Origin: Variimorphobacter saccharofermentans
GTDB lineage: Bacteria; Bacillota; Clostridia; Lachnospirales; Lachnospiraceae
Direction: 5' to 3'
DNA length: 64,000 nucleotides
Assembly (NCBI RefSeq): GCF_014174405.1
Contig: NZ_JACEGA010000001.1
Span: 1,362,001 to 1,426,000, forward strand
Shown: piece by piece, positions 1-64,000 of the stretch
Position numbering within the stretch: the stretch's first letter is position 1
Layout of the letters: each line of letters opens with the position of its first letter
Notes under the pieces: generated by a model
Databases searched by the model: none
What the model was told of the DNA's origin: nothing
What the model saw: the letters and a program-made list of their open reading frames with translations, nothing else
Program-made: the position numbers and the translations under genes

Positions 1-1258
1 CTCGAGTAAGACATCGGTTGCAACAGTAAATTCTTCTGGTAAGATTACAGCAAAGAGCCCCGGAACTGCCACGATTACGGCTTCCGTAGATGGAAAGAAG
101 CTTACTTGTAAGGTTACTGTAAAGGCAGTAGTTACGCCTACTCCGACGGTAAAACCAACGCCTACCGTTTCTCCTGCACCTATAAAGAATACCACTTCAC
201 CTACTAAGAAAATAGTTGGTTATTATGCGGCCTGGGCTAGATATTCTGGATATACTCCTGATAAAATAGATGCAAAAAAACTGACACATATTAATTACGC
301 ATTTGCCAATATTGGAAGCGACTTAAAAATTAAACTGGGTTATCCGGACATAGATGAAGCCAATATAAAGCAGTTAATCAAGTTGAAGCAATCCAATCCC
401 AGCCTCAAATTATTAATTGCTATAGGAGGCTGGACCTGGTCCGGACGCTTCTCCGATGTGGCATTGACGATGGAGTCCAGAAACACTTTTGCCGAAAGCT
501 GCCTGGAATTTATATTAAAATACGGATTTGACGGTATTGACCTCGACTGGGAATATCCAGTAAGCGGAGGATTAGAAACGAATACCAGAAGACCGGAGGA
601 TAAGAAGAATTTTACGCTTTTGATGAAAATCTTACGGGAAAAGCTGGATGCACAGGGGAAAAAAGATGGAAAGCAATATGTTTTGTCATTCGCAGGAGCT
701 TTAGGAAGCTGGTATATTAATAATATCGAAGCGTCTGAATTAAGCAAGTATGTTAATTATGTGAATGTTATGTCATATGACCTTCATGGACCCTGGGAGC
801 AGTACACGGGTTATAATGCCCCGCTATTTAATGACAGTGGCTCTGCTTACATAAAGAATAGTGTGGATGTAGGAATTCGCGCCTGGCTTCAGGCTGGATT
901 CCCGAAGAGTCAGATTGTGATGGGAATTCCTTTCTACGGATATATATATCAGGCTGTCGCTGATGTAAATAATGGATTAGGGCAAACATATTCAGGTGGA
1001 GCGTCTATCAATTATGCAAATATAGTAGGAAATTATTTGAACAACATAAGCTTCAGGAAATATTTTGATCAAAAGGCCATGGTGCCATATATGTTTAATG
1101 GCTCTACCTTTATTACTTATGAGGATGAGCAGTCAATAACGGCAAAATCGAAGTATGTAAAAGAGAATGATCTAAGTGGTGTTATGATATGGGAGCTCAG
1201 TCAGGATCCCAATGAAGTATTATTGGACGCAATTTATAGTAGCTTGATTTTGAAGTAA
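1..1258 (+). CDS. Secreted chitinase-like GH18 protein with BIG2 domain, 3' part only
   Basis: The reading frame is already open at base 2, so the start lies before the window. The visible part begins inside a bacterial Ig-like group 2 domain (SVATVNSSGKITAKSPGTAT), followed by a Pro/Thr-rich linker (about bases 120-210) and then a GH18 barrel beginning KKIVGYYAAWARY. The GH18 signature DGIDLDWE is present; its last residue, the catalytic proton-donor Glu, is encoded at 551-553, and the strand-3 motif IAIGGW lies upstream. MSYDLHGPWE and the terminal MIWELSQD motif are typical of chitinase-type GH18 enzymes. By family it would cleave beta-1,4-GlcNAc linkages in chitin or related glycans outside the cell, with the Ig-like domain for wall attachment or spacing. 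Endo- versus exo-activity cannot be told. A terminator follows at 1374. Confidence 0.9.
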   Translation, partial: SSKTSVATVNSSGKITAKSPGTATITASVDGKKLTCKVTVKAVVTPTPTVKPTPTVSPAPIKNTTSPTKKIVGYYAAWARYSGYTPDKIDAKKLTHINYAFANIGSDLKIKLGYPDIDEANIKQLIKLKQSNPSLKLLIAIGGWTWSGRFSDVALTMESRNTFAESCLEFILKYGFDGIDLDWEYPVSGGLETNTRRPEDKKNFTLLMKILREKLDAQGKKDGKQYVLSFAGALGSWYINNIEASELSKYVNYVNVMSYDLHGPWEQYTGYNAPLFNDSGSAYIKNSVDVGIRAWLQAGFPKSQIVMGIPFYGYIYQAVADVNNGLGQTYSGGASINYANIVGNYLNNISFRKYFDQKAMVPYMFNGSTFITYEDEQSITAKSKYVKENDLSGVMIWELSQDPNEVLLDAIYSSLILK

Positions 1259-1304
1259 CACTATGATACACTTAATTCAATTAGTTCGACATAATGGTTT
1301 ATGA

Positions 1305-1318
1305 ATGTAAGCTTACAT
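1305..1318. promoter_or_regulatory. 14-bp perfect palindrome upstream of MATE gene
   Basis: ATGTAAGCTTACAT is a perfect palindrome between the GH18 gene and the MATE exporter. It is a plausible dimeric repressor site, but it lies before the terminator at 1374 and no matching regulator is adjacent. Chance occurrence in AT-rich DNA is possible. Confidence 0.2.
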
Positions 1319-1373
1319 GTATCATATTTTATCAAAATTACAACATAGAATAGTATACTTGACTAAAGTATAC

Positions 1374-1416
1374 GGGGACAGCCTGCTAATTTTAGAAGGA
1401 AGTCCCCCTTTTCTTT
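1374..1416 (+). terminator. Rho-independent terminator after GH18 gene
   Basis: GGGGAC (1374-1379) pairs with GTCCCC (1402-1407) and is followed by a CTTTTCTTT pyrimidine tract. It lies 115 bp past the GH18 stop and 50 bp before the MATE start, so it separates the two transcripts. Confidence 0.7.
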
Positions 1417-1465
1417 AATTTAACATAAAGTTAAAAAATGTAAGAATAAATATAGGGGTAATTGG

Positions 1466-2791
1466 ATGTTTACAAGGAAAGATTTAATAAAACTAATAAT
1501 TCCATTGATTATTGAACAGGTACTAGCGGTTACTGTAGGTATGGCCGATAGCATGATGGTAGCCAGAGTCGGAGAAACAGCAGTATCTGGGGTATCCCTA
1601 GTTGATTCTTTAAATGTATTATTAATCGGCTTATTTAGTGCCTTAGCCACGGGCGGTGCTGTCGTTTCGTCCCAGTATTTAGGTCATAAGGATGAGGATA
1701 ATGCCTGTGTTGCCGGCGAACAGCTGATTGCGATTACCTTTATGATCTCTCTGGTACTAATGGTTCTTACCTTTGCGTTGGGTAAATATGCACTCATTCT
1801 TTTGTTTGGAGATGTTGAGACCGCAGTAATGGCCAATGCCAGAATCTATTTGTTCTATTCTGCTATGTCGTATCCTTTCATTGCGGTCTATAATGCATGT
1901 GCAGCATTATTCCGGTCCATGGGTAATTCTAAAATATCAATGATTACTTCCGCTATTATGAACTTAATAAATATTATCGGAAATGCTATTTTAATCTTTG
2001 GATTTGATATGGGAGTAGCAGGTGCAGCAATAGCAACACTAATTTCAAGAATTTTTGCGGCAATGATTATGCTTATCCTGTTAAAAAACACAAATCTGCC
2101 GATTCATATACAAGCACTGCGTAGCCTACGAATTAATTTCTCAATGATAAAACGCATTTTGCGTATAGGTGTTCCGAATGGTATGGAAAACAGTGTATTT
2201 CAAATTGGTAAAATCCTTGTTCAAGGAATTACAGCAAGTCTTGGTACTTCTGCAATAACAGCAACTGCAATAGCCGGAAATGTGGGTGGATTAGGTGTCC
2301 TCCCGGGTTCTGCTATGAGTCTTGCGTTGATTACAGTAGTTGGACGCTGTGTCGGAGCAAGAGATTACGATGGGGTCAAATTGTATACGAAAAAATTAAT
2401 TAAGATTGCGTATATAGTAATGGGTATTCTGAATATTATGATCATAATCATGATACCGTTAATCCTAAAATTATATAGTCTGACTGAAGAAACAGGGAGC
2501 ATAGCTTCTGAGTTAATTACATACCATTGCATTCTTTCGTCCTTGATTTGGCCGTTGTCATTTTCATTACCTAACGCACTACGCGCTGCAAACGATGTAA
2601 AATACACAATGTGGGTATCCATGATATCTATGTGGATATGGAGAATTGCATTCAGCTACATATTGGCAATTACTCTGGAAATAGGCGTGCTGGGTGTATG
2701 GATTGCAATGACCATTGACTGGCTCTTTCGCTCTATTTGTTTTGTGGTCCGTTTTCGAAAGGAAAAATACCGGTCTATGGGAATGCTGTAA
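1466..2791 (+). CDS. MATE family multidrug/Na+ efflux transporter
   Basis: The 441-residue protein is almost wholly hydrophobic with about 12 membrane segments in two similar halves, the expected size and layout of the MATE family. MFTRKDLIKLIIPLIIEQVLAV and GMADSMMVARVGETAVSGVS at the N-terminus are the characteristic first-helix motifs of clostridial MatE proteins. By family it exports cationic drugs or metabolites in exchange for Na+ or H+; the substrate cannot be read from sequence. The ATG at 1466 follows an AGGGG ribosome site. It appears to be transcribed alone, between the terminators at 1374 and 2850. Confidence 0.9.
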   Translation: MFTRKDLIKLIIPLIIEQVLAVTVGMADSMMVARVGETAVSGVSLVDSLNVLLIGLFSALATGGAVVSSQYLGHKDEDNACVAGEQLIAITFMISLVLMVLTFALGKYALILLFGDVETAVMANARIYLFYSAMSYPFIAVYNACAALFRSMGNSKISMITSAIMNLINIIGNAILIFGFDMGVAGAAIATLISRIFAAMIMLILLKNTNLPIHIQALRSLRINFSMIKRILRIGVPNGMENSVFQIGKILVQGITASLGTSAITATAIAGNVGGLGVLPGSAMSLALITVVGRCVGARDYDGVKLYTKKLIKIAYIVMGILNIMIIIMIPLILKLYSLTEETGSIASELITYHCILSSLIWPLSFSLPNALRAANDVKYTMWVSMISMWIWRIAFSYILAITLEIGVLGVWIAMTIDWLFRSICFVVRFRKEKYRSMGML

Positions 2792-2849
2792 TAGGATGCT
2801 TGTTTAAGCAAGCTGATCATAACGTCAATACTATTTATATGAGAAATGG

Positions 2850-2898
2850 AATATGCTGATGCAGTTGTAGTTTATTTGCAGCTGATCAGCATATTTTT
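2850..2898 (+). terminator. Rho-independent terminator after MATE gene
   Basis: AATATGCTGAT (2850-2860) pairs perfectly with ATCAGCATATT (2885-2895). A further CAGTTG/CAGCTG pairing lies inside, and a T run follows. It ends the MATE transcript. Confidence 0.8.
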
Positions 2899-2946
2899 TA
2901 TGCTTTATTTTTATATTGATGAATTTAAGAGTCTATTAAATTATGG

Positions 2947-2975
2947 TTGCATTTTTGTAAATACTGGCATATAAT
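2947..2975 (+). promoter_or_regulatory. SigA-type promoter of the metal-resistance pair
   Basis: TTGCAT (2947-2952), a spacer of exactly 17 bp and a perfect TATAAT (2970-2975). It lies 87 bp before the CadC-type regulator start and immediately upstream of the operator-like repeat at 2985. Confidence 0.75.
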
Positions 2976-2984
2976 GTTTATAAC

Positions 2985-3004
2985 AGTTGAACAATTAATC
3001 AACT
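2985..3004. promoter_or_regulatory. Probable CadC/ArsR operator
   Basis: AGTTGA (2985-2990) and TCAACT (2999-3004) form a 6-bp inverted repeat with an 8-bp AT-rich centre. It starts 10 bp after the -10 box, over the expected transcription start. ArsR/CadC repressors bind such AT-rich dyads and release them on metal binding, so autoregulation of the following two genes is inferred. Confidence 0.55.
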
Positions 3005-3061
3005 AATCAATCATATAAAATGATATAAAGTATATTGCCAAGCTGGCGGAACGGAGGAATT

Positions 3062-3427
3062 ATGAATCAGGAGAATAAATCAAGTATCTGTGATTGTGAT
3101 GTGATACACGCTGATGTGGTGGATAAGGTTAAGAACAGTATGCCCAATGATGAAAAGCTTTATGATCTGGCAGATTTTTTTAAGATATTTGGCGATAGTA
3201 CCAGACTAAAAATATTATGGGCACTTGACCGTGAGGAAATGTGCGTATGTGATCTTGCTGTACTTTTAAATATGACAAAATCGGCAATTTCCCATCAATT
3301 AAAAACTCTGCGTCAGGAGAAGCTGGTAAAGTATCGAAGAGATGGTAAGAATGCATTCTATTCCCTGCAGGATGACCATGTACAGAATATTCTGGAGATT
3401 GGATTAGAACATATCGAAGAGGCATAA
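3062..3427 (+). CDS. CadC-like ArsR/SmtB metal-sensing repressor
   Basis: A 121-residue winged-helix repressor. The start at 3062 is chosen because GGAGG ends a few bases before it; an in-frame upstream start at 3035 has no ribosome site. The helix-turn-helix reads LAVLLNMTKSAISHQLKTLR, followed by a wing, KYRRDGKNAFYSL. Cys10 and Cys12 near the N-terminus, with Cys61 and Cys63 in EMCVCDLA just before the recognition helices, reproduce the alpha3N thiolate site of CadC-type sensors for Cd(II), Pb(II) or Zn(II). It is followed after 26 bp by a P1B ATPase, the classic CadC-CadA arrangement. The metal it senses is inferred from the thiolate site. Confidence 0.88.
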   Translation: MNQENKSSICDCDVIHADVVDKVKNSMPNDEKLYDLADFFKIFGDSTRLKILWALDREEMCVCDLAVLLNMTKSAISHQLKTLRQEKLVKYRRDGKNAFYSLQDDHVQNILEIGLEHIEEA

Positions 3428-3453
3428 TCTAACATTGCAGAGGAGTCATGAGT

Positions 3454-5571
3454 ATGAGGAAAGAATATATTCTGGAAGGGCTATGCTGTGCGAATTGTGC
3501 AGCAAAGATAGAAAAGGAAGTACGGGCATTATTCGGAGTTCTGGAGGCCAATATTAACCTTGTGAATTGTAAGCTGAGTATTCAATTAGCGGATGGTGTA
3601 GATACGGATTTGACCCAGGTGATAAAGCAGATTGTCGCATCACATGAGCCTTCAGTGAAAGTCATTAAACATGATGAGGACAAAGAGGAAGTAGGAACAA
3701 AGCAGGAGAAAAAGGAAACAATGGATGAAAATAAAATCTTTCTCGTGCGTCTGGCTATCACGGTTGTATTAACAGCCTTATGTTCTGTTATAAATATACA
3801 GGATCATATTAAAATAATTGTATTAGCAATAGCTTATCTGGTGATAGGCTATGAAGTATTAATGAATGCAATAAAGAATATCCTAAGGGGAAAGTTGTTT
3901 GATGAGAACTTTCTTATGGGATTTGCGTCCTTAGCGGCATTTATAATCGGGGATCAGTTAGAAGCAATCTCGGTACTGGTTTTCTATGAGATTGGGGAGC
4001 TACTACAGGATATGGCTGTTAACAAATCAAGAAAGAACATTGCCGATCTTATGGACATAAGACCGGATTATGCCAATAAAATGGTGGGTGAACGAATTGA
4101 AGCTCTTCCTCCGGAGAAAATAGAGGTAGGAGATATTATCTTGGTAAAGCCGGGAGAGAAAATACCATTGGATGGTATGGTTGTAAAGGGAAACAGCTTT
4201 ATTGATACCAGGGCACTTACCGGTGAAAGTGTTCCGAGAGAAGTAACAGTCGATGATATGGTGCTCTCAGGTACGATAAGTACCAATGGTTTATTGGAGA
4301 TTAAGGTTACTAAGCCATATGGAGAAGCAACAGTCAGTAAGATATTAGAGCTGGTACAGAATGCCGGTAGTAAGAAAGCAGAAAGTGAAAAATTCATTAC
4401 CAGGTTTGCGAATTACTATACCCCGATCGTTGTTATTCTTGCAATAGCGGTTGCGGTATTTCCTCCTCTATTTGGGTTTGGAACTTTTACACAATGGCTA
4501 TACCGTGCCTTAAGCTTTCTGATTATATCATGCCCATGCGCCCTTGTAATCTCAATTCCGCTCAGCTTTTTTGGGGGGATTGGAGGTGGAGCAAAGCATG
4601 GTGTTCTCATTAAGGGAGGCAATTATCTGGATGCGTTAAAACAGGTGGACACCATTGTATTCGATAAAACCGGAACACTTACACAAGGAATATTCGAGGT
4701 GTCAAATGTATGTCCCATGGATGGAGTGGATGAAAGCTATTTAGTCCGTATGGCCGCAATAGCAGAGAGTCAATCCACACATCCGATTGCAAAATCCATT
4801 CTAGCCTACTATAATAATATCAGTAAGGATAAAGCAATGCAGCCTGTCCAGATTAATGAACTGGCAGGACATGGTGTAGTAGCTGATACAGAATCCGAGG
4901 TTATTTATGCCGGTAATGAAAAACTAATGAAGCAGCATAATATTGATGTGCCACAGAATCATAGCGCAGGAAGTATTGTTCATGTTGCAGTGAATGAGAA
5001 TTATCTGGGATATATTTTGATCGATGATGTTATAAAGCCAGAAACAAAGGGCGTTATGAGGGAATTAAAGCAATTAGGAGTAAAAAGAACCATCATGCTC
5101 ACTGGTGATCATGAAGAAGCAGCAAAAGCAGTAGCTAAGCTATGCCAAGTGGATGAATATCAGTCGGAATTGCTACCACAGGACAAAGTAGCCTGGTTTG
5201 ATAAGTATAAAAACCAGGCGGGTATGAGCGGCAAGATTGCATTCGTCGGTGACGGTATTAATGATGCACCGGTACTGGCAGGAGCCGATATTGGTATTGC
5301 TATGGGTGGTATCGGATCGGACGCAGCGATTGAAGCAGCAGATATTGTAATAATGAATGACGAAATCGGGAAAGTTGTTACAGCAATTAAAATCGCTCGT
5401 AAGACAAAAAAGATCGTCATACAGAATATCGTATTCGCATTATCTGTTAAGGCTATTATTATGCTATTATCCTTTTTCGGAATAACCTCCATCTGGTTCG
5501 CAATATTTGCAGATGTTGGTGTTGCACTCTTGGCACTATTAAATGCCTTAAGAGCGATGTCTATAAAATAA
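3454..5571 (+). CDS. cadA: P1B-type heavy-metal translocating ATPase (CadA/ZntA-like)
   Basis: A 705-residue P-type ATPase that exports soft divalent metals (Cd, Zn, Pb) by family. One N-terminal metal-binding domain carries the CCANC motif (residues 11-15). The membrane motif CPC at 360-362 and the phosphorylated Asp404 of DKTGTLT are intact, as are TGES (actuator), the HP motif in STHPIAKS, the MLTGDHE segment and the GDGINDAP hinge. The start at 3454 is preferred over the ATG at 3448, because GGAG at 3442-3445 sits 8 bp from the former and 2 bp from the latter. It lies 26 bp after the repressor and is probably co-transcribed with it. CPC, one metal-binding domain and the CadC partner favour Cd/Zn over Cu. 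Confidence 0.92.
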   Translation: MRKEYILEGLCCANCAAKIEKEVRALFGVLEANINLVNCKLSIQLADGVDTDLTQVIKQIVASHEPSVKVIKHDEDKEEVGTKQEKKETMDENKIFLVRLAITVVLTALCSVINIQDHIKIIVLAIAYLVIGYEVLMNAIKNILRGKLFDENFLMGFASLAAFIIGDQLEAISVLVFYEIGELLQDMAVNKSRKNIADLMDIRPDYANKMVGERIEALPPEKIEVGDIILVKPGEKIPLDGMVVKGNSFIDTRALTGESVPREVTVDDMVLSGTISTNGLLEIKVTKPYGEATVSKILELVQNAGSKKAESEKFITRFANYYTPIVVILAIAVAVFPPLFGFGTFTQWLYRALSFLIISCPCALVISIPLSFFGGIGGGAKHGVLIKGGNYLDALKQVDTIVFDKTGTLTQGIFEVSNVCPMDGVDESYLVRMAAIAESQSTHPIAKSILAYYNNISKDKAMQPVQINELAGHGVVADTESEVIYAGNEKLMKQHNIDVPQNHSAGSIVHVAVNENYLGYILIDDVIKPETKGVMRELKQLGVKRTIMLTGDHEEAAKAVAKLCQVDEYQSELLPQDKVAWFDKYKNQAGMSGKIAFVGDGINDAPVLAGADIGIAMGGIGSDAAIEAADIVIMNDEIGKVVTAIKIARKTKKIVIQNIVFALSVKAIIMLLSFFGITSIWFAIFADVGVALLALLNALRAMSIK

Positions 5572-5591
5572 TAAACTAGAGGAGAACAAAC

Positions 5592-6488
5592 ATGAGTACA
5601 CAACCAAATGCAAATCCGGGAGATTCTAATAAAATAACAAGAGACTACTTCGATTCCCTTCTGATTGAGATGAGACATATCGATGCTGTTTTACCATCTA
5701 CGACCTTTGAGCTCTATGGAGAAACATTTTCAACACCAATCATGACTGCTGCATTATCTCATTTAGGCAATTGTCATCCGAACGGGATGGCTGAACTGGC
5801 GAAAGGAGCGTATGCTGCCAGGGCTGTTATGTGGGCTGGTATGGGTGATGAAGAGGAATTGGAAGCCATTGTAGGAACCGGAGCCAGAACCATTAAGATT
5901 ATTAAGCCATATGCAGATCATGATTTGATATTCAAAAAGATTGAACATGCGGAAAAATGTGGAGCTTTGGCAGTTGGAATGGATTTAGATCATTCCTTCA
6001 ATGGAAAGGGACAATATGATACGGTACTTGGATATCAAATGACGTCAAAATCCATGGAAGACTTAAAAAGCTTCATACAGGCGACTAAGCTACCATTTAT
6101 TATTAAGGGCGTGCTGAGTGAACAAGATGCATATCGATGTATCGAACTGGGTGTTAAGGGTATTGTTGTTTCACACCATCATGGTATTCAGAATTATGCG
6201 GTACCTCCACTTATGATATTACCGAAAATAGCCAAAGTGATTGATAACCAAATCCCGATTTTTGTTGATTGTGGAATCTCAAATGGAATGGACGCATTTA
6301 AAGCGATAGCGCTTGGGGCTTCGGCAGTATCTGTGGGACGCACGCTCATGGAGGTATTGTCCCAGGGTGGAGCAGTGGCCGTACAGAGGAAACTGGAAGA
6401 AATGACGGCAGAACTTGCAGGAGTGATGGCGCGTACCTGTTCTGCAGAGCTGAAGGATATAGATCCCAGGGTAATATGGCATAGGTAA
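5592..6488 (+). CDS. FMN-dependent alpha-hydroxy-acid oxidase-like protein, divergent
   Basis: A 298-residue protein with the fold signature of the FMN-dependent alpha-hydroxy-acid dehydrogenase/oxidase family. FIIKGVLSEQDAYRCIELG matches the FMN-binding Lys strand, and DCGISNGMDAFKAIALGA matches the usual DGGIRxGxDVxKALALGA. The usual SNHGGRQLD active-site loop reads SHHHGIQNY: the catalytic His position is kept but the substrate-carboxylate Arg is Ile. The protein is also 40-60 residues shorter than glycolate or lactate oxidases. It starts 20 bp after cadA with AGAGGAGA as ribosome site, so it may be the third gene of that operon. The substrate is unknown and the reaction may differ from the named family. 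Confidence 0.7.
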   Translation: MSTQPNANPGDSNKITRDYFDSLLIEMRHIDAVLPSTTFELYGETFSTPIMTAALSHLGNCHPNGMAELAKGAYAARAVMWAGMGDEEELEAIVGTGARTIKIIKPYADHDLIFKKIEHAEKCGALAVGMDLDHSFNGKGQYDTVLGYQMTSKSMEDLKSFIQATKLPFIIKGVLSEQDAYRCIELGVKGIVVSHHHGIQNYAVPPLMILPKIAKVIDNQIPIFVDCGISNGMDAFKAIALGASAVSVGRTLMEVLSQGGAVAVQRKLEEMTAELAGVMARTCSAELKDIDPRVIWHR

Positions 6489-6529
6489 TTAGTCTTAACT
6501 GATTAGGATACGAAGCAATACATCGAAAT

Positions 6530-6613
6530 AATAAGGCTGTGAGAACGACGGATTACTGGCCCGGATAGGCATTTTCGGCAGACAAAGACATCGTTTCCAT
6601 CGCCTTATTTTTT
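6530..6613 (+). terminator. Structured intergenic element with terminal T run
   Basis: An outer stem AATAAGGC/GCCTTATT (6530-6537 with 6602-6609) is followed by a T run. It encloses a 64-nt insert with further pairings: AACGA (6544-6548) with TCGTT (6591-6595), and CTG/CCG with CGG/CAG around 6556-6581. It ends the FMN-enzyme transcript. The large folded insert is unusual for a plain terminator, and I could not match it to a riboswitch consensus I know. Confidence 0.5.
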
Positions 6614-6740
6614 ATTGCTTTTCCAACATATAATGACACAGAAGTGCCAAATATTACATGTATAATTTGACTAAAGTAGCTAATAAAATCCATATTATTG
6701 CCGATATATTCAATATGATAAGGTTTTTGGGAGGTAACGT

Positions 6741-9700
6741 ATGACTAATATGAGAAAACTTGGCTTAACGTTTTTGTTTGGCTTTTTATTCACAATTGCA
6801 TTTCTTGGCTTTTCGGACCGGGAAGCAATGGCTTCTGCAACGACATTACCTGATTTTTATTTTAAATTTGAGGGTGTCAAACGGGACGATGGTTCTGAAT
6901 ATGTGATGACGGATGACGATGTGGATCTGATTGTTACATCGGATGAGTGGGCAGTTCCACCGGATGTAGAGTGGTCAAGCTCTGAGCATGGGATTGTCAC
7001 TTTCCAGACAACAGGAGCTCCCAATAGAGTAAGATTGATAAGAAAAAGCCCCGGGTATGCTACTATTACAGCAACCATGAGGAAAGATGGATTAGAGAAG
7101 GTTATCAACTGTAGAATAAAAGTGAATCTGGCTATTGATTATATTAAGACAGATCTACGAACAATTACGATTAGTAATAATAAGGTTTTATACCTGGATC
7201 CTCATGATCCATCAAACAGTGAGAAACGGATATTCCTTCAAGGAGTTTCCTATAATGCACAGGGTGAAGCGCTTGCGGTATCCGGATCCTCCCTTTCTAT
7301 ACCAGCTGTTATATGGGAAAGTGGGGATGAGAGTGTTGCAACGGTGGATAAGGGACTTGTAAAAGCAGTAGGTCCAGGATCGACGACTATAACGGTCAGG
7401 AGTATCGTTGGTGACCCAATGGAAGCATCGTTGAGGGTCGTTGTAAAACCGGAGTTTGATATAAGGTTTGGTACTACAACACAACACTCCAGTGAAAGCA
7501 ATACGGCAAGTGCAATCGAGAATGTTCCTTCCAGTTTTATTATCAGTACCCAGACGAATAATGCTGCTAAGTTAAAGTGGGAGATATATGACTGCAGTAA
7601 CAATCAAAGAATACCAGAGGGTTCTTCGGGTAAGATGTCATATACAGTTAGTCTCGGAAATATCCTCTTTGATAATGTGAAGGCCGGTACTTATGAAATC
7701 TATGCGTTTGCAGCGGATGATTTTTATAAAGAAACGAACGTTCCGTATGCATATATGAAGATTGAAGTACCAATAAATTTTAAAGATCAGAATGTGGTTA
7801 TGTCAGTGGGTGATACCTATAGCCTGTTTACAAATACTAACATTCCTTCAGATAATATATTCAGTACAGTAATTTATGATCCGAACAATACCAATGTGGT
7901 ACGCTATTCAGACGGTATTATAACCGCTCGAGGTGAAGGTAAGGTAAAGCTCACCTTTGTATACGATCCCTCGACGAAATTATTCTCTGGTTCGCCAGCG
8001 GATATGACCATTAATATTACAGTAATAGACGGAATTTCCTTAAGCACATCAAAAGCAACCATGCCGGCAAATGGAACATTGTTACTTGATGCGATCTTAA
8101 CGAATAAAGATATTACCCGATATCCCGTTACATGGAGTTCAGAGGATCCCAGTATAGCGACAGTGGATTCAAAGGGTCTGGTTACAGCAACATCAAAAGC
8201 AGGTACTACAAGAATTATTGCAACTCAGGTTATCAACGGTGTCGCAAAAAGAGCAGTTTGTGAAGTTACTGTACAACCGACCATGAATTCCATTACAATG
8301 ACGCCGGATAAATTACCCCTTCCTATTAACGGAATCGATACAATAACAGCTACAATTAACCCGGAAGGTTTATCCGATGTGAAGCTTGTTTGGAAATCCT
8401 CGAATCCAGATATCGTAAGCATTGAAAGAGTGAATGGTTTCACCGCTACGGTTAGGGGAGGAAGTACAGGTGGACATGCTGTTATCACAGCAATTAATCA
8501 GGATAATGTAGTAGTTGGATATTGCCATGTCACTGTTCATCAGCCTGTGGATAAGATTACATTATCGGAAACAAACGTTACCATGGCATTTTCTCAGAAG
8601 AGTCTTCAGCTTCGTGCCATTGTCAGTCCTGAGAATGCAGTTAATAAAGATATTGTGTGGGAAACTTCTGATCCTTCAGTGGCAACTGTAACAGAAAACG
8701 GTTTGGTTGAATTTAAGAAGGCAGGTACGGTAGCCATTGTTGCAGTTTCAGTAGATAACCCCAATGCAAGAGCAATTTGTAATATTAATATACAGATTCC
8801 TGTTACAGGGATTACTCTGACGAATAAATCAATCGTGATGTATTCGGGAGAAACAACAAAAATAGGTTATTCACTCAACCCTGCAAATTCAACAAATAGT
8901 GCAGTAACCTGGTCATCTTCTAACAATGCGATCGTTACCGTAGACGCTACCGGTAAAGTTACTGCGAAGGGACCTGGTACGGCGACAATTATTGTTAGAT
9001 CGGCAGATGGTGGATATACTGCTTATTGTACAGTTACTGTACGCCGTGTAGCTTCCGGTGTTAAGTTAGATGCCTCTGACCTGTCACTTAAGGTTGGTGA
9101 AAGCTATCAATTAAAAGCAACGTTATCACCGGCAGACAGTACGGAAGTGAAGCTTACCTGGGAGACTACTGATAATAAAGTAGTATCCGTAGATGGAAAT
9201 GGTAAATTACAGGCAAAGAGCAGTGGTTCAGCAATTATCTTTGTGAAAACAGAAGGCGGTGGAACCGCATTCTGTAAGGTTACGGTTAGCCAACCAGTAC
9301 AAGGAGTGATTCTAAACTTTTCTGAGAAGACTGTTTATATTGGTCAGACAGTGAAATTTAAGGCCTCAGTAACACCAAGTGAGGCTACCAATCTTCGTGT
9401 AACCTGGAAGAGTTCAAATGAAAAGGTTGCAACGGTAAATGCAGATGGTGAAGTAACCGGTAAAGCAGGTGGTATGACGGTGATTACCTGTACTACTGTG
9501 GATGGTGGACATACAGCTACCTGTATCGTTACAGTCAGAGAGCCAGTTACTTCGATTACACTCAATTATGACAGCTACAGTATAGGTGTTGGCAAAACAG
9601 TTCAGCTGAGAGCTACTGTGATATCAGAGACAGCAACAGACCAGACAGTTAAGTGGGTATCCAGTAATCCAAAGGTTGCTACTGTAAACTCCAAAGGTAA

Positions 9701-10529
9701 GGTAACCGGTATTAAATACGGAAAAGCAACCATTACGGCAATCGCACAGGATGGAACCGAAGTGGAAGCATCCTGTGAAATCAGAGTAGTAGTCCCTGCT
9801 ACCAGTGTAACTCTGAATAAAGGATATTTATCCATGCTGGTTGGTGAGAGAAAATCTTTAAAAGCAACGATAAAACCTAACAATGCTACCTTTAAAACAG
9901 CAAAATGGAAATCCAGTGATACCTCCATTGCAATTGTTGATGATAATGGAGTGGTTACAGCCATCAAATCAGGAGAAGTAACCATAACAGCAGAAGCAAA
10001 GGATAACAGTGGTAAAAAGGCAATTTGCTATGTTACAATTCGTGACCGTCAGCCTGCTACCAGTGTTACCGTAATGGATAAGAAGCTTATCATGGTTCCT
10101 GGAGAGCAGAAGACAGTACAGGTCGTAATAAGTCCTGCGACTTCAACAGATAGTCATACTTGGAGTACGGATAATGCTTCCATTGTTCAGGTAGATCGTA
10201 AGACAGGAAAGATTGTTGCCAGAGCGACCGGAACAGCAGTAGTAACAGTAATGACTGATTCCGGAAAGACAGCAACAATTGAAGTAACCGTAATTGGTTT
10301 AAGCAGAACAAGCTTAACCCTTGAGCAATATACAGAATATGTATTAACGGTAGAAGGTACGAATTCCTCTGTGGGATGGGACATTGATAATCCTAATGTG
10401 GCAGTACTTAGGAGAAGTGGTAATAACAGTGTCACAGTCAGTACAAAAGCGACCGGAACAGCAACCATTACAGCTCATGTAAATGGACGTAAGCTGGTAT
10501 GTAAACTGAAGGTTACTAAGATCAAATAA
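6741..10529 (+). CDS. Large secreted BIG2-repeat surface protein
   Basis: A 1,262-residue protein. Residues 1-32 form a signal peptide (positive MRKLG, hydrophobic core, cleavage near AMASA). Most of the rest is tandem bacterial Ig-like group 2 domains of about 80-90 residues, each with the hallmark W.SSN..VATVD..GKVTA...G.ATIT pattern; at least ten units can be followed from about residue 130 to the end. No LPXTG, SLH or choline-binding anchor is visible, so attachment would have to be through the repeats themselves. Similar modules occur in three other genes of the window. A good GGGAGG ribosome site precedes 6741. A role in adhesion or wall structure is inferred. Confidence 0.85.
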   Translation: MTNMRKLGLTFLFGFLFTIAFLGFSDREAMASATTLPDFYFKFEGVKRDDGSEYVMTDDDVDLIVTSDEWAVPPDVEWSSSEHGIVTFQTTGAPNRVRLIRKSPGYATITATMRKDGLEKVINCRIKVNLAIDYIKTDLRTITISNNKVLYLDPHDPSNSEKRIFLQGVSYNAQGEALAVSGSSLSIPAVIWESGDESVATVDKGLVKAVGPGSTTITVRSIVGDPMEASLRVVVKPEFDIRFGTTTQHSSESNTASAIENVPSSFIISTQTNNAAKLKWEIYDCSNNQRIPEGSSGKMSYTVSLGNILFDNVKAGTYEIYAFAADDFYKETNVPYAYMKIEVPINFKDQNVVMSVGDTYSLFTNTNIPSDNIFSTVIYDPNNTNVVRYSDGIITARGEGKVKLTFVYDPSTKLFSGSPADMTINITVIDGISLSTSKATMPANGTLLLDAILTNKDITRYPVTWSSEDPSIATVDSKGLVTATSKAGTTRIIATQVINGVAKRAVCEVTVQPTMNSITMTPDKLPLPINGIDTITATINPEGLSDVKLVWKSSNPDIVSIERVNGFTATVRGGSTGGHAVITAINQDNVVVGYCHVTVHQPVDKITLSETNVTMAFSQKSLQLRAIVSPENAVNKDIVWETSDPSVATVTENGLVEFKKAGTVAIVAVSVDNPNARAICNINIQIPVTGITLTNKSIVMYSGETTKIGYSLNPANSTNSAVTWSSSNNAIVTVDATGKVTAKGPGTATIIVRSADGGYTAYCTVTVRRVASGVKLDASDLSLKVGESYQLKATLSPADSTEVKLTWETTDNKVVSVDGNGKLQAKSSGSAIIFVKTEGGGTAFCKVTVSQPVQGVILNFSEKTVYIGQTVKFKASVTPSEATNLRVTWKSSNEKVATVNADGEVTGKAGGMTVITCTTVDGGHTATCIVTVREPVTSITLNYDSYSIGVGKTVQLRATVISETATDQTVKWVSSNPKVATVNSKGKVTGIKYGKATITAIAQDGTEVEASCEIRVVVPATSVTLNKGYLSMLVGERKSLKATIKPNNATFKTAKWKSSDTSIAIVDDNGVVTAIKSGEVTITAEAKDNSGKKAICYVTIRDRQPATSVTVMDKKLIMVPGEQKTVQVVISPATSTDSHTWSTDNASIVQVDRKTGKIVARATGTAVVTVMTDSGKTATIEVTVIGLSRTSLTLEQYTEYVLTVEGTNSSVGWDIDNPNVAVLRRSGNNSVTVSTKATGTATITAHVNGRKLVCKLKVTKIK

Positions 10530-10549
10530 ATCATGAGTTGATTGATATA

Positions 10550-10732
10550 GGGCTGTTGCATTATATGCTATCAAGTACTATGACTTACCATAATGCACTG
10601 TCGGAAGAACATATTACTGCTTTTATATGGATAAGGCAAACTTTTATGTCCGCCTAAGACATATAAAAGCAGTTACTTCCGTCTGTGTGTGAGGTAAGTC
10701 ATAGTACTTGATGGAACATTATGAAACAGCCC
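10550..10732. repeat. 183-bp long-hairpin intergenic element, copy A
   Basis: Terminal GGGCTGTT (10550-10557) and AACAGCCC (10725-10732) pair. Inside, a perfect 20-bp arm (10570-10589 with 10693-10712) encloses a third arm, CTGCTTTTATATG with CATATAAAAGCAG. A T run follows. A 184-bp relative lies at 23027-23210 with conserved internal segments (ATAATGCACTGTCGG and CCGTCTGTGTG) but different, still complementary, arms. It may act as a terminator after the BIG2 gene and is probably a structured RNA or a MITE-like repeat. Confidence 0.85.
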
Positions 10733-10876
10733 TTTTTCAACAAGATTAGAGTGTCAAAAGTCTAACTAAAAACAGAGAGGTTAATATTGGTGCATATATA
10801 TTCATCTGTAGTTTTGTGCAGTCTGTATAATAGGCTTTAATATATTCGTAGTTTTCGACAAGGTAGAAAGTTTGGA

Positions 10877-10905
10877 TTGATAAACAAATTTTCCTATGAT
10901 AGAAT
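10877..10905 (+). promoter_or_regulatory. SigA-type promoter of recN
   Basis: TTGATA (10877-10882), 17-bp spacer, TAGAAT (10900-10905), 57 bp upstream of the recN start. Between the hairpin element at 10550 and this promoter I see no other feature. Confidence 0.65.
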
Positions 10906-10962
10906 GAGAATGAAGGCAGAACGTATGTTTTAACGGAAATCAGAAGGAAATGAGGGATATCA

Positions 10963-12648
10963 TTGCTTGTTAGTCTGCATGTCAAGAATTTTGCTATTAT
11001 AAATGAAGTAGAAGTATATTTTAAAGACCATCTGAATATATTGACCGGTGAGACTGGAGCAGGAAAATCCATCATTATTGGTTCAGTTAATGCTGCACTT
11101 GGTGCGAAGATCAGTAAAGATATGATCCGCAATGGAGCGGATTATGCATTCATAGAATTAGTATTCGAAACTGAGGATAAAGCAGTATTACAGGCTATGA
11201 ATGAGCTGGATATTCCAATGGATGATAATCAGATTATTATTTCAAGAAAAATCATGTCGGGAAGAAGTATATCCAAGATTAATGGGGAGAATGTTACTGC
11301 AGCTGCTTTATCAACCATTGCTGAATTACTGATTGATATCCATGGACAACACGAACACCAGTCATTGCTACATAAATCAAAGCATTTGGAAATCGTGGAC
11401 CATTTTGCGAAGGACGAAATTGGAGAACTAAAGCAGGAGCTGGAGCAATGCTATAAACGTTATGTGAAAGCGAAACAGGAATTTGATCAGACAGGTATGG
11501 ATGAAGAGAAACGCTTGCGAGAGATTTCTTTTTTGGAGTATGAGCTGAATGAAATTGAACAGGCTGCGTTGGTCCCAGGAGAAGATGAGGAGCTGACAGC
11601 CCGGTACAAAAAACTATCTAACGCTAATACCATATCTGAAGGATTACAGACAGTCTATCAGCTTACCGGATATGAGGCAGCTTCTGCTGGTGATGCGATC
11701 GGACGAGCCTTACGTACTCTCATGAAGCTGGCAGAATATGATGAAACTATTCAGGGCTTTTTGAACGAGGTTTCTGATATCGATGGTCTATTAAATGATT
11801 TTAACAGGGATTTATCCCAATATTTATCTGCCATGGAGAACCCGGAGGAAGAACTGCATGAGGTTACCAAACGTCTTGATCAGATAAATCATTTAAAAGC
11901 AAAGTATGGCAATTCTATAGATCAAATAATTGCATATGGCAAAGAATGTGAGACAAAGCTTGTACAATATCGAGATTATGATGAATACCGAAGCAAGCTT
12001 AATAAAATACTAATTCAAGAGGAAGAAAGTCTTAATCGATTATGTGAAACCCTTTCAGAGATTCGAAAAAGAAAGGCAAAGGAGCTTACTCTGAAAATAA
12101 AAGAAGCACTGGTTGCATTAAACTTTCTCGATGTTAAATTTGATATAGTATTTGAACAACTTCCGAATTATACCTCCAATGGCTATGATGAGGGGGAATT
12201 TATCATATCAACCAATCCGGGAGAAGCTTTAAAACCGCTTTCGAAGGTAGCTTCGGGTGGCGAATTATCCAGAATAATGCTGGGTATAAAATCAGTATTA
12301 GCAGATAAGGATGAGATAGAGACTCTGATATTTGATGAAATTGATGTTGGAATCAGCGGAAGAACAGCACAGAAAGTATCCGAACAGCTTTCCACGATAG
12401 CAAAACATCATCAAATAATCTGTATCACACATTTAGCACAAATTGCTGCCATGGCAGATACGCATTATATCATTGAAAAGCAAACAGATGGAACAACAAC
12501 ACAGACTATGATTCGGGAGTTGGATAAGGAAGCTTCAATTGACGAATTATCAAGAATTCTCGGTGGTGCAGAGATAACAGATCGTGTTCGTGAAAGTGCA
12601 AGAGAGATGAAAGAGCTGGCAGACACTACTAAAAAATACAAACTTTAA
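10963..12648 (+). CDS. recN: DNA repair protein RecN
   Basis: A 561-residue SMC-like ATPase that acts early in double-strand break repair. The N-terminus LVSLHVKNFAIINEVEV is the typical RecN start. Walker A is GETGAGKS at residues 29-36, the IDIHGQHEHQSLL motif specific to RecN follows the first half, the middle is coiled coil, and the C-terminal half has the ABC signature ASGGELSRIMLGIK and Walker B LIFDEIDVGISG. The start codon is TTG at 10963, preceded by GAGGG at a suitable distance; no nearby ATG gives the conserved N-terminus. recN lies directly before spoIVB and spo0A, the order conserved across Bacillus and Clostridia. Length is normal. Confidence 0.96.
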   Translation: MLVSLHVKNFAIINEVEVYFKDHLNILTGETGAGKSIIIGSVNAALGAKISKDMIRNGADYAFIELVFETEDKAVLQAMNELDIPMDDNQIIISRKIMSGRSISKINGENVTAAALSTIAELLIDIHGQHEHQSLLHKSKHLEIVDHFAKDEIGELKQELEQCYKRYVKAKQEFDQTGMDEEKRLREISFLEYELNEIEQAALVPGEDEELTARYKKLSNANTISEGLQTVYQLTGYEAASAGDAIGRALRTLMKLAEYDETIQGFLNEVSDIDGLLNDFNRDLSQYLSAMENPEEELHEVTKRLDQINHLKAKYGNSIDQIIAYGKECETKLVQYRDYDEYRSKLNKILIQEEESLNRLCETLSEIRKRKAKELTLKIKEALVALNFLDVKFDIVFEQLPNYTSNGYDEGEFIISTNPGEALKPLSKVASGGELSRIMLGIKSVLADKDEIETLIFDEIDVGISGRTAQKVSEQLSTIAKHHQIICITHLAQIAAMADTHYIIEKQTDGTTTQTMIRELDKEASIDELSRILGGAEITDRVRESAREMKELADTTKKYKL

Positions 12649-12677
12649 AATGAGCAAAATAACGTATTAAAAAAGTG

Positions 12678-12708
12678 AGGATATACAATACTATGTATAT
12701 CCTTTTTT
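12678..12708 (+). terminator. Rho-independent terminator after recN
   Basis: AGGATATACA (12678-12687) pairs perfectly with TGTATATCCT (12694-12703) around a 6-nt loop and is followed by a T run. It separates recN from spoIVB. Confidence 0.85.
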
Positions 12709-12786
12709 GATTGCTCTAATATAGTTATTGCTAGATATATGCAATCATACAGGATTCGTGCATAGAAAAAGGTATGAGGTGAAAGG

Positions 12787-14082
12787 ATGAGGATTAGGAA
12801 AAAGTACAGAAAAGTACTAATATACGTATTATTACTTAATATTTTAGTATTATTATTCTTAGTTTATTATAAATTCGTTAGTAGCATTCCTGATGAAATC
12901 AAAATTATGGTGGATACGGAAGAAAACTTTGATTTTAATATACCGATGGAAGCCAATATTGAAACAGAAGAGGTTGGTGCTATCAGTGTAAATGATCTAA
13001 AGGTACCATCAAATCAGATAAAGATCAATCTAAACGAACCTTTCAGATTAACATCATCTCGAAAAGGAAAATACAGTGTAAATCTAAAACTATTCGGTCT
13101 TATCAATTTTAAGAATATATCATTAGATGTAATCGAAGCTTCTGAATTAATACCTTGTGGAAACCCAATTGGAATCTATGTTGAAACAGATGGAATCCTT
13201 GTATTAGGAAGTGGAAGAATTACGGGAGAGGATGGGCTTAACTATGAACCGATTACGAACAAACTTAAATCCGGAGATTATATCCTTGCAATAAACAATA
13301 CTCCTGTTCTCAGAAAAAAAGATTTAATTAATGAAATACAAAATTGTAATGGAAAAGACATTACATTATTAATAAGAAGAAACGAGGAAAAGATAACAGT
13401 TCGTGTAACTCCCGTCAGAACGGCAAGCGGTAGTTATAAAATAGGTGCATGGATCAGAGACAATACCCAGGGTATTGGTACTCTGACATTTATTTCACCA
13501 GATGGACAATTCGGTGCATTAGGACATGGTATCACAGATATTGATACAGGTTTATTGATGGAGGTAAAGGCTGGGACAATTTATGGGGCGGAGATTATGT
13601 CAATTATAAAAGGTAAAGAAGGAGAACCGGGGGAATTAATTGGTATGATCCGGCAAAGTGACAAATATAAGCTCGGAAGTATCACAAATAATACGTATCA
13701 GGGCATCTTCGGGAAAATAATAGGATTGAATGAAATCAATAATAACCGAATCATTTCTTCTGAACCTTTGGAGATGGGTCTAAAGCAAGAGGTAGAGCGT
13801 GGAAAAGCAACAATTCGATGTACTATCGAGGAAAACGTAGAGGATTATGAAATTGAAATAGAAAGCGTTGACATAAGCAATAGCAATCACAGTAAGGGGA
13901 TGGTAATTCGAATAACAGATCAAAGACTTCTTGATTTGACAGGGGGAATAGTACAAGGTATGAGTGGAAGCCCAATTATCCAAAATAATAAGATAATAGG
14001 TGCAGTTACGCATGTATTTATACAGGATTCAACGAAAGGCTATGGTACATTTATCGAAAACATGGTAAATAATTTAGAATAA
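12787..14082 (+). CDS. spoIVB: SpoIVB sporulation serine peptidase
   Basis: A 431-residue forespore protease that signals across the intermembrane space to switch on SpoIVFB and sigma-K processing. An N-terminal membrane anchor lies at about residues 9-29. A PDZ domain occupies about 130-210 (GILVLGSGRI... KLKSGDYILAINNTPV). The S55 peptidase domain carries His247 in GALGHGITD and Ser393 in GMSGSPI, the expected catalytic pair. It sits between recN and spo0A as in Bacillus. The ATG at 12787 follows a GGTGAAAGG ribosome site. In Bacillus it is made under sigma-F/G; I could not identify such a promoter with confidence here. Confidence 0.96.
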   Translation: MRIRKKYRKVLIYVLLLNILVLLFLVYYKFVSSIPDEIKIMVDTEENFDFNIPMEANIETEEVGAISVNDLKVPSNQIKINLNEPFRLTSSRKGKYSVNLKLFGLINFKNISLDVIEASELIPCGNPIGIYVETDGILVLGSGRITGEDGLNYEPITNKLKSGDYILAINNTPVLRKKDLINEIQNCNGKDITLLIRRNEEKITVRVTPVRTASGSYKIGAWIRDNTQGIGTLTFISPDGQFGALGHGITDIDTGLLMEVKAGTIYGAEIMSIIKGKEGEPGELIGMIRQSDKYKLGSITNNTYQGIFGKIIGLNEINNNRIISSEPLEMGLKQEVERGKATIRCTIEENVEDYEIEIESVDISNSNHSKGMVIRITDQRLLDLTGGIVQGMSGSPIIQNNKIIGAVTHVFIQDSTKGYGTFIENMVNNLE

Positions 14083-14449
14083 AGAATTCTTTTGTTAAAA
14101 AAGCGGTCGACGAAATTAGAGTAAAAATATGGAAAATAAATGAAAAATAACAGCAGATAAACTGCTTTTCATAAACAAAAATACAAAATCTTGTGGTTGT
14201 ATTATTTTTTAGCAATAATCTTTATTTTTCAGTGTCGAATGGTGCGATAAGAAACATTTGATAGTTGGATATGAAGTAGATATAATTCATATATGGCAAA
14301 AATTTACAACTGCTAAGATACTATGTGAAACAAAGGAATCAGTGGTACTTCCATCATGCTGTTGATAATTGACTAAATATGTAAAATATTAATAATAAAA
14401 GTCATATTATGTTATACGTTTTTTGTGTAATTTGCTAAATGTATAATTG
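14083..14449 (+). promoter_or_regulatory. spo0A upstream region with a 0A box
   Basis: This 367-bp AT-rich stretch has no convincing gene. It contains TGTCGAA at 14233-14239, a perfect match to the Spo0A~P binding box TGNCGAA, 392 bp before spo0A. No clear sigma-H promoter could be recognised. Autoregulation through this box is an inference. Confidence 0.4.
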
Positions 14450-14478
14450 TTGACGCGAAATAATGAAAGATGTATAAT
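14450..14478 (+). promoter_or_regulatory. Near-consensus SigA promoter of spo0A
   Basis: TTGACG (14450-14455), 17-bp spacer, TATAAT (14473-14478). The leader to the spo0A ATG would be about 145 nt. Confidence 0.75.
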
Positions 14479-14630
14479 ATATTCACATAACAACATGAAA
14501 TCGGAAGAACTGCTTGAAAATTCACAAATAGCGAAATGTGTAATACGGACAACCCAATGACATAAGAAAAATAAGGGGACAAGAGAAAGCGTATGGAGAA
14601 GAATTAAAAAATGTATTGGAGGTCAGAGTA

Positions 14631-15431
14631 ATGAGTAAAATTAACGTAGCTATTGTTGATGACAATGAGAGGATGGTGAATCTATTAGAAGATATTCTAA
14701 AAGAAGATTCCGATATCGAAGTAGTTGGGAAATCAGAGAATGGTATTGACGCATTAGATATGATTAAAGAGAAAAAGCCGGATGTTGTATTATTAGATTT
14801 GATAATGCCGAAGTTAGATGGATTGGGAGTAATGGAGAAAGTTAGAAAGGATTCCGAATTCAAAAAGAATCCTTCTTTTATTGTAATTACGGCGATAGGT
14901 CAAGAAGGAGTTACAGAAAATGCCTTTGAACTAGGTGCAAATTACTATATTATGAAGCCATTTGACAATAATGTAATCTTGTCACGTATCAAGCAGGTTA
15001 AAGGTGACTACCATAGTAAACTAATTGATAACCATAGAGTTAGTACCTATGAAAATAAAAGCAATTATATGGAAAGAAATCTTGAATCGGATGTAACGAA
15101 TATCATTCATGAAATTGGGGTTCCGGCACATATAAAAGGATATCAGTACTTACGAGATGCGATTATGATGTCAGTGAATGATGCAGAGATGTTGAATTCT
15201 ATCACAAAGCTATTATATCCATCTATTGCAAAACGTCATAAAACTACACCTAGCAGAGTAGAAAGAGCAATACGGCATGCCATTGAAGTTGCCTGGAGCA
15301 GAGGAAAGATGGATACAATAGATGAGTTGTTTGGATATACCGTTAGCAATGGTAAGGGTAAGCCAACTAATTCTGAATTTGTTGCTCTCATTGCAGATAA
15401 AATACGCTTAGAATATAAATTAAGATCCTAG
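14631..15431 (+). CDS. spo0A: Master sporulation response regulator Spo0A
   Basis: A 266-residue response regulator controlling entry into sporulation. The N-terminal receiver domain has the acidic pair Asp10/Asp11, phosphorylated Asp56 (VVLLDLIMP) and the FVITAIGQ and YYIMKPF switch segments. The C-terminal Spo0A-specific DNA-binding domain includes [16 protein letters not shown] and the recognition helix [20 protein letters not shown]. The start at 14631 is preferred: GGAGG at 14618-14622 serves it, whereas the in-frame TTG at 14616 overlaps that ribosome site. It follows spoIVB, as expected. Which kinases phosphorylate it cannot be told here. Confidence 0.97.
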
Positions 15432-15500
15432 ATATTTGTTGTTAATGGAGAAATGAACAAATTATCTTACGTTATGTGACTATTTTTTGGGGAAGGGAAG

Positions 15501-15541
15501 AAGGAAGAGAAATCTACTACCAGATTACTCTTCCTTTTTTT
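15501..15541 (+). terminator. Rho-independent terminator after spo0A
   Basis: AAGGAAGAG (15501-15509) pairs with CTCTTCCTT (15528-15536), followed by a T run. Confidence 0.85.
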
Positions 15542-15693
15542 GTGAATAGATATCATATGATTCGTAATAATAATTCTGAAAAATCAAAAAATTATATATG
15601 AACTTTATAAATTTAATATGGATTCGACCGTTACGGTTATGTTAAAATAAAAACGTTGTGAACTGATACGCTATTTTAACATTGGAGGAAAAT

Positions 15694-17364
15694 ATGAGTG
15701 CGATTGAAATTCTAGAAATACTTTTTGTATTTGCCGGTGGTTTGGGAATGTTTTTATATGGCATGAATTTAATGGGGGATGGGCTTCAAAAATCTGCCGG
15801 TAATAAAATGAAGCGTTTGCTGGGTTATCTCACAAATAATCGCATAATAGCAATTCTTGTAGGAACTTTGGTAACGGGAATAATTCAAAGTTCATCTGCT
15901 ACAACCGTAATGGTCGTAGGATTTGTCAACGCCGGAATTTTATCGTTGGTACAGGCTGTTGGTGTAATCATGGGAGCTAATATCGGAACTACAGTAACTG
16001 CCTGGCTGGTATCTATGAATGAATGGGGTTCGGTGTTAAAACCGGAGTTTTTTGCACCGGCTTTGATAGCAATAGGAGCATTTATTTTATTACTTGCAAA
16101 AGACCAGAAAAAGAAGGATATAGCTGAAATTATTATTGGCTTTGGTATCCTTTTCATTGGATTGAAATTTATGTCCGATGTGATTAAGCCATACAGTGAT
16201 TCTCCGATATTTAGTAACGCATTTCGCGTACTAGGGAAAAATCCACTTCTGGGTATCTTAGTGGGAGCGATCGTCACTGCAATAATACAAAGTTCCTCTG
16301 CATCTGTTGGTATTTTACAGACTTTAGCCATGGCTGGAGTAGTTAATTGGAATTCTGCTATATTTATCACACTGGGACAGAATATAGGTACCTGTATTAC
16401 TGCTTTATTATCCAGTGTAGGTGCAAATAAAACAGCGAAAAGAGCAGCATTTATCCACTTATCATTTAATGTAATTGGTGCTACCATATTTGGAGCAATT
16501 ATGTTTATTATCTTTCAAATTAATCAAGAATTTGCAGCTTCTAATATCAATAGTATTGAAATATCAGTTTTTCATACTATATTTAATGTATCTAATACGA
16601 TTATCCTATTTCCGTTTGCAAATTGGCTGGTAAAGCTTTCAGGAGTATTTATTGATGATTCTAAGGTGGAACAGACAGAAGATGAGGTCCATATTACTTT
16701 GCGCCATCTTGACGAAAGAATATTAGAGACTCCATCCTTTGCTGTTGAAAACTCTGTTAAAGAAGTTGTGCATATGGGGCAAATCACGCTAAACAATGCA
16801 AGAGAGGCAGTGGAAGCATTACTAAAAAACAACAAAGAAAAGGCAGAGAAAGTACTCGAAGTAGAGAAGGTAATTGATTCTCATCAAAAAATAATTACGG
16901 AATATCTGGTTAAAATCAATAATTTATCCCTTACAGAAAAACAACATAAATTGGTTAATGACTTATTCTACACGATTACGAATATAGAAAGAGTTGGAGA
17001 TCATGCAGAAAATCTTGCTGAACTGGCTCTTGAGAAAATCAAAAATAATATTATGTTATCTGAAAGTGCATATGAGGAATTAAAGGATATTTGTAATAAA
17101 GCAGTAGATTCCTTTGAGTATGCCATAAGGGCGAGAGAAACAGAAAATGTTGAGTATATCAGAGAAGTGGAGCGGCTTGAAGATATCGTTGATGACATGA
17201 AGGATACCTTAAGGCAAAGACATATTGATCGCTTGTCTCAAGGATTATGTACATCAGAAAATGGTGTTATTTTCATAGATGCATTAATTAATCTGGAACG
17301 TATCTCAGATCATTCCCTCAATATTGTTAATTATGTGGAAAGTGAATTTCAACCTAGAAACTAG
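15694..17364 (+). CDS. Na+/phosphate cotransporter family protein with PhoU-like domain
   Basis: A 556-residue membrane protein. The first about 330 residues hold two inverted NptA/PF02690 repeats, each with the signature QSSSA (GIIQSSSATTVMVVG and AIIQSSSASVGILQ). The rest is a helical PhoU-like domain (about 350-550) containing FYTITNIERVGDHAENLAELAL and its second-half match INLERISDHSLNIVNYVES. By family it takes up phosphate with Na+, possibly gated by the PhoU domain. The start at 15694 has GGAGG at 15684-15688; the in-frame TTG at 15682 overlaps that site. It stands alone between the spo0A terminator and gap. Confidence 0.9.
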   Translation: MSAIEILEILFVFAGGLGMFLYGMNLMGDGLQKSAGNKMKRLLGYLTNNRIIAILVGTLVTGIIQSSSATTVMVVGFVNAGILSLVQAVGVIMGANIGTTVTAWLVSMNEWGSVLKPEFFAPALIAIGAFILLLAKDQKKKDIAEIIIGFGILFIGLKFMSDVIKPYSDSPIFSNAFRVLGKNPLLGILVGAIVTAIIQSSSASVGILQTLAMAGVVNWNSAIFITLGQNIGTCITALLSSVGANKTAKRAAFIHLSFNVIGATIFGAIMFIIFQINQEFAASNINSIEISVFHTIFNVSNTIILFPFANWLVKLSGVFIDDSKVEQTEDEVHITLRHLDERILETPSFAVENSVKEVVHMGQITLNNAREAVEALLKNNKEKAEKVLEVEKVIDSHQKIITEYLVKINNLSLTEKQHKLVNDLFYTITNIERVGDHAENLAELALEKIKNNIMLSESAYEELKDICNKAVDSFEYAIRARETENVEYIREVERLEDIVDDMKDTLRQRHIDRLSQGLCTSENGVIFIDALINLERISDHSLNIVNYVESEFQPRN

Positions 17365-17459
17365 TTTCACATATTAATTCAAAACTGCACAAAAATAAAG
17401 AATAAGTAATTCAAAAAGTCAACAGATTGATAATATTAGTGAAATGGACAAAGAAAACC

Positions 17460-17488
17460 TTGATATTTTTTCTTAAATTAGGTAAAAT
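17460..17488 (+). promoter_or_regulatory. SigA-type promoter of gap
   Basis: TTGATA (17460-17465), 17-bp spacer, TAAAAT (17483-17488), leaving a leader of about 100 nt before the gap ATG. No CggR-type regulator gene is present in the window. Confidence 0.65.
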
Positions 17489-17594
17489 AAAATTGCTTGA
17501 GAAAAAATTATCAAAGTCTCTAAGCCCATAAGTTGATTAATAACTGTCTTCTGGCAGTATATTATAAATTTTAACAATTAGGAGGAATATTATC

Positions 17595-18608
17595 ATGGCA
17601 GTAAAAGTAGCAATTAATGGTTTTGGACGTATCGGCCGTCTTGCATTTAGACAGATGTTCGGAGCAGAAGGTTACGAGATCGTAGCAATCAACGATTTAA
17701 CAGATGCTAAAATGCTAGCTCACTTATTAAAATACGATTCCGCACAGGGAAGATATGCAAAAGCTGATACAGTTGTAGCAAAGGAGAACTCCATCGTTGT
17801 TGATGGTAAAGAAATCCAGATCTACGCTAAGGCTAATCCTGCAGAACTACCTTGGGGACAGCTTGGTGTTGACGTAGTACTTGAGTGTACCGGTTTCTTT
17901 GCATCTAAAGCAAAATCTCAGGCACATATCGATGCAGGTGCTAAGAAGGTTGTTATCTCCGCTCCGGCTGGCAATGATCTTCCTACCATTGTATTTAGTG
18001 TAAATGAGAATACATTAAAAGCAAGCGATACTATTATTTCCGCAGCTTCTTGTACAACAAACTGTTTAGCTCCTATGGCTAACACATTAAATAAATTAGC
18101 TCCAATCGAGAAAGGTTTCATGACTACAATCCATGCTTACACAGGTGATCAGATGGTTCTTGATGGTCCTCATAGAAAGGGTGACTTAAGAAGAGCTCGT
18201 GCTGCAGCTGTTAATATTGTTCCTAACTCTACAGGTGCTGCAAAAGCAATCGGCCTTGTTATCCCTGAATTAGCTGGTAAGTTAGACGGTGCTGCTCAGA
18301 GAGTTCCTGTTCCTACAGGCTCTGTTACAGAATTAGTAGCAGTAGTTAACGGTAAGGTTTCCAAGGATGATGTTAACGCAGCCATGAAAGCAGCAGCAAG
18401 CGCATCCTTTGGTTATACAGAAGACGAGCTTGTTTCTTCCGATATCATCGGTATTACTTATGGTTCTTTATTTGATGCAACTCAGACTAAGGTTACTGAT
18501 ATGGAGAATGGTAAGACATTAGTTAAGGTTGTTTCCTGGTATGATAATGAGAATTCATACACAAGCCAGATGGTAAGAACAATTAAATACTTTGCTGAAT
18601 TAGCATAA
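17595..18608 (+). CDS. gap: Glyceraldehyde-3-phosphate dehydrogenase
   Basis: A 337-residue enzyme converting glyceraldehyde-3-phosphate, NAD+ and phosphate to 1,3-bisphosphoglycerate. The Rossmann motif [13 protein letters not shown] lies at residues 7-19. The catalytic Cys153 is in [12 protein letters not shown], with the catalytic His in TIHAYTGDQ. Codon use is visibly biased toward highly expressed codons compared with neighbouring genes. AGGAGGAAT precedes the ATG. It heads the glycolytic series gap-pgk-tpiA-gpmI but has its own terminator at 18634, so it may be made in excess of the others. Length is normal. Confidence 0.98.
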
Positions 18609-18633
18609 TAAGATATATGCTTAATTGATCCAT

Positions 18634-18666
18634 CATGGGTCCGGTCTTTCAGGGCCGGACCCATTT
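18634..18666 (+). terminator. GC-rich rho-independent terminator after gap
   Basis: ATGGGTCCGG (18634-18643) pairs perfectly with CCGGACCCAT (18654-18663), with a short T run. Some read-through to pgk is possible because the T run is short. Confidence 0.85.
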
Positions 18667-18820
18667 TAATGCATGATGATAGAAAGTTCGTAAAGCGCAC
18701 TTTCAATTGCATATTTGGACATCATTATATTATTTAATCAGAACATAGACGTTGAATGAGAAGCTTATCATAATTCATCTCGATTTCTTTGATAATTCCT
18801 ACATTGAAAGGAGTAAGTAT

Positions 18821-20014
18821 ATGTTAAATAAAAAGTCAGTTGATGATATTAATGTAAAAGGTAAAAGAGTATTAGTTCGTTGTGATTTTAATGTTCCTTT
18901 ACAAGAAGGTAAGATTACCGATGAGAATCGTCTTGTACAGGCCCTTCCTACAATTAAGAAATTAATTAAAGACGGAGGAAAGGTTATTCTCTGCTCACAT
19001 CTTGGTAAACCGAAGGGTGAGCCCAAGCCGGAATTATCTTTAGCTCCTGTGGCTGTGAGATTGGCTGAATTATTAGGACAAGAAGTTAAGTTTGCAAAGG
19101 ACGATAATGTAGTTGGTGCAAATGCAAAAGCAGCAGTGGAAGCTATGAAAGAAGGCGAGGTAGTTCTTCTTGAGAATACCCGTTACAGAATAGAAGAGAC
19201 TAAGAATGTAGATACTTTCAGCGAAGAATTAGCTTCACTTTGTGATGTGTTTGTAAATGATGCGTTTGGTACAGCACATAGAGCACATTGCTCCAATGTT
19301 GGTATAACCAAATATGTAGATACCTGTGTTGTTGGATATCTGATGCAGAAGGAAATTGAGTTCTTAGGTAATGCAGTTAATAATCCAAAGAGACCATTTG
19401 TTGCTATTTTAGGAGGATCCAAGGTATCCAGTAAGATTTCCGTAATTGATAATCTTCTTGATAAGGTTGATACCTTAATCATTGGTGGAGGTATGGCTTA
19501 TACCTTCATGAAAGCTATGGGTGAAGAAGTTGGTAAATCCCTTTTAGAGGAAGATTACTTAGATTATGCAAAACAAATGATGGAAAAGGCAGAGAAGAAG
19601 GGAGTTAAATTACTAATCCCTGTAGATACGGTTGTAGCACAGGAATTCAAAAATGATACTCCATTCAAAACGGTTGGTCGCGGTGGAATCGAGCCTGATT
19701 GGGAAGGTCTTGATATCGGTGAGATGACTCGTGAGCTTTATGCAAATGCAATCAAAGATGCTAAGACGGTTGTATGGAATGGACCGATGGGTGTATTCGA
19801 ATTACCTAATTTTGCAGCTGGTACCATCGCTGTAGCCAAAGCTCTTGCAGAGATTGATGCTACAACTATTATTGGTGGTGGAGATTCAGCGGCAGCAGTT
19901 AATACCTTAGGCTTTGGAGATAAGATGACCCACATCTCTACTGGTGGTGGTGCATCCCTCGAGTTCCTGGAAGGAAAAGAACTTCCTGGTGTTGCTGCAG
20001 CTAACGATAAATAA
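18821..20014 (+). CDS. pgk: Phosphoglycerate kinase
   Basis: A 397-residue glycolytic kinase transferring phosphate from 1,3-bisphosphoglycerate to [20 protein letters not shown] and [12 protein letters not shown] give the N-domain substrate site, and WNGPMGVFE and [12 protein letters not shown] give the C-domain nucleotide site. The start at 18821 follows AAAGGAG at a good distance. An in-frame ATG at 18752 would add 23 unrelated residues and lacks a ribosome site, so it is not used. It follows gap by 212 bp and precedes tpiA. Confidence 0.97.
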
Positions 20015-20041
20015 TGAATAATTGAATTATTATTAATAAGA

Positions 20042-20094
20042 TGTAGCAAGCTTTCTTCAAAGTATTGTTGATTTTCAGAGGAAAGCTTGCTACA
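20042..20094 (+). terminator. 14-bp perfect hairpin after pgk
   Basis: TGTAGCAAGCTTTC (20042-20055) pairs perfectly with GAAAGCTTGCTACA (20081-20094) around a 25-nt loop. There is no T run, so it may be an RNA-stabilising or processing hairpin between pgk and tpiA rather than a terminator. Confidence 0.6.
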
Positions 20095-20239
20095 ATCTAG
20101 TAAGACGAAATTATAGAAATGATTGTTTTATAATGAGATCATTTACTAGATAGATTTTATTAGGATGAACGTCTTGCTTTATCGGGACTGTTGCAATATA
20201 AAGCAACAAGAATCGCAGGTAATGAATAGGAGGATTAAT

Positions 20240-20986
20240 ATGCGTAGAAAAATAATTGCAGGAAACTGGAAAATGAATAAAACACCGGCTGAAACAGTTG
20301 CTCTTATTAATGAATTAAAGCCTTTGGTTGTTACAGAGGACGCTGATGTTGTATTCTGTGTTCCGGCGGTATCCTTAACAACCGCTTTGGACGCTGCTAA
20401 GGGAACGAACATTCAAATCGGTGCTCAGAATATGTATTTTGAGGAGAGTGGCGCATATACAGGTGAGATCGCACCCAATATGTTAACCAGCATTGGAGTT
20501 AAGTATGTTATTATTGGTCACTCTGAAAGAAGAGAGTATTTTGCAGAAACAGACGAAACAGTAAATAAAAAGGTATTAAAAGCGTTTGAACATAATTTAA
20601 CACCTATCATCTGCTGTGGTGAGTCCTTAAAGCAGAGAGAACAAGGTATAACAATTGATTTTATTCGTCAGCAGATTAAAATCGCATTCTTAAATGTTAC
20701 TTCAGAGCAGGCAAAGAAAGCGGTAATTGCTTACGAACCTATCTGGGCAATCGGAACTGGTAAGGTTGCAACAACAGAACAGGCAGAAGAGGTATGCAAG
20801 GCAATCCGTGAATGCATCGCTGAGATCTATGATGCAGCTACTGCTGCAGCTATCCGTATTCAATATGGTGGCAGTGTTACCGCAGCTAGTGCAGCGGATT
20901 TATTCTCACAACCAGATATTGATGGTGGTTTAGTAGGCGGCGCAAGTTTGAAAGCAGATTTCGGAAAAATCGTTAATTATAAGTAA
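20240..20986 (+). CDS. tpiA: Triosephosphate isomerase
   Basis: A 248-residue barrel enzyme interconverting dihydroxyacetone phosphate and glyceraldehyde-3-phosphate. The catalytic residues are Lys11 (AGNWKMNK), His94 (IIGHSERR) and Glu166 ([11 protein letters not shown]); the phosphate loop GGSV and the closing GGLVGGASL are present. The start at 20240 follows AGGAGG. An open frame from 20165 would add 25 residues before the conserved RRKIIAGNW start and is rejected. It lies in the glycolytic series between pgk and gpmI. Confidence 0.98.
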
Positions 20987-20992
20987 TTAGGG

Positions 20993-21073
20993 GAGCTGTT
21001 TCAAATTAATCCTATGCTGTGAGGGAATTAGAAAGAGAACTGAGCAGCATGTATTCAAGCTTTGAAACAGCTC
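20993..21073 (+). terminator. Long hairpin after tpiA, GCTGTT-type ends
   Basis: GAGCTGTTTCAAA (20993-21005) pairs perfectly with TTTGAAACAGCTC (21061-21073). An inner ATGCTG/CAGCAT pair lies within. Only a short pyrimidine stretch follows. The ends resemble the GGCTGTT/AACAGCC ends of the elements at 10550 and 23027, but the interior is unrelated. Confidence 0.6.
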
Positions 21074-21163
21074 TACTTTATAAAATAAGTTGGGATAGTT
21101 ACCTTTTATAGGGTGCATAATCTTATAGAAGGTTTATGAAATAGATTGTAAAGGAGTAAGATT

Positions 21164-22705
21164 ATGAGTAAAAAACCTACAGTTTTAATGATATTAGATG
21201 GATATGGTTTAAATGAGAAAAAAGAGGCGAATGCAATTGCAGAAGCAAAAACTCCTGTCATGGATCGTCTGATGAAGGAGTATCCTTTTGTGAAAGGAAA
21301 TGCCAGCGGTATGGCAGTTGGTCTTCCAGATGGTCAGATGGGTAACTCCGAAGTTGGTCATATCAATATGGGCGCAGGAAGAATTGTATATCAGGAATTA
21401 ACGAGAATTACCAAAGAAATACAGGATGGTGATTTCTTTGAAAATGCAGCTTTATTAGCAGCAATTGATAATTGTAAGAGAAATGGATCCGACTTGCATT
21501 TATACGGATTGCTTTCCGATGGTGGTGTACACAGCCATAATACTCATTTGTATGCTCTTCTCGAGCTTGCTAAGAAGCAGGGATTATCCAATGTATATGT
21601 TCATGCTTTTCTTGATGGTCGTGATACTCCTCCGGCATCTGGAAAGGAATTTGTTGAGCAGTTATGGGAGCAAATGAAAATTACTGGTGTAGGTAAAATC
21701 GCAACTGTTATGGGACGCTATTATGCAATGGATCGTGATAACCGTTGGGATCGTGTTGAAAAAGCATATCGAGCTATGGTATACGGTGAGGGTGAAACAG
21801 CAGAAAGTGGTGTGTTAGCCGTTCAGAACTCTTATGATAATGAGAAGTTTGATGAGTTTGTAATTCCTACGGTTGTGATGGAAAATGGTAAGCCTGTTGC
21901 TACCATAAAGGATAAAGATTCTATCATTTTCTTCAACTTTAGACCGGATAGAGCAAGAGAAATTACAAGGGCATTCTGTGATGACGAGTTTACAGGATTT
22001 GACCGTGGAGAAAGACTTCAGTTAACCTATGTATGTTTTTCCGAATATGATATCACCATTCCGAATAAAATTGTGGCATTCCATAAGATATCAATTGATA
22101 ATACATTCGGTCAGTTCCTGGCTGCAAATCATAAAACCCAGCTTCGTCTGGCCGAAACTGAGAAATATGCTCATGTTACCTTCTTCTTTAATGCTGGCGT
22201 AGAAGTTCCCAATGAGGGAGAGGATCGTATTCTGGTGAATTCACCAAAGGTTGCTACCTACGATTTGCAACCGGAGATGAGCGCTTTCCAGGTAGCGGAT
22301 CATTTGGTTGAAGCAATCAAGTCCCAGAAATATGATGTGATTGTTGTGAACTTTGCGAACCCTGATATGGTAGGACATACCGGTATAGAAGAGGCGGCAA
22401 TAAAAGCAATTGAAGCAGTGGATCAATGTGTGGGAAGAGCAGTTGATGCATTATTATCCGTTGATGGACAGATGTTTATCTGCGCAGATCATGGTAATGC
22501 TGAACAGTTGGTCGATTATACAACGAATGAACCATTTACAGCCCATACAACTAACCCTGTTCCTTTTATCCTGGTGAACTATGATAAGAATTATACCTTG
22601 GCGGAAGGTGGATGTCTTGCGGACATTATCCCTACCCTGATTGAAATGATGGGTATGGTGAAGCCAGAGCAGATGACTGGTAAGTCCCTGCTATTGAAAA
22701 AATAG
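21164..22705 (+). CDS. gpmI: 2,3-bisphosphoglycerate-independent phosphoglycerate mutase
   Basis: A 513-residue Mn-dependent mutase of the alkaline-phosphatase superfamily that interconverts 3- and 2-phosphoglycerate. Asp12 (MILDGYGL) and the phosphorylated Ser62 (GNSEVGHINMGAGR) are in their usual places. HAFLDGRDTPP, FFNFRPDRAREITRA, NFANPDMVGHTG and CADHGNAEQL supply the other metal and substrate ligands. Length is standard. AAAGGAG precedes the ATG. It follows tpiA; no enolase gene follows, unlike in many Firmicutes. Confidence 0.98.
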   Translation: MSKKPTVLMILDGYGLNEKKEANAIAEAKTPVMDRLMKEYPFVKGNASGMAVGLPDGQMGNSEVGHINMGAGRIVYQELTRITKEIQDGDFFENAALLAAIDNCKRNGSDLHLYGLLSDGGVHSHNTHLYALLELAKKQGLSNVYVHAFLDGRDTPPASGKEFVEQLWEQMKITGVGKIATVMGRYYAMDRDNRWDRVEKAYRAMVYGEGETAESGVLAVQNSYDNEKFDEFVIPTVVMENGKPVATIKDKDSIIFFNFRPDRAREITRAFCDDEFTGFDRGERLQLTYVCFSEYDITIPNKIVAFHKISIDNTFGQFLAANHKTQLRLAETEKYAHVTFFFNAGVEVPNEGEDRILVNSPKVATYDLQPEMSAFQVADHLVEAIKSQKYDVIVVNFANPDMVGHTGIEEAAIKAIEAVDQCVGRAVDALLSVDGQMFICADHGNAEQLVDYTTNEPFTAHTTNPVPFILVNYDKNYTLAEGGCLADIIPTLIEMMGMVKPEQMTGKSLLLKK

Positions 22706-22706
22706 G

Positions 22707-22735
22707 TTGAAATAATTATTATTGTATGATAGAAT
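22707..22735 (+). promoter_or_regulatory. SigA-type promoter of secG
   Basis: TTGAAA (22707-22712), 17-bp spacer, TAGAAT (22730-22735), starting 2 bp after the gpmI stop and 26 bp before secG. Confidence 0.65.
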
Positions 22736-22760
22736 TGACTTTAGTTTTTAGGAGGTGTAG

Positions 22761-23006
22761 ATGATGGGTACGCTTAGAGTTATCACTCAAATCATATATA
22801 TTCTGATTTGCATAGCATTGACAGTATTAGTGTTAAAGCAAGAAGGAAAAGGTGATGGTTTATCAGGTGCTATTACCGGTGCTGCGAGTGAGACATATTG
22901 GAGTAAGAATAAAGGCCGTTCCTTAGAAGGAACCATGGAGACAGCAACTAAGGTATTAGCTGGCGCATTTATTGTTTTATCTGTAGTATTGAATTTGAAT
23001 TGGTAA
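22761..23006 (+). CDS. secG: Preprotein translocase subunit SecG
   Basis: An 81-residue small membrane protein of the SecYEG channel. Two hydrophobic helices (about residues 4-22 and 61-79) flank a cytoplasmic loop with LKQEGKGDGLSGAI and the variable SETYWSKNKGRSLEG. GGAGG lies 5-8 bp upstream, so either of the two adjacent ATGs could be used. The order secG-rnr-smpB is conserved in Firmicutes and supports the call. Confidence 0.93.
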   Translation: MMGTLRVITQIIYILICIALTVLVLKQEGKGDGLSGAITGAASETYWSKNKGRSLEGTMETATKVLAGAFIVLSVVLNLNW

Positions 23007-23026
23007 TAAATAAGTAGATTTAAAAA

Positions 23027-23210
23027 GGCTGTTACAGAATATATACAGGGATTATGACTTACCATAATGCACTGTCGGGAGAACATGTTGCTGTGTTTAG
23101 TATGTCTTAGTCGAACATTTATGTTTGCCTGAGACATACTGAACCAGTAATATGTCCTACCGTCTGTGTGAGGTAAGTCATAATCCCTGTTGTTACATTC
23201 TACAACAGCC
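23027..23210. repeat. 184-bp long-hairpin intergenic element, copy B
   Basis: GGCTGTT (23027-23033) pairs with AACAGCC (23204-23210). A perfect 18-bp arm (23046-23063 with 23172-23189) and a third arm, AGTATGTCT with AGACATACT, lie inside. It matches copy A (10550-10732) in the unpaired segments and in the inner half of the main arm (ATGACTTACC), while the outer half of the arm differs on both sides in a complementary way. A run of seven T follows. It fills most of the 322-bp gap between secG and rnr. Confidence 0.85.
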
Positions 23211-23328
23211 TTTTTTTAAATTCTTATTTTAAAAAAAGCAATATATGGTATACTAATAATAGACTTGCATATAAGTCAAGTTGATGCAACAACTAGAATA
23301 TTATTAGGACATCATAATAGGAGTAAAT

Positions 23329-25464
23329 ATGAAATTAAATGAAGAATTAGAAAGCAAAAGTACTATGCTACTCGAGCTATTTACAAATAAGGATTACAAA
23401 CCATTACGGTTTAAAGAATTAGTCGGGCTTTTACAGGTTCCAAGAGGGGCAAAGCATGAATTAAAGATCGTCTTGGACCAGTTAATCGCACAGGGAAAGA
23501 TTATTCTGGATGCTCAGGGACGATATCGCATTCCCGGAGATGATATTCGGGTTGGTACTTTTTCTGGAACTCAAAAAGGATTTGGTTTTGTAATCCTTGA
23601 GGGAGAGGATGAGGATATCTTTATTCCCGGTGATTCTACCAAAGGAGCTCTTCACGGTGACAAAGTAATGATCACAATAAAAGAGGAACAGACGGGCAGA
23701 AGAAAAGAAGGAGCCATTATTAATATTGTAGAACGAGGTAAGAATGAAATTGTCGGTACCTTTGAGAAGGGCAAGAATTTTGGATTCGTGGTTCCGGATA
23801 ATCAAAAGTTCGGTAAGGATATCTTTATACCGAAGGAGCATACCAAGGGAGCGGTCAATGGTCATAAGGTTGTTGTTAGGATAACCAATTATGGAGATGC
23901 TACAATGAGTCCGGAGGGAAAGGTGATTGAAATCATTGGGCATATAAATGATCCCGGTGTGGATATTATGTCTGTTGTAAGGGCATATGATCTTCCAGTT
24001 GACTTTCCTGAGGATGTGATGAGAATATTAGATAATGTTCCTGAAGAGATAGACCAGAAAGAGATTGCAAACCGGCTTGATATTCGTGATCTTCAGACTG
24101 TTACTATAGATGGTGAGGATGCTAAGGATCTGGATGATGCTATTTCAATTTCCAAGGAAGGCGATCTCTATCATTTGGGTGTTCATATTGCTGATGTAAC
24201 TCACTATGTAAAGGAGGGCGCGGTACTGGATCGGGAAGCATTGAAACGCGGAACCAGTGTATACTTAGTAGACCGTGTAATTCCCATGCTGCCACATAAG
24301 CTATCTAATGGTATATGCTCCTTGAATCCGGGAGTGGACCGATTGGCATTAAGCTGTTTCATGGATATTGATCAGAAAGGAACAGTGGTTGGCCATAGGA
24401 TTGCTGAAACAGTCATAAGGTCGGACCGACGTATGACCTATACCAATGTTGCGAAGATTATCGAAGATAGTGATGAGGAAGTTATAAAGGAATATGAGGA
24501 TCTGGTACCGATGTTTCGTCTGATGCAGGAACTTGCTGAGGTATTAAGGGAACGGCGACATAAGAGAGGAGCTATCAACTTTGATTTTCCTGAGAGTAAG
24601 ATCATTGTTGATAAGAATGGAAAACCGGTTGAGATTAAGCCCTATGAGAGAAATAAGGCAACTAAGATTATCGAAGAGTTTATGTTGATTGCAAACGAGA
24701 CAGTTGCAGAGGACTTTTTCTGGCAGGAGATACCGTTTCTTTACCGTACCCACGATAATCCGGACGATGAGAAGATTAAGAAGCTGGCCATCTTTATTCA
24801 TAATTTTGGTTATAGTATGAAGATTGGACAGGAGGAAATCCATCCCAAGGAATTACAGAAGCTATTAGTGAAGATAGAGGATACACCAGAAGAGGCATTA
24901 ATCAGCCGGTTGACGCTTCGCTCCATGAAGCAGGCAAAGTATACGGTTGCAAACACCGGACATTTTGGCTTGTCTGCAAAATATTATTGCCATTTTACAT
25001 CACCCATCAGACGTTATCCGGATTTGCAGATTCATCGGATAATTAAAGAAAACCTAAATGGAAAACTGGGAGAACAGAGGCAGCAGCATTATAGTAAGAT
25101 TCTCTTTGAGGTAGCGGAGCATTCCAGTAAGACGGAACGAAGAGCCGATGAAGCAGAGCGTGAGGTAGAAAAGCTGAAAAAGGTAGAATATATGATGGAG
25201 CACATCGGGGAAACCTTTGAAGGCGTTATATCTGGCATTACCTCTTGGGGAATGTATGTAGAACTGCCCAATACCATTGAGGGAATGGTACGTGTAACGG
25301 AGATGAAGGATGATTATTATTTTTATGATGAAGAACGATATCAAATGGTGGGTGAGCACACCAAGAAAGTATACAAATTAGGGCAAAAAGTCATAGTAGA
25401 GGTTATTAATGCAGATAAATTACTGCGTACGATTGATTTTGCTCTGGTGGAGGTTGAAGAATAA
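23329..25464 (+). CDS. rnr: Ribonuclease R
   Basis: A 711-residue processive 3'-5' exoribonuclease able to degrade structured RNA. An N-terminal winged-helix region (about 1-65) is followed by two cold-shock domains (TFSGTQKGFGFVIL and FEKGKNFGFVVPDN, about 75-205). The catalytic RNB domain has the DGEDAKDLDDAISI acidic cluster, HIADVTHYV and the TSPIRRYPDLQIHR motif. A C-terminal S1 domain (about 625-705, FEGVISGITSWGMYVEL) closes the protein. AGGAG precedes the ATG. It sits between secG and smpB and abuts smpB with no gap; RNase R and SmpB cooperate in trans-translation quality control. Confidence 0.97.
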   Translation: MKLNEELESKSTMLLELFTNKDYKPLRFKELVGLLQVPRGAKHELKIVLDQLIAQGKIILDAQGRYRIPGDDIRVGTFSGTQKGFGFVILEGEDEDIFIPGDSTKGALHGDKVMITIKEEQTGRRKEGAIINIVERGKNEIVGTFEKGKNFGFVVPDNQKFGKDIFIPKEHTKGAVNGHKVVVRITNYGDATMSPEGKVIEIIGHINDPGVDIMSVVRAYDLPVDFPEDVMRILDNVPEEIDQKEIANRLDIRDLQTVTIDGEDAKDLDDAISISKEGDLYHLGVHIADVTHYVKEGAVLDREALKRGTSVYLVDRVIPMLPHKLSNGICSLNPGVDRLALSCFMDIDQKGTVVGHRIAETVIRSDRRMTYTNVAKIIEDSDEEVIKEYEDLVPMFRLMQELAEVLRERRHKRGAINFDFPESKIIVDKNGKPVEIKPYERNKATKIIEEFMLIANETVAEDFFWQEIPFLYRTHDNPDDEKIKKLAIFIHNFGYSMKIGQEEIHPKELQKLLVKIEDTPEEALISRLTLRSMKQAKYTVANTGHFGLSAKYYCHFTSPIRRYPDLQIHRIIKENLNGKLGEQRQQHYSKILFEVAEHSSKTERRADEAEREVEKLKKVEYMMEHIGETFEGVISGITSWGMYVELPNTIEGMVRVTEMKDDYYFYDEERYQMVGEHTKKVYKLGQKVIVEVINADKLLRTIDFALVEVEE

Positions 25465-25929
25465 GTGGGGGAAAATATTAAACTGATAGCCAACAATAAA
25501 AAGGCTTATTTTGATTATTTTATCGAGGATAAGTATGAGGCTGGTATTGCATTACATGGAACGGAGGTCAAATCTCTCCGTATGGGAAAATGTAGTATAA
25601 AGGAATCCTTCCTTCGGATTGAAAACGGGGAGGTATATATCTACAATATGCACATCAGCCCCTATGAAAAGGGAAATATTTTTAATAAGGATCCCTTAAG
25701 GGTACGAAAGCTTTTGCTTCATAAATACGAGATCAATAAGATTAATGGACAGCTGGTGCAAAAGGGATATACCCTGATTCCACTACAGATATATTTTAAG
25801 GGAAGCATTGTAAAGCTGGAGATTGGTCTGGCACGTGGTAAAAAGCTTTATGATAAGCGACAAGACATTGCGAAGAAGGATCAACGAAGAGAAGCAGAAA
25901 AGGATTTCAAGGTAAAGAATTTGTATTAA
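25465..25929 (+). CDS. smpB: tmRNA-binding protein SmpB
   Basis: A 154-residue partner of tmRNA in ribosome rescue. [24 protein letters not shown] and [12 protein letters not shown] are the standard N-terminal motifs, and the C-terminal tail ([18 protein letters not shown]) is the part that enters the mRNA channel. The start is GTG at 25465, the base after the rnr stop, which indicates translational coupling. The ssrA gene is not adjacent; it lies 10.3 kb downstream at 36272. Confidence 0.97.
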
Positions 25930-25956
25930 GTGAGATAGAGATATACATTCTCAGGG

Positions 25957-26003
25957 AGCCTGCTGAAGGAGAACGAAATGTACTTAATCAGCAGGCTTCT
26001 TTT
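25957..26003 (+). terminator. Rho-independent terminator after smpB
   Basis: AGCCTGCTGA (25957-25966) pairs perfectly with TCAGCAGGCT (25988-25997), followed by TCTTTT. It ends the secG-rnr-smpB transcript. Confidence 0.85.
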
Positions 26004-26070
26004 ATATTGAATGATAAAAGAATTCAAATGTAATATATATTGAAGCAATAATTGGACTGGATAGAGAGTA

Positions 26071-26604
26071 CTATCTTAGGGGTCGATATAGTTCGTAGTA
26101 GCCTTGAGGATATCCACAGATCGGGCATATATCCGGAGCACACAAACCACTTAGAATATTGCCACAGCCTAGGCAGACCCATAAAGTTTCATTCGGTTTA
26201 CAGAATAGTTCATTGTTTTGAATCTCGGTAATCAGAGTCTGGAAGGTATAATTATGATTCAGCTTTATATTAGCAATTCCACTGAATAAAGAAGCGATAT
26301 CTGTATAGCCTTCTTCATTAGCAATACGTGCAAAATCTCGATATAGACTACTTTCTTCAAGTTCGTAATTGCTGGACTCCCCAAGATTTTGTAACGTAGT
26401 GGGAGTGCCGCCATTTAGAATATTACGTAGTCTTTCCGCTACGAACTGTTCATTTCTTGACGCTGTATTAAAAATAAAGCTTATCTCCATTAGAACATCC
26501 TGGTTGGCTTTTTTGCTGAACAGCCCATATTTTGCATTAGCCCGTAATGCATCTTCATAAGCTATTTGCAGATTCGCATAGGTTCTGCTTGATTGAAAGT
26601 CCAT
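26071..26604 (-). CDS. Rubrerythrin-like protein with degenerate di-iron site
   Basis: A 177-residue protein with rubrerythrin layout: a four-helix ferritin-like part (about 1-135) and a C-terminal rubredoxin-like knuckle (CLGCG... CPICGYPQGYYEL). Rubrerythrins normally detoxify peroxide. Aligned by eye, most iron ligands are changed: the helix-1 Glu is Ala (DALRAN), the helix-2 ExxH reads EQFV, the third-helix Glu is Ser, and the last-helix ExxH reads KLNH. Cys pairs for one metal in the knuckle remain. Peroxidase activity is therefore doubtful and an electron-transfer or structural role is possible. GGGGAG upstream supports the start at 26604. It is monocistronic, convergent with smpB. Confidence 0.75.
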   Translation of the reverse strand: MDFQSSRTYANLQIAYEDALRANAKYGLFSKKANQDVLMEISFIFNTASRNEQFVAERLRNILNGGTPTTLQNLGESSNYELEESSLYRDFARIANEEGYTDIASLFSGIANIKLNHNYTFQTLITEIQNNELFCKPNETLWVCLGCGNILSGLCAPDICPICGYPQGYYELYRPLR

Positions 26605-26858
26605 AATACTCCCCTTTTCATAATGACTTTATATGGATAACATCTCAGTCAATTATCATATTACTATCTAACTAAAATATATGAATCTCTCTTACGCATT
26701 ATGTGAAAAACAATAATCCAGATTGACATGGGAAAAAGTGATTTCAATAATTTGCTAATGATTACAATACTTATTTAAATATCATTATTTGATTGCATCC
26801 ATACTAGTGGAGAAGAAAATTAACTTGTAAGCAAGGAAAGAGATGGGAGCTTTGTCCT

Positions 26859-28301
26859 CTATTGTAATGTGAAGCCAATTTCGCAGCCTTTGTTATTACC
26901 ACTTTTGCAGTAGATGTCTCCTCCATGCTCCTGAATAATATACTTGCAAATGGATAACCCAAGACCTGAGCCGGGGACACTGGTGCTTCTGGATTTTTCG
27001 GCACGATAAAATTTGTCAAAAACATAAGGAATATCATCCGGACTGATGCCGATGCCATTATCCTTGACCTTGATGAGAATATATTTGTCCTCGCGCTCGG
27101 CCTCGATGATAATTTTTCCGTTCTGTCCGGAGTATTTAATACTATTATCTACCAGATTATAGATTACCTCAGTAATCCGTTTGGGATCGATAGTAACCAG
27201 CATATTAGGTAGTGTGGTAGAACGGGAAAACTCCAACCCATTTTGTCTGACATAGATCTCGATTTCATTCATCAGGGGCTCGAAGAAAGTGGGAAAGTAT
27301 ATTTCCTGGCGTACGATTTCTAATTGCATCAGTTGAGCATTGGAGTATTCCAGTAGTTCATTAATCATGCCAATTAGCAAGTCGGTTTTATTTAGTATAA
27401 TCTTAGCAAACTCTTCCTGTTGTTCAGGGGTTTTTGCTATCTGATCCCGTAGTCCTTCGCTATAAGCTTTAATCGTTGAAATCGGGGTTTTTAAATCATG
27501 GGACACACAGGAGATCAGTTCCTGTTGAGATTTCTTTAAGGCTTCTTCCTTGATTTGCTTGGCCTTTAATTCATCCCTCATTAATTCAAAAGCATAGGAT
27601 AGATCACCGACTTCATTCTCGTTTGCTGTTTTCCAATAAGTTCTAAGCACTTCCAGATCATAATTGCCGGATATAATCGCCTTTGCTGAAGCGCTGATTT
27701 CACGTAGTGGAGTCAGAATTCGGCGGTTACAGTAAATGGTTCGTGCAAATATGAGAAGAAGAGAAAGCAGAATACCAGAGAATAAGGGAAGGAAAATCTT
27801 CCATAATTGATCATGGATGGTGTTATGAATAACTATCTCATTTGGAATGAGGAAGACAACAAAACCTGATACAGCTCCGTTTTTTTGAAGAATAAAGCAT
27901 TCCTTTAATAAAGCATTCTCTTCTAATGCAAAGCTCTTGTCATACTGGAGCATTTCCTGGACATTAACGATATCGTTGACCTGATTCTTAAAAGGTGCTT
28001 CGCTGTATAATACCATACCATTCAGGTCAAATACCATAAAGGGATAGTTTCCAGATTTGTAGATACCTTGTTCTATCTGATATTTTTGCTCTGAGACTAC
28101 GAGTCTGACTTCATTGTCATAATGGTTAAAATCAGACGATAAATAGAGAGAAAGGGTTATAATCGTAGATATGATAAGAACGGCTGCAATCACAACAGCC
28201 GTAATAATATTAATTCTGAATAATCTATAGTTTTTCACTCTGATTGCTGTACCTTGATATTCATTGTTCATATCGTATGTAATCCCATTCCTATCCATCA
28301 T
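26859..28301 (-). CDS. Sensor histidine kinase
   Basis: A 480-residue membrane kinase. Transmembrane helices at about 30-54 and 168-188 enclose an extracellular sensor of about 110 residues. A HAMP-like linker (RRILTPLREISASAKAIISGNYDLEV) leads to the HisKA box with His268 in SHDLKTPI, then the ATPase domain with the N box VIYNLVDNSIKYS, DNGIGI, FDKFYRAE and GLGLSI. Its stop-to-start spacing to the upstream response regulator is 2 bp, so the two are co-transcribed and form one signalling pair. The stimulus is unknown; the adjacent ABC transporter suggests an envelope or antimicrobial-peptide stress. Confidence 0.92.
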   Translation of the reverse strand: MMDRNGITYDMNNEYQGTAIRVKNYRLFRINIITAVVIAAVLIISTIITLSLYLSSDFNHYDNEVRLVVSEQKYQIEQGIYKSGNYPFMVFDLNGMVLYSEAPFKNQVNDIVNVQEMLQYDKSFALEENALLKECFILQKNGAVSGFVVFLIPNEIVIHNTIHDQLWKIFLPLFSGILLSLLLIFARTIYCNRRILTPLREISASAKAIISGNYDLEVLRTYWKTANENEVGDLSYAFELMRDELKAKQIKEEALKKSQQELISCVSHDLKTPISTIKAYSEGLRDQIAKTPEQQEEFAKIILNKTDLLIGMINELLEYSNAQLMQLEIVRQEIYFPTFFEPLMNEIEIYVRQNGLEFSRSTTLPNMLVTIDPKRITEVIYNLVDNSIKYSGQNGKIIIEAEREDKYILIKVKDNGIGISPDDIPYVFDKFYRAEKSRSTSVPGSGLGLSICKYIIQEHGGDIYCKSGNNKGCEIGFTLQ

Positions 28302-28303
28302 TT

Positions 28304-28993
28304 TTAGTCAACGGATAATTTATAGCCAGCTCCCCATACTGTTTTTATGTAATCCAGCTGATGTCTTGCAAGCTTTTCACGCAATCTTTTTACATATACC
28401 GTGACGCTGTTGTCATCACCATATTTGCTATAGCCCCACACACCAGAATAGATTTGCTCCTTTGAGAAGACCTGATTCGGGTTACTGGCAAAATAAAATA
28501 AAATCTCGAATTCTTTGGTGGTAAGGTCTAAGCACTTCCCTCCAGCAAAAGCGGTATAGGAGGATTTGTTTAATGTCAGATTACCGATTGTTATTACATC
28601 CTTGATATAACCTGCTTTGTTTGACATCTGTTCATATCTTCGCAGATTTGCCTTTACACGTGCCACTAATTCAAGAGGACTAAATGGTTTTGTCACATAG
28701 TCATCTGCACCAATGCCCAAAGCGATTACTTTGTCCATCTCACCACTTTTAGCAGAGATCATAATGATAGGAACATCGTACTTTTCTCGAATTTCCTTGC
28801 ATATGCTTATCCCATCCTTTTTCGGAAGCATAATATCAAGCAGAACTAAGCTTGGATTTTCTTTATAGAAGAAAGATAACCCCGTCTCCCCATCATGTGT
28901 AACGATCGGAGTAAAACCTTCCACATCCAGATAAGCGCCTAATATATCGGCCAGCTCTTTTTCATCTTCAATAATAAGTATTTTCTGTCCCAT
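28304..28993 (-). CDS. OmpR/PhoB-family response regulator
   Basis: A 229-residue regulator. The receiver domain carries Glu9/Asp10/Glu11 and the phosphorylated Asp53 (VLLDIMLPKKDG), with Lys of VTKPFSP. The C-terminal winged-helix domain (about 130-228) has LTTKEFEILFYFASNPNQVFS and DDNSVTVYVKRLREKL. AGAGG precedes the ATG. It is the partner of the kinase directly downstream and lies 155 bp after the ABC ATPase gene on the same strand, with its own likely promoter at 29032-29059. Confidence 0.93.
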   Translation of the reverse strand: MGQKILIIEDEKELADILGAYLDVEGFTPIVTHDGETGLSFFYKENPSLVLLDIMLPKKDGISICKEIREKYDVPIIMISAKSGEMDKVIALGIGADDYVTKPFSPLELVARVKANLRRYEQMSNKAGYIKDVITIGNLTLNKSSYTAFAGGKCLDLTTKEFEILFYFASNPNQVFSKEQIYSGVWGYSKYGDDNSVTVYVKRLREKLARHQLDYIKTVWGAGYKLSVD

Positions 28994-29031
28994 GGAATAC
29001 CTCTTTTTGTATGATTTAGTATCTTAAGATA

Positions 29032-29059
29032 ATTATACCTGAATTGTAATAGATTACAA
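29032..29059 (-). promoter_or_regulatory. Minus-strand promoter overlapping a 7-bp palindrome
   Basis: On the minus strand, TTGTAA (29059-29054), a 16-bp spacer and TATAAT (29037-29032) precede the response regulator by about 40 bp. The -35 box lies in the perfect inverted repeat TTGTAATAGATTACAA (29044-29059), a possible binding site for the regulator or another repressor. Confidence 0.5.
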
Positions 29060-29148
29060 CTATGGATTATTTTAAGTAGCGACTAGTGTAAATGCTCTGC
29101 TATGGATATACTTCCATTCGCCGGCTTTCACCCATGAAACATAATAGA

Positions 29149-29907
29149 TTACCACCCTTTACTCTTTAAAAAGTGATAAACCATATCCTCGCGTTCCTTG
29201 GTGTTTTCCTCATCATATTCATCTAATTTTAGATCTCCGTCAATCCTACCATCCTTGAGGTAGAGGATTCGGTTTCCTCTAAGCGCAGCCTTCAAATCAT
29301 GGGTAACCATGACGATGGATTGCCCGTTTTTGTGGATATCCGTGAAAATATCCAATACCTGCTCCCCTTGAGAGGAATTAAGGGAACCAGTAGGTTCATC
29401 CGCATAGAGTACTTTTGGATTATTAATCAGAGCACGGCAGATGGCCACTTTCTGCTTTTGACCACCGGACATTTGATTCGGAAACTTATTTTTATGTGAG
29501 GACAATTCCATTCGATCCAATAAATTGGATATATTAGCTTCAATTGATTTCCGATCTCTCCTTGTCTTATAGGTAGGACTTAGAATATTCTCATAAACAT
29601 TCAGATTGGGAATAAGGTTGATTCCTTGAAATACAAAGCCGATTTTTTCTTTTCGCAATGATGCCATTTTCTTACCTCTTAAGGAGGAAATATTCTGGTT
29701 CTCGAAGAATACTTTTCCGCTAGTAATCTCGTCCAGACCACTAATTGAGTATAGAAGAGTGGATTTTCCTGATCCGGAGCTTCCCATGATGATGGTAAAA
29801 TCACCTTCGTAGATATCCAAATCCAGGTTCTTAATTACATTATTAACTTCCCCATCACTGACAAAGCTTTTACAAAGTAATTCTGTACGTATTATGATAT
29901 TTTTCAT
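29149..29907 (-). CDS. ABC transporter ATP-binding protein (MacB/LolD type)
   Basis: A 252-residue ATPase. Walker A is GSSGSGKST, the Q loop lies in FVFQGINLIPNLNVYEN, the signature is MSGGQKQKVAICRAL and Walker B is VLYADEPTGSL, followed by the H-loop VTHDLKAA. The DEPTGSL form and the FtsX-type partner upstream place it with MacB/BceA-like ATPases, which drive mechanotransmission or peptide detoxification rather than solute import. It lies 58 bp after the permease gene. AAAGGAA is the likely ribosome site. Confidence 0.92.
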   Translation of the reverse strand: MKNIIIRTELLCKSFVSDGEVNNVIKNLDLDIYEGDFTIIMGSSGSGKSTLLYSISGLDEITSGKVFFENQNISSLRGKKMASLRKEKIGFVFQGINLIPNLNVYENILSPTYKTRRDRKSIEANISNLLDRMELSSHKNKFPNQMSGGQKQKVAICRALINNPKVLYADEPTGSLNSSQGEQVLDIFTDIHKNGQSIVMVTHDLKAALRGNRILYLKDGRIDGDLKLDEYDEENTKEREDMVYHFLKSKGW

Positions 29908-29965
29908 AGTTTATATCATTCCTTTCATCATATAGGATACAAGTTGTATATTATTTAACAATTAT

Positions 29966-32290
29966 CTACTCCTGAACCAAATCCCGGGCGTTTACCTTCC
30001 GAATGGATCTGGATGATATTACGGAGCTGAGTATAAAAATCAGTATAATCATGGCATTGATCACTATCAGGTGTGAATAATCGTACTGTACTGGGTATTT
30101 AATAAATTGAAACATGGATAGGATAACTGCCATAATCTTTGGATAGATCACAATACTAACTGGAAGTGTAATCAGTACGGAAGTAAGTCCGATAATACCC
30201 ACATAGTACAAATTCGATAGGATCAGATGCGTAGTTGTATATCCTATACATTTATAGATACCATTAATTTTCTGTGACTTCAGGTTTTTGAGAAGAACAA
30301 TGCTGTAGATATTAATTCCGGCAACCAAAAGGACCAGGACTACCATGGGCGGAATTGCATTTTGCTGCGGAGTCACTACCATATCCATGATGGAATTATA
30401 TACATCCGTTCGCTTTAAGATATTTCCACTACCACCGATTGCTCTGCTGAGGTCAGAGATAAAGGCATCAGTATCTGATTGATCTTTCAGATAAACAGAT
30501 ATGGTGTTATAGGGGAGGTGATAATCTTGATCTGTGTAGGCTGAGGTAGTAAGTCGGCAAACTGATCCTAGCTGTAGATAGGATTGGAATAAGCCGGTCA
30601 CTAAAAAATGAGAGAATTTATCCCCTTCCAGATTGATCTCTACGTAATCTCCGATATCTTTTTTTAATTCCTTTGCCATTTTGGTGGACAAAGCAATTTC
30701 ACTACCGTTTTGAGGATTTCTTCCTTTGACAATAGGTAGGTTTGCCAAGCGATAATCATCATAGACAAAGGCGTTCATGTATGTCTGTGTCATTCCTTTT
30801 TTCCATTTCAGGATTACTCTTTCCTGTTGGATACTCTCAAATATATGATCCACTCTGCTATCCTGAAGTACACTATTACGTACAAATTCGTATTCTGATT
30901 CCCAACTGACGGTAATCATAGCATCACATTTGTCAATACCAATCCAAAAATCATTGTTATCCCTCATATTATTTGCCACATCTAAGGAGATAATGGCAAA
31001 ATTAACACTAAATACAGTGACAATACAGGTTAGGAATATTCCGATCGCATTTTTCTTTTCTCTGGTAAAGGTACGAAAAGCAATACCAAAGGGAGAGAAC
31101 GGAAGAGTGGAACTACCAGAATATTTTTTCTTCTTGATTCCACCGTAGTTTATTCCGCTTAATACGGAGGCAGGTTTAATATTTCTGGTTCTGGCAATGA
31201 TTAGGGTTATAATACTTAACACAAAGATGACTGTCGCCAGATAACATACCACAGCAGGAAGGAGAGGATTCTTTACCTTCAACTGGCCCATATTTTCAAA
31301 AACTCCTGATAATATAGTGTTTGATAGGAAAACGGAAGACGAAGTACCAACGATACAGGCTATGGATACAATGACAAAATATAATTTAATATACATAAAT
31401 AAGATATCATTTGAGGTATATCCCATTGTTTTATATACAGCTATGGCCTTTTCGTCAGAGATCATTACATGCTTAATCATAAATTGTATCATGAGACCAC
31501 TGACCAGTAGCATAATGACGCCAATCGCGAAAAACAGTGCTCCTATCAGGCGTCCCACAAGGAGGGAATTGTCGATCACATCCTCAATCGGTGATAGAAA
31601 GGCCGGCAGTTCACCGTCATGAGCTTCCCGAAAGGAACTTTCTATTTCCTTTCCGCTTATCCCATCCTTGGTATAAAGCATAATTCTGGTGGAACGCGTC
31701 AGATTGTCCGGTATATGATTAATCAGGATATAGGTATCAAAGGCAATGGATGTCTGATAAGGTTCCGTGTAGATTGCTTTTACCTTATAGGATAATTCTT
31801 TGCCGGTATATTGCATTGTGATGATATCTCCCACATGGATATCGTAATCATTACTAATCGAGGCTGGTAATAGACATTCATCATCCTCAAGCGGATGAGC
31901 TGAGTTAGACGAAACATTTTCCCCACCCTCCAGGTATCTGACTTTGCCATATGCTTGTTCGTTGTATTCAGTAAGATTGGCAAACACCTCCAGCTTTTTG
32001 CCGTTAGAGTATAAATTCTCTTCAATATAATGCTCTGTTATGTATATTACATTTTCCATGATATCGAGCTTAGAAAACTCTTTACCTAGGTGATAGACTG
32101 CATCTTCACTTGTGTCAAAGGCATATACCCTGGCTGATGCTGCATCGCATTCCTCTACGAATTCCTGAAAAGGTGCATCGAGGGAAGATAGAATATTCAT
32201 CGAACCGGTCAACAAGATGGAGCATAGCATTATTATTAAGAATATTAATAATGTCTGAAGCTTTCTTTGTCTGAGATTTTTAATCCACAT
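29966..32290 (-). CDS. FtsX-like ABC transporter permease, two-domain
   Basis: A 774-residue permease. One helix near the N-terminus (LLIFLIIMLCSILLTG) is followed by an extracellular domain of about 220 residues, three helices, then a second extracellular domain and three final helices, which is the duplicated MacB_PCD/FtsX layout. The start at 32290 is preferred: on the minus strand AGGAAAGGAAA lies just upstream, while the longer reading from 32359 has none. It heads a minus-strand series permease-ATPase-regulator-kinase, reminiscent of Bce/Vex-like peptide-resistance modules. The substrate is not determinable. An ISLre2 element lies upstream. Confidence 0.88.
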   Translation of the reverse strand: MWIKNLRQRKLQTLLIFLIIMLCSILLTGSMNILSSLDAPFQEFVEECDAASARVYAFDTSEDAVYHLGKEFSKLDIMENVIYITEHYIEENLYSNGKKLEVFANLTEYNEQAYGKVRYLEGGENVSSNSAHPLEDDECLLPASISNDYDIHVGDIITMQYTGKELSYKVKAIYTEPYQTSIAFDTYILINHIPDNLTRSTRIMLYTKDGISGKEIESSFREAHDGELPAFLSPIEDVIDNSLLVGRLIGALFFAIGVIMLLVSGLMIQFMIKHVMISDEKAIAVYKTMGYTSNDILFMYIKLYFVIVSIACIVGTSSSVFLSNTILSGVFENMGQLKVKNPLLPAVVCYLATVIFVLSIITLIIARTRNIKPASVLSGINYGGIKKKKYSGSSTLPFSPFGIAFRTFTREKKNAIGIFLTCIVTVFSVNFAIISLDVANNMRDNNDFWIGIDKCDAMITVSWESEYEFVRNSVLQDSRVDHIFESIQQERVILKWKKGMTQTYMNAFVYDDYRLANLPIVKGRNPQNGSEIALSTKMAKELKKDIGDYVEINLEGDKFSHFLVTGLFQSYLQLGSVCRLTTSAYTDQDYHLPYNTISVYLKDQSDTDAFISDLSRAIGGSGNILKRTDVYNSIMDMVVTPQQNAIPPMVVLVLLVAGINIYSIVLLKNLKSQKINGIYKCIGYTTTHLILSNLYYVGIIGLTSVLITLPVSIVIYPKIMAVILSMFQFIKYPVQYDYSHLIVINAMIILIFILSSVISSRSIRKVNARDLVQE

Positions 32291-32505
32291 ATGTATTTTC
32301 CTTTCCTTTTTAATCCTTGTACGTACTTTTGCTTCAATCTTATACCCATCATAGAACAAGAAAATAAAATAAAAATAGGAAAATTATTAAAAATTATTAA
32401 CAGCAGTAACGGAATACTTATTTTTGGCGAATTTGTGCTTACTAGTACGATAATCGACATAACAGGAGTAGTAATATATCTCATATTATAAATAAAATGA
32501 TGTCA

Positions 32506-34211
32506 ATAGTAGGAGTTTCCTACTATAGCGTAAAATTTTTGTAGGAAAAAATAAATAAAGAATAAGAGAACACCAAACTTTGTGTTAAGATTAAGTCATC
32601 ACACAAAACAAAACATAAAAGAAGGTGTTCTCTTATGATTAAAAGTATACAACATTTTGAAGAGGTTGGCATTAGAAATCTTGAAAAAGAAGTAGAAAAA
32701 TTTTTGAAGAATCCAAAGGATATGGCTTCCTTTGTCTATGGAATTCAAGACAACATAATTAAGCTTGGTCTGGATATTATTAAAGAAACACTAGAAAGCT
32801 GTGATGAAACGCTAAGGAATAGTGGAAAAAGGAAAAAGGATTGGCAAATCGTAAAGAAGGATGAAAAAACTCTTATCACATCATTAGGAAAGGTCTGTTT
32901 TGAGAAAACCTTATTTAAAAATAAGGTAACTGGGGAAAGGGGCTATCTCTTAGATCGGATATTAGGTATTGAAGAGCATGAAAGATTAACTGAGGATGCA
33001 GAAGCAAAAATGCTTGAGGAATCAGTTGAAACATCCTATCGTAAGGCAGGTCAGGCAATCAGTATAAGTGAAATTGTAAGCAAGCAGACGGTGAAGAATA
33101 AAATTCATAGCCTTGAGTTTCAAAACGAATATAAAGATTTACTTAATAAGAAAAAAGTAAAATACTTGTACATAGACGCAGATGAAGATCATATATCCTT
33201 ACAATTCCGGGAACGGAAAGGTGATCTTGTGAAAAATGATAATCATATGAAGAATAACTGCATAATAACCAAAATCGTCTATGTATATGAGGGAATAGAA
33301 AAAGAAGGTCCGAAAAGTAAACGAAATCGGCTTATAAATCCTTACTACTTTTGTGGCACATACTCTGGAGAAGATAATAGTAAACTTTGGGATGAGGTGT
33401 ATGACTATATACGTTGTAACTACGATATAGACAGCATCGAGAAAATATATCTAAATGGAGATGGAGGAGGGTGGATAAAAGCAGGAAAAAGAAGACTGGC
33501 CGGACTTACCTATGTTCTGGATGAATTTCATTTAAGCAAGTATATGATACGAGCCACATCACATTTACTGGATTCAGCTGAAGAAGCACGTCAGGAAATG
33601 TATAAAACGATGAGAAGTGGGACGAAGAGAGAATTCGAAAAAGTGATAGAAAAGATTTTGAAGGTTACAGACGGAGAAGCAACCATAAAGAGAGTCAAAG
33701 AGAGTAAAGAATATATTCTCTCTAATTGGTCTGCAGTGAAAGTTCGTTTAGAAGAAAAAGAAGGTATAGTGGGATGTAGTGCAGAAGGCCATGTCAGTCA
33801 TGTGCTGTCCTCAAGGATGAGTTCAAGACCAATGGGATGGAGTAGGATGGGTGTAGATAAGATGGCACATTTAAGAGCGTATTATTATAATGGTGGAGAT
33901 ATGCTGGAATTGGTAAGAAAACAGAGGAGGCAGACAAAGGCTGCAGGAGCTGAAGAAAATGATATAATAAGCTGTGAGGAGGTTCTTCGTTCTGAGAAGA
34001 ATAAACGTAATGAACTGGGTAAGTATATGGAAAGTATAAGCCATAGTGTGAGTGCTGATGTAAGGAAATATGCATGGTTTAACGCCCATATATGGGGCTT
34101 GTAAAAGAATATATAAAAAGGTATAGTATAGGTGTGAATTCTAAAACACATCTTTGGTGAACTCCGCCTCTCTATTTCCTACAGTATAGTTACGCAATCG
34201 TTTCCTACTAT
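32506..34211 (+). mobile_element. ISLre2-family insertion sequence
   Basis: About 1.7 kb bounded by imperfect inverted ends. The left end starts ATAGTAGGA at 32506, with GCGTAA and GTAGGAAA further in. The right end, read inward from 34211, shows the same ATAGTAGGA, GCGTAA and GTAGGAAA blocks. The left end has about 6 extra bases between the first two blocks. I see no matching target duplication in the flanks. The single gene inside is an intact transposase. Confidence 0.75.
32635..34104 (+). CDS. ISLre2-family transposase (UPF0236)
   Basis: A 489-residue protein with the conserved order of the UPF0236/ISLre2 family: KYLYIDADEDHISLQ, then IYLNGDGGGWIKAG, VLDEFHLSKYM, and near the end GHVSHVLSSRMSSRPMGWS with MAHLRAYYYNGGD. 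The acidic residues in the first three blocks are candidate DDE catalytic residues. The frame is intact and of normal length, so it could be active. AAGAAGG lies upstream of the ATG. It lies within the terminal repeats at 32506 and 34211. Confidence 0.93.
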   Translation: MIKSIQHFEEVGIRNLEKEVEKFLKNPKDMASFVYGIQDNIIKLGLDIIKETLESCDETLRNSGKRKKDWQIVKKDEKTLITSLGKVCFEKTLFKNKVTGERGYLLDRILGIEEHERLTEDAEAKMLEESVETSYRKAGQAISISEIVSKQTVKNKIHSLEFQNEYKDLLNKKKVKYLYIDADEDHISLQFRERKGDLVKNDNHMKNNCIITKIVYVYEGIEKEGPKSKRNRLINPYYFCGTYSGEDNSKLWDEVYDYIRCNYDIDSIEKIYLNGDGGGWIKAGKRRLAGLTYVLDEFHLSKYMIRATSHLLDSAEEARQEMYKTMRSGTKREFEKVIEKILKVTDGEATIKRVKESKEYILSNWSAVKVRLEEKEGIVGCSAEGHVSHVLSSRMSSRPMGWSRMGVDKMAHLRAYYYNGGDMLELVRKQRRQTKAAGAEENDIISCEEVLRSEKNKRNELGKYMESISHSVSADVRKYAWFNAHIWGL

Positions 34212-34302
34212 CAGTGATTGATTATCCTTACTAATTATAGTAAAATAATGCTTAGATGGAACATATAGACAAGCGCATGTATGAAAAACGGAGAGAGTGC
34301 GA

Positions 34303-35508
34303 ATGCGAAGAATAAGAAACGGATTACTAATAGTTGCTATAACAATTCTGATCCCGGTATTTTTATCCGAGGTACCGTCAGCGAGTGCGGCTATGAAGTA
34401 TGGTGCGATGGTTACCATTACGGAAAAGGGTCAGGTTCTCGATTCTATTACATATAATGGTGTAACAGTAGATGCAGTATATACCTATGAGAGCTATCCA
34501 AGTAACGATCCAGTATATTGCTGTGCTGCTTTTGTAAAGAAGTTCTATTCAAAGGTATATGGTATTTCGGTTTATAATCTGAGTTCCACAAAGAGTACCC
34601 CTTTGGTTTACTATTCTAAAGGAAACTTTTCAGTTACTACGGAGCCTAAGGTAGGAGATATTATTCGGGATAACAAAAGCACACATTGGGCAATCGTTAA
34701 GGCTGTTAATGGAACTACAATCTCAGTGATACAGCAAAGCTATAAGACGGGGGCCACTGCTTTTATAAATTGCACCATTGATCTCAGTGATACAAGATAT
34801 ACCTACTTTACATATAGCAATCGAGTTGAAAATTCTACAGCTACTGAGAGTCCAGCCTTATTACAAGATGCTCAGGGAAGTGCTGAGATACAGAATACTG
34901 CATCTCTGGCTGAAACTACGGTTGCTCCAGCTAATCCTGATACGGTTACCCAAACCACAGGAAGTAATAGTTCGGGCTCTAATACTACTGGGGTGAATGC
35001 AATTTCTCCAGACGTAGGAGCGGAACTACAAAGCCTGATTCCGCAGGTAACAGTTACGAAGAAGACTCTTTACACGGGTTACAAGAGCTATACACTAAAA
35101 TTTACCGGAATATCGGATACAGCACAATTATCCTTTTCCACTAGCAATCCAAAGGTGGCTGAAGTCAACAGTAAGGGTAAGATTACACCGGTTAACGAAG
35201 GAATCGCATTTATTACAGTTAAGATTAGTCAGGGAGGAGACACCTACCAGTATAATGTGACGATCAATGTTAAGAAGCCTTATTTAAAGCTTACTAATTC
35301 CAGCAAAAAGCTTTCTATTGGCGATATCGTTTCTTTCAGTGCTAAAACCTATGGGTTGAGTGGAGAGATTGTATGGAATACTTCCAATCAAAAAATCGCA
35401 AGCGTTGATAGTAAGACAGGAGAAGTAACAGGAATCAAGAAGGGGACCGTCACCATAACAGCTACTTGTAATGGGGTGTCAGTGAAGAAAAAGGTAAGTG
35501 TAGAGTAG
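34303..35508 (+). CDS. Secreted CHAP-like amidase/peptidase with two BIG2 domains
   Basis: A 401-residue secreted protein. A signal peptide covers residues 1-32 (cleavage after SASAA). The next about 140 residues look like a CHAP or NlpC/P60-type papain-fold domain: YCCAAFVKKFY offers the nucleophilic Cys, and KVGDIIRDNKSTHWAIVKAV the His. A Ser/Thr-rich linker (about 180-235) leads to two BIG2-type Ig domains, with SNPKVAEVNSKGKITPVNEG and SNQKIASVDSKTGEVTGIKKG. It probably cleaves or binds peptidoglycan. GGAGAG supports ATG 34303 over GTG 34297. It starts 92 bp past the IS right end, whose insertion may have affected its promoter. The enzyme class is uncertain. Confidence 0.65.
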   Translation: MRRIRNGLLIVAITILIPVFLSEVPSASAAMKYGAMVTITEKGQVLDSITYNGVTVDAVYTYESYPSNDPVYCCAAFVKKFYSKVYGISVYNLSSTKSTPLVYYSKGNFSVTTEPKVGDIIRDNKSTHWAIVKAVNGTTISVIQQSYKTGATAFINCTIDLSDTRYTYFTYSNRVENSTATESPALLQDAQGSAEIQNTASLAETTVAPANPDTVTQTTGSNSSGSNTTGVNAISPDVGAELQSLIPQVTVTKKTLYTGYKSYTLKFTGISDTAQLSFSTSNPKVAEVNSKGKITPVNEGIAFITVKISQGGDTYQYNVTINVKKPYLKLTNSSKKLSIGDIVSFSAKTYGLSGEIVWNTSNQKIASVDSKTGEVTGIKKGTVTITATCNGVSVKKKVSVE

Positions 35509-35552
35509 TAAGACTATATTATAAAACTATATATAAATACAAAGGATAAAAA

Positions 35553-35951
35553 ATGATGGACAGAATAGATGAGTATAATTCAGAATATTGCCAAGTAAGA
35601 TATCAGAAAGAGGAAAACATTGTGCTCCTTACATGGAAGAAGTTCTGCTGCTATGATGATTACCGAACTCCGGCTTCATATGCCTTGGAACTGTTGAAGA
35701 AGCAGAAGGGAAGTAATTTGGTTATTGATGCACGAAATGGATTTGAGGATGAGAAAGAGGACGTAGAATGGGGCTTTACCTATTTGCTGCCTAACATGGC
35801 AAAGACAGATTGCAAATCAGTTGTTATTATCATGGATGCAGTAAATGATATCGAAGGTGAAATGGATATGTGGACGAAAGAATTTATGAAGTACTTCCAT
35901 GTATCCCGTGCAACTAGCTACGAAGAAGCTTCCCGTATTATCCATAGTTGA
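35553..35951 (+). CDS. Small protein of unknown function, possibly STAS-like
   Basis: A 132-residue soluble protein with no signal peptide. The pattern of a strand-rich N-terminus, SNLVIDARNG and CKSVVIIMDAVNDIEGEM followed by helices recalls the alpha/beta arrangement of STAS/SpoIIAA-type domains, but no diagnostic motif is present. It follows the CHAP-like gene by 44 bp and could be co-transcribed. AAAGGA serves as ribosome site. No function is assigned. Confidence 0.55.
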   Translation: MMDRIDEYNSEYCQVRYQKEENIVLLTWKKFCCYDDYRTPASYALELLKKQKGSNLVIDARNGFEDEKEDVEWGFTYLLPNMAKTDCKSVVIIMDAVNDIEGEMDMWTKEFMKYFHVSRATSYEEASRIIHS

Positions 35952-36154
35952 AATATACAACAGGCACATGATGAGTCAAGAGAGTAGCAACCATGATTCA
36001 CGAAGATCAATATAGATCGGAAAAAAGTATCTTCTATGGCAATCAAATGCACTTTAATTCATACGAAGAATATGCTAGTATAATATTACACAGAAGATAA
36101 AGCAACGAATAAGATACCTTTAATTATTTTTCCAGAAGTGGAAAGAGAGATCTC
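35952..36154 (+). other. Intergenic stretch before ssrA promoter
   Basis: No convincing gene or terminator is seen in these 203 bp. The region is AT-rich and contains only short open frames without ribosome sites. Confidence 0.5.
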
Positions 36155-36183
36155 TTGACACTACTGGTGAAATGCTATATTAT
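36155..36183 (+). promoter_or_regulatory. Strong SigA promoter of ssrA
   Basis: Perfect TTGACA (36155-36160), 17-bp spacer, TATTAT (36178-36183). The mature tmRNA 5' end is about 80 nt further on, so a 5' leader would be removed by RNase P. Confidence 0.75.
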
Positions 36184-36271
36184 AATCATACGTTTGCATA
36201 CCAGTTATTACAGATTGTCAGGGTGCTACAGGTACCCAGAATGATATCTTGTAATCACAATCTTAACGATC

Positions 36272-36633
36272 GGGGTTGTACTGGTTTCGACGGGGGTTTT
36301 GAAATTGCGGAAGCCATTCGCAGACTAGGACTGCGTCACCAACTTAGAACTAAATATAAACGCAAACGATAATTACGAATTAGCTGCTGCGTAAGCAGTT
36401 TGTCGACCTTAAGCAACTCGCGGCTTAAGACCTCGGCATCAAATTAGCGGGGCCCTCTATTTCCAAAGCTTTGAGGAGGTAGAAGAAACATGAAGCTACC
36501 AAAGCTAAGAGCCTGTCTGTCGGCGCTTAGTGGAGGGAACAGCGAACTTCGGGTTCGCATAAAAGACCGACTGTAATGGGAGAAACTGCAATGAATGGGC
36601 TTTCGGACAGGGGTTCAACTCCCCTCAGCTCCA
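36272..36633 (+). ncRNA. ssrA: Transfer-messenger RNA (tmRNA)
   Basis: The tmRNA rescues stalled ribosomes together with SmpB. The 5' end GGGGTTGTACTGG and the 3' end CAGCTCCA pair to form the acceptor stem (GGGGTTG with CAGCTCC), with the tRNA-like GGGTTCAACTCCC T arm before it. The tag frame runs 36362-36391 and encodes ANDNYELAAA, followed by TAA at 36392. CCA is not encoded and must be added. The mature length is about 362 nt, normal for Clostridia. It normally lies next to smpB; here 10.3 kb separates them. Confidence 0.97.
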
Positions 36634-36641
36634 TTAAAATT

Positions 36642-36678
36642 AACCGCTAAACTCAATGGTTTAGCGGTTTTTTGTTTT
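36642..36678 (+). terminator. Rho-independent terminator after ssrA
   Basis: AACCGCTAAAC (36642-36652) pairs perfectly with GTTTAGCGGTT (36659-36669) around a 6-nt loop, followed by a long T run. Confidence 0.9.
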
Positions 36679-36702
36679 TAACCAATAATTTGAAATAATG
36701 TA

Positions 36703-36746
36703 TTGCATTCATTCTATGTTTATGATATTATATGACCGGAGTCATA
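36703..36746 (+). promoter_or_regulatory. Promoter and operator of the TetR regulator
   Basis: TTGCAT (36703-36708), 17-bp spacer and TATTAT (36726-36731) form the promoter. The inverted repeat TATGAC-cgga-GTCATA (36731-36746) begins at the last base of the -10 box, over the start site. This placement is typical of an autorepressing TetR-family operator. Confidence 0.65.
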
Positions 36747-36775
36747 ACATGAATAAAGTCAATAGGAGTGATACA

Positions 36776-37369
36776 ATGTCATTATACAAGGAACAGAGAG
36801 AACAGATTAAAAAGCTAATTATTGATAGATCAATATCATTATTTAATGAAAAGGGATATGAGAATGTAACTGTAGAGGATATTACGAAATCAGTGGGGAT
36901 AGCGAAGGGAACATTCTACAATTTCTTCTCATCAAAAGCAGTCATTCTTCTGCTGTGGTTCGAAATGAAGTTCCAGCAAATAAATATCGATCAAACGAAT
37001 AATAGTGAAAGAAGTGTGGAAGAAAACCTTCAATTTTTTATTAAGATACTGTTATCAACAGTGAAAGATGAGCAGAGCTTATTTGTCAGCATGTTAGAAG
37101 AATATATAAAACTGCACTATGATGAATCGGAGAAGGATAAGCTGGATTTTAAGGTAATCCTTCACAGAGTGATAAAAGACTCGAAGGATTATGCAAATAT
37201 TGGAGTTAATTGTACGGAGTTAAAAATGAAGGTATTGAGCAGATCGATGTTCTTGGAAATGCTAAACTGGTTTTACTTTATGAAGACACTGGATGGCCTA
37301 GAGGAACAGTTAATGAAGGTTATAAAGATCTGCTTATATGGTCTACTGCAAACTATAGATAATGAATAA
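36776..37369 (+). CDS. TetR/AcrR-family transcriptional regulator
   Basis: A 198-residue regulator. The N-terminal helix-turn-helix reads GYENVTVEDITKSVGIAKGTFYNFFSSKAVIL, the classic TetR pattern; the C-terminal ligand domain is helical and not assignable. The start at 36776 follows AGGAG at 36763-36767; upstream in-frame ATGs at 36698 and 36749 fall on the promoter/operator or lack a ribosome site. It is followed by a PEBP-family gene and an EFR1 ferredoxin, which are its probable targets along with its own operator. Confidence 0.9.
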   Translation: MSLYKEQREQIKKLIIDRSISLFNEKGYENVTVEDITKSVGIAKGTFYNFFSSKAVILLLWFEMKFQQINIDQTNNSERSVEENLQFFIKILLSTVKDEQSLFVSMLEEYIKLHYDESEKDKLDFKVILHRVIKDSKDYANIGVNCTELKMKVLSRSMFLEMLNWFYFMKTLDGLEEQLMKVIKICLYGLLQTIDNE

Positions 37370-37399
37370 CTGAATTACAGATGGTATAACTAGTTAATT

Positions 37400-37465
37400 A
37401 CTGATTTACAACTAGTTATTTACAGATCTAGAACTAATTAATTACTGAATTAATACTAATGCTTT
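37400..37465. repeat. Three degenerate 22-bp tandem repeats
   Basis: Units start at 37400, 37422 and 37444 and are exactly 22 bp each, with pattern AC(T/A)GA(N6)A(N)CTA(N)T(N6). Partial matches precede them at 37369 and follow at 37466. They sit between the TetR gene and the PEBP gene. A 22-bp period is about two DNA helix turns, so a regulator could bind successive units on one face. Confidence 0.6.
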
Positions 37466-37487
37466 ACTGATGGAAAGGAGTATTGGA

Positions 37488-38057
37488 ATGATATACATAC
37501 TATGTGGAATAAGCATATTCACTGTTTTATCTTTAACTATATTATATTATTTTTCGTTCGCGAGAGTAGAGTATGACTATGAAATAAATCTGAATGTATC
37601 AAGTGATTCGTTTGAAAATTACGGTTTTATTCCCGAACGCTATACGGGAAGGGGAGAAGATATATCGCCCTCACTGAAGATTGATAAGGTTATTGCAGAA
37701 GCGAAAAGCATTGCTATCATAATGGATGATCCCGATACCCCGATTGGGACCTTCACTCACTGGGTAGTCTGGAATATTCCTGCTAATATAAGTTATATAC
37801 CGGAAGGATTACCAAAAGAAAAATCAATCGCTCTTCTTGGTGATGCATGTCAGGGTAAAAATGGCTATCTTACTACAGGATACCGGGGACCTAAACCTCC
37901 TAGAGGAACTGGTGCCCATTTATATAGATTCAAGGTATATGTTTTAGATACGGAGCTAAAATTGAAGAGCAGCGCCGGTAAAAACCAATTGCAGAGAGCT
38001 ATGGATGGTCATGTACTTCAATATGGAATATTGACAGGAAGATTCGGATGTAAATAA
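37488..38057 (+). CDS. PEBP / YbhB-family Raf-kinase-inhibitor-like protein
   Basis: A 189-residue protein. An N-terminal hydrophobic helix (about 2-22) anchors or exports it. The PEBP fold follows with its ligand pocket motifs DDPDTPIGTFTHWVVWNIP and GYRGPKPPRGTGAHLYRFKVYVLD, both intact. Bacterial members have no settled function; phosphate- or lipid-headgroup binding is assumed from the family. The start at 37488 follows AAAGGAG; an in-frame ATG at 37470 overlaps that site. It lies 32 bp before the EFR1 ferredoxin gene, so the two are probably co-transcribed. Confidence 0.85.
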   Translation: MIYILCGISIFTVLSLTILYYFSFARVEYDYEINLNVSSDSFENYGFIPERYTGRGEDISPSLKIDKVIAEAKSIAIIMDDPDTPIGTFTHWVVWNIPANISYIPEGLPKEKSIALLGDACQGKNGYLTTGYRGPKPPRGTGAHLYRFKVYVLDTELKLKSSAGKNQLQRAMDGHVLQYGILTGRFGCK

Positions 38058-38089
38058 GAAAGCAAATAGGTAAATTGAGAGGAGATCAT

Positions 38090-38884
38090 ATGATTACAAA
38101 AATATTTTATTATTCAGGAACGGGGAATTCATTATCTGTTGCCCGCAAAATTGCTGTTGGATTAGAAACGGCAGAGCTGGTATCCATACCCAAGGTAATA
38201 AATGAAGATATTAATACGGAAGCGGATGCAGTTGGTTTTGTATTCCCTGTGTATGGTTGGGGATTACCACAGATTGTCAAGGATTTTATTGACCGTCTCA
38301 GCTTATCTCAGGTCCAGTACATATTTGCAGTAGTTACCTGTGCCGGAACACAAGGTGGTACTCTGATACAGCTTAAAAAAATACTTCAAAGTAAGAAATG
38401 CGATTTACATGCTGGCTTTTCTGTTAAGGAAAATAGTTACTCGCCAATGAAGCAGGTCCCCATAGAAAAATTTGTAATATGGTTGAACCGGAAATCCAGA
38501 CCACTTCCGATTGAAGACCGTTTACCTGAAATTCTCTCAACCATTAAGCAGAGGCATTTGCATGAACCTGAGATCGGATCATCCTTTGCAGCATGGCTGG
38601 GGACAACAATCTTACATGATTCGGTCTTACAGGAGTTAAGAAAATACGGAAAAGACTTTTATGTTGATAATAAGTGTAACCATTGTGGAACATGCGTAAA
38701 AGTCTGTCCACGAAAAAATATTCAAAAGGAGAATGACAGCATAATCTGGAAGGGTAATTGTGAGCTTTGCTTTGCCTGCCTCAATTGGTGTCCCCAAAAA
38801 GCCATCTGGCTAAAGGATGAACTGCTGCCTCAAAGACGATCTCATCATCCGGAGATAAAAATATCGGATATTATCAATGAATGA
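38090..38884 (+). CDS. EFR1-type flavodoxin-ferredoxin fusion protein
   Basis: A 264-residue redox protein. The N-terminal flavodoxin-like domain starts with the FMN phosphate loop YYSGTGNSLSVAR. The C-terminus carries two [4Fe-4S] motifs, CNHCGTCVKVCPRK and CELCFACLNWCPQK, both with all four Cys. Proteins of this kind are common in strict anaerobes and shuttle electrons; the partner is unknown. The start at 38090 follows GAGGAG. It ends a putative tetR-PEBP-EFR1 unit, with a hairpin at 38903 just after the stop. Confidence 0.9.
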   Translation: MITKIFYYSGTGNSLSVARKIAVGLETAELVSIPKVINEDINTEADAVGFVFPVYGWGLPQIVKDFIDRLSLSQVQYIFAVVTCAGTQGGTLIQLKKILQSKKCDLHAGFSVKENSYSPMKQVPIEKFVIWLNRKSRPLPIEDRLPEILSTIKQRHLHEPEIGSSFAAWLGTTILHDSVLQELRKYGKDFYVDNKCNHCGTCVKVCPRKNIQKENDSIIWKGNCELCFACLNWCPQKAIWLKDELLPQRRSHHPEIKISDIINE

Positions 38885-38902
38885 ACAGTGAATACACGAT
38901 AT

Positions 38903-38954
38903 CTCCTAAGTAGACAAGGAATATAACAAAAGTCTACTCAGGAGGTATTTTTTT
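38903..38954 (+). repeat. CTCCTAAGTAGAC hairpin repeat, copy 1
   Basis: CTCCTAAGTAGAC pairs with GTCTACTCAGGAG around a 15-nt loop and is followed by a run of seven T, so it also serves as terminator for the EFR1 gene. A second copy lies at 39577-39626, and the two bracket an IS30 remnant. Confidence 0.75.
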
Positions 38955-39225
38955 GTGTTTTGCATATAGGTCAATTGAAAAGGTAAATTCACTACCATTA
39001 TCTCCAATGAGAACTTTAAATAAAGTCGCAGAAGATATCGGGTCGCAACTCAAAGTATAGTTGGTCGATGATATCGATTACGGATTGTGATGTATTTGCA
39101 TCTCTGATAAATGCCAGCATTTGTTGATGGATAGAAAAGTGTAGCGTAAGAAGAACATTCCCACCTTTTACGCCTTCAACGGAATCCATTTCAACATTTG
39201 GAAGACAGGGATGTGCAATATATAA
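38934..39225 (-). pseudogene. IS30-family transposase fragment, frameshifted
   Basis: Read on the minus strand, the sequence gives HPCLPNVEMDSVEG (first catalytic Asp), then LLTLHFSIHQQMLAFIRDAN and SQSVIDIIDQLYFELRPDIF. After a frameshift near 39015 it continues KVLIGDNGSEFTFSIDLYAK (second catalytic Asp in DNGSEF). These are the DDE-domain blocks of IS30-type transposases. The N-terminal DNA-binding part and the final catalytic Glu are absent. The fragment stops inside the hairpin repeat at 38903-38954. Confidence 0.75.
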
Positions 39226-39576
39226 AAAAATGGAATATATGCTTTGCATATAATCTATATTGATGAAAAAAAGCAGAATCAATTACTTGATAAAGAAGCA
39301 ATCTACAATCTTTCCGAGCCGGAATATAAGGAGGTTAAGGCAGATTGGCGGAGAATCTATTTATAATCGTTTTGATAATATCTATGTCTTAAATCTGGTG
39401 GAATCGGGACTTCAAAAAGATGTCCAGTATCTGAAGGGTGAACATATATAAGAGGAAAAACCGATATTTACAATATGTGCTTCTCAGATTAAGGTTGAAG
39501 AGATGGAACAGATGAATTTGTTGTTTTAGATTTTATGGGATTTTCATACTTTATTTAAATTATGTTCTTATAAACC
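39226..39576. other. Degenerate stretch without a supportable gene
   Basis: Short overlapping open frames appear on the plus strand (for example 39260-39451, 63 codons, and the LDKEAIYNLSEPEYKEVKADW stretch in another frame near 39285-39360). Switching between frames suggests a decayed gene, but I cannot identify its family. Confidence 0.35.
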
Positions 39577-39626
39577 CTCCTAAGTAGACATGGGAAACAG
39601 CTCAAATCTACCTAGGAGGTAATTTT
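39577..39626 (+). repeat. CTCCTAAGTAGAC hairpin repeat, copy 2
   Basis: CTCCTAAGTAGAC (from 39577) pairs imperfectly with TCTACCTAGGAG, followed by GTAATTTTG. It shares its left arm exactly with copy 1 at 38903 and differs in the loop. Confidence 0.7.
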
Positions 39627-39657
39627 GTTTATCTGTGTGTATCTATGTATATATTTG

Positions 39658-39686
39658 TTGCACGGTAAAACTTGTCGTGATATAAT
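39658..39686 (+). promoter_or_regulatory. SigA promoter of the collar/SLH cluster
   Basis: TTGCAC (39658-39663), 17-bp spacer and perfect TATAAT (39681-39686). The next convincing start codon is at 40010, so the leader would be about 320 nt. The 74-codon open frame at 39705 in this leader lacks a ribosome site. Confidence 0.65.
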
Positions 39687-39789
39687 GGAATAAAAAGTTA
39701 AAAAATGTTATTTTATACATACAGAACGATTAACTATATCGATATTTCATTTGAATATTCTACTCATCAACGCAGCATTTCAAAAATCG

Positions 39790-39834
39790 TACAATGGCTC
39801 TGTAACAAAAATCTTTACAATGGCTCTGTAACAA
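39790..39834 (+). repeat. 19-bp direct repeat in the cluster leader
   Basis: TACAATGGCTCTGTAACAA occurs at 39790-39808 and again at 39816-39834, a 26-bp period with perfect identity over 19 bp. It lies within the putative 5' leader of the surface cluster. Confidence 0.75.
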
Positions 39835-40009
39835 CAATCACCGAAAAATGTAAATCAGGTATGAGACAAATGAAAGTACCGCTTTCATTTGTTGTTAATA
39901 TAAGAAATATCATCAGATACACAGAATAATTCCTTGGCTGACAACAACACAGATCTTGTAGTAGGTATTGTTAATGAATATGAGAAAAATACGGGAAGGG
40001 AGATTTTTT

Positions 40010-40258
40010 ATGGATCAATTTGTAGGCGATATTCAGTTGTTTGCACTCGATTTCCCACCATATGGTTGGATGAAGTGCGAAGGACAGACTCTGAGTACAA
40101 GCGAGTACCAAGTTTTGTTTTCGTTATTAGGGACGAGATTTGGCGGAAATGGTCAGACTACCTTTTGTTTGCCTGACTTAAGAAAAGCTTTGCCAATACA
40201 GGGAATGGGTATGAGTTATTGTATTGCATATTACGGATTGTACCCAATGCCGCAATGA
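40010..40258 (+). CDS. Miniature tail-collar (MdpB-like) protein 1
   Basis: An 82-residue protein with the phage tail-collar (PF07484-type) signature: GWMKCEGQTLSTSEYQVLFS followed by LLGTRFGGNGQTTFCLPDL. Microcystin-dependent-protein-like relatives are usually 170-200 residues; here the middle is missing and the chain passes directly from LPDLRKALP to the family's closing segment YCIAYYGLYP. There is no signal peptide. The start at 40010 follows AGGGAG; the longer frame from 39968 adds unrelated residues. It is the first of four closely spaced genes. Function is unknown in bacteria; no other phage gene is nearby. Confidence 0.8.
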   Translation: MDQFVGDIQLFALDFPPYGWMKCEGQTLSTSEYQVLFSLLGTRFGGNGQTTFCLPDLRKALPIQGMGMSYCIAYYGLYPMPQ

Positions 40259-40302
40259 TTATGAATACTGAGATCAATTATTTGTTATAGGAGGATTATA
40301 TT

Positions 40303-40545
40303 ATGGAGTATTATTATGGACAGATTTGTGTATTTCCTTATATTTTTGTACCTAGGGGATGGAAGCTATGTAATGGAGAGCTCCTTCAAATTTCGCAGAA
40401 TCAGGTGCTGTTCTCCTTGATTGGTACTAAATTTGGAGGAAACGGAACTACTAATTTTGCTCTTCCTAATCTGCAGGGAGCGGAACCGGAGCCCGGCACA
40501 GGCTACTACATATGTGTAGAAGGTGTATACCCAAGCAGAAGTTAG
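40303..40545 (+). CDS. Miniature tail-collar (MdpB-like) protein 2
   Basis: An 80-residue paralogue of the preceding gene, 44 bp downstream. It keeps GWKLCNGELLQISQNQVLFS, LIGTKFGGNGTTNFALPNL and the closing YYICVEGVYPSRS, and again lacks the usual central region. There is no signal peptide. AGGAGG precedes the ATG. The two copies are clearly related but well diverged, suggesting an old duplication and perhaps a heteromeric assembly. Confidence 0.8.
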   Translation: MEYYYGQICVFPYIFVPRGWKLCNGELLQISQNQVLFSLIGTKFGGNGTTNFALPNLQGAEPEPGTGYYICVEGVYPSRS

Positions 40546-40597
40546 GATTATTAGAATAACCCTGAAACTACGAAGGGATTAGAAAGGATGATAAATA

Positions 40598-41626
40598 ATG
40601 GCAGGTAACATCGCTTTGAATAAGTATGCCACTGCAAGTAACTCTGTATTCCCCTTCACACCTGCAAAGGCAGTGAATGGTGTGGAGAGTTACTTAGCAC
40701 GTTGGCTTGGATCACTAAATCAGTCGAATCCTTATAACTGGCTGAGTGTGGATCTTGGCGATCTCTATTGGGTTAATCGCTGGGTCGTTAAACACATGGG
40801 TGAGGTGGGTTGGCCGGACTCTTACAATTTAATCGATTATAAGCTTCAGGGAAGTGTAGATGGTACGAACTGGTCTAATTTAGATTCGGTTACAGGTAAC
40901 ACTGCAAAACTAACAGATAGATCGTTTTTCCCGACTAAGGTGAGATATGCCAGGTTATATATTACATCAGGGATAAGATGTAATCCTAAATTTGCATCGG
41001 TTGCCGGTTTTGAGCTATATGCTGCCGATCCTACTGATTCAAAATTGTCTGGCTTAGTATTGAGTAATTCAATAGCGCTTATTCCAGAATTTGATCCGGC
41101 AGAAAATACATATAATGCCAATGCAAAATATGATGACAGTAGTATTACGGTGACTCCGACTGTGGCGGATCCCAGAGCATCAATCGAGGTGAATGGTTCG
41201 CCTGTGACCAATGGACAGCCATCGAAGCCAATCAGCCTAAATGTAGGTGTTAATAGTGTGATACCGATTAATGTCACCCCGTATATCGGAAAGGTCAATA
41301 CCTACACAATTAATGTAGTAAGAGCGACAAGTCCGTATTTATCGGGACTTACATTACAATCAGGAAGAACGATTATTCCTATCAATCCGGTATTTGAAAA
41401 GAATATATTACATTATTCCGGTGAAATTAATAGAGTGAATAGCCTGACTGTTACAGCGAATGCAGAGGATATCAATACGAAAATCATGATTAAAGGACAA
41501 GATGCCACAAGCGGAGTAGCTATGACCATTCCGGTAAATGTCGGGCTTAATAGTATTGATATTATAGTTGAATCTAAAACAGGGGTTGATTCTAAAACAT
41601 ATGTATGTGACATTGTAGTCACATAA
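40598..41626 (+). CDS. Leaderless discoidin (F5/8 type C) plus cadherin-like protein
   Basis: A 342-residue protein. Residues 1-147 resemble an F5/8 type C carbohydrate-binding domain (NIALNKYATASNS, WLSVDLGDLYWVNRWVV, KVRYARLYI). Two cadherin-like beta-sandwich domains follow (about 150-243 and 246-341), each with the L.L..G...P.F......Y......V...TV..A...A...G pattern. No signal peptide, membrane helix or anchor is present, which is odd for domains nearly always found outside cells. AAAGGATG precedes the start. Spacing to its neighbours is 52 bp on each side. Confidence 0.8.
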   Translation: MAGNIALNKYATASNSVFPFTPAKAVNGVESYLARWLGSLNQSNPYNWLSVDLGDLYWVNRWVVKHMGEVGWPDSYNLIDYKLQGSVDGTNWSNLDSVTGNTAKLTDRSFFPTKVRYARLYITSGIRCNPKFASVAGFELYAADPTDSKLSGLVLSNSIALIPEFDPAENTYNANAKYDDSSITVTPTVADPRASIEVNGSPVTNGQPSKPISLNVGVNSVIPINVTPYIGKVNTYTINVVRATSPYLSGLTLQSGRTIIPINPVFEKNILHYSGEINRVNSLTVTANAEDINTKIMIKGQDATSGVAMTIPVNVGLNSIDIIVESKTGVDSKTYVCDIVVT

Positions 41627-41678
41627 GATATTGTCAGTAACAGTATGTAAATATCGGATATTGGAAAGTGAGAGGTTT

Positions 41679-44600
41679 ATGTATAAAAGAAGAGCAATTT
41701 CACGTTATATATGTTTTATATTTCTACTTAGTTTCTTTTTCTTTTTATTACCAGCTAATATAAAGGCTGCAGTAATCATTGATAATGATAATTTTCTTCA
41801 GGATATTGCGACGGATAGTATGAGGGTAGGAAATGCATTTATAGAACCTATGTATACAATACCTAGTACTGATGGCTCTTATATAGTTAATTATGTAGGA
41901 AGTAGTTATAGTGCCTTTCTTTTAACTTATGAACGTGCGGCAGTGAAGTTAGACTTGTCTGACATAACAGGTACTATCCAGAGTGCGTCATTAGAGTTAT
42001 ATATTGTAGAGGTTAACGGGAATCCTGTTGTTAACGTTATACCTACATCAGACAGTACCTGGAATGAGTATGATACTAGTACATCATTTCCTGCATTTGA
42101 TCCGGAAGAAGCAATATATAGTAATTTTCCGATTACTGCTGCCCATGTCAATTCACCGATAAGCTTCGATGTGACAAGTGACATACAAGCCAGAGTGGAC
42201 AATGGAGATGATAAGGCAGTATATGTTCTTACTGGTCGAGAAGGGACTTTTGATGATGATTTTGCTTTTGTATGTAATCAGCATCCTGATGCTAGTAAAT
42301 GGGCAAAGCTCGTCATTGAGTATGTACCGGCGGCAGCTGCTCCTATTGTCACAGGAACAGCTTATATCAATGATACTACTCCTACTTGGAATTGGTCATC
42401 AGGAGGTAATGGAAACGGTATTTTCCGATATAGGCTGGACAATAGTGATTTATCGATCGGGGCTATTGAGACAGTTGATACGAGCTATACGTCGGAAATT
42501 CCGTTAATGGATGGTAGTCATACGCTGTATGTCCAGGAAAGCAACGGAGCTGGACATTGGTCACCATCTGGAACATATACGATTACTGTTGATACGATAT
42601 CTCCCAATGCTCCATTGGGGTCAGCATCAATATTAACCAATGACCCGACCCCAACCTGGAATTGGACATCTGGCGGTGGAGGAAACGGTAATTATAGATA
42701 CAAGCTGGACAATAGTGATTTATCCGCCGGAGCATCATTAACAACTTCAACAAGTTTTACCCCCGTGAGCCCGTTAGCGGATGGAAGCCATATTCTTTAT
42801 GTACAGGAGAGGGATGATGCAGGTAACTGGTCGTCAAGCAGAAGCTATGAAATAGTGATTGATACAACACCTCCGAATATGCCAATTGTTACAGGAACAA
42901 CACCGGTAACAACCGGTACGCCGACCTGGACCTGGTCATCAGGCGGAGAAGGAATTGGAGACTACAGATATAAATTGGATGATAACGATTTGTCAACATT
43001 CTCGACACTCACTTCAGGAAACAGCTATACTCCTGGTAGTTCTCTTCCGGATGGGGAACATGTGCTTTATGTACAGGAAAAGGATGAAGCAGGTAACTGG
43101 TCATTGAGCGGGAGCTTCAGTATTACGATTGATACCATGAAACCCAACGTAGAAATTGATACCCCGGGACTCTTGGAACCTAGAATAGCCAAAGAATCAC
43201 CTATTCCGGTGACAATAACCTTTAACGAGCCGGTAACAGGCTTTACTGGAAGCGATATTCTTATTAACAACGGTACCATTTTGGCAGGTAGCTTTTCTGG
43301 AAGTGATTCAACCTATACAGTCAATATAACACCCTCGGGCCAGGGAGTAGTTACAATTGATGTACCGGCAGGTGTAGCGCAGGATGCTGCCGGGAACTCC
43401 AACAACGCAGCGGCTCAGATTACCATTAACTACGATAATGTACCACCCACGGATGGAACCATAAGCATCAATGGTGGAGCACCCAATACGACAGATACGC
43501 TTGTCACTTTAACGTTGTCTGCGACAGATGCAGTGCAAATGATAATCAGTGAGGACGTTACCTTTACGGACGCAAGCTATCAACCATATGCTACAAGCGT
43601 AAACTTTGAATTAAGTAATGGAGATGGTGAAAAAACCGTATACGTAAAATTCAAGGATGCAGCGGGGAATGAGACGGAAGCAATCAGTAGTACAATTATA
43701 CTGGATGCAACGATCCCCATAGTCTTTTTCAGCTCATCAGAGCAAAATCCAACGAGTAAGTCACCATTTTCGGTTGCAATAATCTTCAGTGAGAATGTAA
43801 CAGGCTTTACAGAAAATGATATTGTAGTAGGGAATGGTACTATCAGCTCATTATTGGGATTCGGATCTGTGTATACTGTGAATGTTACACCTGCAGCAGA
43901 TGGTGATGTGACACTGGATATGGCCAATGGAGCAGTTCAGGACATAGTCGGCAATGATAATATGGCTCCACTTCAGTTCAGAATAACATACGATTCTCTG
44001 CCACCCACTGGTGGGACAGTAAGTATTAACGGTGGTGCAACCTATGCGAATAGTTCCACTGCAACGCTGACTCTATCTGCCACAGATGCGGACTATATGA
44101 TAATAAGTGAGAACAGCGATTTTAGCGGAGCTAGTTATGAAGCATATGCAACAAATAAGAGCCTTGAACTAAGCGCCGGATCAGGTAATAAAACGGTATA
44201 TGTCAAGTTCAAGGATGAGGCAGGCAATCAGAGTGAAGTAATCAGTGATTCCATAATATTGGATATGGATAGGCCTACGATAGAAATTGTAACTACCGGC
44301 CCAAATCCAACCAATAGTAATTCGATTCCGATTACAATAACCTTTAGTGAGCCTGTAACGGATTTTAGTATAAGTAAAATTGTTACTACCGGTGATATCA
44401 GTGATTTTAGTGGAGATGGGACAGTATATACTTTTATACTGAGTCCGAATATAGCAGGTATAGTAGATATTACATTTACAATAACGATAGTTGCGGATAC
44501 AGTACATGATCAGGTCGGTAATGGTAATTCACTAACTGAGTATTCCATAAATTATGATACTGAGGCTCCTACGTTGGGGATAGTTCAAATCAACAGCGGT

Positions 44601-47600
44601 GATTCCTATACGAACAGTAGAGAAGTTATATTGTCATTCTTTGCATCGGGTGCGACTGTGATGATGATAAGTGAAGACGAGAATTTTGATGGAGCTAGCT
44701 ATGAGGCTTATCATACCAACAAGAACTTTACCTTAAGCTCAGGCGATGGTAATAAAAGAGTATATGTAAAATATAAGGATGCTACCGGCAATGAGACAAC
44801 TTATGATATACATGATGATATCATACTGGAGACATCACAACCTTCAGTAACCATACTATTAGATGGAACATTTGAGGGCAAAGAATCGACTAATGAATCA
44901 TCCATCGATTTTCGAATCGAGTTTAGTGAAACGGTATCCGGTTTTGATTTAAATGACATAACTATAGTGAATGGCTCTGTTTCTAGTTGGTTTGGGGACG
45001 GGCAAGTTTATTCAGTATCGATTCTTCCTTTAGCCCAGGGAACGGTGACTGTGAGTATGGATAGCGGAAGGGTACAGGATGCAGCGGGTAATAATAATAC
45101 TGCTGCTCAGCCGATCAGTATAAACTATGACAGCATTCGGCCGTCTGTTACTGTATTCGGTACATCGCCTAATCCGACAGGTGATACACCAATACAGATT
45201 AATATAAACTTCACTGAGCCTGTGACAGGATTTACAGCCGGTGATATTACAGTCACAAACGGCACAATGAGTAATTTTAGTGGAAGCGGAGCGAATTTTA
45301 CAGTAGATGTTACACCTGCAACTGATGGAGAGGTATCGGTAGCTATTCCGGAAGGGATGGTTACGGATTCGACCGGCAACACGAATACAGGATCAAATCT
45401 CTGGGTTACGACCTATGTTGCACCGCTTACTGTAACTTACAACTATAATTACGATTCAGAAGGAGTATATACTACTCTGGCGAATGTTCCATATGGTAGT
45501 GCAATCACTAAGCCATTAACTAATCCGACACGAACCGGGTATCGCTTCGAAGGCTGGTACAAAGAAGCAGAGTGTATTAATCCATGGAATTTTGCGAGTG
45601 ATAAGGTTACCAGCGATTCAAATATTTATGCCAATTGGGTAGCAAAAAACCAGGTATCCATCACGGAGGACATACAGGAATATTTGTATGATGGAGTGAA
45701 AAAGAGTTTTGTAATAAGTGGTATGCCGGATGATAACTTCATAATTACCTATAATCAGGGCTCAAGCAATGTTGATCCTGTTAGCCCGGGAAGTTATAAT
45801 GTTGTAATTAGTAGAGCAGAGGATGATACCTATGTCGCTTATAACAAATCAATTACTGGAGGTCTTGTAATTATTCCTTCTCCGATAACGATAGCAGCAA
45901 TTACAGGAGTTGAAGTACCTAGGATAGGGAGAACACCAGTGATTGCTATCACCGAGACAGCACAGTATACAGGAATGGTTACTTGGAGTCCGGTAGTCAC
46001 CTCATTTGCCTCCAATACGGTCTATACCGCTACCATTACCCTGACACCTAAGACAGGCTATACATTGAGCGGAATAACTGAGAACTTCTTCACTGTAGCT
46101 GGAGCAACAACGACCAATGAAGCTAATTCGGGCATTGTCACAGCAGTGTTCCCGAATACCGGAACAAGCCAGTCAGAGGGAGGCGGAGGCGGTGCGGGTA
46201 CTGCATCCACAACACCTAATACTCCGACATATAATGCAAATGTTAAAACAGATAGCGGTCAGACCTCTTTGCTACCGGCCAGTGTTGATAATAAGACAGG
46301 AAGAGTAAGTGTTAACATTGATACGAGCAACAGTCTGCTATCAAATGGGGAATCTGTGACTATTAATATGCCATCCATAAGCGGTGTTAATTCCTATACT
46401 CTTGGTATTCCTGTTCCAAGCCTGTCCACTTCGAAAAGACAAAGGTCAATTATACTCCATAGTGATGCAGGCAGTATAAATATTCCGTCCAATATGTTAG
46501 CAGGAATTAAGAACCTGAGCAATAGCGCCGATACAAAGGGGACTAAGGCGGAAATTACTATTAGCCAAAGTGATAAGACCAATTTACCTAAGAAGGTTAA
46601 GGATGCTATTGGTGACAAACCTGTTATTCAACTTTCATTGTCCATTGATGGCAAACTGGTGGAATGGAATAATCCTAATGCACCGATAGCGGTATCCATA
46701 CCCTATAAACCCTCCGGCGAAGAGCTCGCTAATTACGAGAACATTGTTGTTTGGTATATTGATAGTAATAACAAAGTGGTTGCAGTACCAAATGGCCGTT
46801 ATGACCCGGCTACAGGCACCGTTAAATTCTTTGTTACCCATTTCAGTGATTATGCGGTAGCATATGTAGACAAGAACTTCAATGACCTTAATGACGTAAA
46901 ATGGGTTGAAAAAGCGATCGATGTCTTGGTTGCTAAAGGTATTATGGACGAAACCGGTGATGGTACTTTCTCGCCGGCAAAGAAAATTACCAGAGCGGAC
47001 TATATCGTATGGCTTGTAAGAACTCTTAATCTTACTGCGACCCTTGATGATAACTTTGATGATGTTAAACCGAACGCATCCTATTACGAAGCAGTGGGTA
47101 TCGCTAGAAAACTGAATATCATCTTGGACGATAGGGATAACCTGTTTCATCCGAAGGATAAAATATCCCGACAGGATATGATGGTACTGACTACCAGGGC
47201 TCTCATGATCAGCCAAGGCCTGAAGATTACGAAGGATAATACGGTATTAGATAAGTTCAAAGACAAAGAGGATATTGCCGACTATGCAAGAAGCAGCCTT
47301 GCATCGCTTGTCAAGAATGGACTGACTGTCAGCTCCAGTAATAAATTAAAGCCCAATGAGAATGCAACACGGGCAGAGGCAGCAGCGTTGCTCTACAGCA
47401 TATATAATAAATACACGAATGTCCCGACAGCTGCCGTTGATGACACAGCTGTTGAGGCACCTTATCCGATTACCGCACCGGGTAACCTCAAGGCAGTTTC
47501 CACAGGTAAAAACAGTGTAAAGCTCACATGGGATACAGTAGCAGGAGCAACAAAGTATGTGATTTATCAAGCAACCTCCAAGAATGGAACCTATAAAAAG

Positions 47601-47753
47601 CTGGCTGAAACTACATCAACCAGTTATACTAGTAAAAAGCTTACCACGAACAAGAAGTATTACTATAAGGTTAGAGCATATCGCTTGATTGACAAGAAGA
47701 AGGTATATGGAGATTACTCCTCGGTCGTATCAGCGAAACCGACTCAACCTTAA
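41679..47753 (+). CDS. Giant SLH-anchored multidomain surface protein
   Basis: A 2,024-residue secreted protein. In order: signal peptide (1-32); a DNRLRE/CBM96-like domain (about 40-212); three similar units with PTWNWSSGG...YRYKLDNSDLS (about 225-487); about eight Ig-like domains alternating two types (about 487-1247), one with IPVTITFNEPVTGFTGSDI and one with GGTVSINGG and KTVYVKFKDEAGN; an InlB-B/Flg_new repeat (RTGYRFEGWYKEAECINPW, about 1265-1325); a glycine-rich linker near 1505; a domain of unknown type; three SLH domains (about 1736-1912); and a C-terminal fibronectin type III domain (about 1931-2023). SLH domains bind pyruvylated wall polymer. The start at 41679 has a GAGAGG site; the frame from 41631 does not. 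Confidence 0.88.
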   Translation: MYKRRAISRYICFIFLLSFFFFLLPANIKAAVIIDNDNFLQDIATDSMRVGNAFIEPMYTIPSTDGSYIVNYVGSSYSAFLLTYERAAVKLDLSDITGTIQSASLELYIVEVNGNPVVNVIPTSDSTWNEYDTSTSFPAFDPEEAIYSNFPITAAHVNSPISFDVTSDIQARVDNGDDKAVYVLTGREGTFDDDFAFVCNQHPDASKWAKLVIEYVPAAAAPIVTGTAYINDTTPTWNWSSGGNGNGIFRYRLDNSDLSIGAIETVDTSYTSEIPLMDGSHTLYVQESNGAGHWSPSGTYTITVDTISPNAPLGSASILTNDPTPTWNWTSGGGGNGNYRYKLDNSDLSAGASLTTSTSFTPVSPLADGSHILYVQERDDAGNWSSSRSYEIVIDTTPPNMPIVTGTTPVTTGTPTWTWSSGGEGIGDYRYKLDDNDLSTFSTLTSGNSYTPGSSLPDGEHVLYVQEKDEAGNWSLSGSFSITIDTMKPNVEIDTPGLLEPRIAKESPIPVTITFNEPVTGFTGSDILINNGTILAGSFSGSDSTYTVNITPSGQGVVTIDVPAGVAQDAAGNSNNAAAQITINYDNVPPTDGTISINGGAPNTTDTLVTLTLSATDAVQMIISEDVTFTDASYQPYATSVNFELSNGDGEKTVYVKFKDAAGNETEAISSTIILDATIPIVFFSSSEQNPTSKSPFSVAIIFSENVTGFTENDIVVGNGTISSLLGFGSVYTVNVTPAADGDVTLDMANGAVQDIVGNDNMAPLQFRITYDSLPPTGGTVSINGGATYANSSTATLTLSATDADYMIISENSDFSGASYEAYATNKSLELSAGSGNKTVYVKFKDEAGNQSEVISDSIILDMDRPTIEIVTTGPNPTNSNSIPITITFSEPVTDFSISKIVTTGDISDFSGDGTVYTFILSPNIAGIVDITFTITIVADTVHDQVGNGNSLTEYSINYDTEAPTLGIVQINSGDSYTNSREVILSFFASGATVMMISEDENFDGASYEAYHTNKNFTLSSGDGNKRVYVKYKDATGNETTYDIHDDIILETSQPSVTILLDGTFEGKESTNESSIDFRIEFSETVSGFDLNDITIVNGSVSSWFGDGQVYSVSILPLAQGTVTVSMDSGRVQDAAGNNNTAAQPISINYDSIRPSVTVFGTSPNPTGDTPIQININFTEPVTGFTAGDITVTNGTMSNFSGSGANFTVDVTPATDGEVSVAIPEGMVTDSTGNTNTGSNLWVTTYVAPLTVTYNYNYDSEGVYTTLANVPYGSAITKPLTNPTRTGYRFEGWYKEAECINPWNFASDKVTSDSNIYANWVAKNQVSITEDIQEYLYDGVKKSFVISGMPDDNFIITYNQGSSNVDPVSPGSYNVVISRAEDDTYVAYNKSITGGLVIIPSPITIAAITGVEVPRIGRTPVIAITETAQYTGMVTWSPVVTSFASNTVYTATITLTPKTGYTLSGITENFFTVAGATTTNEANSGIVTAVFPNTGTSQSEGGGGGAGTASTTPNTPTYNANVKTDSGQTSLLPASVDNKTGRVSVNIDTSNSLLSNGESVTINMPSISGVNSYTLGIPVPSLSTSKRQRSIILHSDAGSINIPSNMLAGIKNLSNSADTKGTKAEITISQSDKTNLPKKVKDAIGDKPVIQLSLSIDGKLVEWNNPNAPIAVSIPYKPSGEELANYENIVVWYIDSNNKVVAVPNGRYDPATGTVKFFVTHFSDYAVAYVDKNFNDLNDVKWVEKAIDVLVAKGIMDETGDGTFSPAKKITRADYIVWLVRTLNLTATLDDNFDDVKPNASYYEAVGIARKLNIILDDRDNLFHPKDKISRQDMMVLTTRALMISQGLKITKDNTVLDKFKDKEDIADYARSSLASLVKNGLTVSSSNKLKPNENATRAEAAALLYSIYNKYTNVPTAAVDDTAVEAPYPITAPGNLKAVSTGKNSVKLTWDTVAGATKYVIYQATSKNGTYKKLAETTSTSYTSKKLTTNKKYYYKVRAYRLIDKKKVYGDYSSVVSAKPTQP

Positions 47754-47805
47754 GTATATTCCTTTCGGGTTATCGTAAAGCATACGATTAGCAAGTACTT
47801 ATTTA

Positions 47806-47883
47806 GGGGCTGTTTTAAAATGAGTTATTAGGAATTATGGTAAGCCATAATCCTTGTTTACACATTTCTAATAGCCCCTTTTA
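47806..47883 (+). repeat. Short GGCTGTT-type hairpin element after the giant gene
   Basis: GGGGCTGTT (47806-47814) pairs with AATAGCCCC (47870-47878), followed by TTTT. Inside is the palindrome ATTATGGTAAGCCATAAT (47834-47851), reminiscent of the joined inner arms of the 184-bp elements. It probably terminates the surface cluster. Confidence 0.65.
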
Positions 47884-47902
47884 GTATCCTAAAAAAGATA
47901 TT

Positions 47903-47969
47903 AATAATAAATAGATATTTAATAATATGATCTATGTATTGACATATTATTTGATATCTATTTATTATT
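47903..47969. promoter_or_regulatory. 67-bp near-perfect inverted repeat upstream of fic
   Basis: AATAATAAATAGATAT (47903-47918) pairs perfectly with 47954-47969, and AATAATATG (47921-47929) with CATATTATT (47943-47951), leaving a 13-nt loop and two unpaired bases per side. It lies 45 bp before the Fic gene and could be an operator or a leader hairpin. Confidence 0.6.
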
Positions 47970-48013
47970 GAGACTAGTGAAGTAAATCTATCATCACATA
48001 GGAGGATATGAAC

Positions 48014-48775
48014 ATGAGAAGGCAAGAACTGTTTGATACAGCAGATCATTATAAACATTTACTCGAAACGAACAAGCCATATCGTGAAGAGAAACGAATA
48101 GAATTAGATAATTATATACGGATTCTATTTACCTACAGCAGTAATTCTATCGAAGGAAATACGCTTACCATAAAGGAGACAGAGACATTTTTAAATAGTG
48201 GCATTACTACTGAGGGGAAGCCGGTGAAAGAATATCATGAAGTGGCTGGACATGCAGAAGCCTATGACTACATACTATCTGTGGCGAAAACAAAACCATT
48301 TGATATTACAGAGGATACTGTAAAAAGATTACACTCATTGCTCTATCATACGTTGAACCCGGAAGAAGCCGGGCAATATAGAAAGGTTCAGGTTTATATA
48401 TCTGAAATGAATTATTTACCACCCAAGGCAGAGGATGTCCCTCATCTAATGGAGCATTTTATTAATCAAATGAAAAGCTCGAAAAGCCTATTGCATCCAA
48501 TCGAGTATGCTGCCATATGTCATAAACGAATCGTAGACATCCAACCGTTTAATGAAGGTAATGGAAAAGTAGCAAGGCTTTTAATGAATTTACTATTGAT
48601 TAATGCAGGGTATGGAGTAACTTCGATCCCTCCTGAACTACGAGATTCATACATCGAAGCATTGGCATTTTCTCAAAGACAGAATAATCCGAATATAGAT
48701 CCGCTGATTGAGTTAATAGCAGAGTGCGTCGTTGATGCAGAGAAGGATTGTTGTAAAGTATTAGGAATAGGATAG
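48014..48775 (+). CDS. Fic-family protein with altered catalytic motif
   Basis: A 253-residue Fic-domain protein. The inhibitory-helix motif (S/T)xxxE(G/N) is present near the N-terminus (SSNSIEGN), marking a class II Fic protein. The active-site motif, normally HPFx(D/E)GNGR, reads QPFNEGNGK: residue 177 is Gln (codon CAA at 48542-48544) instead of the catalytic His, and 185 is Lys instead of Arg. AMP transfer by the normal mechanism is therefore unlikely. The flap and surrounding helices are intact (ISEMNYLPPKAEDVPHLM). GGAGG at 48001-48005 selects ATG 48014 over 48008. Confidence 0.88.
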   Translation: MRRQELFDTADHYKHLLETNKPYREEKRIELDNYIRILFTYSSNSIEGNTLTIKETETFLNSGITTEGKPVKEYHEVAGHAEAYDYILSVAKTKPFDITEDTVKRLHSLLYHTLNPEEAGQYRKVQVYISEMNYLPPKAEDVPHLMEHFINQMKSSKSLLHPIEYAAICHKRIVDIQPFNEGNGKVARLLMNLLLINAGYGVTSIPPELRDSYIEALAFSQRQNNPNIDPLIELIAECVVDAEKDCCKVLGIG

Positions 48776-48827
48776 TCTGGGTTATAATGTAGATCGATAT
48801 ATAAAATTATAACAGACCGGAGGGCAT

Positions 48828-48985
48828 ATGCAAGGATATAATTGTATTATGGTATATAGTCAGGGGTTTGTCTTTCGGTTACAGCTAATTTAGCCTATCA
48901 AGGTGATTTTGAAGCCATACCAGAAAATCCAATGTGTGATGAGACAGGGCTATTAATGCAGATGGTTATTCCCAGAATAGAATGA
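48828..48985 (+). pseudogene. Possible decayed small gene, NUDIX-like start
   Basis: A good ribosome site (GGAGGG) precedes ATG 48828, but the frame (MQGYNCIMVYSQGF) stops after 22 codons. A different frame continues GDFEAIPENPMCDETGLLMQ to a stop at 48985. The first residues resemble the start of clostridial NUDIX hydrolases; the NUDIX box itself is absent. A deletion remnant is the likeliest reading, with low certainty. Confidence 0.3.
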
Positions 48986-49032
48986 AACAACTTTCATATA
49001 TCCAACAGCAAAAGTACACCTTATGATTTGAA

Positions 49033-49063
49033 CCCACAAATTTATATTTGTGGGCTTAATTTA
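49033..49063 (+). terminator. Rho-independent terminator-like hairpin
   Basis: CCCACAAAT (49033-49041) pairs perfectly with ATTTGTGGG (49046-49054) around a 4-nt loop, followed by CTTAATTT. It would end the fic or remnant transcript. The remaining 280 bp up to the GH8 gene show nothing further that I can support. Confidence 0.65.
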
Positions 49064-49341
49064 TGCTTTATTATATCTAATAAATATATGAATTAATATA
49101 ACTAGTGGATAATTTACATAATGCTTTGTTCTTTCCTTGGAACGCGATACAGATATAAAAAGATTTAATTAATTTTAACAGGAAGCTAAAATAATACATT
49201 TATATACGCATAACAATTGATTGGATTCTACATTTTAAATTCTATTAATGTATACTATAATGGAGCCTAGTTATGATGTTTATTGGAATAAAGTATTTGA
49301 ATTAAAAAATTGATTTATATATTAAGTACTAGGAGGTTACT

Positions 49342-50508
49342 ATGAGACAGGGCGCTTTTTATAGCAACGAATACCGCAATGTTTTTAAAGAGCTTGGTTA
49401 CTCAGAGGATGAGATTAATGCAAGAGTGGAACAGACCTTTCAGACCATGTTCTATGGCAAGGATGAGGAGCGAATTTATCATCCGGTAGGAGATGATATG
49501 GGATATATTGTTGATACCGGTAATAATGATGTTCGTTCTGAGGGTATGTCCTATGGAATGATGATGTGTGTTCAGATGGATCGAAAAGAAGAGTTTGATC
49601 GTATATGGAAATGGTCAAGGACCTATATGTATCATGATGATGACACAGACCAAAAAGGTTATTTCGCCTGGTCATGTAAGCTGGATGGTACCAGAAATTA
49701 TCAAGGTGCAGCTCCGGACGGTGAGGAATATTTTGCAATGGCCCTATTTTTCGCATCAAAAAGATGGGGTGATGGAGAGGGAATCTATAATTATTCCAAG
49801 GAAGCACGTACCATTCTTAGAGACTGTGTTCATAAGGGTGAAAAGCCGAATACCGGTTCTCCCATGTGGGATCCGAAAACAAAGCTGATCAAATTCGTTG
49901 CGGAATGCGATTACACGGATGCTTCCTATCATCTTCCGCATTTCTATGAGTTATTTGCATTATGGGCGGATGAAGAGGACAGACAGTTCTGGAAGGAAGC
50001 AGCACAAGCCAGTAGAGAGTTTCTGAAAAAGGCTTGTAACCCGGTAACCGGTCTGAATCCGGAATGCTCTGAATTTAATGGTAATCCGATGACAAGACCG
50101 CAGTTTGGTTTTCTGCGTAGAGACTTATATTATTCGGATGCTTATCGTACCATAGCGAATATTGCCATGGATTACAGTTGGTTTAGTAAGAACATGGACA
50201 ATCCTGATGATTGGCATAGTGAATTGGCTGATAAGCTTCAGTATTTCTTCTGCAATACCGTTCCTTTTATTCCAGATGGTATTTATGAACTGGATGGCAG
50301 AATACTTCCGGGTAATGCGATGCATCCAGTAGCAATTATAGCTACCAATGCAGAAGCATCGTTAGCAGCTAAAGGTCAGAATTGGGAAGTATGTGTGAGA
50401 AAGTTCTGGGATACTCCACTTAGATTGGGTGAAAGACGCTATTATGATAATTGTTTATATCTGTTTGCCATGTTGGCTCTTAGTGGGAAATATCGTATTT
50501 ACAAATAA
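49342..50508 (+). CDS. GH8 reducing-end xylose-releasing exo-oligoxylanase
   Basis: A 388-residue GH8 enzyme without signal peptide, hence cytoplasmic. It closely follows the Rex pattern known from Bacillus halodurans: YHPVGDDMGYIVDTGNNDVRSEGMSYGMMM with Glu67 as proton donor, AAPDGEEYFAMAL, and YYSDAYRTIANIAMDYSW carrying the probable catalytic Asp266. Rex (EC 3.2.1.156) removes xylose from the reducing end of xylo-oligosaccharides. AGGAGG precedes the ATG. It is followed by an MFS permease, a GH3 glycosidase and another MFS permease, consistent with uptake and internal breakdown of xylan fragments. Confidence 0.93.
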   Translation: MRQGAFYSNEYRNVFKELGYSEDEINARVEQTFQTMFYGKDEERIYHPVGDDMGYIVDTGNNDVRSEGMSYGMMMCVQMDRKEEFDRIWKWSRTYMYHDDDTDQKGYFAWSCKLDGTRNYQGAAPDGEEYFAMALFFASKRWGDGEGIYNYSKEARTILRDCVHKGEKPNTGSPMWDPKTKLIKFVAECDYTDASYHLPHFYELFALWADEEDRQFWKEAAQASREFLKKACNPVTGLNPECSEFNGNPMTRPQFGFLRRDLYYSDAYRTIANIAMDYSWFSKNMDNPDDWHSELADKLQYFFCNTVPFIPDGIYELDGRILPGNAMHPVAIIATNAEASLAAKGQNWEVCVRKFWDTPLRLGERRYYDNCLYLFAMLALSGKYRIYK

Positions 50509-50607
50509 CAAGCAAGTACCATATAAAATAGTAGCAATATTTATCAAAAATGCTTTTTTTGAATTGCTTTTATTGTAATTAACAGATATAATAATCATAT
50601 AGAAAAA

Positions 50608-50641
50608 GCTCCTCATCTACTAGTGGTGGGGAGGTTTTTTT
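50608..50641 (+). terminator. Rho-independent terminator after GH8 gene
   Basis: CTCCTCA (50609-50615) pairs with TGGGGAG around an 11-nt loop and is followed by a run of seven T, 26 bp before the MFS start. Confidence 0.75.
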
Positions 50642-50666
50642 ACATAAGAGAAAGGACAATAATAAG

Positions 50667-51944
50667 ATGAAAAAGACTCGAAATATATTACGTAATCATC
50701 AATTATTACGCACTCTTTTTGAATTACGAGGTAATCCACGGGCGTGTATATATACGGAACCAATGTGGGGACTCTCCATGAATTTGTGTCTGCCCTATGC
50801 CTCCGTATATATGCTGGCATTAGGCATGAGTGATGTTAAGGTGGGAATCATATCTTCGATTTATATGTTTTCACAGATGATATGCGCATTTCTATCAGGC
50901 GCCATAGTTGATAGACTGGGAAGAAGAAAGAGTACCATGATATTCGACTTCCTGGCCTGGAGTATTCCCTGCTTAATATGGGCATCAAGCCAGGGCTTTT
51001 GGTTCTTTGTCGTGGCAGCATTACTGAATGGTACAATGAAGATCACTACGGTATCCTGGGACTGTCTTCTTGTGGAGGACGCTCCGAAGGATAAAATAAC
51101 GCATATTTATTCCTGGGTAATAATAGCTGGTAATCTTTCGGCACTTTTTGCTCCGATTTCCTCCGTACTTGTATCACAGCTCACACTGGTACCGGCAATA
51201 CGAATACTTTATATTAATGCGTTTGTCGTTATGACAGCAAAGCTATTAATTCTATATAGATTCTCAACAGAAACAGCCGTAGGAAAAATACGTTGTGAAG
51301 AAACGAAGGGTCTGTCCTGGAGAGAAATGTTGTCCGGATATAAGGGAGCTTTACATAAAATAGTTACCTCACGTGGTACAAAGTTTGCTATCGTAATTAG
51401 TATCCTGGTGGAAATCGTAGCGATGCTTGGTATGACCTTCTGGCAGATTATTGCATCCCGCCGTATTGGTATTCCGGATACCCTGTTACCTGTGTTCCCC
51501 ATGGCAAGAAGCATACTTTCCATATTTCTTTTCTTTACAATCATAGCGCGTATTAATCAAGCAAAGCTGAAATGGCCTCTGTATGGAGGTTTCATAAGCT
51601 CCATTATTGGTTGTGTATTACTGATCTCTATAACAGAGACCAGCGTACTAGGTTATGTTATATTATCGATTTCATTGGTTTTTGAAGCACTTGGTGTGGC
51701 TGTTTTAAGTACACTTCGAGAGTCCTTGGTTGCTATTCATGTTGATCCAGCTCAGCGTTCCGGAATAATGGCGTTGCTACAGACCACCGTTATGCTAGTA
51801 AGTGTGCCGTTTGGATACATAGGTGGACTGCTCAGTGATATCTCAAGAATATTACCCTTTGTTCTGAGTATTGTATTGTTATTATTAGGTATCCTGGCAA
51901 CTGCTATATTTTATCGGAAGGCACCTGAACAGGAAGCTCAGTAA
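50667..51944 (+). CDS. MFS permease, likely oligosaccharide or sugar transporter
   Basis: A 425-residue protein with about 12 membrane segments. The loop 2-3 motif GAIVDRLGRRKS identifies the major facilitator superfamily. An N-terminal cytoplasmic stretch of about 25 residues precedes helix 1. The substrate cannot be deduced from sequence; the position between GH8 and GH3 suggests short xylo- or gluco-oligosaccharides. AGAAAGGA is the ribosome site. The preceding terminator suggests a separate or attenuated transcript from GH8. Confidence 0.85.
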   Translation: MKKTRNILRNHQLLRTLFELRGNPRACIYTEPMWGLSMNLCLPYASVYMLALGMSDVKVGIISSIYMFSQMICAFLSGAIVDRLGRRKSTMIFDFLAWSIPCLIWASSQGFWFFVVAALLNGTMKITTVSWDCLLVEDAPKDKITHIYSWVIIAGNLSALFAPISSVLVSQLTLVPAIRILYINAFVVMTAKLLILYRFSTETAVGKIRCEETKGLSWREMLSGYKGALHKIVTSRGTKFAIVISILVEIVAMLGMTFWQIIASRRIGIPDTLLPVFPMARSILSIFLFFTIIARINQAKLKWPLYGGFISSIIGCVLLISITETSVLGYVILSISLVFEALGVAVLSTLRESLVAIHVDPAQRSGIMALLQTTVMLVSVPFGYIGGLLSDISRILPFVLSIVLLLLGILATAIFYRKAPEQEAQ

Positions 51945-52046
51945 ATTAATATTATAATTTATTGGATATCTTAATAATATCGTGCTTTCGGTTTTGAAGG
52001 ATTATATTGATAGCGTTGGGGAGATGCTATGAAAGTATTGTTCAGA

Positions 52047-52107
52047 TTGCTATTTCATCTCGATTCTGCTATGATTTATATAGACGTTTTTAGTGAAAAC
52101 GATGAGA
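52047..52107 (+). promoter_or_regulatory. GH3 promoter with overlapping operator-like sites
   Basis: TTGCTA (52047-52052), 17-bp spacer and TATGAT (52070-52075). The inverted repeat CGTTTT-tagtg-AAAACG (52085-52101) covers the expected start site, and TGAAAACGATGAGA (52094-52107) resembles a catabolite-response (cre) element with mismatches in its right half. Repression by a sugar-responsive regulator or CcpA is inferred. Confidence 0.5.
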
Positions 52108-52170
52108 TTTCTATAAAGATACAGCAGCACTTAGTAAGCTGATAAATTATATAATTATAAGGAGGTTTAT

Positions 52171-54444
52171 ATGAAAACAGAAGATATCAAAGCATTAATT
52201 TCAAGAATGACTTTGGAAGAAAAGGCAGGGATGTGTTCAGGCGCTGATTTCTGGCGTACGAAAGCGGTTGAACGGCTTGGAATACCATCTGTAATGGTTT
52301 CTGATGGCCCTCATGGACTCAGAAAGCAGTCTGATAAAGCGGACCATTTGGGTGTCAATGATAGTATTGAGGCAGTATGCTTCCCGGCTGGTTGTGGTAC
52401 AGCAGCTTCCTTTAATCGGGATCTGATTACTATGATGGGAGAAACTCTGGGAAATGAGTGTCAGGCAGAAGGAGTAAGTGTAATCTTAGGACCAGCTACC
52501 AATATTAAGCGTTCACCGCTTTGTGGTAGAAATTTTGAATATTATTCAGAAGATCCGTACCTTGCAACGGAAATTGCAGGAGCTCTGATAAAGGGAGTAC
52601 AGAGTAAGAATGTCGGAACAAGTATCAAGCACTATCTGGCCAACAATCAGGAGACAAGAAGAATGAGCTCTTCCTCCGAGGTGGATGAAAGAACCCTGAG
52701 AGAGATTTATCTTGCAGCCTTTGAGGGAGCTATTAAGAAAGAAAAGCCCTGGACTGTAATGTGTTCCTATAACAGAATTAATGGCGTTTACGTAGGGGAG
52801 AATAAGGAATATCTGACTAAGATCCTACGAGAGGAATGGGGCTTCGATGGATATGTAGTCAGTGACTGGGGAGCAGTCAGTGACAGAGTGAAGAATCTGG
52901 AAGCCGGTCTGGATCTGGAGATGCCATCTTCCCATGGCATGAATGACAAGCTTATAGTAGAAGCAGTAAAGAATGGCACTTTATCGGAAGAAGTAGTAGA
53001 CCAAGCCTGTGAAAGAATTCTTAACATTATTTATCGTTTTGTTGAAAACAGAGATCCCAATGCAGTCTTTGATCTTGATAAAGATCATGAAATAGCTAGA
53101 AAGATAGCGGAAGAGACGATTGTATTATTGAAAAATGATGGAATACTACCACTAAATGAAGAAGATGAGATAGCATTTATTGGTAAGTATGCGAAGAAGC
53201 CAAGATATCAGGGCGGTGGAAGCTCACATATCAACAGTCATAAGGTGACCTCTGTCTGGGATATGGTATCGCACAAGAAGAATATCACCTTTGCACAGGG
53301 CTTTAATGATGATACGGATGAAATAGATGAGACATTGATAAAGGAAGCAATAGAGGCAGCGAAGAAAGCAAAAGTTGCTGTTATCTTTGCCGGATTACCG
53401 GATGCTTTCGAATCAGAGGGCTTTGATCGAAGCCATATGCGTATGCCGAATTGCCAGAATGAATTAATAAGAAGAGTTGCAGAGGCACAGCCTAATACGG
53501 TAGTTGTGCTGCATAACGGATCTCCTGTCGAGATGCCTTGGGTAAATGATGTAAAAGGTATTGTTGAGGCTTATCTGGGAGGACAGGCTGTCGGAGGAGC
53601 ATGTACAGATATACTCTTTGGTAAAGTGAACCCTAGTGCAAAGCTTCCAGAAAGCTTCCCAATTAAACTAGAGGACAATCCATCCTATCTTTTCTATATT
53701 GGTGAGAAGGATAAAGTAGAATATAGAGAGGGTATTTTTGTTGGCTATCGCTATTATGATAAGAAGAAGATGGAGGTGTTATTCCCCTTCGGACATGGCC
53801 TTAGCTATACTACCTTTGCATACTCCAATATACAGGTAGATAAATCCTCCATAACGGATCAGGATACTGTAACCGTGTCAGTTGATGTTACCAATACTGG
53901 TAACAGAGAAGGTAAGGAAGTTGTTCAGCTTTATGTTAGAGATGTGGAAAGCACAGTAATTCGTCCTGAGAAGGAGTTAAAGGGCTTCGATAAAGTAGAA
54001 CTGCGGCCGGGAGAGACGAAGAAGGTATGCTTCAAGCTTGATAAAAGAGCTTTTGCTTATTGGAATACGGAGATTCATGACTGGCATGTGGAAACCGGTG
54101 AATTTGAGATTCTGATAGGTGGTTCCTCGAAGGATCTTCCATGTTCAAAAACGATATCTGTTCAGAGTACGGTAAAGCTTCCGGTGACATATACAATGAA
54201 TACTACGATTGGTGATATAATGGAAGATGAGTATGCGAAGCAGTATATTGGTGAGCTGATGAAAGGAAGTATGTTGACATTAGGTGACACAGAGCAGGAT
54301 TCTGAGGAGGAAGGTGCTGTATCAAAGGAGATGACGATGGCAATGATTAAATATTCTCCTATTCGAGGAATCCTCAGCTTTGGTACAGGTGAGATAAGCA
54401 TAGAGGAGCTTCATAGCATCATTGATAAATTGAATAAACGTTAA
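52171..54444 (+). CDS. GH3 family beta-glycosidase
   Basis: A 757-residue enzyme without signal peptide. The (beta/alpha)8 domain has VSDGPHGLRKQ, the KHYLANNQE block with KH/HY substrate contacts, and the nucleophile Asp232 in VVSDWGAV. The second alpha/beta domain (about 310-520) and a C-terminal fibronectin-like domain (about 565-640, VSVDVTNTGNREGKEVVQLYV) complete the family layout, with an extra tail of about 90 residues as in other clostridial members. By family it releases beta-linked glucose or xylose from oligosaccharide ends in the cytoplasm. AAGGAGG precedes the ATG. Glucosidase versus xylosidase cannot be decided. Confidence 0.94.
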   Translation: MKTEDIKALISRMTLEEKAGMCSGADFWRTKAVERLGIPSVMVSDGPHGLRKQSDKADHLGVNDSIEAVCFPAGCGTAASFNRDLITMMGETLGNECQAEGVSVILGPATNIKRSPLCGRNFEYYSEDPYLATEIAGALIKGVQSKNVGTSIKHYLANNQETRRMSSSSEVDERTLREIYLAAFEGAIKKEKPWTVMCSYNRINGVYVGENKEYLTKILREEWGFDGYVVSDWGAVSDRVKNLEAGLDLEMPSSHGMNDKLIVEAVKNGTLSEEVVDQACERILNIIYRFVENRDPNAVFDLDKDHEIARKIAEETIVLLKNDGILPLNEEDEIAFIGKYAKKPRYQGGGSSHINSHKVTSVWDMVSHKKNITFAQGFNDDTDEIDETLIKEAIEAAKKAKVAVIFAGLPDAFESEGFDRSHMRMPNCQNELIRRVAEAQPNTVVVLHNGSPVEMPWVNDVKGIVEAYLGGQAVGGACTDILFGKVNPSAKLPESFPIKLEDNPSYLFYIGEKDKVEYREGIFVGYRYYDKKKMEVLFPFGHGLSYTTFAYSNIQVDKSSITDQDTVTVSVDVTNTGNREGKEVVQLYVRDVESTVIRPEKELKGFDKVELRPGETKKVCFKLDKRAFAYWNTEIHDWHVETGEFEILIGGSSKDLPCSKTISVQSTVKLPVTYTMNTTIGDIMEDEYAKQYIGELMKGSMLTLGDTEQDSEEEGAVSKEMTMAMIKYSPIRGILSFGTGEISIEELHSIIDKLNKR

Positions 54445-54511
54445 AAGGATCAATACGGGTGAAGCTGCCTTGAAGCTTATACCTGAGTGATGGAACTACA
54501 GAGATTAATTA

Positions 54512-54570
54512 GCGCCGTTCTATTCCTATTATACTATATGATTTTGTAGTGTAAGAGAATAAGACGGCGT
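54512..54570 (+). promoter_or_regulatory. 59-nt hairpin in the leader of the second MFS gene
   Basis: GCGCCGTTCTATTC (54512-54525) pairs with GAATAAGACGGCGT (54557-54570) with one mismatch and two G-T pairs. TTATACTA and TAGTGTAA extend the stem. It ends 23 bp before the ATG and has no T run, so a regulatory or stabilising role is more likely than termination. Confidence 0.45.
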
Positions 54571-54593
54571 TATACATTAAGGAGTAGAACAGA

Positions 54594-55784
54594 ATGACAT
54601 TTACTTTTAGACATACAAAATACGCAAGTTATCTTGGGCTTTTTACGCAGGCAATAGTTAATAATCTGGCACCATTATTATTTGTGACTTTCCAGAGGCA
54701 ATTCGAGATTTCCTTGGATCGTATTAGTCTCTTGATCGTAATGAATTTTGGTGTTCAGATATTGACGGATTTTCTGTCAGCAAAGTACGTTGATAAAATA
54801 GGTTATCGTACCGCAATGATGATAGCTAATATATGTTGCTTTATTGGTTTAATGGGATTGGGGATTTTCCCCATGGTGTTCCCGGATCCATGGCTCGGTT
54901 TGGCAACATCAGTTGTAATCAACGCTGTCGGGGGTGGAATTATTGAGGTTGTAGTCAGCCCAGTTGTTGAAGCGTTACCCGGAGATGAGAAAGAATCTGC
55001 CATGAGTATGCTACACTCCTTCTATTGCTGGGGACAGGTTAGTGTGGTTCTTCTATCGACTCTTTATTTTAACACAATCGGTATAAACCATTGGAAATAT
55101 ATCGCTATGATCTGGTCGTTAATACCACTGGCGAATGCGTTTTTGTTTATGAAAGTACCTCTGCGGCCATTAGTGGAGGAACATGAGAGGGTACCCCTTC
55201 GTAAGCTGTTTACCGTTAAGGTTTTCTGGTTATTATTCATACTGATGATATGCTCAGGAGCATCGGAACTGGCCATGTCTCAGTGGGCTTCTTTATTTGC
55301 GGAAGAGGGCCTGAGGGTGTCGAAGACATTCGGAGATTTATTAGGTCCTTGCTTTTTTGCTGTATTAATGGGAATTGCAAGAACGATTTATGGTTTTTAC
55401 GGTTCTAAAATGGATTTAAAGAAAACGATAGCAGGAAGCAGTATCCTGTGTATGATATGTTATCTGGTGGCGGTGTTTTCTCCCAGCCCTGTTCTTTCTT
55501 TATTAGGTTGTGCCGTTTGTGGCTTTTCCGTCGGAATTATGTGGCCAGGAGTCTTCAGTCTGTCTTCGAAAACATATCCACAGGGGGGAACTGCTATGTT
55601 TGCAATTCTGGCGCTTGGAGGAGATGCTGGTTGTACCATAGGCCCAGGTATCGTAGGATTAGTAGCCAATATCACGAATAATCTTCACTATGGTCTCCTT
55701 ACAGCAACGATATTCCCTACCTTACTCGTAATCTGTATGCTGCGTTTCTTAATTAGGAGCAGGTCACATAATAGTTCAGTATAA
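54594..55784 (+). CDS. MFS permease, sugar-transporter-like
   Basis: A 396-residue protein with about 12 membrane segments. It starts FTFRHTKYASYLGLFTQAIVNNLAPLLF and has the loop motif SAKYVDKIGYR instead of the strict MFS motif A. The C-terminal half has FSVGIMWPGVFSLSS and GGDAGCTIGPGIVG, a pattern seen in FucP/Gip-like sugar permeases. It is unlike the first MFS protein in sequence, so the two likely carry different substrates. GGAG precedes the ATG. Confidence 0.85.
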   Translation: MTFTFRHTKYASYLGLFTQAIVNNLAPLLFVTFQRQFEISLDRISLLIVMNFGVQILTDFLSAKYVDKIGYRTAMMIANICCFIGLMGLGIFPMVFPDPWLGLATSVVINAVGGGIIEVVVSPVVEALPGDEKESAMSMLHSFYCWGQVSVVLLSTLYFNTIGINHWKYIAMIWSLIPLANAFLFMKVPLRPLVEEHERVPLRKLFTVKVFWLLFILMICSGASELAMSQWASLFAEEGLRVSKTFGDLLGPCFFAVLMGIARTIYGFYGSKMDLKKTIAGSSILCMICYLVAVFSPSPVLSLLGCAVCGFSVGIMWPGVFSLSSKTYPQGGTAMFAILALGGDAGCTIGPGIVGLVANITNNLHYGLLTATIFPTLLVICMLRFLIRSRSHNSSV

Positions 55785-55934
55785 TTTGTGTTAAACTGTA
55801 TGTGAGTATGAGTTGAATTTACCCATAATGATTTTGCACTTTATCATAATTTTACAGTTTTGACTTATTTTTGCCAATATTAAGAAATATAATAAGGTTT
55901 GGAATATTAAGTAAAAGTAAGGACGGTGATCATT

Positions 55935-57431
55935 ATGTTTGGTTATGAATTAATTCGTGCCAAATCATACAAGGCTATAAAAATCATTCTGATGCTATTT
56001 CTCTTTGTCGCAATCATACGTACTTCAAGTATCGTGTATGCTAAGGAGGAAGCAGTATATAAGGATGACATTTATTGCTATCAGATAACAAATGAAACCA
56101 AGAAAGAAGTAACGCTTATTGGAGTTGAGCTACAGAATGAACAGAAGGAATTAAGTATTCCCGGGAAAGTAACTATTAATGGTGTAGAATATACCGTTCG
56201 TAATGTGGATATTAACTTTAGGTACTATACTAATGCAGATTATAAGGATAACTATCGAAAGGTAACAAAACTAAATGTTGAGGAAACCTTCTCCGGAATC
56301 ATTTCATCACCGGTCTATGTATTCCCTAATGTAACCTGTATAGAATTCTTTGGGAAGACGATATTGCCTGAAAAAGTGGATGTTGAGATAGTAAACAATG
56401 ATACAAATCTTGACGTTCTGTATCTTGTTCCATCAGGAATGGAGAAAGAGTATGAGAAAGTAATTCATCAGGTCATGAATTATTCGGTTTACTCAGATAT
56501 ATATGAACATAACATTCCGATGACACCAACTATAGCCACTTCTCTTAATGATAATATGGAGTACGGATGTTTTCAGAAGGATGGTTTTATATATCAGGTA
56601 ACAAAGCCTGCTGGTGAAGGTGTTGGTGAGGTACAGCTGATAGGTATTACGAACATGCTTTATGTTTCCTATGTTTCCTTACCTGATACGGTAACAAACA
56701 ACGGATACACCTACAGATTGACAAAGCTATGCAAGTTTGGTTTGGTAGGATGCAAAGCAACCGTAGTCATTGTACCGAACAGTGTTACCAAGATGGAATC
56801 CGATGTGTTTGGAATTGATGTGGAATTATTATTTCTATCAAAGAACTGTAAGGTTATTCCAAGCAGATTAATTACAGATGAGAATTATGAGAGTAGACTT
56901 CGTTTTGTGTACGTTCCGGAAGGGGTTACTACATTATCGGAGGATGCATTCAATTTTACAAACCTGAATAAATCAAGTATTATATTACCAACTTCATTAA
57001 AATCCATAGGAAAAAGATCAGTATATGGATGTAAGCTGGTTACATTCTTAAATAAGAAACCAATCGCTAATATTGCCTCAGCAGTTAAGAATGGCACAAC
57101 CGTTAAAGTGAATCAAACGGCAATCAAAAAATATAAGTCCATTCTAGGAACGAAGATTTCGGTTGTAGCAGCTAAGAATATTACTAAATCGACAAAGCTT
57201 AGCATAAATACGACTAGTCTAAAAATGAAGGTATCACAGAAGAAAACATTAAAGGGAAGCCTTACGAAAGGGTCCAACGAAACGATTTACTGGCTTTCTT
57301 CCGACAATGATATCCTTGAGGTATCTGATAAAGGTGTCATTAAGACAAAAAGTAAGGGTACCGCATATGTCGTTGCATATACAAGAACCTCAGGACTTCG
57401 TAAAGTGGTTAAGGTAACAGTTACGAACTAA
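55935..57431 (+). CDS. Secreted LRR (BspA-like) protein with C-terminal BIG2 domain
   Basis: A 498-residue exported protein. An N-terminal hydrophobic stretch (IKIILMLFLFVAIIRTSSIVYA) acts as signal peptide or anchor. The central part has BspA/TpLRR-type leucine-rich segments (LPDTVTNNGYTYRLTKLCKFG, VPNSVTKMESDVF, VPEGVTTLSEDAFN, LPTSLKSIGKRSVYGC). A BIG2 domain closes it (about 418-497, WLSSDNDILEVSDKGVIKTKSKG). Such proteins often mediate binding at the cell surface. ATG 55935 is preferred over GTG 55926 because AAGGA is too close to the latter. Confidence 0.8.
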   Translation: MFGYELIRAKSYKAIKIILMLFLFVAIIRTSSIVYAKEEAVYKDDIYCYQITNETKKEVTLIGVELQNEQKELSIPGKVTINGVEYTVRNVDINFRYYTNADYKDNYRKVTKLNVEETFSGIISSPVYVFPNVTCIEFFGKTILPEKVDVEIVNNDTNLDVLYLVPSGMEKEYEKVIHQVMNYSVYSDIYEHNIPMTPTIATSLNDNMEYGCFQKDGFIYQVTKPAGEGVGEVQLIGITNMLYVSYVSLPDTVTNNGYTYRLTKLCKFGLVGCKATVVIVPNSVTKMESDVFGIDVELLFLSKNCKVIPSRLITDENYESRLRFVYVPEGVTTLSEDAFNFTNLNKSSIILPTSLKSIGKRSVYGCKLVTFLNKKPIANIASAVKNGTTVKVNQTAIKKYKSILGTKISVVAAKNITKSTKLSINTTSLKMKVSQKKTLKGSLTKGSNETIYWLSSDNDILEVSDKGVIKTKSKGTAYVVAYTRTSGLRKVVKVTVTN

Positions 57432-57444
57432 AAGCTTATTATAG

Positions 57445-57488
57445 GACATTCTACTGGGATGAATATAATCCTTGTAGAATGTCTTTTT
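57445..57488 (+). terminator. Rho-independent terminator after LRR gene
   Basis: GACATTCTAC (57445-57454) pairs perfectly with GTAGAATGTC (57474-57483), followed by a T run. Confidence 0.85.
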
Positions 57489-57560
57489 TATCGTATATGA
57501 TTTAGGTAACAAAAGTCAATAAAACACCTATACAATATAGAGTACTTTATATTACCAATC

Positions 57561-57589
57561 TTGACATTATATAGAATGTTATATATAAT
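57561..57589 (+). promoter_or_regulatory. Perfect-consensus SigA promoter of amino-acid ABC operon
   Basis: TTGACA (57561-57566), 17-bp spacer, TATAAT (57584-57589), matching the vegetative consensus at all twelve positions. Transcription would start near 57596, about 197 nt before the binding-protein gene, and run at once into the hairpin at 57602. Confidence 0.85.
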
Positions 57590-57601
57590 ATAGCCTATGA
57601 T

Positions 57602-57658
57602 TTGAGCGAAAGACTAAATGCCAAAGTGTATATATTAAGGCCTTAGCTCAATTTTTTT
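57602..57658 (+). terminator. Leader terminator (attenuator) or short RNA
   Basis: TTGAGC (57602-57607) pairs with GCTCAA (57646-57651), and CTAAATGCC with GGCCTTAG inside; seven T follow. Placed within about 60 nt of a perfect promoter and before the ABC operon, it would stop most transcripts unless relieved. It contains no T-box signature that I can recognise. Confidence 0.6.
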
Positions 57659-57792
57659 AAATTTAATATCAGGAATATGTGAGAAGTCTAAGATTCCACA
57701 CGGATGTTTGCTTTGTATAATTTATGATAACTTATGTCTTATTAGTTAATAGGAGAGTAAGCACCTATTCCTAGAAAAGGGAGGATGAATTT

Positions 57793-58572
57793 ATGAAAAA
57801 GTTATTTGCTGTATTATGTACTGTACTTTTAGCTAGTGCGCTGTTGACTGGTTGTGGCACGAAAGATAAGAAAGATACCAACAAAGCGGCTAGCGATAAG
57901 AAGTGGATTGTAGCTACAGATACTGTGTTTAAGCCATTTGAGTATACGAATGAGAATAATGATTTTGTAGGTATTGATGTGGATTTACTGGCTGCAATCG
58001 CAGAGGATCAGGGCTTCCAGTATGAGTTACAAAGCCTTGGATGGGATGCTGCAGTGGCAGCTGTTCAGGCAGGTCAGGCTGATGCTATTATGGCAGGCGC
58101 AACAATCAAGCAGGAACGTATCGATTCTGGCTGGATTTTCTCAGATGGATATTTTGATGCAACACAGACCTTTGTTGTAGCTGCTGATAGTGATATAACT
58201 AGCTTTGAGGATTTAAGAGGTAAAAACGTTGCAGTAAAGAATGCAACAGCTGGAGCGGACTTTGCAAACAGCCTGAAAGATGAATATGGATTCACAGTTA
58301 CCGTATTTGAAGATTCCCCTACAATGTACCAGGATGTAATTCTTGGAAATAGTGCTGCATGTGTGGAAGATACTCCAATCATGGCCGCTTCCATTAAGGA
58401 AGGAGACCTTAAGCTGAAAATACCGGAGGGCATGGAAAGTGAAGGCGCACCTTACGGTTTTGCAATCATGGATAAGGCTGATCAGGAATTACTGGATATG
58501 TTCAATGCAGGTCTTGCTAATATTAAAGCTAACGGAACCTATGATGAGATCCTGAATAAATATTTGAAATAA
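57793..58572 (+). CDS. Amino-acid ABC transporter substrate-binding lipoprotein
   Basis: A 259-residue lipoprotein. The signal peptide ends in the lipobox LLTGC with Cys21 lipidated. The family-3 solute-binding fold follows: WIVATDTVFKPFEYTNENNDFVGIDVDLLAAIA, AGATIKQERIDSGWIFSDGYF, LRGKNVAVKNATAGADFA and YGFAIMDKADQELLDMFNAGL. It captures a polar amino acid outside the membrane and delivers it to the permease encoded next; the ligand (for example cystine, glutamine or histidine) cannot be assigned. AAAGGGAGG precedes the ATG. It heads a three-gene operon. Confidence 0.93.
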   Translation: MKKLFAVLCTVLLASALLTGCGTKDKKDTNKAASDKKWIVATDTVFKPFEYTNENNDFVGIDVDLLAAIAEDQGFQYELQSLGWDAAVAAVQAGQADAIMAGATIKQERIDSGWIFSDGYFDATQTFVVAADSDITSFEDLRGKNVAVKNATAGADFANSLKDEYGFTVTVFEDSPTMYQDVILGNSAACVEDTPIMAASIKEGDLKLKIPEGMESEGAPYGFAIMDKADQELLDMFNAGLANIKANGTYDEILNKYLK

Positions 58573-58671
58573 TAGTGTACTTATTTTATGGACGTGGGAG
58601 ACCTGAATAGGTTGCTCACGTTCTTATTCTCAGGCCGTATGAGATACGTAATATGAAGGGGAAGGTAAGCA

Positions 58672-59340
58672 ATGATAACAATAATTCAAACCTATGGTTC
58701 GATGCTTCTGGGAGCATTGGGCAAGACTTTGCTACTCACACTATTATCCTTGTTTTTTGCAATGATAATAGGATTGATTTTTTCATTAATGAATGTTGGG
58801 AAGAATCGGTTCCTGAACTTTATTGGAGTTGTATATGTTGATGGTGTTCGCGGTGTTCCACTTATCGTATTGGCGTATTTTATTTATTTTGGCCTACCGG
58901 CAGGAATAAAGATGCTTGGAGCACAGGATTTTAGATTAACGGCATTACAAGCCGGAACGATAGCTCTTGCCATGAACTGTGGCGCTTATATGGCGGAAAT
59001 AATTCGTGCGGGTATTGAAAGTGTTGATAAGGGACAGATGGAAGCCAGTAGAAGTCTTGGATTGAATTATCGTCTGAGCATGCAGACAATTGTACTACCG
59101 CAAGCGATTCGAACCATGATTCCTTCCATCATCAACCAGTTTATTATTACCTTAAAAGATACCTCCATATTATCTGTTATTGGATTCCCGGAATTAACCA
59201 ATATGGGGAAAACTATTAGTGGTAACACGTTCAAGAGCCTGGAGACCTGGGCAATTGTTGGTGTAATGTATATGGTAGTAATCATAACCTTAAGTAAGGT
59301 TGCGAAAAGGGTTGAAAGGAGGATGAGCCGTGGAAGATAG
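58672..59340 (+). CDS. Amino-acid ABC transporter permease
   Basis: A 222-residue HisM/GlnP-type permease with about five membrane helices. The ATPase-contact loop [23 protein letters not shown] and the following [26 protein letters not shown] are conserved. AAGGGGAAGG precedes the ATG. Its last 11 bases overlap the start of the ATPase gene, which indicates translational coupling. Confidence 0.94.
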
Positions 59341-60070
59341 AAAGACTATGATTCATGTAAAGAATTTGAAGAAAAGCTTTGGCTCCCTGGAAGTACTAAA
59401 AGATATTAGTATTGATATTTCCGAAGGCGAAGTAGTAGTATTACTGGGACCTTCCGGAAGCGGTAAATCTACCTTTCTCCGTTGTTTGAATCAATTAGAA
59501 ATGGCTACTAGCGGAACGATTGTAGTTGATGGAAACCATGTCACCAGCAAGCATACCGATATTAATAAGGTACGTGAGAACATCGGCATGGTATTTCAGC
59601 ATTTTAATCTATTTCCACACAAAACCGTTTTGCAGAATATCACTCATGCACCGATTAAGCTTAAGAAAATGACAAAGGACGAGGCAAAAGATAAGGCAAT
59701 GCAATTACTTAGGCGTGTTGGAATGGAGTCGAAAGCGGATGTTTATCCGTCGCAGCTCTCGGGAGGACAAAAGCAGCGTGTGGCAATTGCAAGAGCACTT
59801 GCGATGAATCCGGACGTTATGCTTTTTGATGAACCTACATCTGCCTTGGATCCAGAAATGGTAGGTGAAGTACTTGCGGTCATGCAGGAACTGGTTGCAG
59901 ATGGTATGACGATGGTGGTTGTAACACATGAAATTGGTTTTGCCAGGGAAGTAGCGGATCGGATCGTATTCATGGATGGGGGCTATATCGTCGAGCAGGG
60001 AACGCCAGAAGAAATAATCTTACATCCTAAGGAAGACAGAACAATTGATTTCTTAAATAAGGTTTTATAA
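59330..60070 (+). CDS. Amino-acid ABC transporter ATP-binding protein
   Basis: A 246-residue ATPase of the polar-amino-acid uptake family. Walker A is GPSGSGKST, the Q loop is in [17 protein letters not shown], the signature is [15 protein letters not shown], Walker B is [14 protein letters not shown] and the H loop [10 protein letters not shown]. The start is GTG at 59330 within the permease gene, preceded by AAAGGAGG. An internal ATG at 59348 is possible but has no ribosome site. It completes the importer with the binding protein and permease upstream. Confidence 0.95.
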
Positions 60071-60091
60071 TCGGCTTTGGAGGGAAGTTCA

Positions 60092-60676
60092 ATGAAAAAG
60101 ATTATTACCATTAGCCGTGAATTTGGTGCCGGCGGAGGAGAGATAGGGCGAAATGTAGCGAAGGCTCTGAATTACGAATATTTCGATAAAGAGATAATTC
60201 TAAAGACTGCCAGAGAATACAATATTGATGTGAATAGCCTATTGAGATGGGATGAAAAGGTTCCGATGGATTTTGGGTTTGCTCAAAGCCTGTTTGATTT
60301 TTATAATAAGCCGTTAAGCGAAAAACTATTTGATGCCCAGAAACAAGTGATTAAACGGATTGGTGAAGCCGGTAATTGTGTTATTGTCGGACGTAATGCC
60401 AATACCATACTTAAGGAATTTGATTACGGACTTCATATATTCATCCATGCGGACCCTGGTTGGCGTCTGGAACGGATGAAGGCGAAAATGCCAGATGCGA
60501 CTGAAGCAAAAATTAGTGAGGAAATGAGTAGGATAGATAAAATGCGCAGAAAATTCTGCTTTTACTATACTAATACGGAATTCGGGGTGGCAGATTATTA
60601 TGATCTATGCCTGAATACATCAAAGCTTGGAATTGATGCCTGTGTGGATATCATATGTCACATTGCGAATCAATAA
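60092..60676 (+). CDS. Cytidylate kinase-like family protein
   Basis: A 194-residue P-loop protein. The N-terminus ITISREFGAGGGEIGRNVAKALN is the nucleotide-binding segment typical of the cytidylate-kinase-like family (Cmk2/PF13189), followed by YFDKEIILKTARE and, later, CVIVGRNANTILKE and the arginine-rich lid ISRIDKMRRKFC-type segment (here MSRIDKMRRKFCFYYT). The true substrate of this family is not established. GGAGGG selects ATG 60092; the in-frame TTG 60077 overlaps it. It lies 21 bp after the ABC ATPase and may be in the same operon. Confidence 0.85.
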   Translation: MKKIITISREFGAGGGEIGRNVAKALNYEYFDKEIILKTAREYNIDVNSLLRWDEKVPMDFGFAQSLFDFYNKPLSEKLFDAQKQVIKRIGEAGNCVIVGRNANTILKEFDYGLHIFIHADPGWRLERMKAKMPDATEAKISEEMSRIDKMRRKFCFYYTNTEFGVADYYDLCLNTSKLGIDACVDIICHIANQ

Positions 60677-60719
60677 TAGGAGTGATACTCCTGAATACTA
60701 ATACCAGCATAAGAATACT

Positions 60720-60794
60720 GGCTGTTGTAAGATGAAGCCGCGGGATATTATGTTAAGTAATAATCCCTGACACTCATTTGACAACAGCCATTTT
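60720..60794 (+). repeat. Short GGCTGTT-type hairpin element
   Basis: GGCTGTTGT (60720-60728) pairs perfectly with ACAACAGCC (60781-60789), followed by ATTTTT. An inner GGGATATTA/TAATAATCCC hairpin resembles the main arm of copy B at 23027 (GGGATTATG.../...CATAATCCC). It looks like an internally deleted member of the 184-bp family, and acts as terminator here. Confidence 0.7.
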
Positions 60795-60871
60795 TAGATT
60801 ATCGTATAAAATCGCATTGCTCCTATGTTTCATCTTGTATCAATCACTTTTTAAGAGCATTCGTTTGTATA

Positions 60872-61093
60872 TTACTCATTTTCTGACAATTCTTCAAGTA
60901 AGCCAAGAATCTTTGGCGTACAGCGACGACCACCACAGGGTCCAGAACCGGCTCCGGTTGCCTTTTGCACTTCCTGTATTGATGTGGCACCCTCTCGAAT
61001 TACTTTTTTTATAGTGGATCGGGGGATTCCCTTGCATATACATACCTTTGTCATCTTATCCAGAATTTCTGAATTTAAATCTGTGTTATCCAT
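60872..61093 (-). CDS. BFD-like [2Fe-2S]-binding protein
   Basis: A 73-residue protein with the bacterioferritin-associated-ferredoxin pattern: CICKGIPRSTIKKVIREGATSIQEVQKATGAG followed by CGGRRCTPKI, giving four cysteines as C-x-C and C-x4-C for one [2Fe-2S] cluster. BFD domains shuttle electrons or help assemble iron proteins. The start at 61093 is chosen because AGGAGAAC lies just upstream on the minus strand; the longer frame from 61165 has none. It is convergent with the hairpin element and stands alone. Confidence 0.88.
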   Translation of the reverse strand: MDNTDLNSEILDKMTKVCICKGIPRSTIKKVIREGATSIQEVQKATGAGSGPCGGRRCTPKILGLLEELSENE

Positions 61094-61438
61094 ATACGTT
61101 CTCCTATTCTTGTATGAGGAATAGATACCTGTTAAATTCGCATCCTCTATGTTCCGTGTTATCATTCAAATCCAATATTAAGATTAATATGTATGAAGTA
61201 AGTTATCTGGCTTATAAAGATTACTCCTATTATTTTACCTCTTTCTTATGTTTTTATCCAGTGTTATCATCCAATTATTGAATATACATGATTTATTGAA
61301 GTTCTAGAAGCTCCGTACTATAGGGAGAATATTATCTGGATTCGTATCAGAAATTATGCTAATATAACTTAGTAGATCAATGAATTTTAATAGACGTACG
61401 AGGATGCTAACCCGATTTATATATGAAAGGAACTTAAC
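61094..61438. other. 345-bp divergent intergenic region
   Basis: The region lies between the BFD gene (minus strand) and the cysteine-cluster gene (plus strand) and must hold both promoters. I could not pick a convincing -35/-10 pair on either strand. A CTATTC/GAATAG hairpin (6-bp arms) lies in the BFD leader near 61104-61124. Confidence 0.4.
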
Positions 61439-62104
61439 ATGGAGAGACAGGTTCGACTCGAAGAGATTTCTGATGGAAGAAAATATGGTTTGAATGATAT
61501 GGTCAGAGCAGATTGTAATGGTTGTGAAGGATGCTCTGCATGCTGTCAGGGTATGGGGAATTCTATAACACTCGATCCCCTGGATATCTACAATTTAACC
61601 ATCAACCTAAATATGACCTTCGAGGAGTTTTTGGCTGATAGAATTGAGTTAAGTGTAATAGATGGAATCATTCTGCCACATTTAAAAATGGTAGGTCATC
61701 AGGAGCGCTGCGTGTTCCTAAATGAGAAAGGCAGATGTGATATTCATGCGTTCCGACCGGGTATCTGTAGGTTATTTCCCCTTGGCAGGTGTTATGATGA
61801 GAATAACCTGTACTATATTCTGCAAATCCATGAATGTAAAAAAAGTACGAAATCAAAAGTAAAAGTCCAAAAGTGGATCGATATTCCTGATATTAAGAAA
61901 AATGAGCAGTTTATTTTAGAATGGCATAATTTAATGAAACGAGCAAGGAATATTATAGCGCAGGTAAATAATAATAAAATGAAAGAGCTGAATATGTTTC
62001 TGTTAAATACATTCTTTGTTACGCCATACGATCCCCAGACAGATTTTTATTCTCAGTTTCATGAGCGGCATAAAATGGCTCTGAGAAATGTGAATAATAG
62101 TTAG
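61439..62104 (+). CDS. YkgJ-family cysteine-cluster protein
   Basis: A 221-residue cytoplasmic protein. CNGCEGCSACCQGMGNSITLDPLDIYNL near the N-terminus and CVFLNEKGRCDIHAFRPGICRLFPLGRCYD in the middle form the eight-cysteine cluster of the YkgJ/PF03692 family, thought to bind Zn or an Fe-S centre. The biochemical role of the family is not settled. ATGAAAGGAAC precedes the ATG. The C-terminal about 80 residues are helical and not conserved in any motif I recognise. Confidence 0.85.
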   Translation: MERQVRLEEISDGRKYGLNDMVRADCNGCEGCSACCQGMGNSITLDPLDIYNLTINLNMTFEEFLADRIELSVIDGIILPHLKMVGHQERCVFLNEKGRCDIHAFRPGICRLFPLGRCYDENNLYYILQIHECKKSTKSKVKVQKWIDIPDIKKNEQFILEWHNLMKRARNIIAQVNNNKMKELNMFLLNTFFVTPYDPQTDFYSQFHERHKMALRNVNNS

Positions 62105-62148
62105 TTTATGATGATTAAGAATACGATTAAGACAGGAGGATTTAAAGG

Positions 62149-63693
62149 ATGAAGAATCCAATTATTTGGTCAGACTTTCCGGACCCTGATGTTATTCGAG
62201 TGGAGGATACCTATTATATGATCAGCACCACCATGCATTTTATGCCGGGTGGTGTTATAATGCGATCATACGATTTGGTACACTGGGAGATCGTCAGCTA
62301 TGTGTTTGATAAACTGGACAGCACCCCCGAACAGAAGCTGGAAGGAAAGCATGGCATTTACGGAAAAGGAATGTGGGCAGCATCTCTACGATATCATAAA
62401 GGGATGTATTACGTAGTGTTTGTAGCAAACGATACCGGAAAGACCTACTTGTATCAATCGGAAGATATTATGGGACCATGGCGGAAGCAGAATATAGAAG
62501 GCTTTTATCATGATTGTTCAATCTTGTTCGATGATGATGACAGAGTCTACATAGTATATGGAAATACACAGATTCATCTGACAGAATTGAAGTCAGATCT
62601 TACTGGCCCGAAACCAGGCGGACTAAACCGTATTATTATTACTGATAATAATGATGTCGATTTAGGCTATGAAGGGTCACATTTATATAAAATTAATGGG
62701 AAATACTATATTTTTATGATACACTGGCTTTCCACAGGATCAAAGAGAAGAACAGAAAGCTGTTATGTATCCGACTCTCTGGAAGGGGAATTTATCGGAA
62801 AAGATGTAGTGGATGATGATATGAATTACCACAATTCAGGTGTTGCTCAGGGTGGAATAGTCGACACACCGGACGGAGAGTGGTATGCTATGTTATTCCA
62901 GGATCATGGAGCGGTAGGACGTATTCCTGTCTTAATTCCTGTTCATTGGGAAGATGATTTCCCTGTATTCGGAGAAAATGGCAAAGTGCCAATTGAAGTG
63001 GATGTAAGAAGTAGCCGTCCTAATTACGAGTATGAGCCATTGATGAGCAGTGATGATTTTCACTATATCCCCGATAAAGAGGGAAGAGTCAGTTTAAAGA
63101 AAGTATGGCAGTGGAATCATGAACCGATTCACCAGCTATGGTCTGTAACCGAGAGACCCGGGGCATATCGCATTTATTCAGGAAAGCTAAGTTCCAATGT
63201 TCAGCTCGCTCAAAATACCTTGACTCAACGTATGTTCGGCCCTGAGTGTGAGGCGATGGTAACCGTGGATGGCAGTGCCTTAAGAGATGGAGATTTTGCG
63301 GGAATATGCGCATTACAGGGATGCTATGGATGGATTGCGTTAACGAAGGAGAACGGAGCATATTATCTGGTTATGCGTGCTAAGGAATTAGATCCAGCGG
63401 ATGGTATCTGGGGTAATCCTGAGGGGGATCAGAATCCGGGTGTAGAATTCGGAAGAGTTCCTTTGGATACTAATCGGATAAGGCTTAAGCTTAGAGCCAA
63501 TTTTGTGGACAATATTGATGAAGTGAACTTTTACTACGAGAAGGACGGAGAATGGCTAAAGCTAGGAATTACACATAAGCTCTATTTCCGTTTGGATCAC
63601 TTTGTCGGCTGCCGGGTTGGATTATTCCTGTTTTCTACCAATGAAACAGGGGGTATGGCGGAATTCGAGGATTTTGCTTATAACATTATATAA
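62149..63693 (+). CDS. GH43 beta-xylosidase / arabinofuranosidase
   Basis: A 514-residue enzyme without signal peptide. The five-bladed propeller begins IIWSDFPDPDVIRVEDTYYMIS with catalytic base Asp12; Asp122 in HDCSILFDDD is the expected pKa-tuning residue, and Glu175 in YEGSHLYKINGKYYIF the proton donor. A beta-sandwich C-terminal domain (about 320-514) is typical of GH43 xylosidases. It probably removes xylose or arabinose from xylo-oligosaccharides in the cytoplasm, complementing the GH8 and GH3 enzymes. AGGAGG precedes the ATG. It lies 44 bp after the cysteine-cluster gene. Confidence 0.92.
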   Translation: MKNPIIWSDFPDPDVIRVEDTYYMISTTMHFMPGGVIMRSYDLVHWEIVSYVFDKLDSTPEQKLEGKHGIYGKGMWAASLRYHKGMYYVVFVANDTGKTYLYQSEDIMGPWRKQNIEGFYHDCSILFDDDDRVYIVYGNTQIHLTELKSDLTGPKPGGLNRIIITDNNDVDLGYEGSHLYKINGKYYIFMIHWLSTGSKRRTESCYVSDSLEGEFIGKDVVDDDMNYHNSGVAQGGIVDTPDGEWYAMLFQDHGAVGRIPVLIPVHWEDDFPVFGENGKVPIEVDVRSSRPNYEYEPLMSSDDFHYIPDKEGRVSLKKVWQWNHEPIHQLWSVTERPGAYRIYSGKLSSNVQLAQNTLTQRMFGPECEAMVTVDGSALRDGDFAGICALQGCYGWIALTKENGAYYLVMRAKELDPADGIWGNPEGDQNPGVEFGRVPLDTNRIRLKLRANFVDNIDEVNFYYEKDGEWLKLGITHKLYFRLDHFVGCRVGLFLFSTNETGGMAEFEDFAYNII

Positions 63694-63725
63694 TTTGAAG
63701 CATTAACAGTGCAATGGAGAATGAC

Positions 63726-64000
63726 ATGATTAACAGTGAGATAATTGAAATCAGAAAGCAATTCAAGCATGAAAACTGCGCCATCACAAAGGTAAGCGGT
63801 TGTTATGTGGATGGAGAGAAAGTAATTAAAACAAAGTTTACCGAATCCTTTCTTTGTCTTCCGGAGGAAGAAACCTTCAAATATTTTGAAATATTTAAGA
63901 AAACCTTATCTGGTACAATCGGCAAGAACCTAATTAATATGGATTTTCCGACGGAGACTGAATTTAATGGTGGTACCCAGGAGTTCCTTCTTAAACTAAG
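63726..64000 (+). CDS. DUF4317 family protein, 5' part only
   Basis: The first 91 codons of a gene that runs off the window. IIEIRKQFKHENCAITKVSGCYVDGEKVIKT matches the start of the DUF4317 family common in Clostridia, whose function is unknown. ATGGAG lies upstream of the ATG at 63726, 32 bp after the GH43 stop, so co-transcription is possible. Confidence 0.8.
   Translation, partial: MINSEIIEIRKQFKHENCAITKVSGCYVDGEKVIKTKFTESFLCLPEEETFKYFEIFKKTLSGTIGKNLINMDFPTETEFNGGTQEFLLKL

Follow-up and report, generated by a model that had tools for sequence, protein, structure and literature searches.

Mini-collar proteins inherited with a leaderless F5/8 type C-cadherin protein and an exported giant: a probable accessory cell-surface module of Bacillota

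We analysed a 64,000-nucleotide stretch of the Variimorphobacter saccharofermentans genome (contig NZ_JACEGA010000001.1; here referred to as the window) and found that its two small collar proteins, denoted mini-collars, belong to a set that recurs in other genomes: mini-collars are inherited with a stand-alone protein of F5/8 type C and cadherin-like domains (F5/8C-cadherin) and with an exported giant. The set is probably an accessory cell-surface module of Bacillota, spread by horizontal transfer. The features of the window are as follows.

39658..39686, + strand: candidate sigma-A promoter, TTGCAC-N17-TATAAT with TGA before the -10 (perfect -10; -35 matches 3/6)
39790..39808, + strand: 19-bp leader repeat, copy 1 (exact match)
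39816..39834, + strand: 19-bp leader repeat, copy 2 (exact match)
40010..40258, + strand: mini-collar protein 1, 82 aa, without signal peptide (PF07484, 3e-25)
40303..40545, + strand: mini-collar protein 2, 80 aa, without signal peptide (PF07484, 5.4e-25)
40598..41626, + strand: leaderless protein of 342 aa with F5/8C (residues 11-124) and two cadherin-like stretches (Pfam; F5/8C 3.8e-13, Cadherin-like 4.1e-26)
41679..47753, + strand: exported giant of 2024 aa with signal peptide, three Big_13, five Big_12, Flg_new, three SLH and fn3 (Pfam and hydropathy)
41679..41771, + strand: predicted signal peptide of the giant, about residues 1-31 (hydropathy 2.99, basic residues ahead; heuristic)
46794..47402, + strand: SLH region of the giant, about residues 1706-1908 (PF00395 in three stretches, best 1734-1775; NF033190 match at 1706-1908, far under its cut-off)

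The initial annotation described four closely spaced genes, which is borne out by the ORF coordinates, all on the + strand with gaps of 44, 52 and 52 bp; a Shine-Dalgarno-like stretch was seen by eye ahead of each gene. Its collar, F5/8 type C, cadherin-like and SLH domain calls were recovered with Pfam: both mini-collars are almost pure Collar domain (88.4 and 87.6 bits versus a curated PF07484 score of 24), the 342-aa protein starts right at its F5/8C domain, and the giant has eight Ig-like stretches. By a hydropathy heuristic based on the best 13-residue stretch, the first three proteins scored 1.08, 1.24 and 0.78 versus 2.99 for the fourth, in agreement with the claim that only the last has a signal peptide. 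The giant has both a signal peptide and three SLH domains, and its binding to the wall is predicted. The 4.16-Mb genome has no collar match besides the two mini-collars. The five neighbouring genes scanned with Pfam encode TetR, PBP, flavodoxin/ferredoxin, Fic and GH8 proteins, with no phage gene among them, as had been noted. The GH8 gene is common to 14 other genomes of the same genus, and no synteny was found around it in the two inspected (G552, and G556 with a 5-kb contig). The tmRNA at 36272 is the sole RNA family in the window at the Rfam gathering score; an island at this gene was rejected, the tmRNA 3′ end having no second copy in the window. A defence system was also rejected, with PADLOC matches for 0 of 6 proteins (four from the window) at E 0.001.

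Conservation of the gene neighbourhood had been set beforehand as the test, and the module was found in 15 genomes of 9 genera. PF07484 was sought in 200 genomes of the family, 392 of the order, 34 of the genus, 391 of the class and 398 of the phylum (overlapping sets, each including the window's own genome), and matches were present in 3, 13, 1, 20 and 21 of them, respectively; collars are rare, and the remaining 33 genomes of the window's genus have none. The carriers are G000 (the window's genome) with G054 (f1), G308 (f17), G363 with G225 (f2), G1322 (f230), G1173 (f168) and G1110 (f118), together with seven in Ruminiclostridium (g355, f50), namely G862, G712, G813, G930, G638, G605 and G774. 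Each module has one, two or three mini-collars and never more (32 over the 15 modules), and an F5/8C-cadherin protein that is leaderless and 333-448 residues long (242 in G1110, with a broken reading frame). In 13 modules the giant carries a strong hydrophobic leader, the giant of G638 being interrupted by a run of N, while two further giants run off their contigs. The giant adjoins the F5/8C gene in 14 modules, and in G1173 a mini-collar lies between them. Since the mini-collar genes are divergent from the F5/8C gene in some modules (the three-mini g355 species, G363 and G1173), the genes do not generally form one operon. Pfam recognised a wall anchor in 5 of the 7 giants scanned, and none in those of G1322 and G1173 (two of the six scanned besides the window's). 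Inspection of the modules by eye revealed no export gene. A methyltransferase-like protein (identified by eye, with no Pfam match) adjoins the module in G054 and G308, the two being 45% identical, but it was rejected as a core part because it is carried by 3 of 11 module genomes and not by the window's. A second, decayed module copy was observed in G308 (L039), as was a lone extra mini-collar in G225 (L041). In G676, G654 and G450, the short collar frames belong to other types.

Searching the 391 class genomes with a F5/8C-cadherin profile (E 1e-40, up to four candidates scored per genome) gave matches beginning at F5/8C in eight genomes only, the same eight that have mini-collars; in two other genomes the cadherin part was matched inside frames of 794-1523 residues. 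As seven of the eight are of one genus, they do not represent eight independent events. A set of 17 chosen genomes, with all candidates scored, showed the stand-alone protein in the 7 known module carriers and in 0 of 10 genomes with other collars or with the single-chain proteins described below. In the mini-collar tree, the first mini-collar of the window is sister to the first of G1322 (support 97/91) and the second pairs with the second (99/97), and the F5/8C protein of the window shows 51% identity to that of G1322, 45% to that of L046 and 37-41% to those of four other modules. This holds although G1322 and the window's genome share the phylum only, which suggests that the module travels as a whole; its patchy occurrence together with this pairing with a genome of another class argues for horizontal transfer. 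In four g355 genomes, dN/dS values of 0.13-0.51 (24 comparisons of mini-collar and F5/8C genes) indicate purifying selection.

The half size attributed to the collar proteins reflects a short segment between the collar motif and the closing strand, which has 5-7 residues in the four mini-collars measured (two from the window and two from L046) versus a median of 95 (89-112) in 73 long forms. Modelled as a single chain, the mini-collar is predicted to be a complete minimal collar domain, with a helix, strands and a distant closing strand, from which the long insert of phage tail tips is absent; its PHROGs matches restate the collar domain. We infer that mini-collars could trimerise like the collar of phage T4 gp12 and form a hub without a receptor-binding tip. 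Fold and copy number thus narrow the "particle or fibre" proposed earlier to a putative trimeric collar hub. No single-chain three-collar protein of a size fit for structure prediction was found in the viral contigs.

The strongest evidence that the module is placed outside the cell comes from its leader-bearing, SLH-linked relatives. L008 (Paenibacillus cellulosilyticus), L201 and L203 each encode a single protein in which exactly three mini-collars are combined with a signal peptide, Flg_new repeats and three SLH domains, while in L200 a leader-bearing three-collar protein adjoins a leader-bearing F5/8C and SLH protein. Each leaderless domain kind of the window therefore has a leader-bearing relative linked to SLH, and the putative display through the SLH protein gains support. 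These three-in-one proteins resemble the window in having insert-free mini-collars tied to SLH, but they are single chains with a Sec signal, and no F5/8C-cadherin gene was found in L201 and L203. In a fourth pattern, the mini-collar is divergent and leaderless, precedes an exported giant and has a large LuxR-type ATPase regulator nearby; this arrangement was identified in L043, L207, L208, L209, L211 and L212, although not all elements are present in each.

Among the genome loci nearest to the mini-collar query, a biased sample made of the best 80 from at least 593 stretches, exactly three tandem collars were found in 69 (one in 7, two in 3 and four in 1), and in 60 of the 70 lying away from contig ends. 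The 80 viral loci had one collar in 77 and three in 3; two of these three triplets are leader-bearing and lie on 4.6-5.2-kb contigs of bacterial look. By analogy, the tandem triplets and the trimeric gp12 fold (given in the title of a 2003 structure paper, as cited in PMC4949626) point to heterotrimers, and the three-in-one fusions are a further indirect sign of trimers; in the mini-collar module, a fixed heterotrimer fails because the number of mini-collars varies from one to three. Giant ORFs near the long-collar loci showed a weak association (40 of 54 loci versus 56 of 108 control points), the windows being defined differently for loci and controls and the ORF caller inflating GC-rich ORFs.

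We give roughly even chances to the reading in which mini-collars, F5/8C-cadherin protein and giant make up a surface assembly, a multivalent adhesive structure on the wall. The mini-collars would trimerise as A3, A2B or ABC, which would fit one, two or three genes per module, and would form a rigid hub; the hub would hold the F5/8C-cadherin protein, likely a glycan binder, and dock on the giant, by which the wall would carry the multivalent structure. A wider and more doubtful proposal is that bacteria might have made the collar of phage tail tips a general block of their surfaces, a three-subunit hub present as exact gene triplets across phyla, as wall-anchored single-chain triplets and, in this module, as the smallest collars without insert, which would surface with a leaderless lectin-like protein by an undescribed route.

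It is rather unlikely that the giant alone is on the surface, with the mini-collars and the F5/8C-cadherin protein retained in the cytoplasm, for instance to scaffold assembly or to serve a separate function. F5/8C and cadherin-like domains are extracellular as a rule, and the three-in-one relatives bear a signal peptide and SLH domains. On the other hand, no leader-like stretch was detected in the 32 mini-collars (best hydropathy 1.80, after correcting three over-long starts) or the 15 F5/8C proteins (best 1.55), versus 2.71-3.38 in 13 giants. Among the best 80 genome loci, such a stretch is on no collar in 76, which agrees with a cytoplasmic location, and on all three collars in L059, L068 and L102, which speaks against it; in L086 it is on one of three (borderline). 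Exported proteins of monoderm bacteria are ordinarily Cys-poor, and the mini-collars, with 56 Cys in 2,599 residues (2.15%), are unlike ordinary exported Gram-positive proteins when compared with 67 in 17,342 (0.39%) in 12 mature giants (the incomplete G363, G638 and G1110 left out), a contrast that argues against the non-Sec route out of the cell proposed in the initial annotation; the 15 F5/8C proteins have 48 in 6,011 (0.80%). Anaerobic life and the old motif Cys are alternative reasons for this richness. Within the collar region, L201 and L203 have no Cys, L008 one and L200 six, the motif Cys being kept in 3 of 12 copies by eye (L200 included), as if exposure had selected against Cys in the leader-bearing collars of L201 and L203. 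RhiA, encoded beside the collar gene RhiB, is described as a cytoplasmic marker absent from the supernatant (PMC2275737, PMC13133039), whereas a collar protein is reported in the Ruegeria pomeroyi exoproteome (PMC4949626); it is RhiB and not RhiA that is given as the collar-domain protein of the rhi operon (PMC13133039).

The cluster had been placed behind one promoter, and a candidate with a perfect -10 was found, but its -35 matches 3/6 and promoter-like sites in the region are no commoner than in shuffles (28 versus 32.0 +/- 6.1), so that a single promoter is just plausible. The 19-base core pattern of the leader repeats occurs, with up to two mismatches, in two places only in the whole genome. 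A riboswitch in the leader was rejected, as just the tmRNA reached the Rfam gathering score and leader folding was no better than shuffles (z 0.69). Of the 17 upstream regions from 13 modules (all but G813 and G930), 6 have a sigma-A promoter with at most one mismatch, versus a mean of 0.34 and a maximum of 4 in 300 shuffled sets, none of which reached 6, related loci among the six inflating the result; the window's upstream region is not one of the six. One weak sigma-E-like site (L042) was detected in the 13 upstream regions scanned, and no sigma-E/K-like site upstream in the window. The near-consensus sigma-A promoters of the relatives favour vegetative expression over a spore-coat role.

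Accordingly we consider it improbable that these are spore-surface proteins made in the mother cell and freed by lysis, hence in no need of a leader, even though the genome has Spo0A and outer spore proteins in this group often lack a leader: mini-collars are also present in Polaromonas, which makes no spores, and the partner giant has a Sec signal and SLH domains. There is likewise only a small chance of a released structure, in which lysis or vesicles would set collar trimers and F5/8C protein free as a soluble particle, to be bound to the SLH protein or to a target cell only afterwards. Such release would fit the leaderless state of the proteins, and 'microcystin-dependent' COG4675 proteins recur in a soil metaproteome, whatever their compartment (PMC5579227), but no lysis or vesicle gene was evident by eye in the module loci. 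A prophage or tailocin remnant, already held to be unlikely in the initial annotation, is very improbable. Besides the phage-free neighbours of the window (other module loci were judged by eye), the 80-residue protein had no tblastn match in 50,697 phage records at 1e-3, the relatives are under purifying selection and the surface context is conserved; the fold is nonetheless that of phage tail tips, the structure library includes a 96-residue phage collar, and short collars make up 2 of 86 in the 80 viral loci.

The fusions and the module link to the cell surface a large bacterial gene family annotated as 'tail fiber protein' in the plasmid records examined, with predicted stoichiometries of trimers and triplets. 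They also raise a question of export, since the wall protein is Sec-exported and its conserved partners lack a leader. As a scaffold of phage tail-tip type, insert-free collars from nature would be very small.

Among the papers listed from PMC, which excludes subscription papers and preprints, none dealt with mini-collars, collar triplets or operons with DUF6916, and the main text of the R. cellulolyticum proteome paper (PMC5256962) does not mention collar or phage proteins; the module is made of known parts in an arrangement not found in that literature. The window mini-collar shares the fold of the phage T4 gp12 collar (short tail fibre, PF07484) over 73 of 80 residues, closing strand included, a match from the VIA-align list that leaves other folds possible. 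The aligned residues span a gp12 range of 189, about 116 residues of gp12 having no counterpart, and the part of gp12 between collar and closing strand binds the receptor. Unlike gp12, a phage protein, the mini-collar stands outside a phage context. The long collar proteins of bacteria (MdpB/COG4675 type, 165-200 aa), such as MrpB, have the same motif and closing segment and are mostly leaderless and cell-encoded; in three plasmid loci (L009-L011) their neighbours are giant proteins of Ig-like, VCBS or YDG type. However, they keep the segment of 89-112 residues, about 95 and with HxH, for which the window mini-collars have 5-7 residues and no His, and they mostly occur as three tandem paralogues (57 of the best 80 loci have a GNAT and 40 have a DUF6916 protein), whereas the window has two mini-collars and neither neighbour among the five scanned. 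The MAT fibres of Bdellovibrio, described in a paper whose main text does not use the word "collar", are long and have a signal peptide, but, like the surface assembly proposed here, they are phage-like trimeric adhesive fibres on the bacterium's own cell surface (PMC10769870).

The 5′ leader of the cluster carries a short repeated element, and a pattern search of the whole genome detected this pattern at no other place.

Window 39790-39834, + strand: two exact copies of a 19-bp repeat, 26 bp apart

In one module genome, G308, a second copy of the module was identified (locus L039), at which both the F5/8C gene and the giant gene are broken; this copy is a duplication that subsequently decayed. 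In two genera, the module is adjoined by a conserved protein that appears methyltransferase-like by eye and had no Pfam matches.

L012:7208-8233, methyltransferase-like protein
L038:10020-11153, methyltransferase-like protein

A divergent, leaderless mini-collar type was flanked by a large ATPase/LuxR-type regulator (Pfam scan in L043 only, among the three loci) on one side and by an exported giant on the other.

L043:4045-7800, divergent mini-collar with regulator and giant
L207:4671-8519, the same
L209:5335-9102, the same

Two plasmids of Polaromonas naphthalenivorans each encode a single 80-residue mini-collar; the genes annotated around it include neither a giant nor an F5/8C protein.

L006:8001-8243, plasmid mini-collar
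L007:6001-6243, plasmid mini-collar

Triplets of leader-bearing collars were found at L217 and L218; both loci are on short contigs which, although drawn from the viral collection, resemble bacterial chromosomal DNA. Among the 80 best loci (L046-L125) from at least 593 stretches, cell-encoded long collars were arranged as exact tandem triplets in 69, from many phyla, with GNAT present in 57 of the 80 and a DUF6916 protein in 40. The long-collar triplet with GNAT or DUF6916 is an operon type worth separate study.
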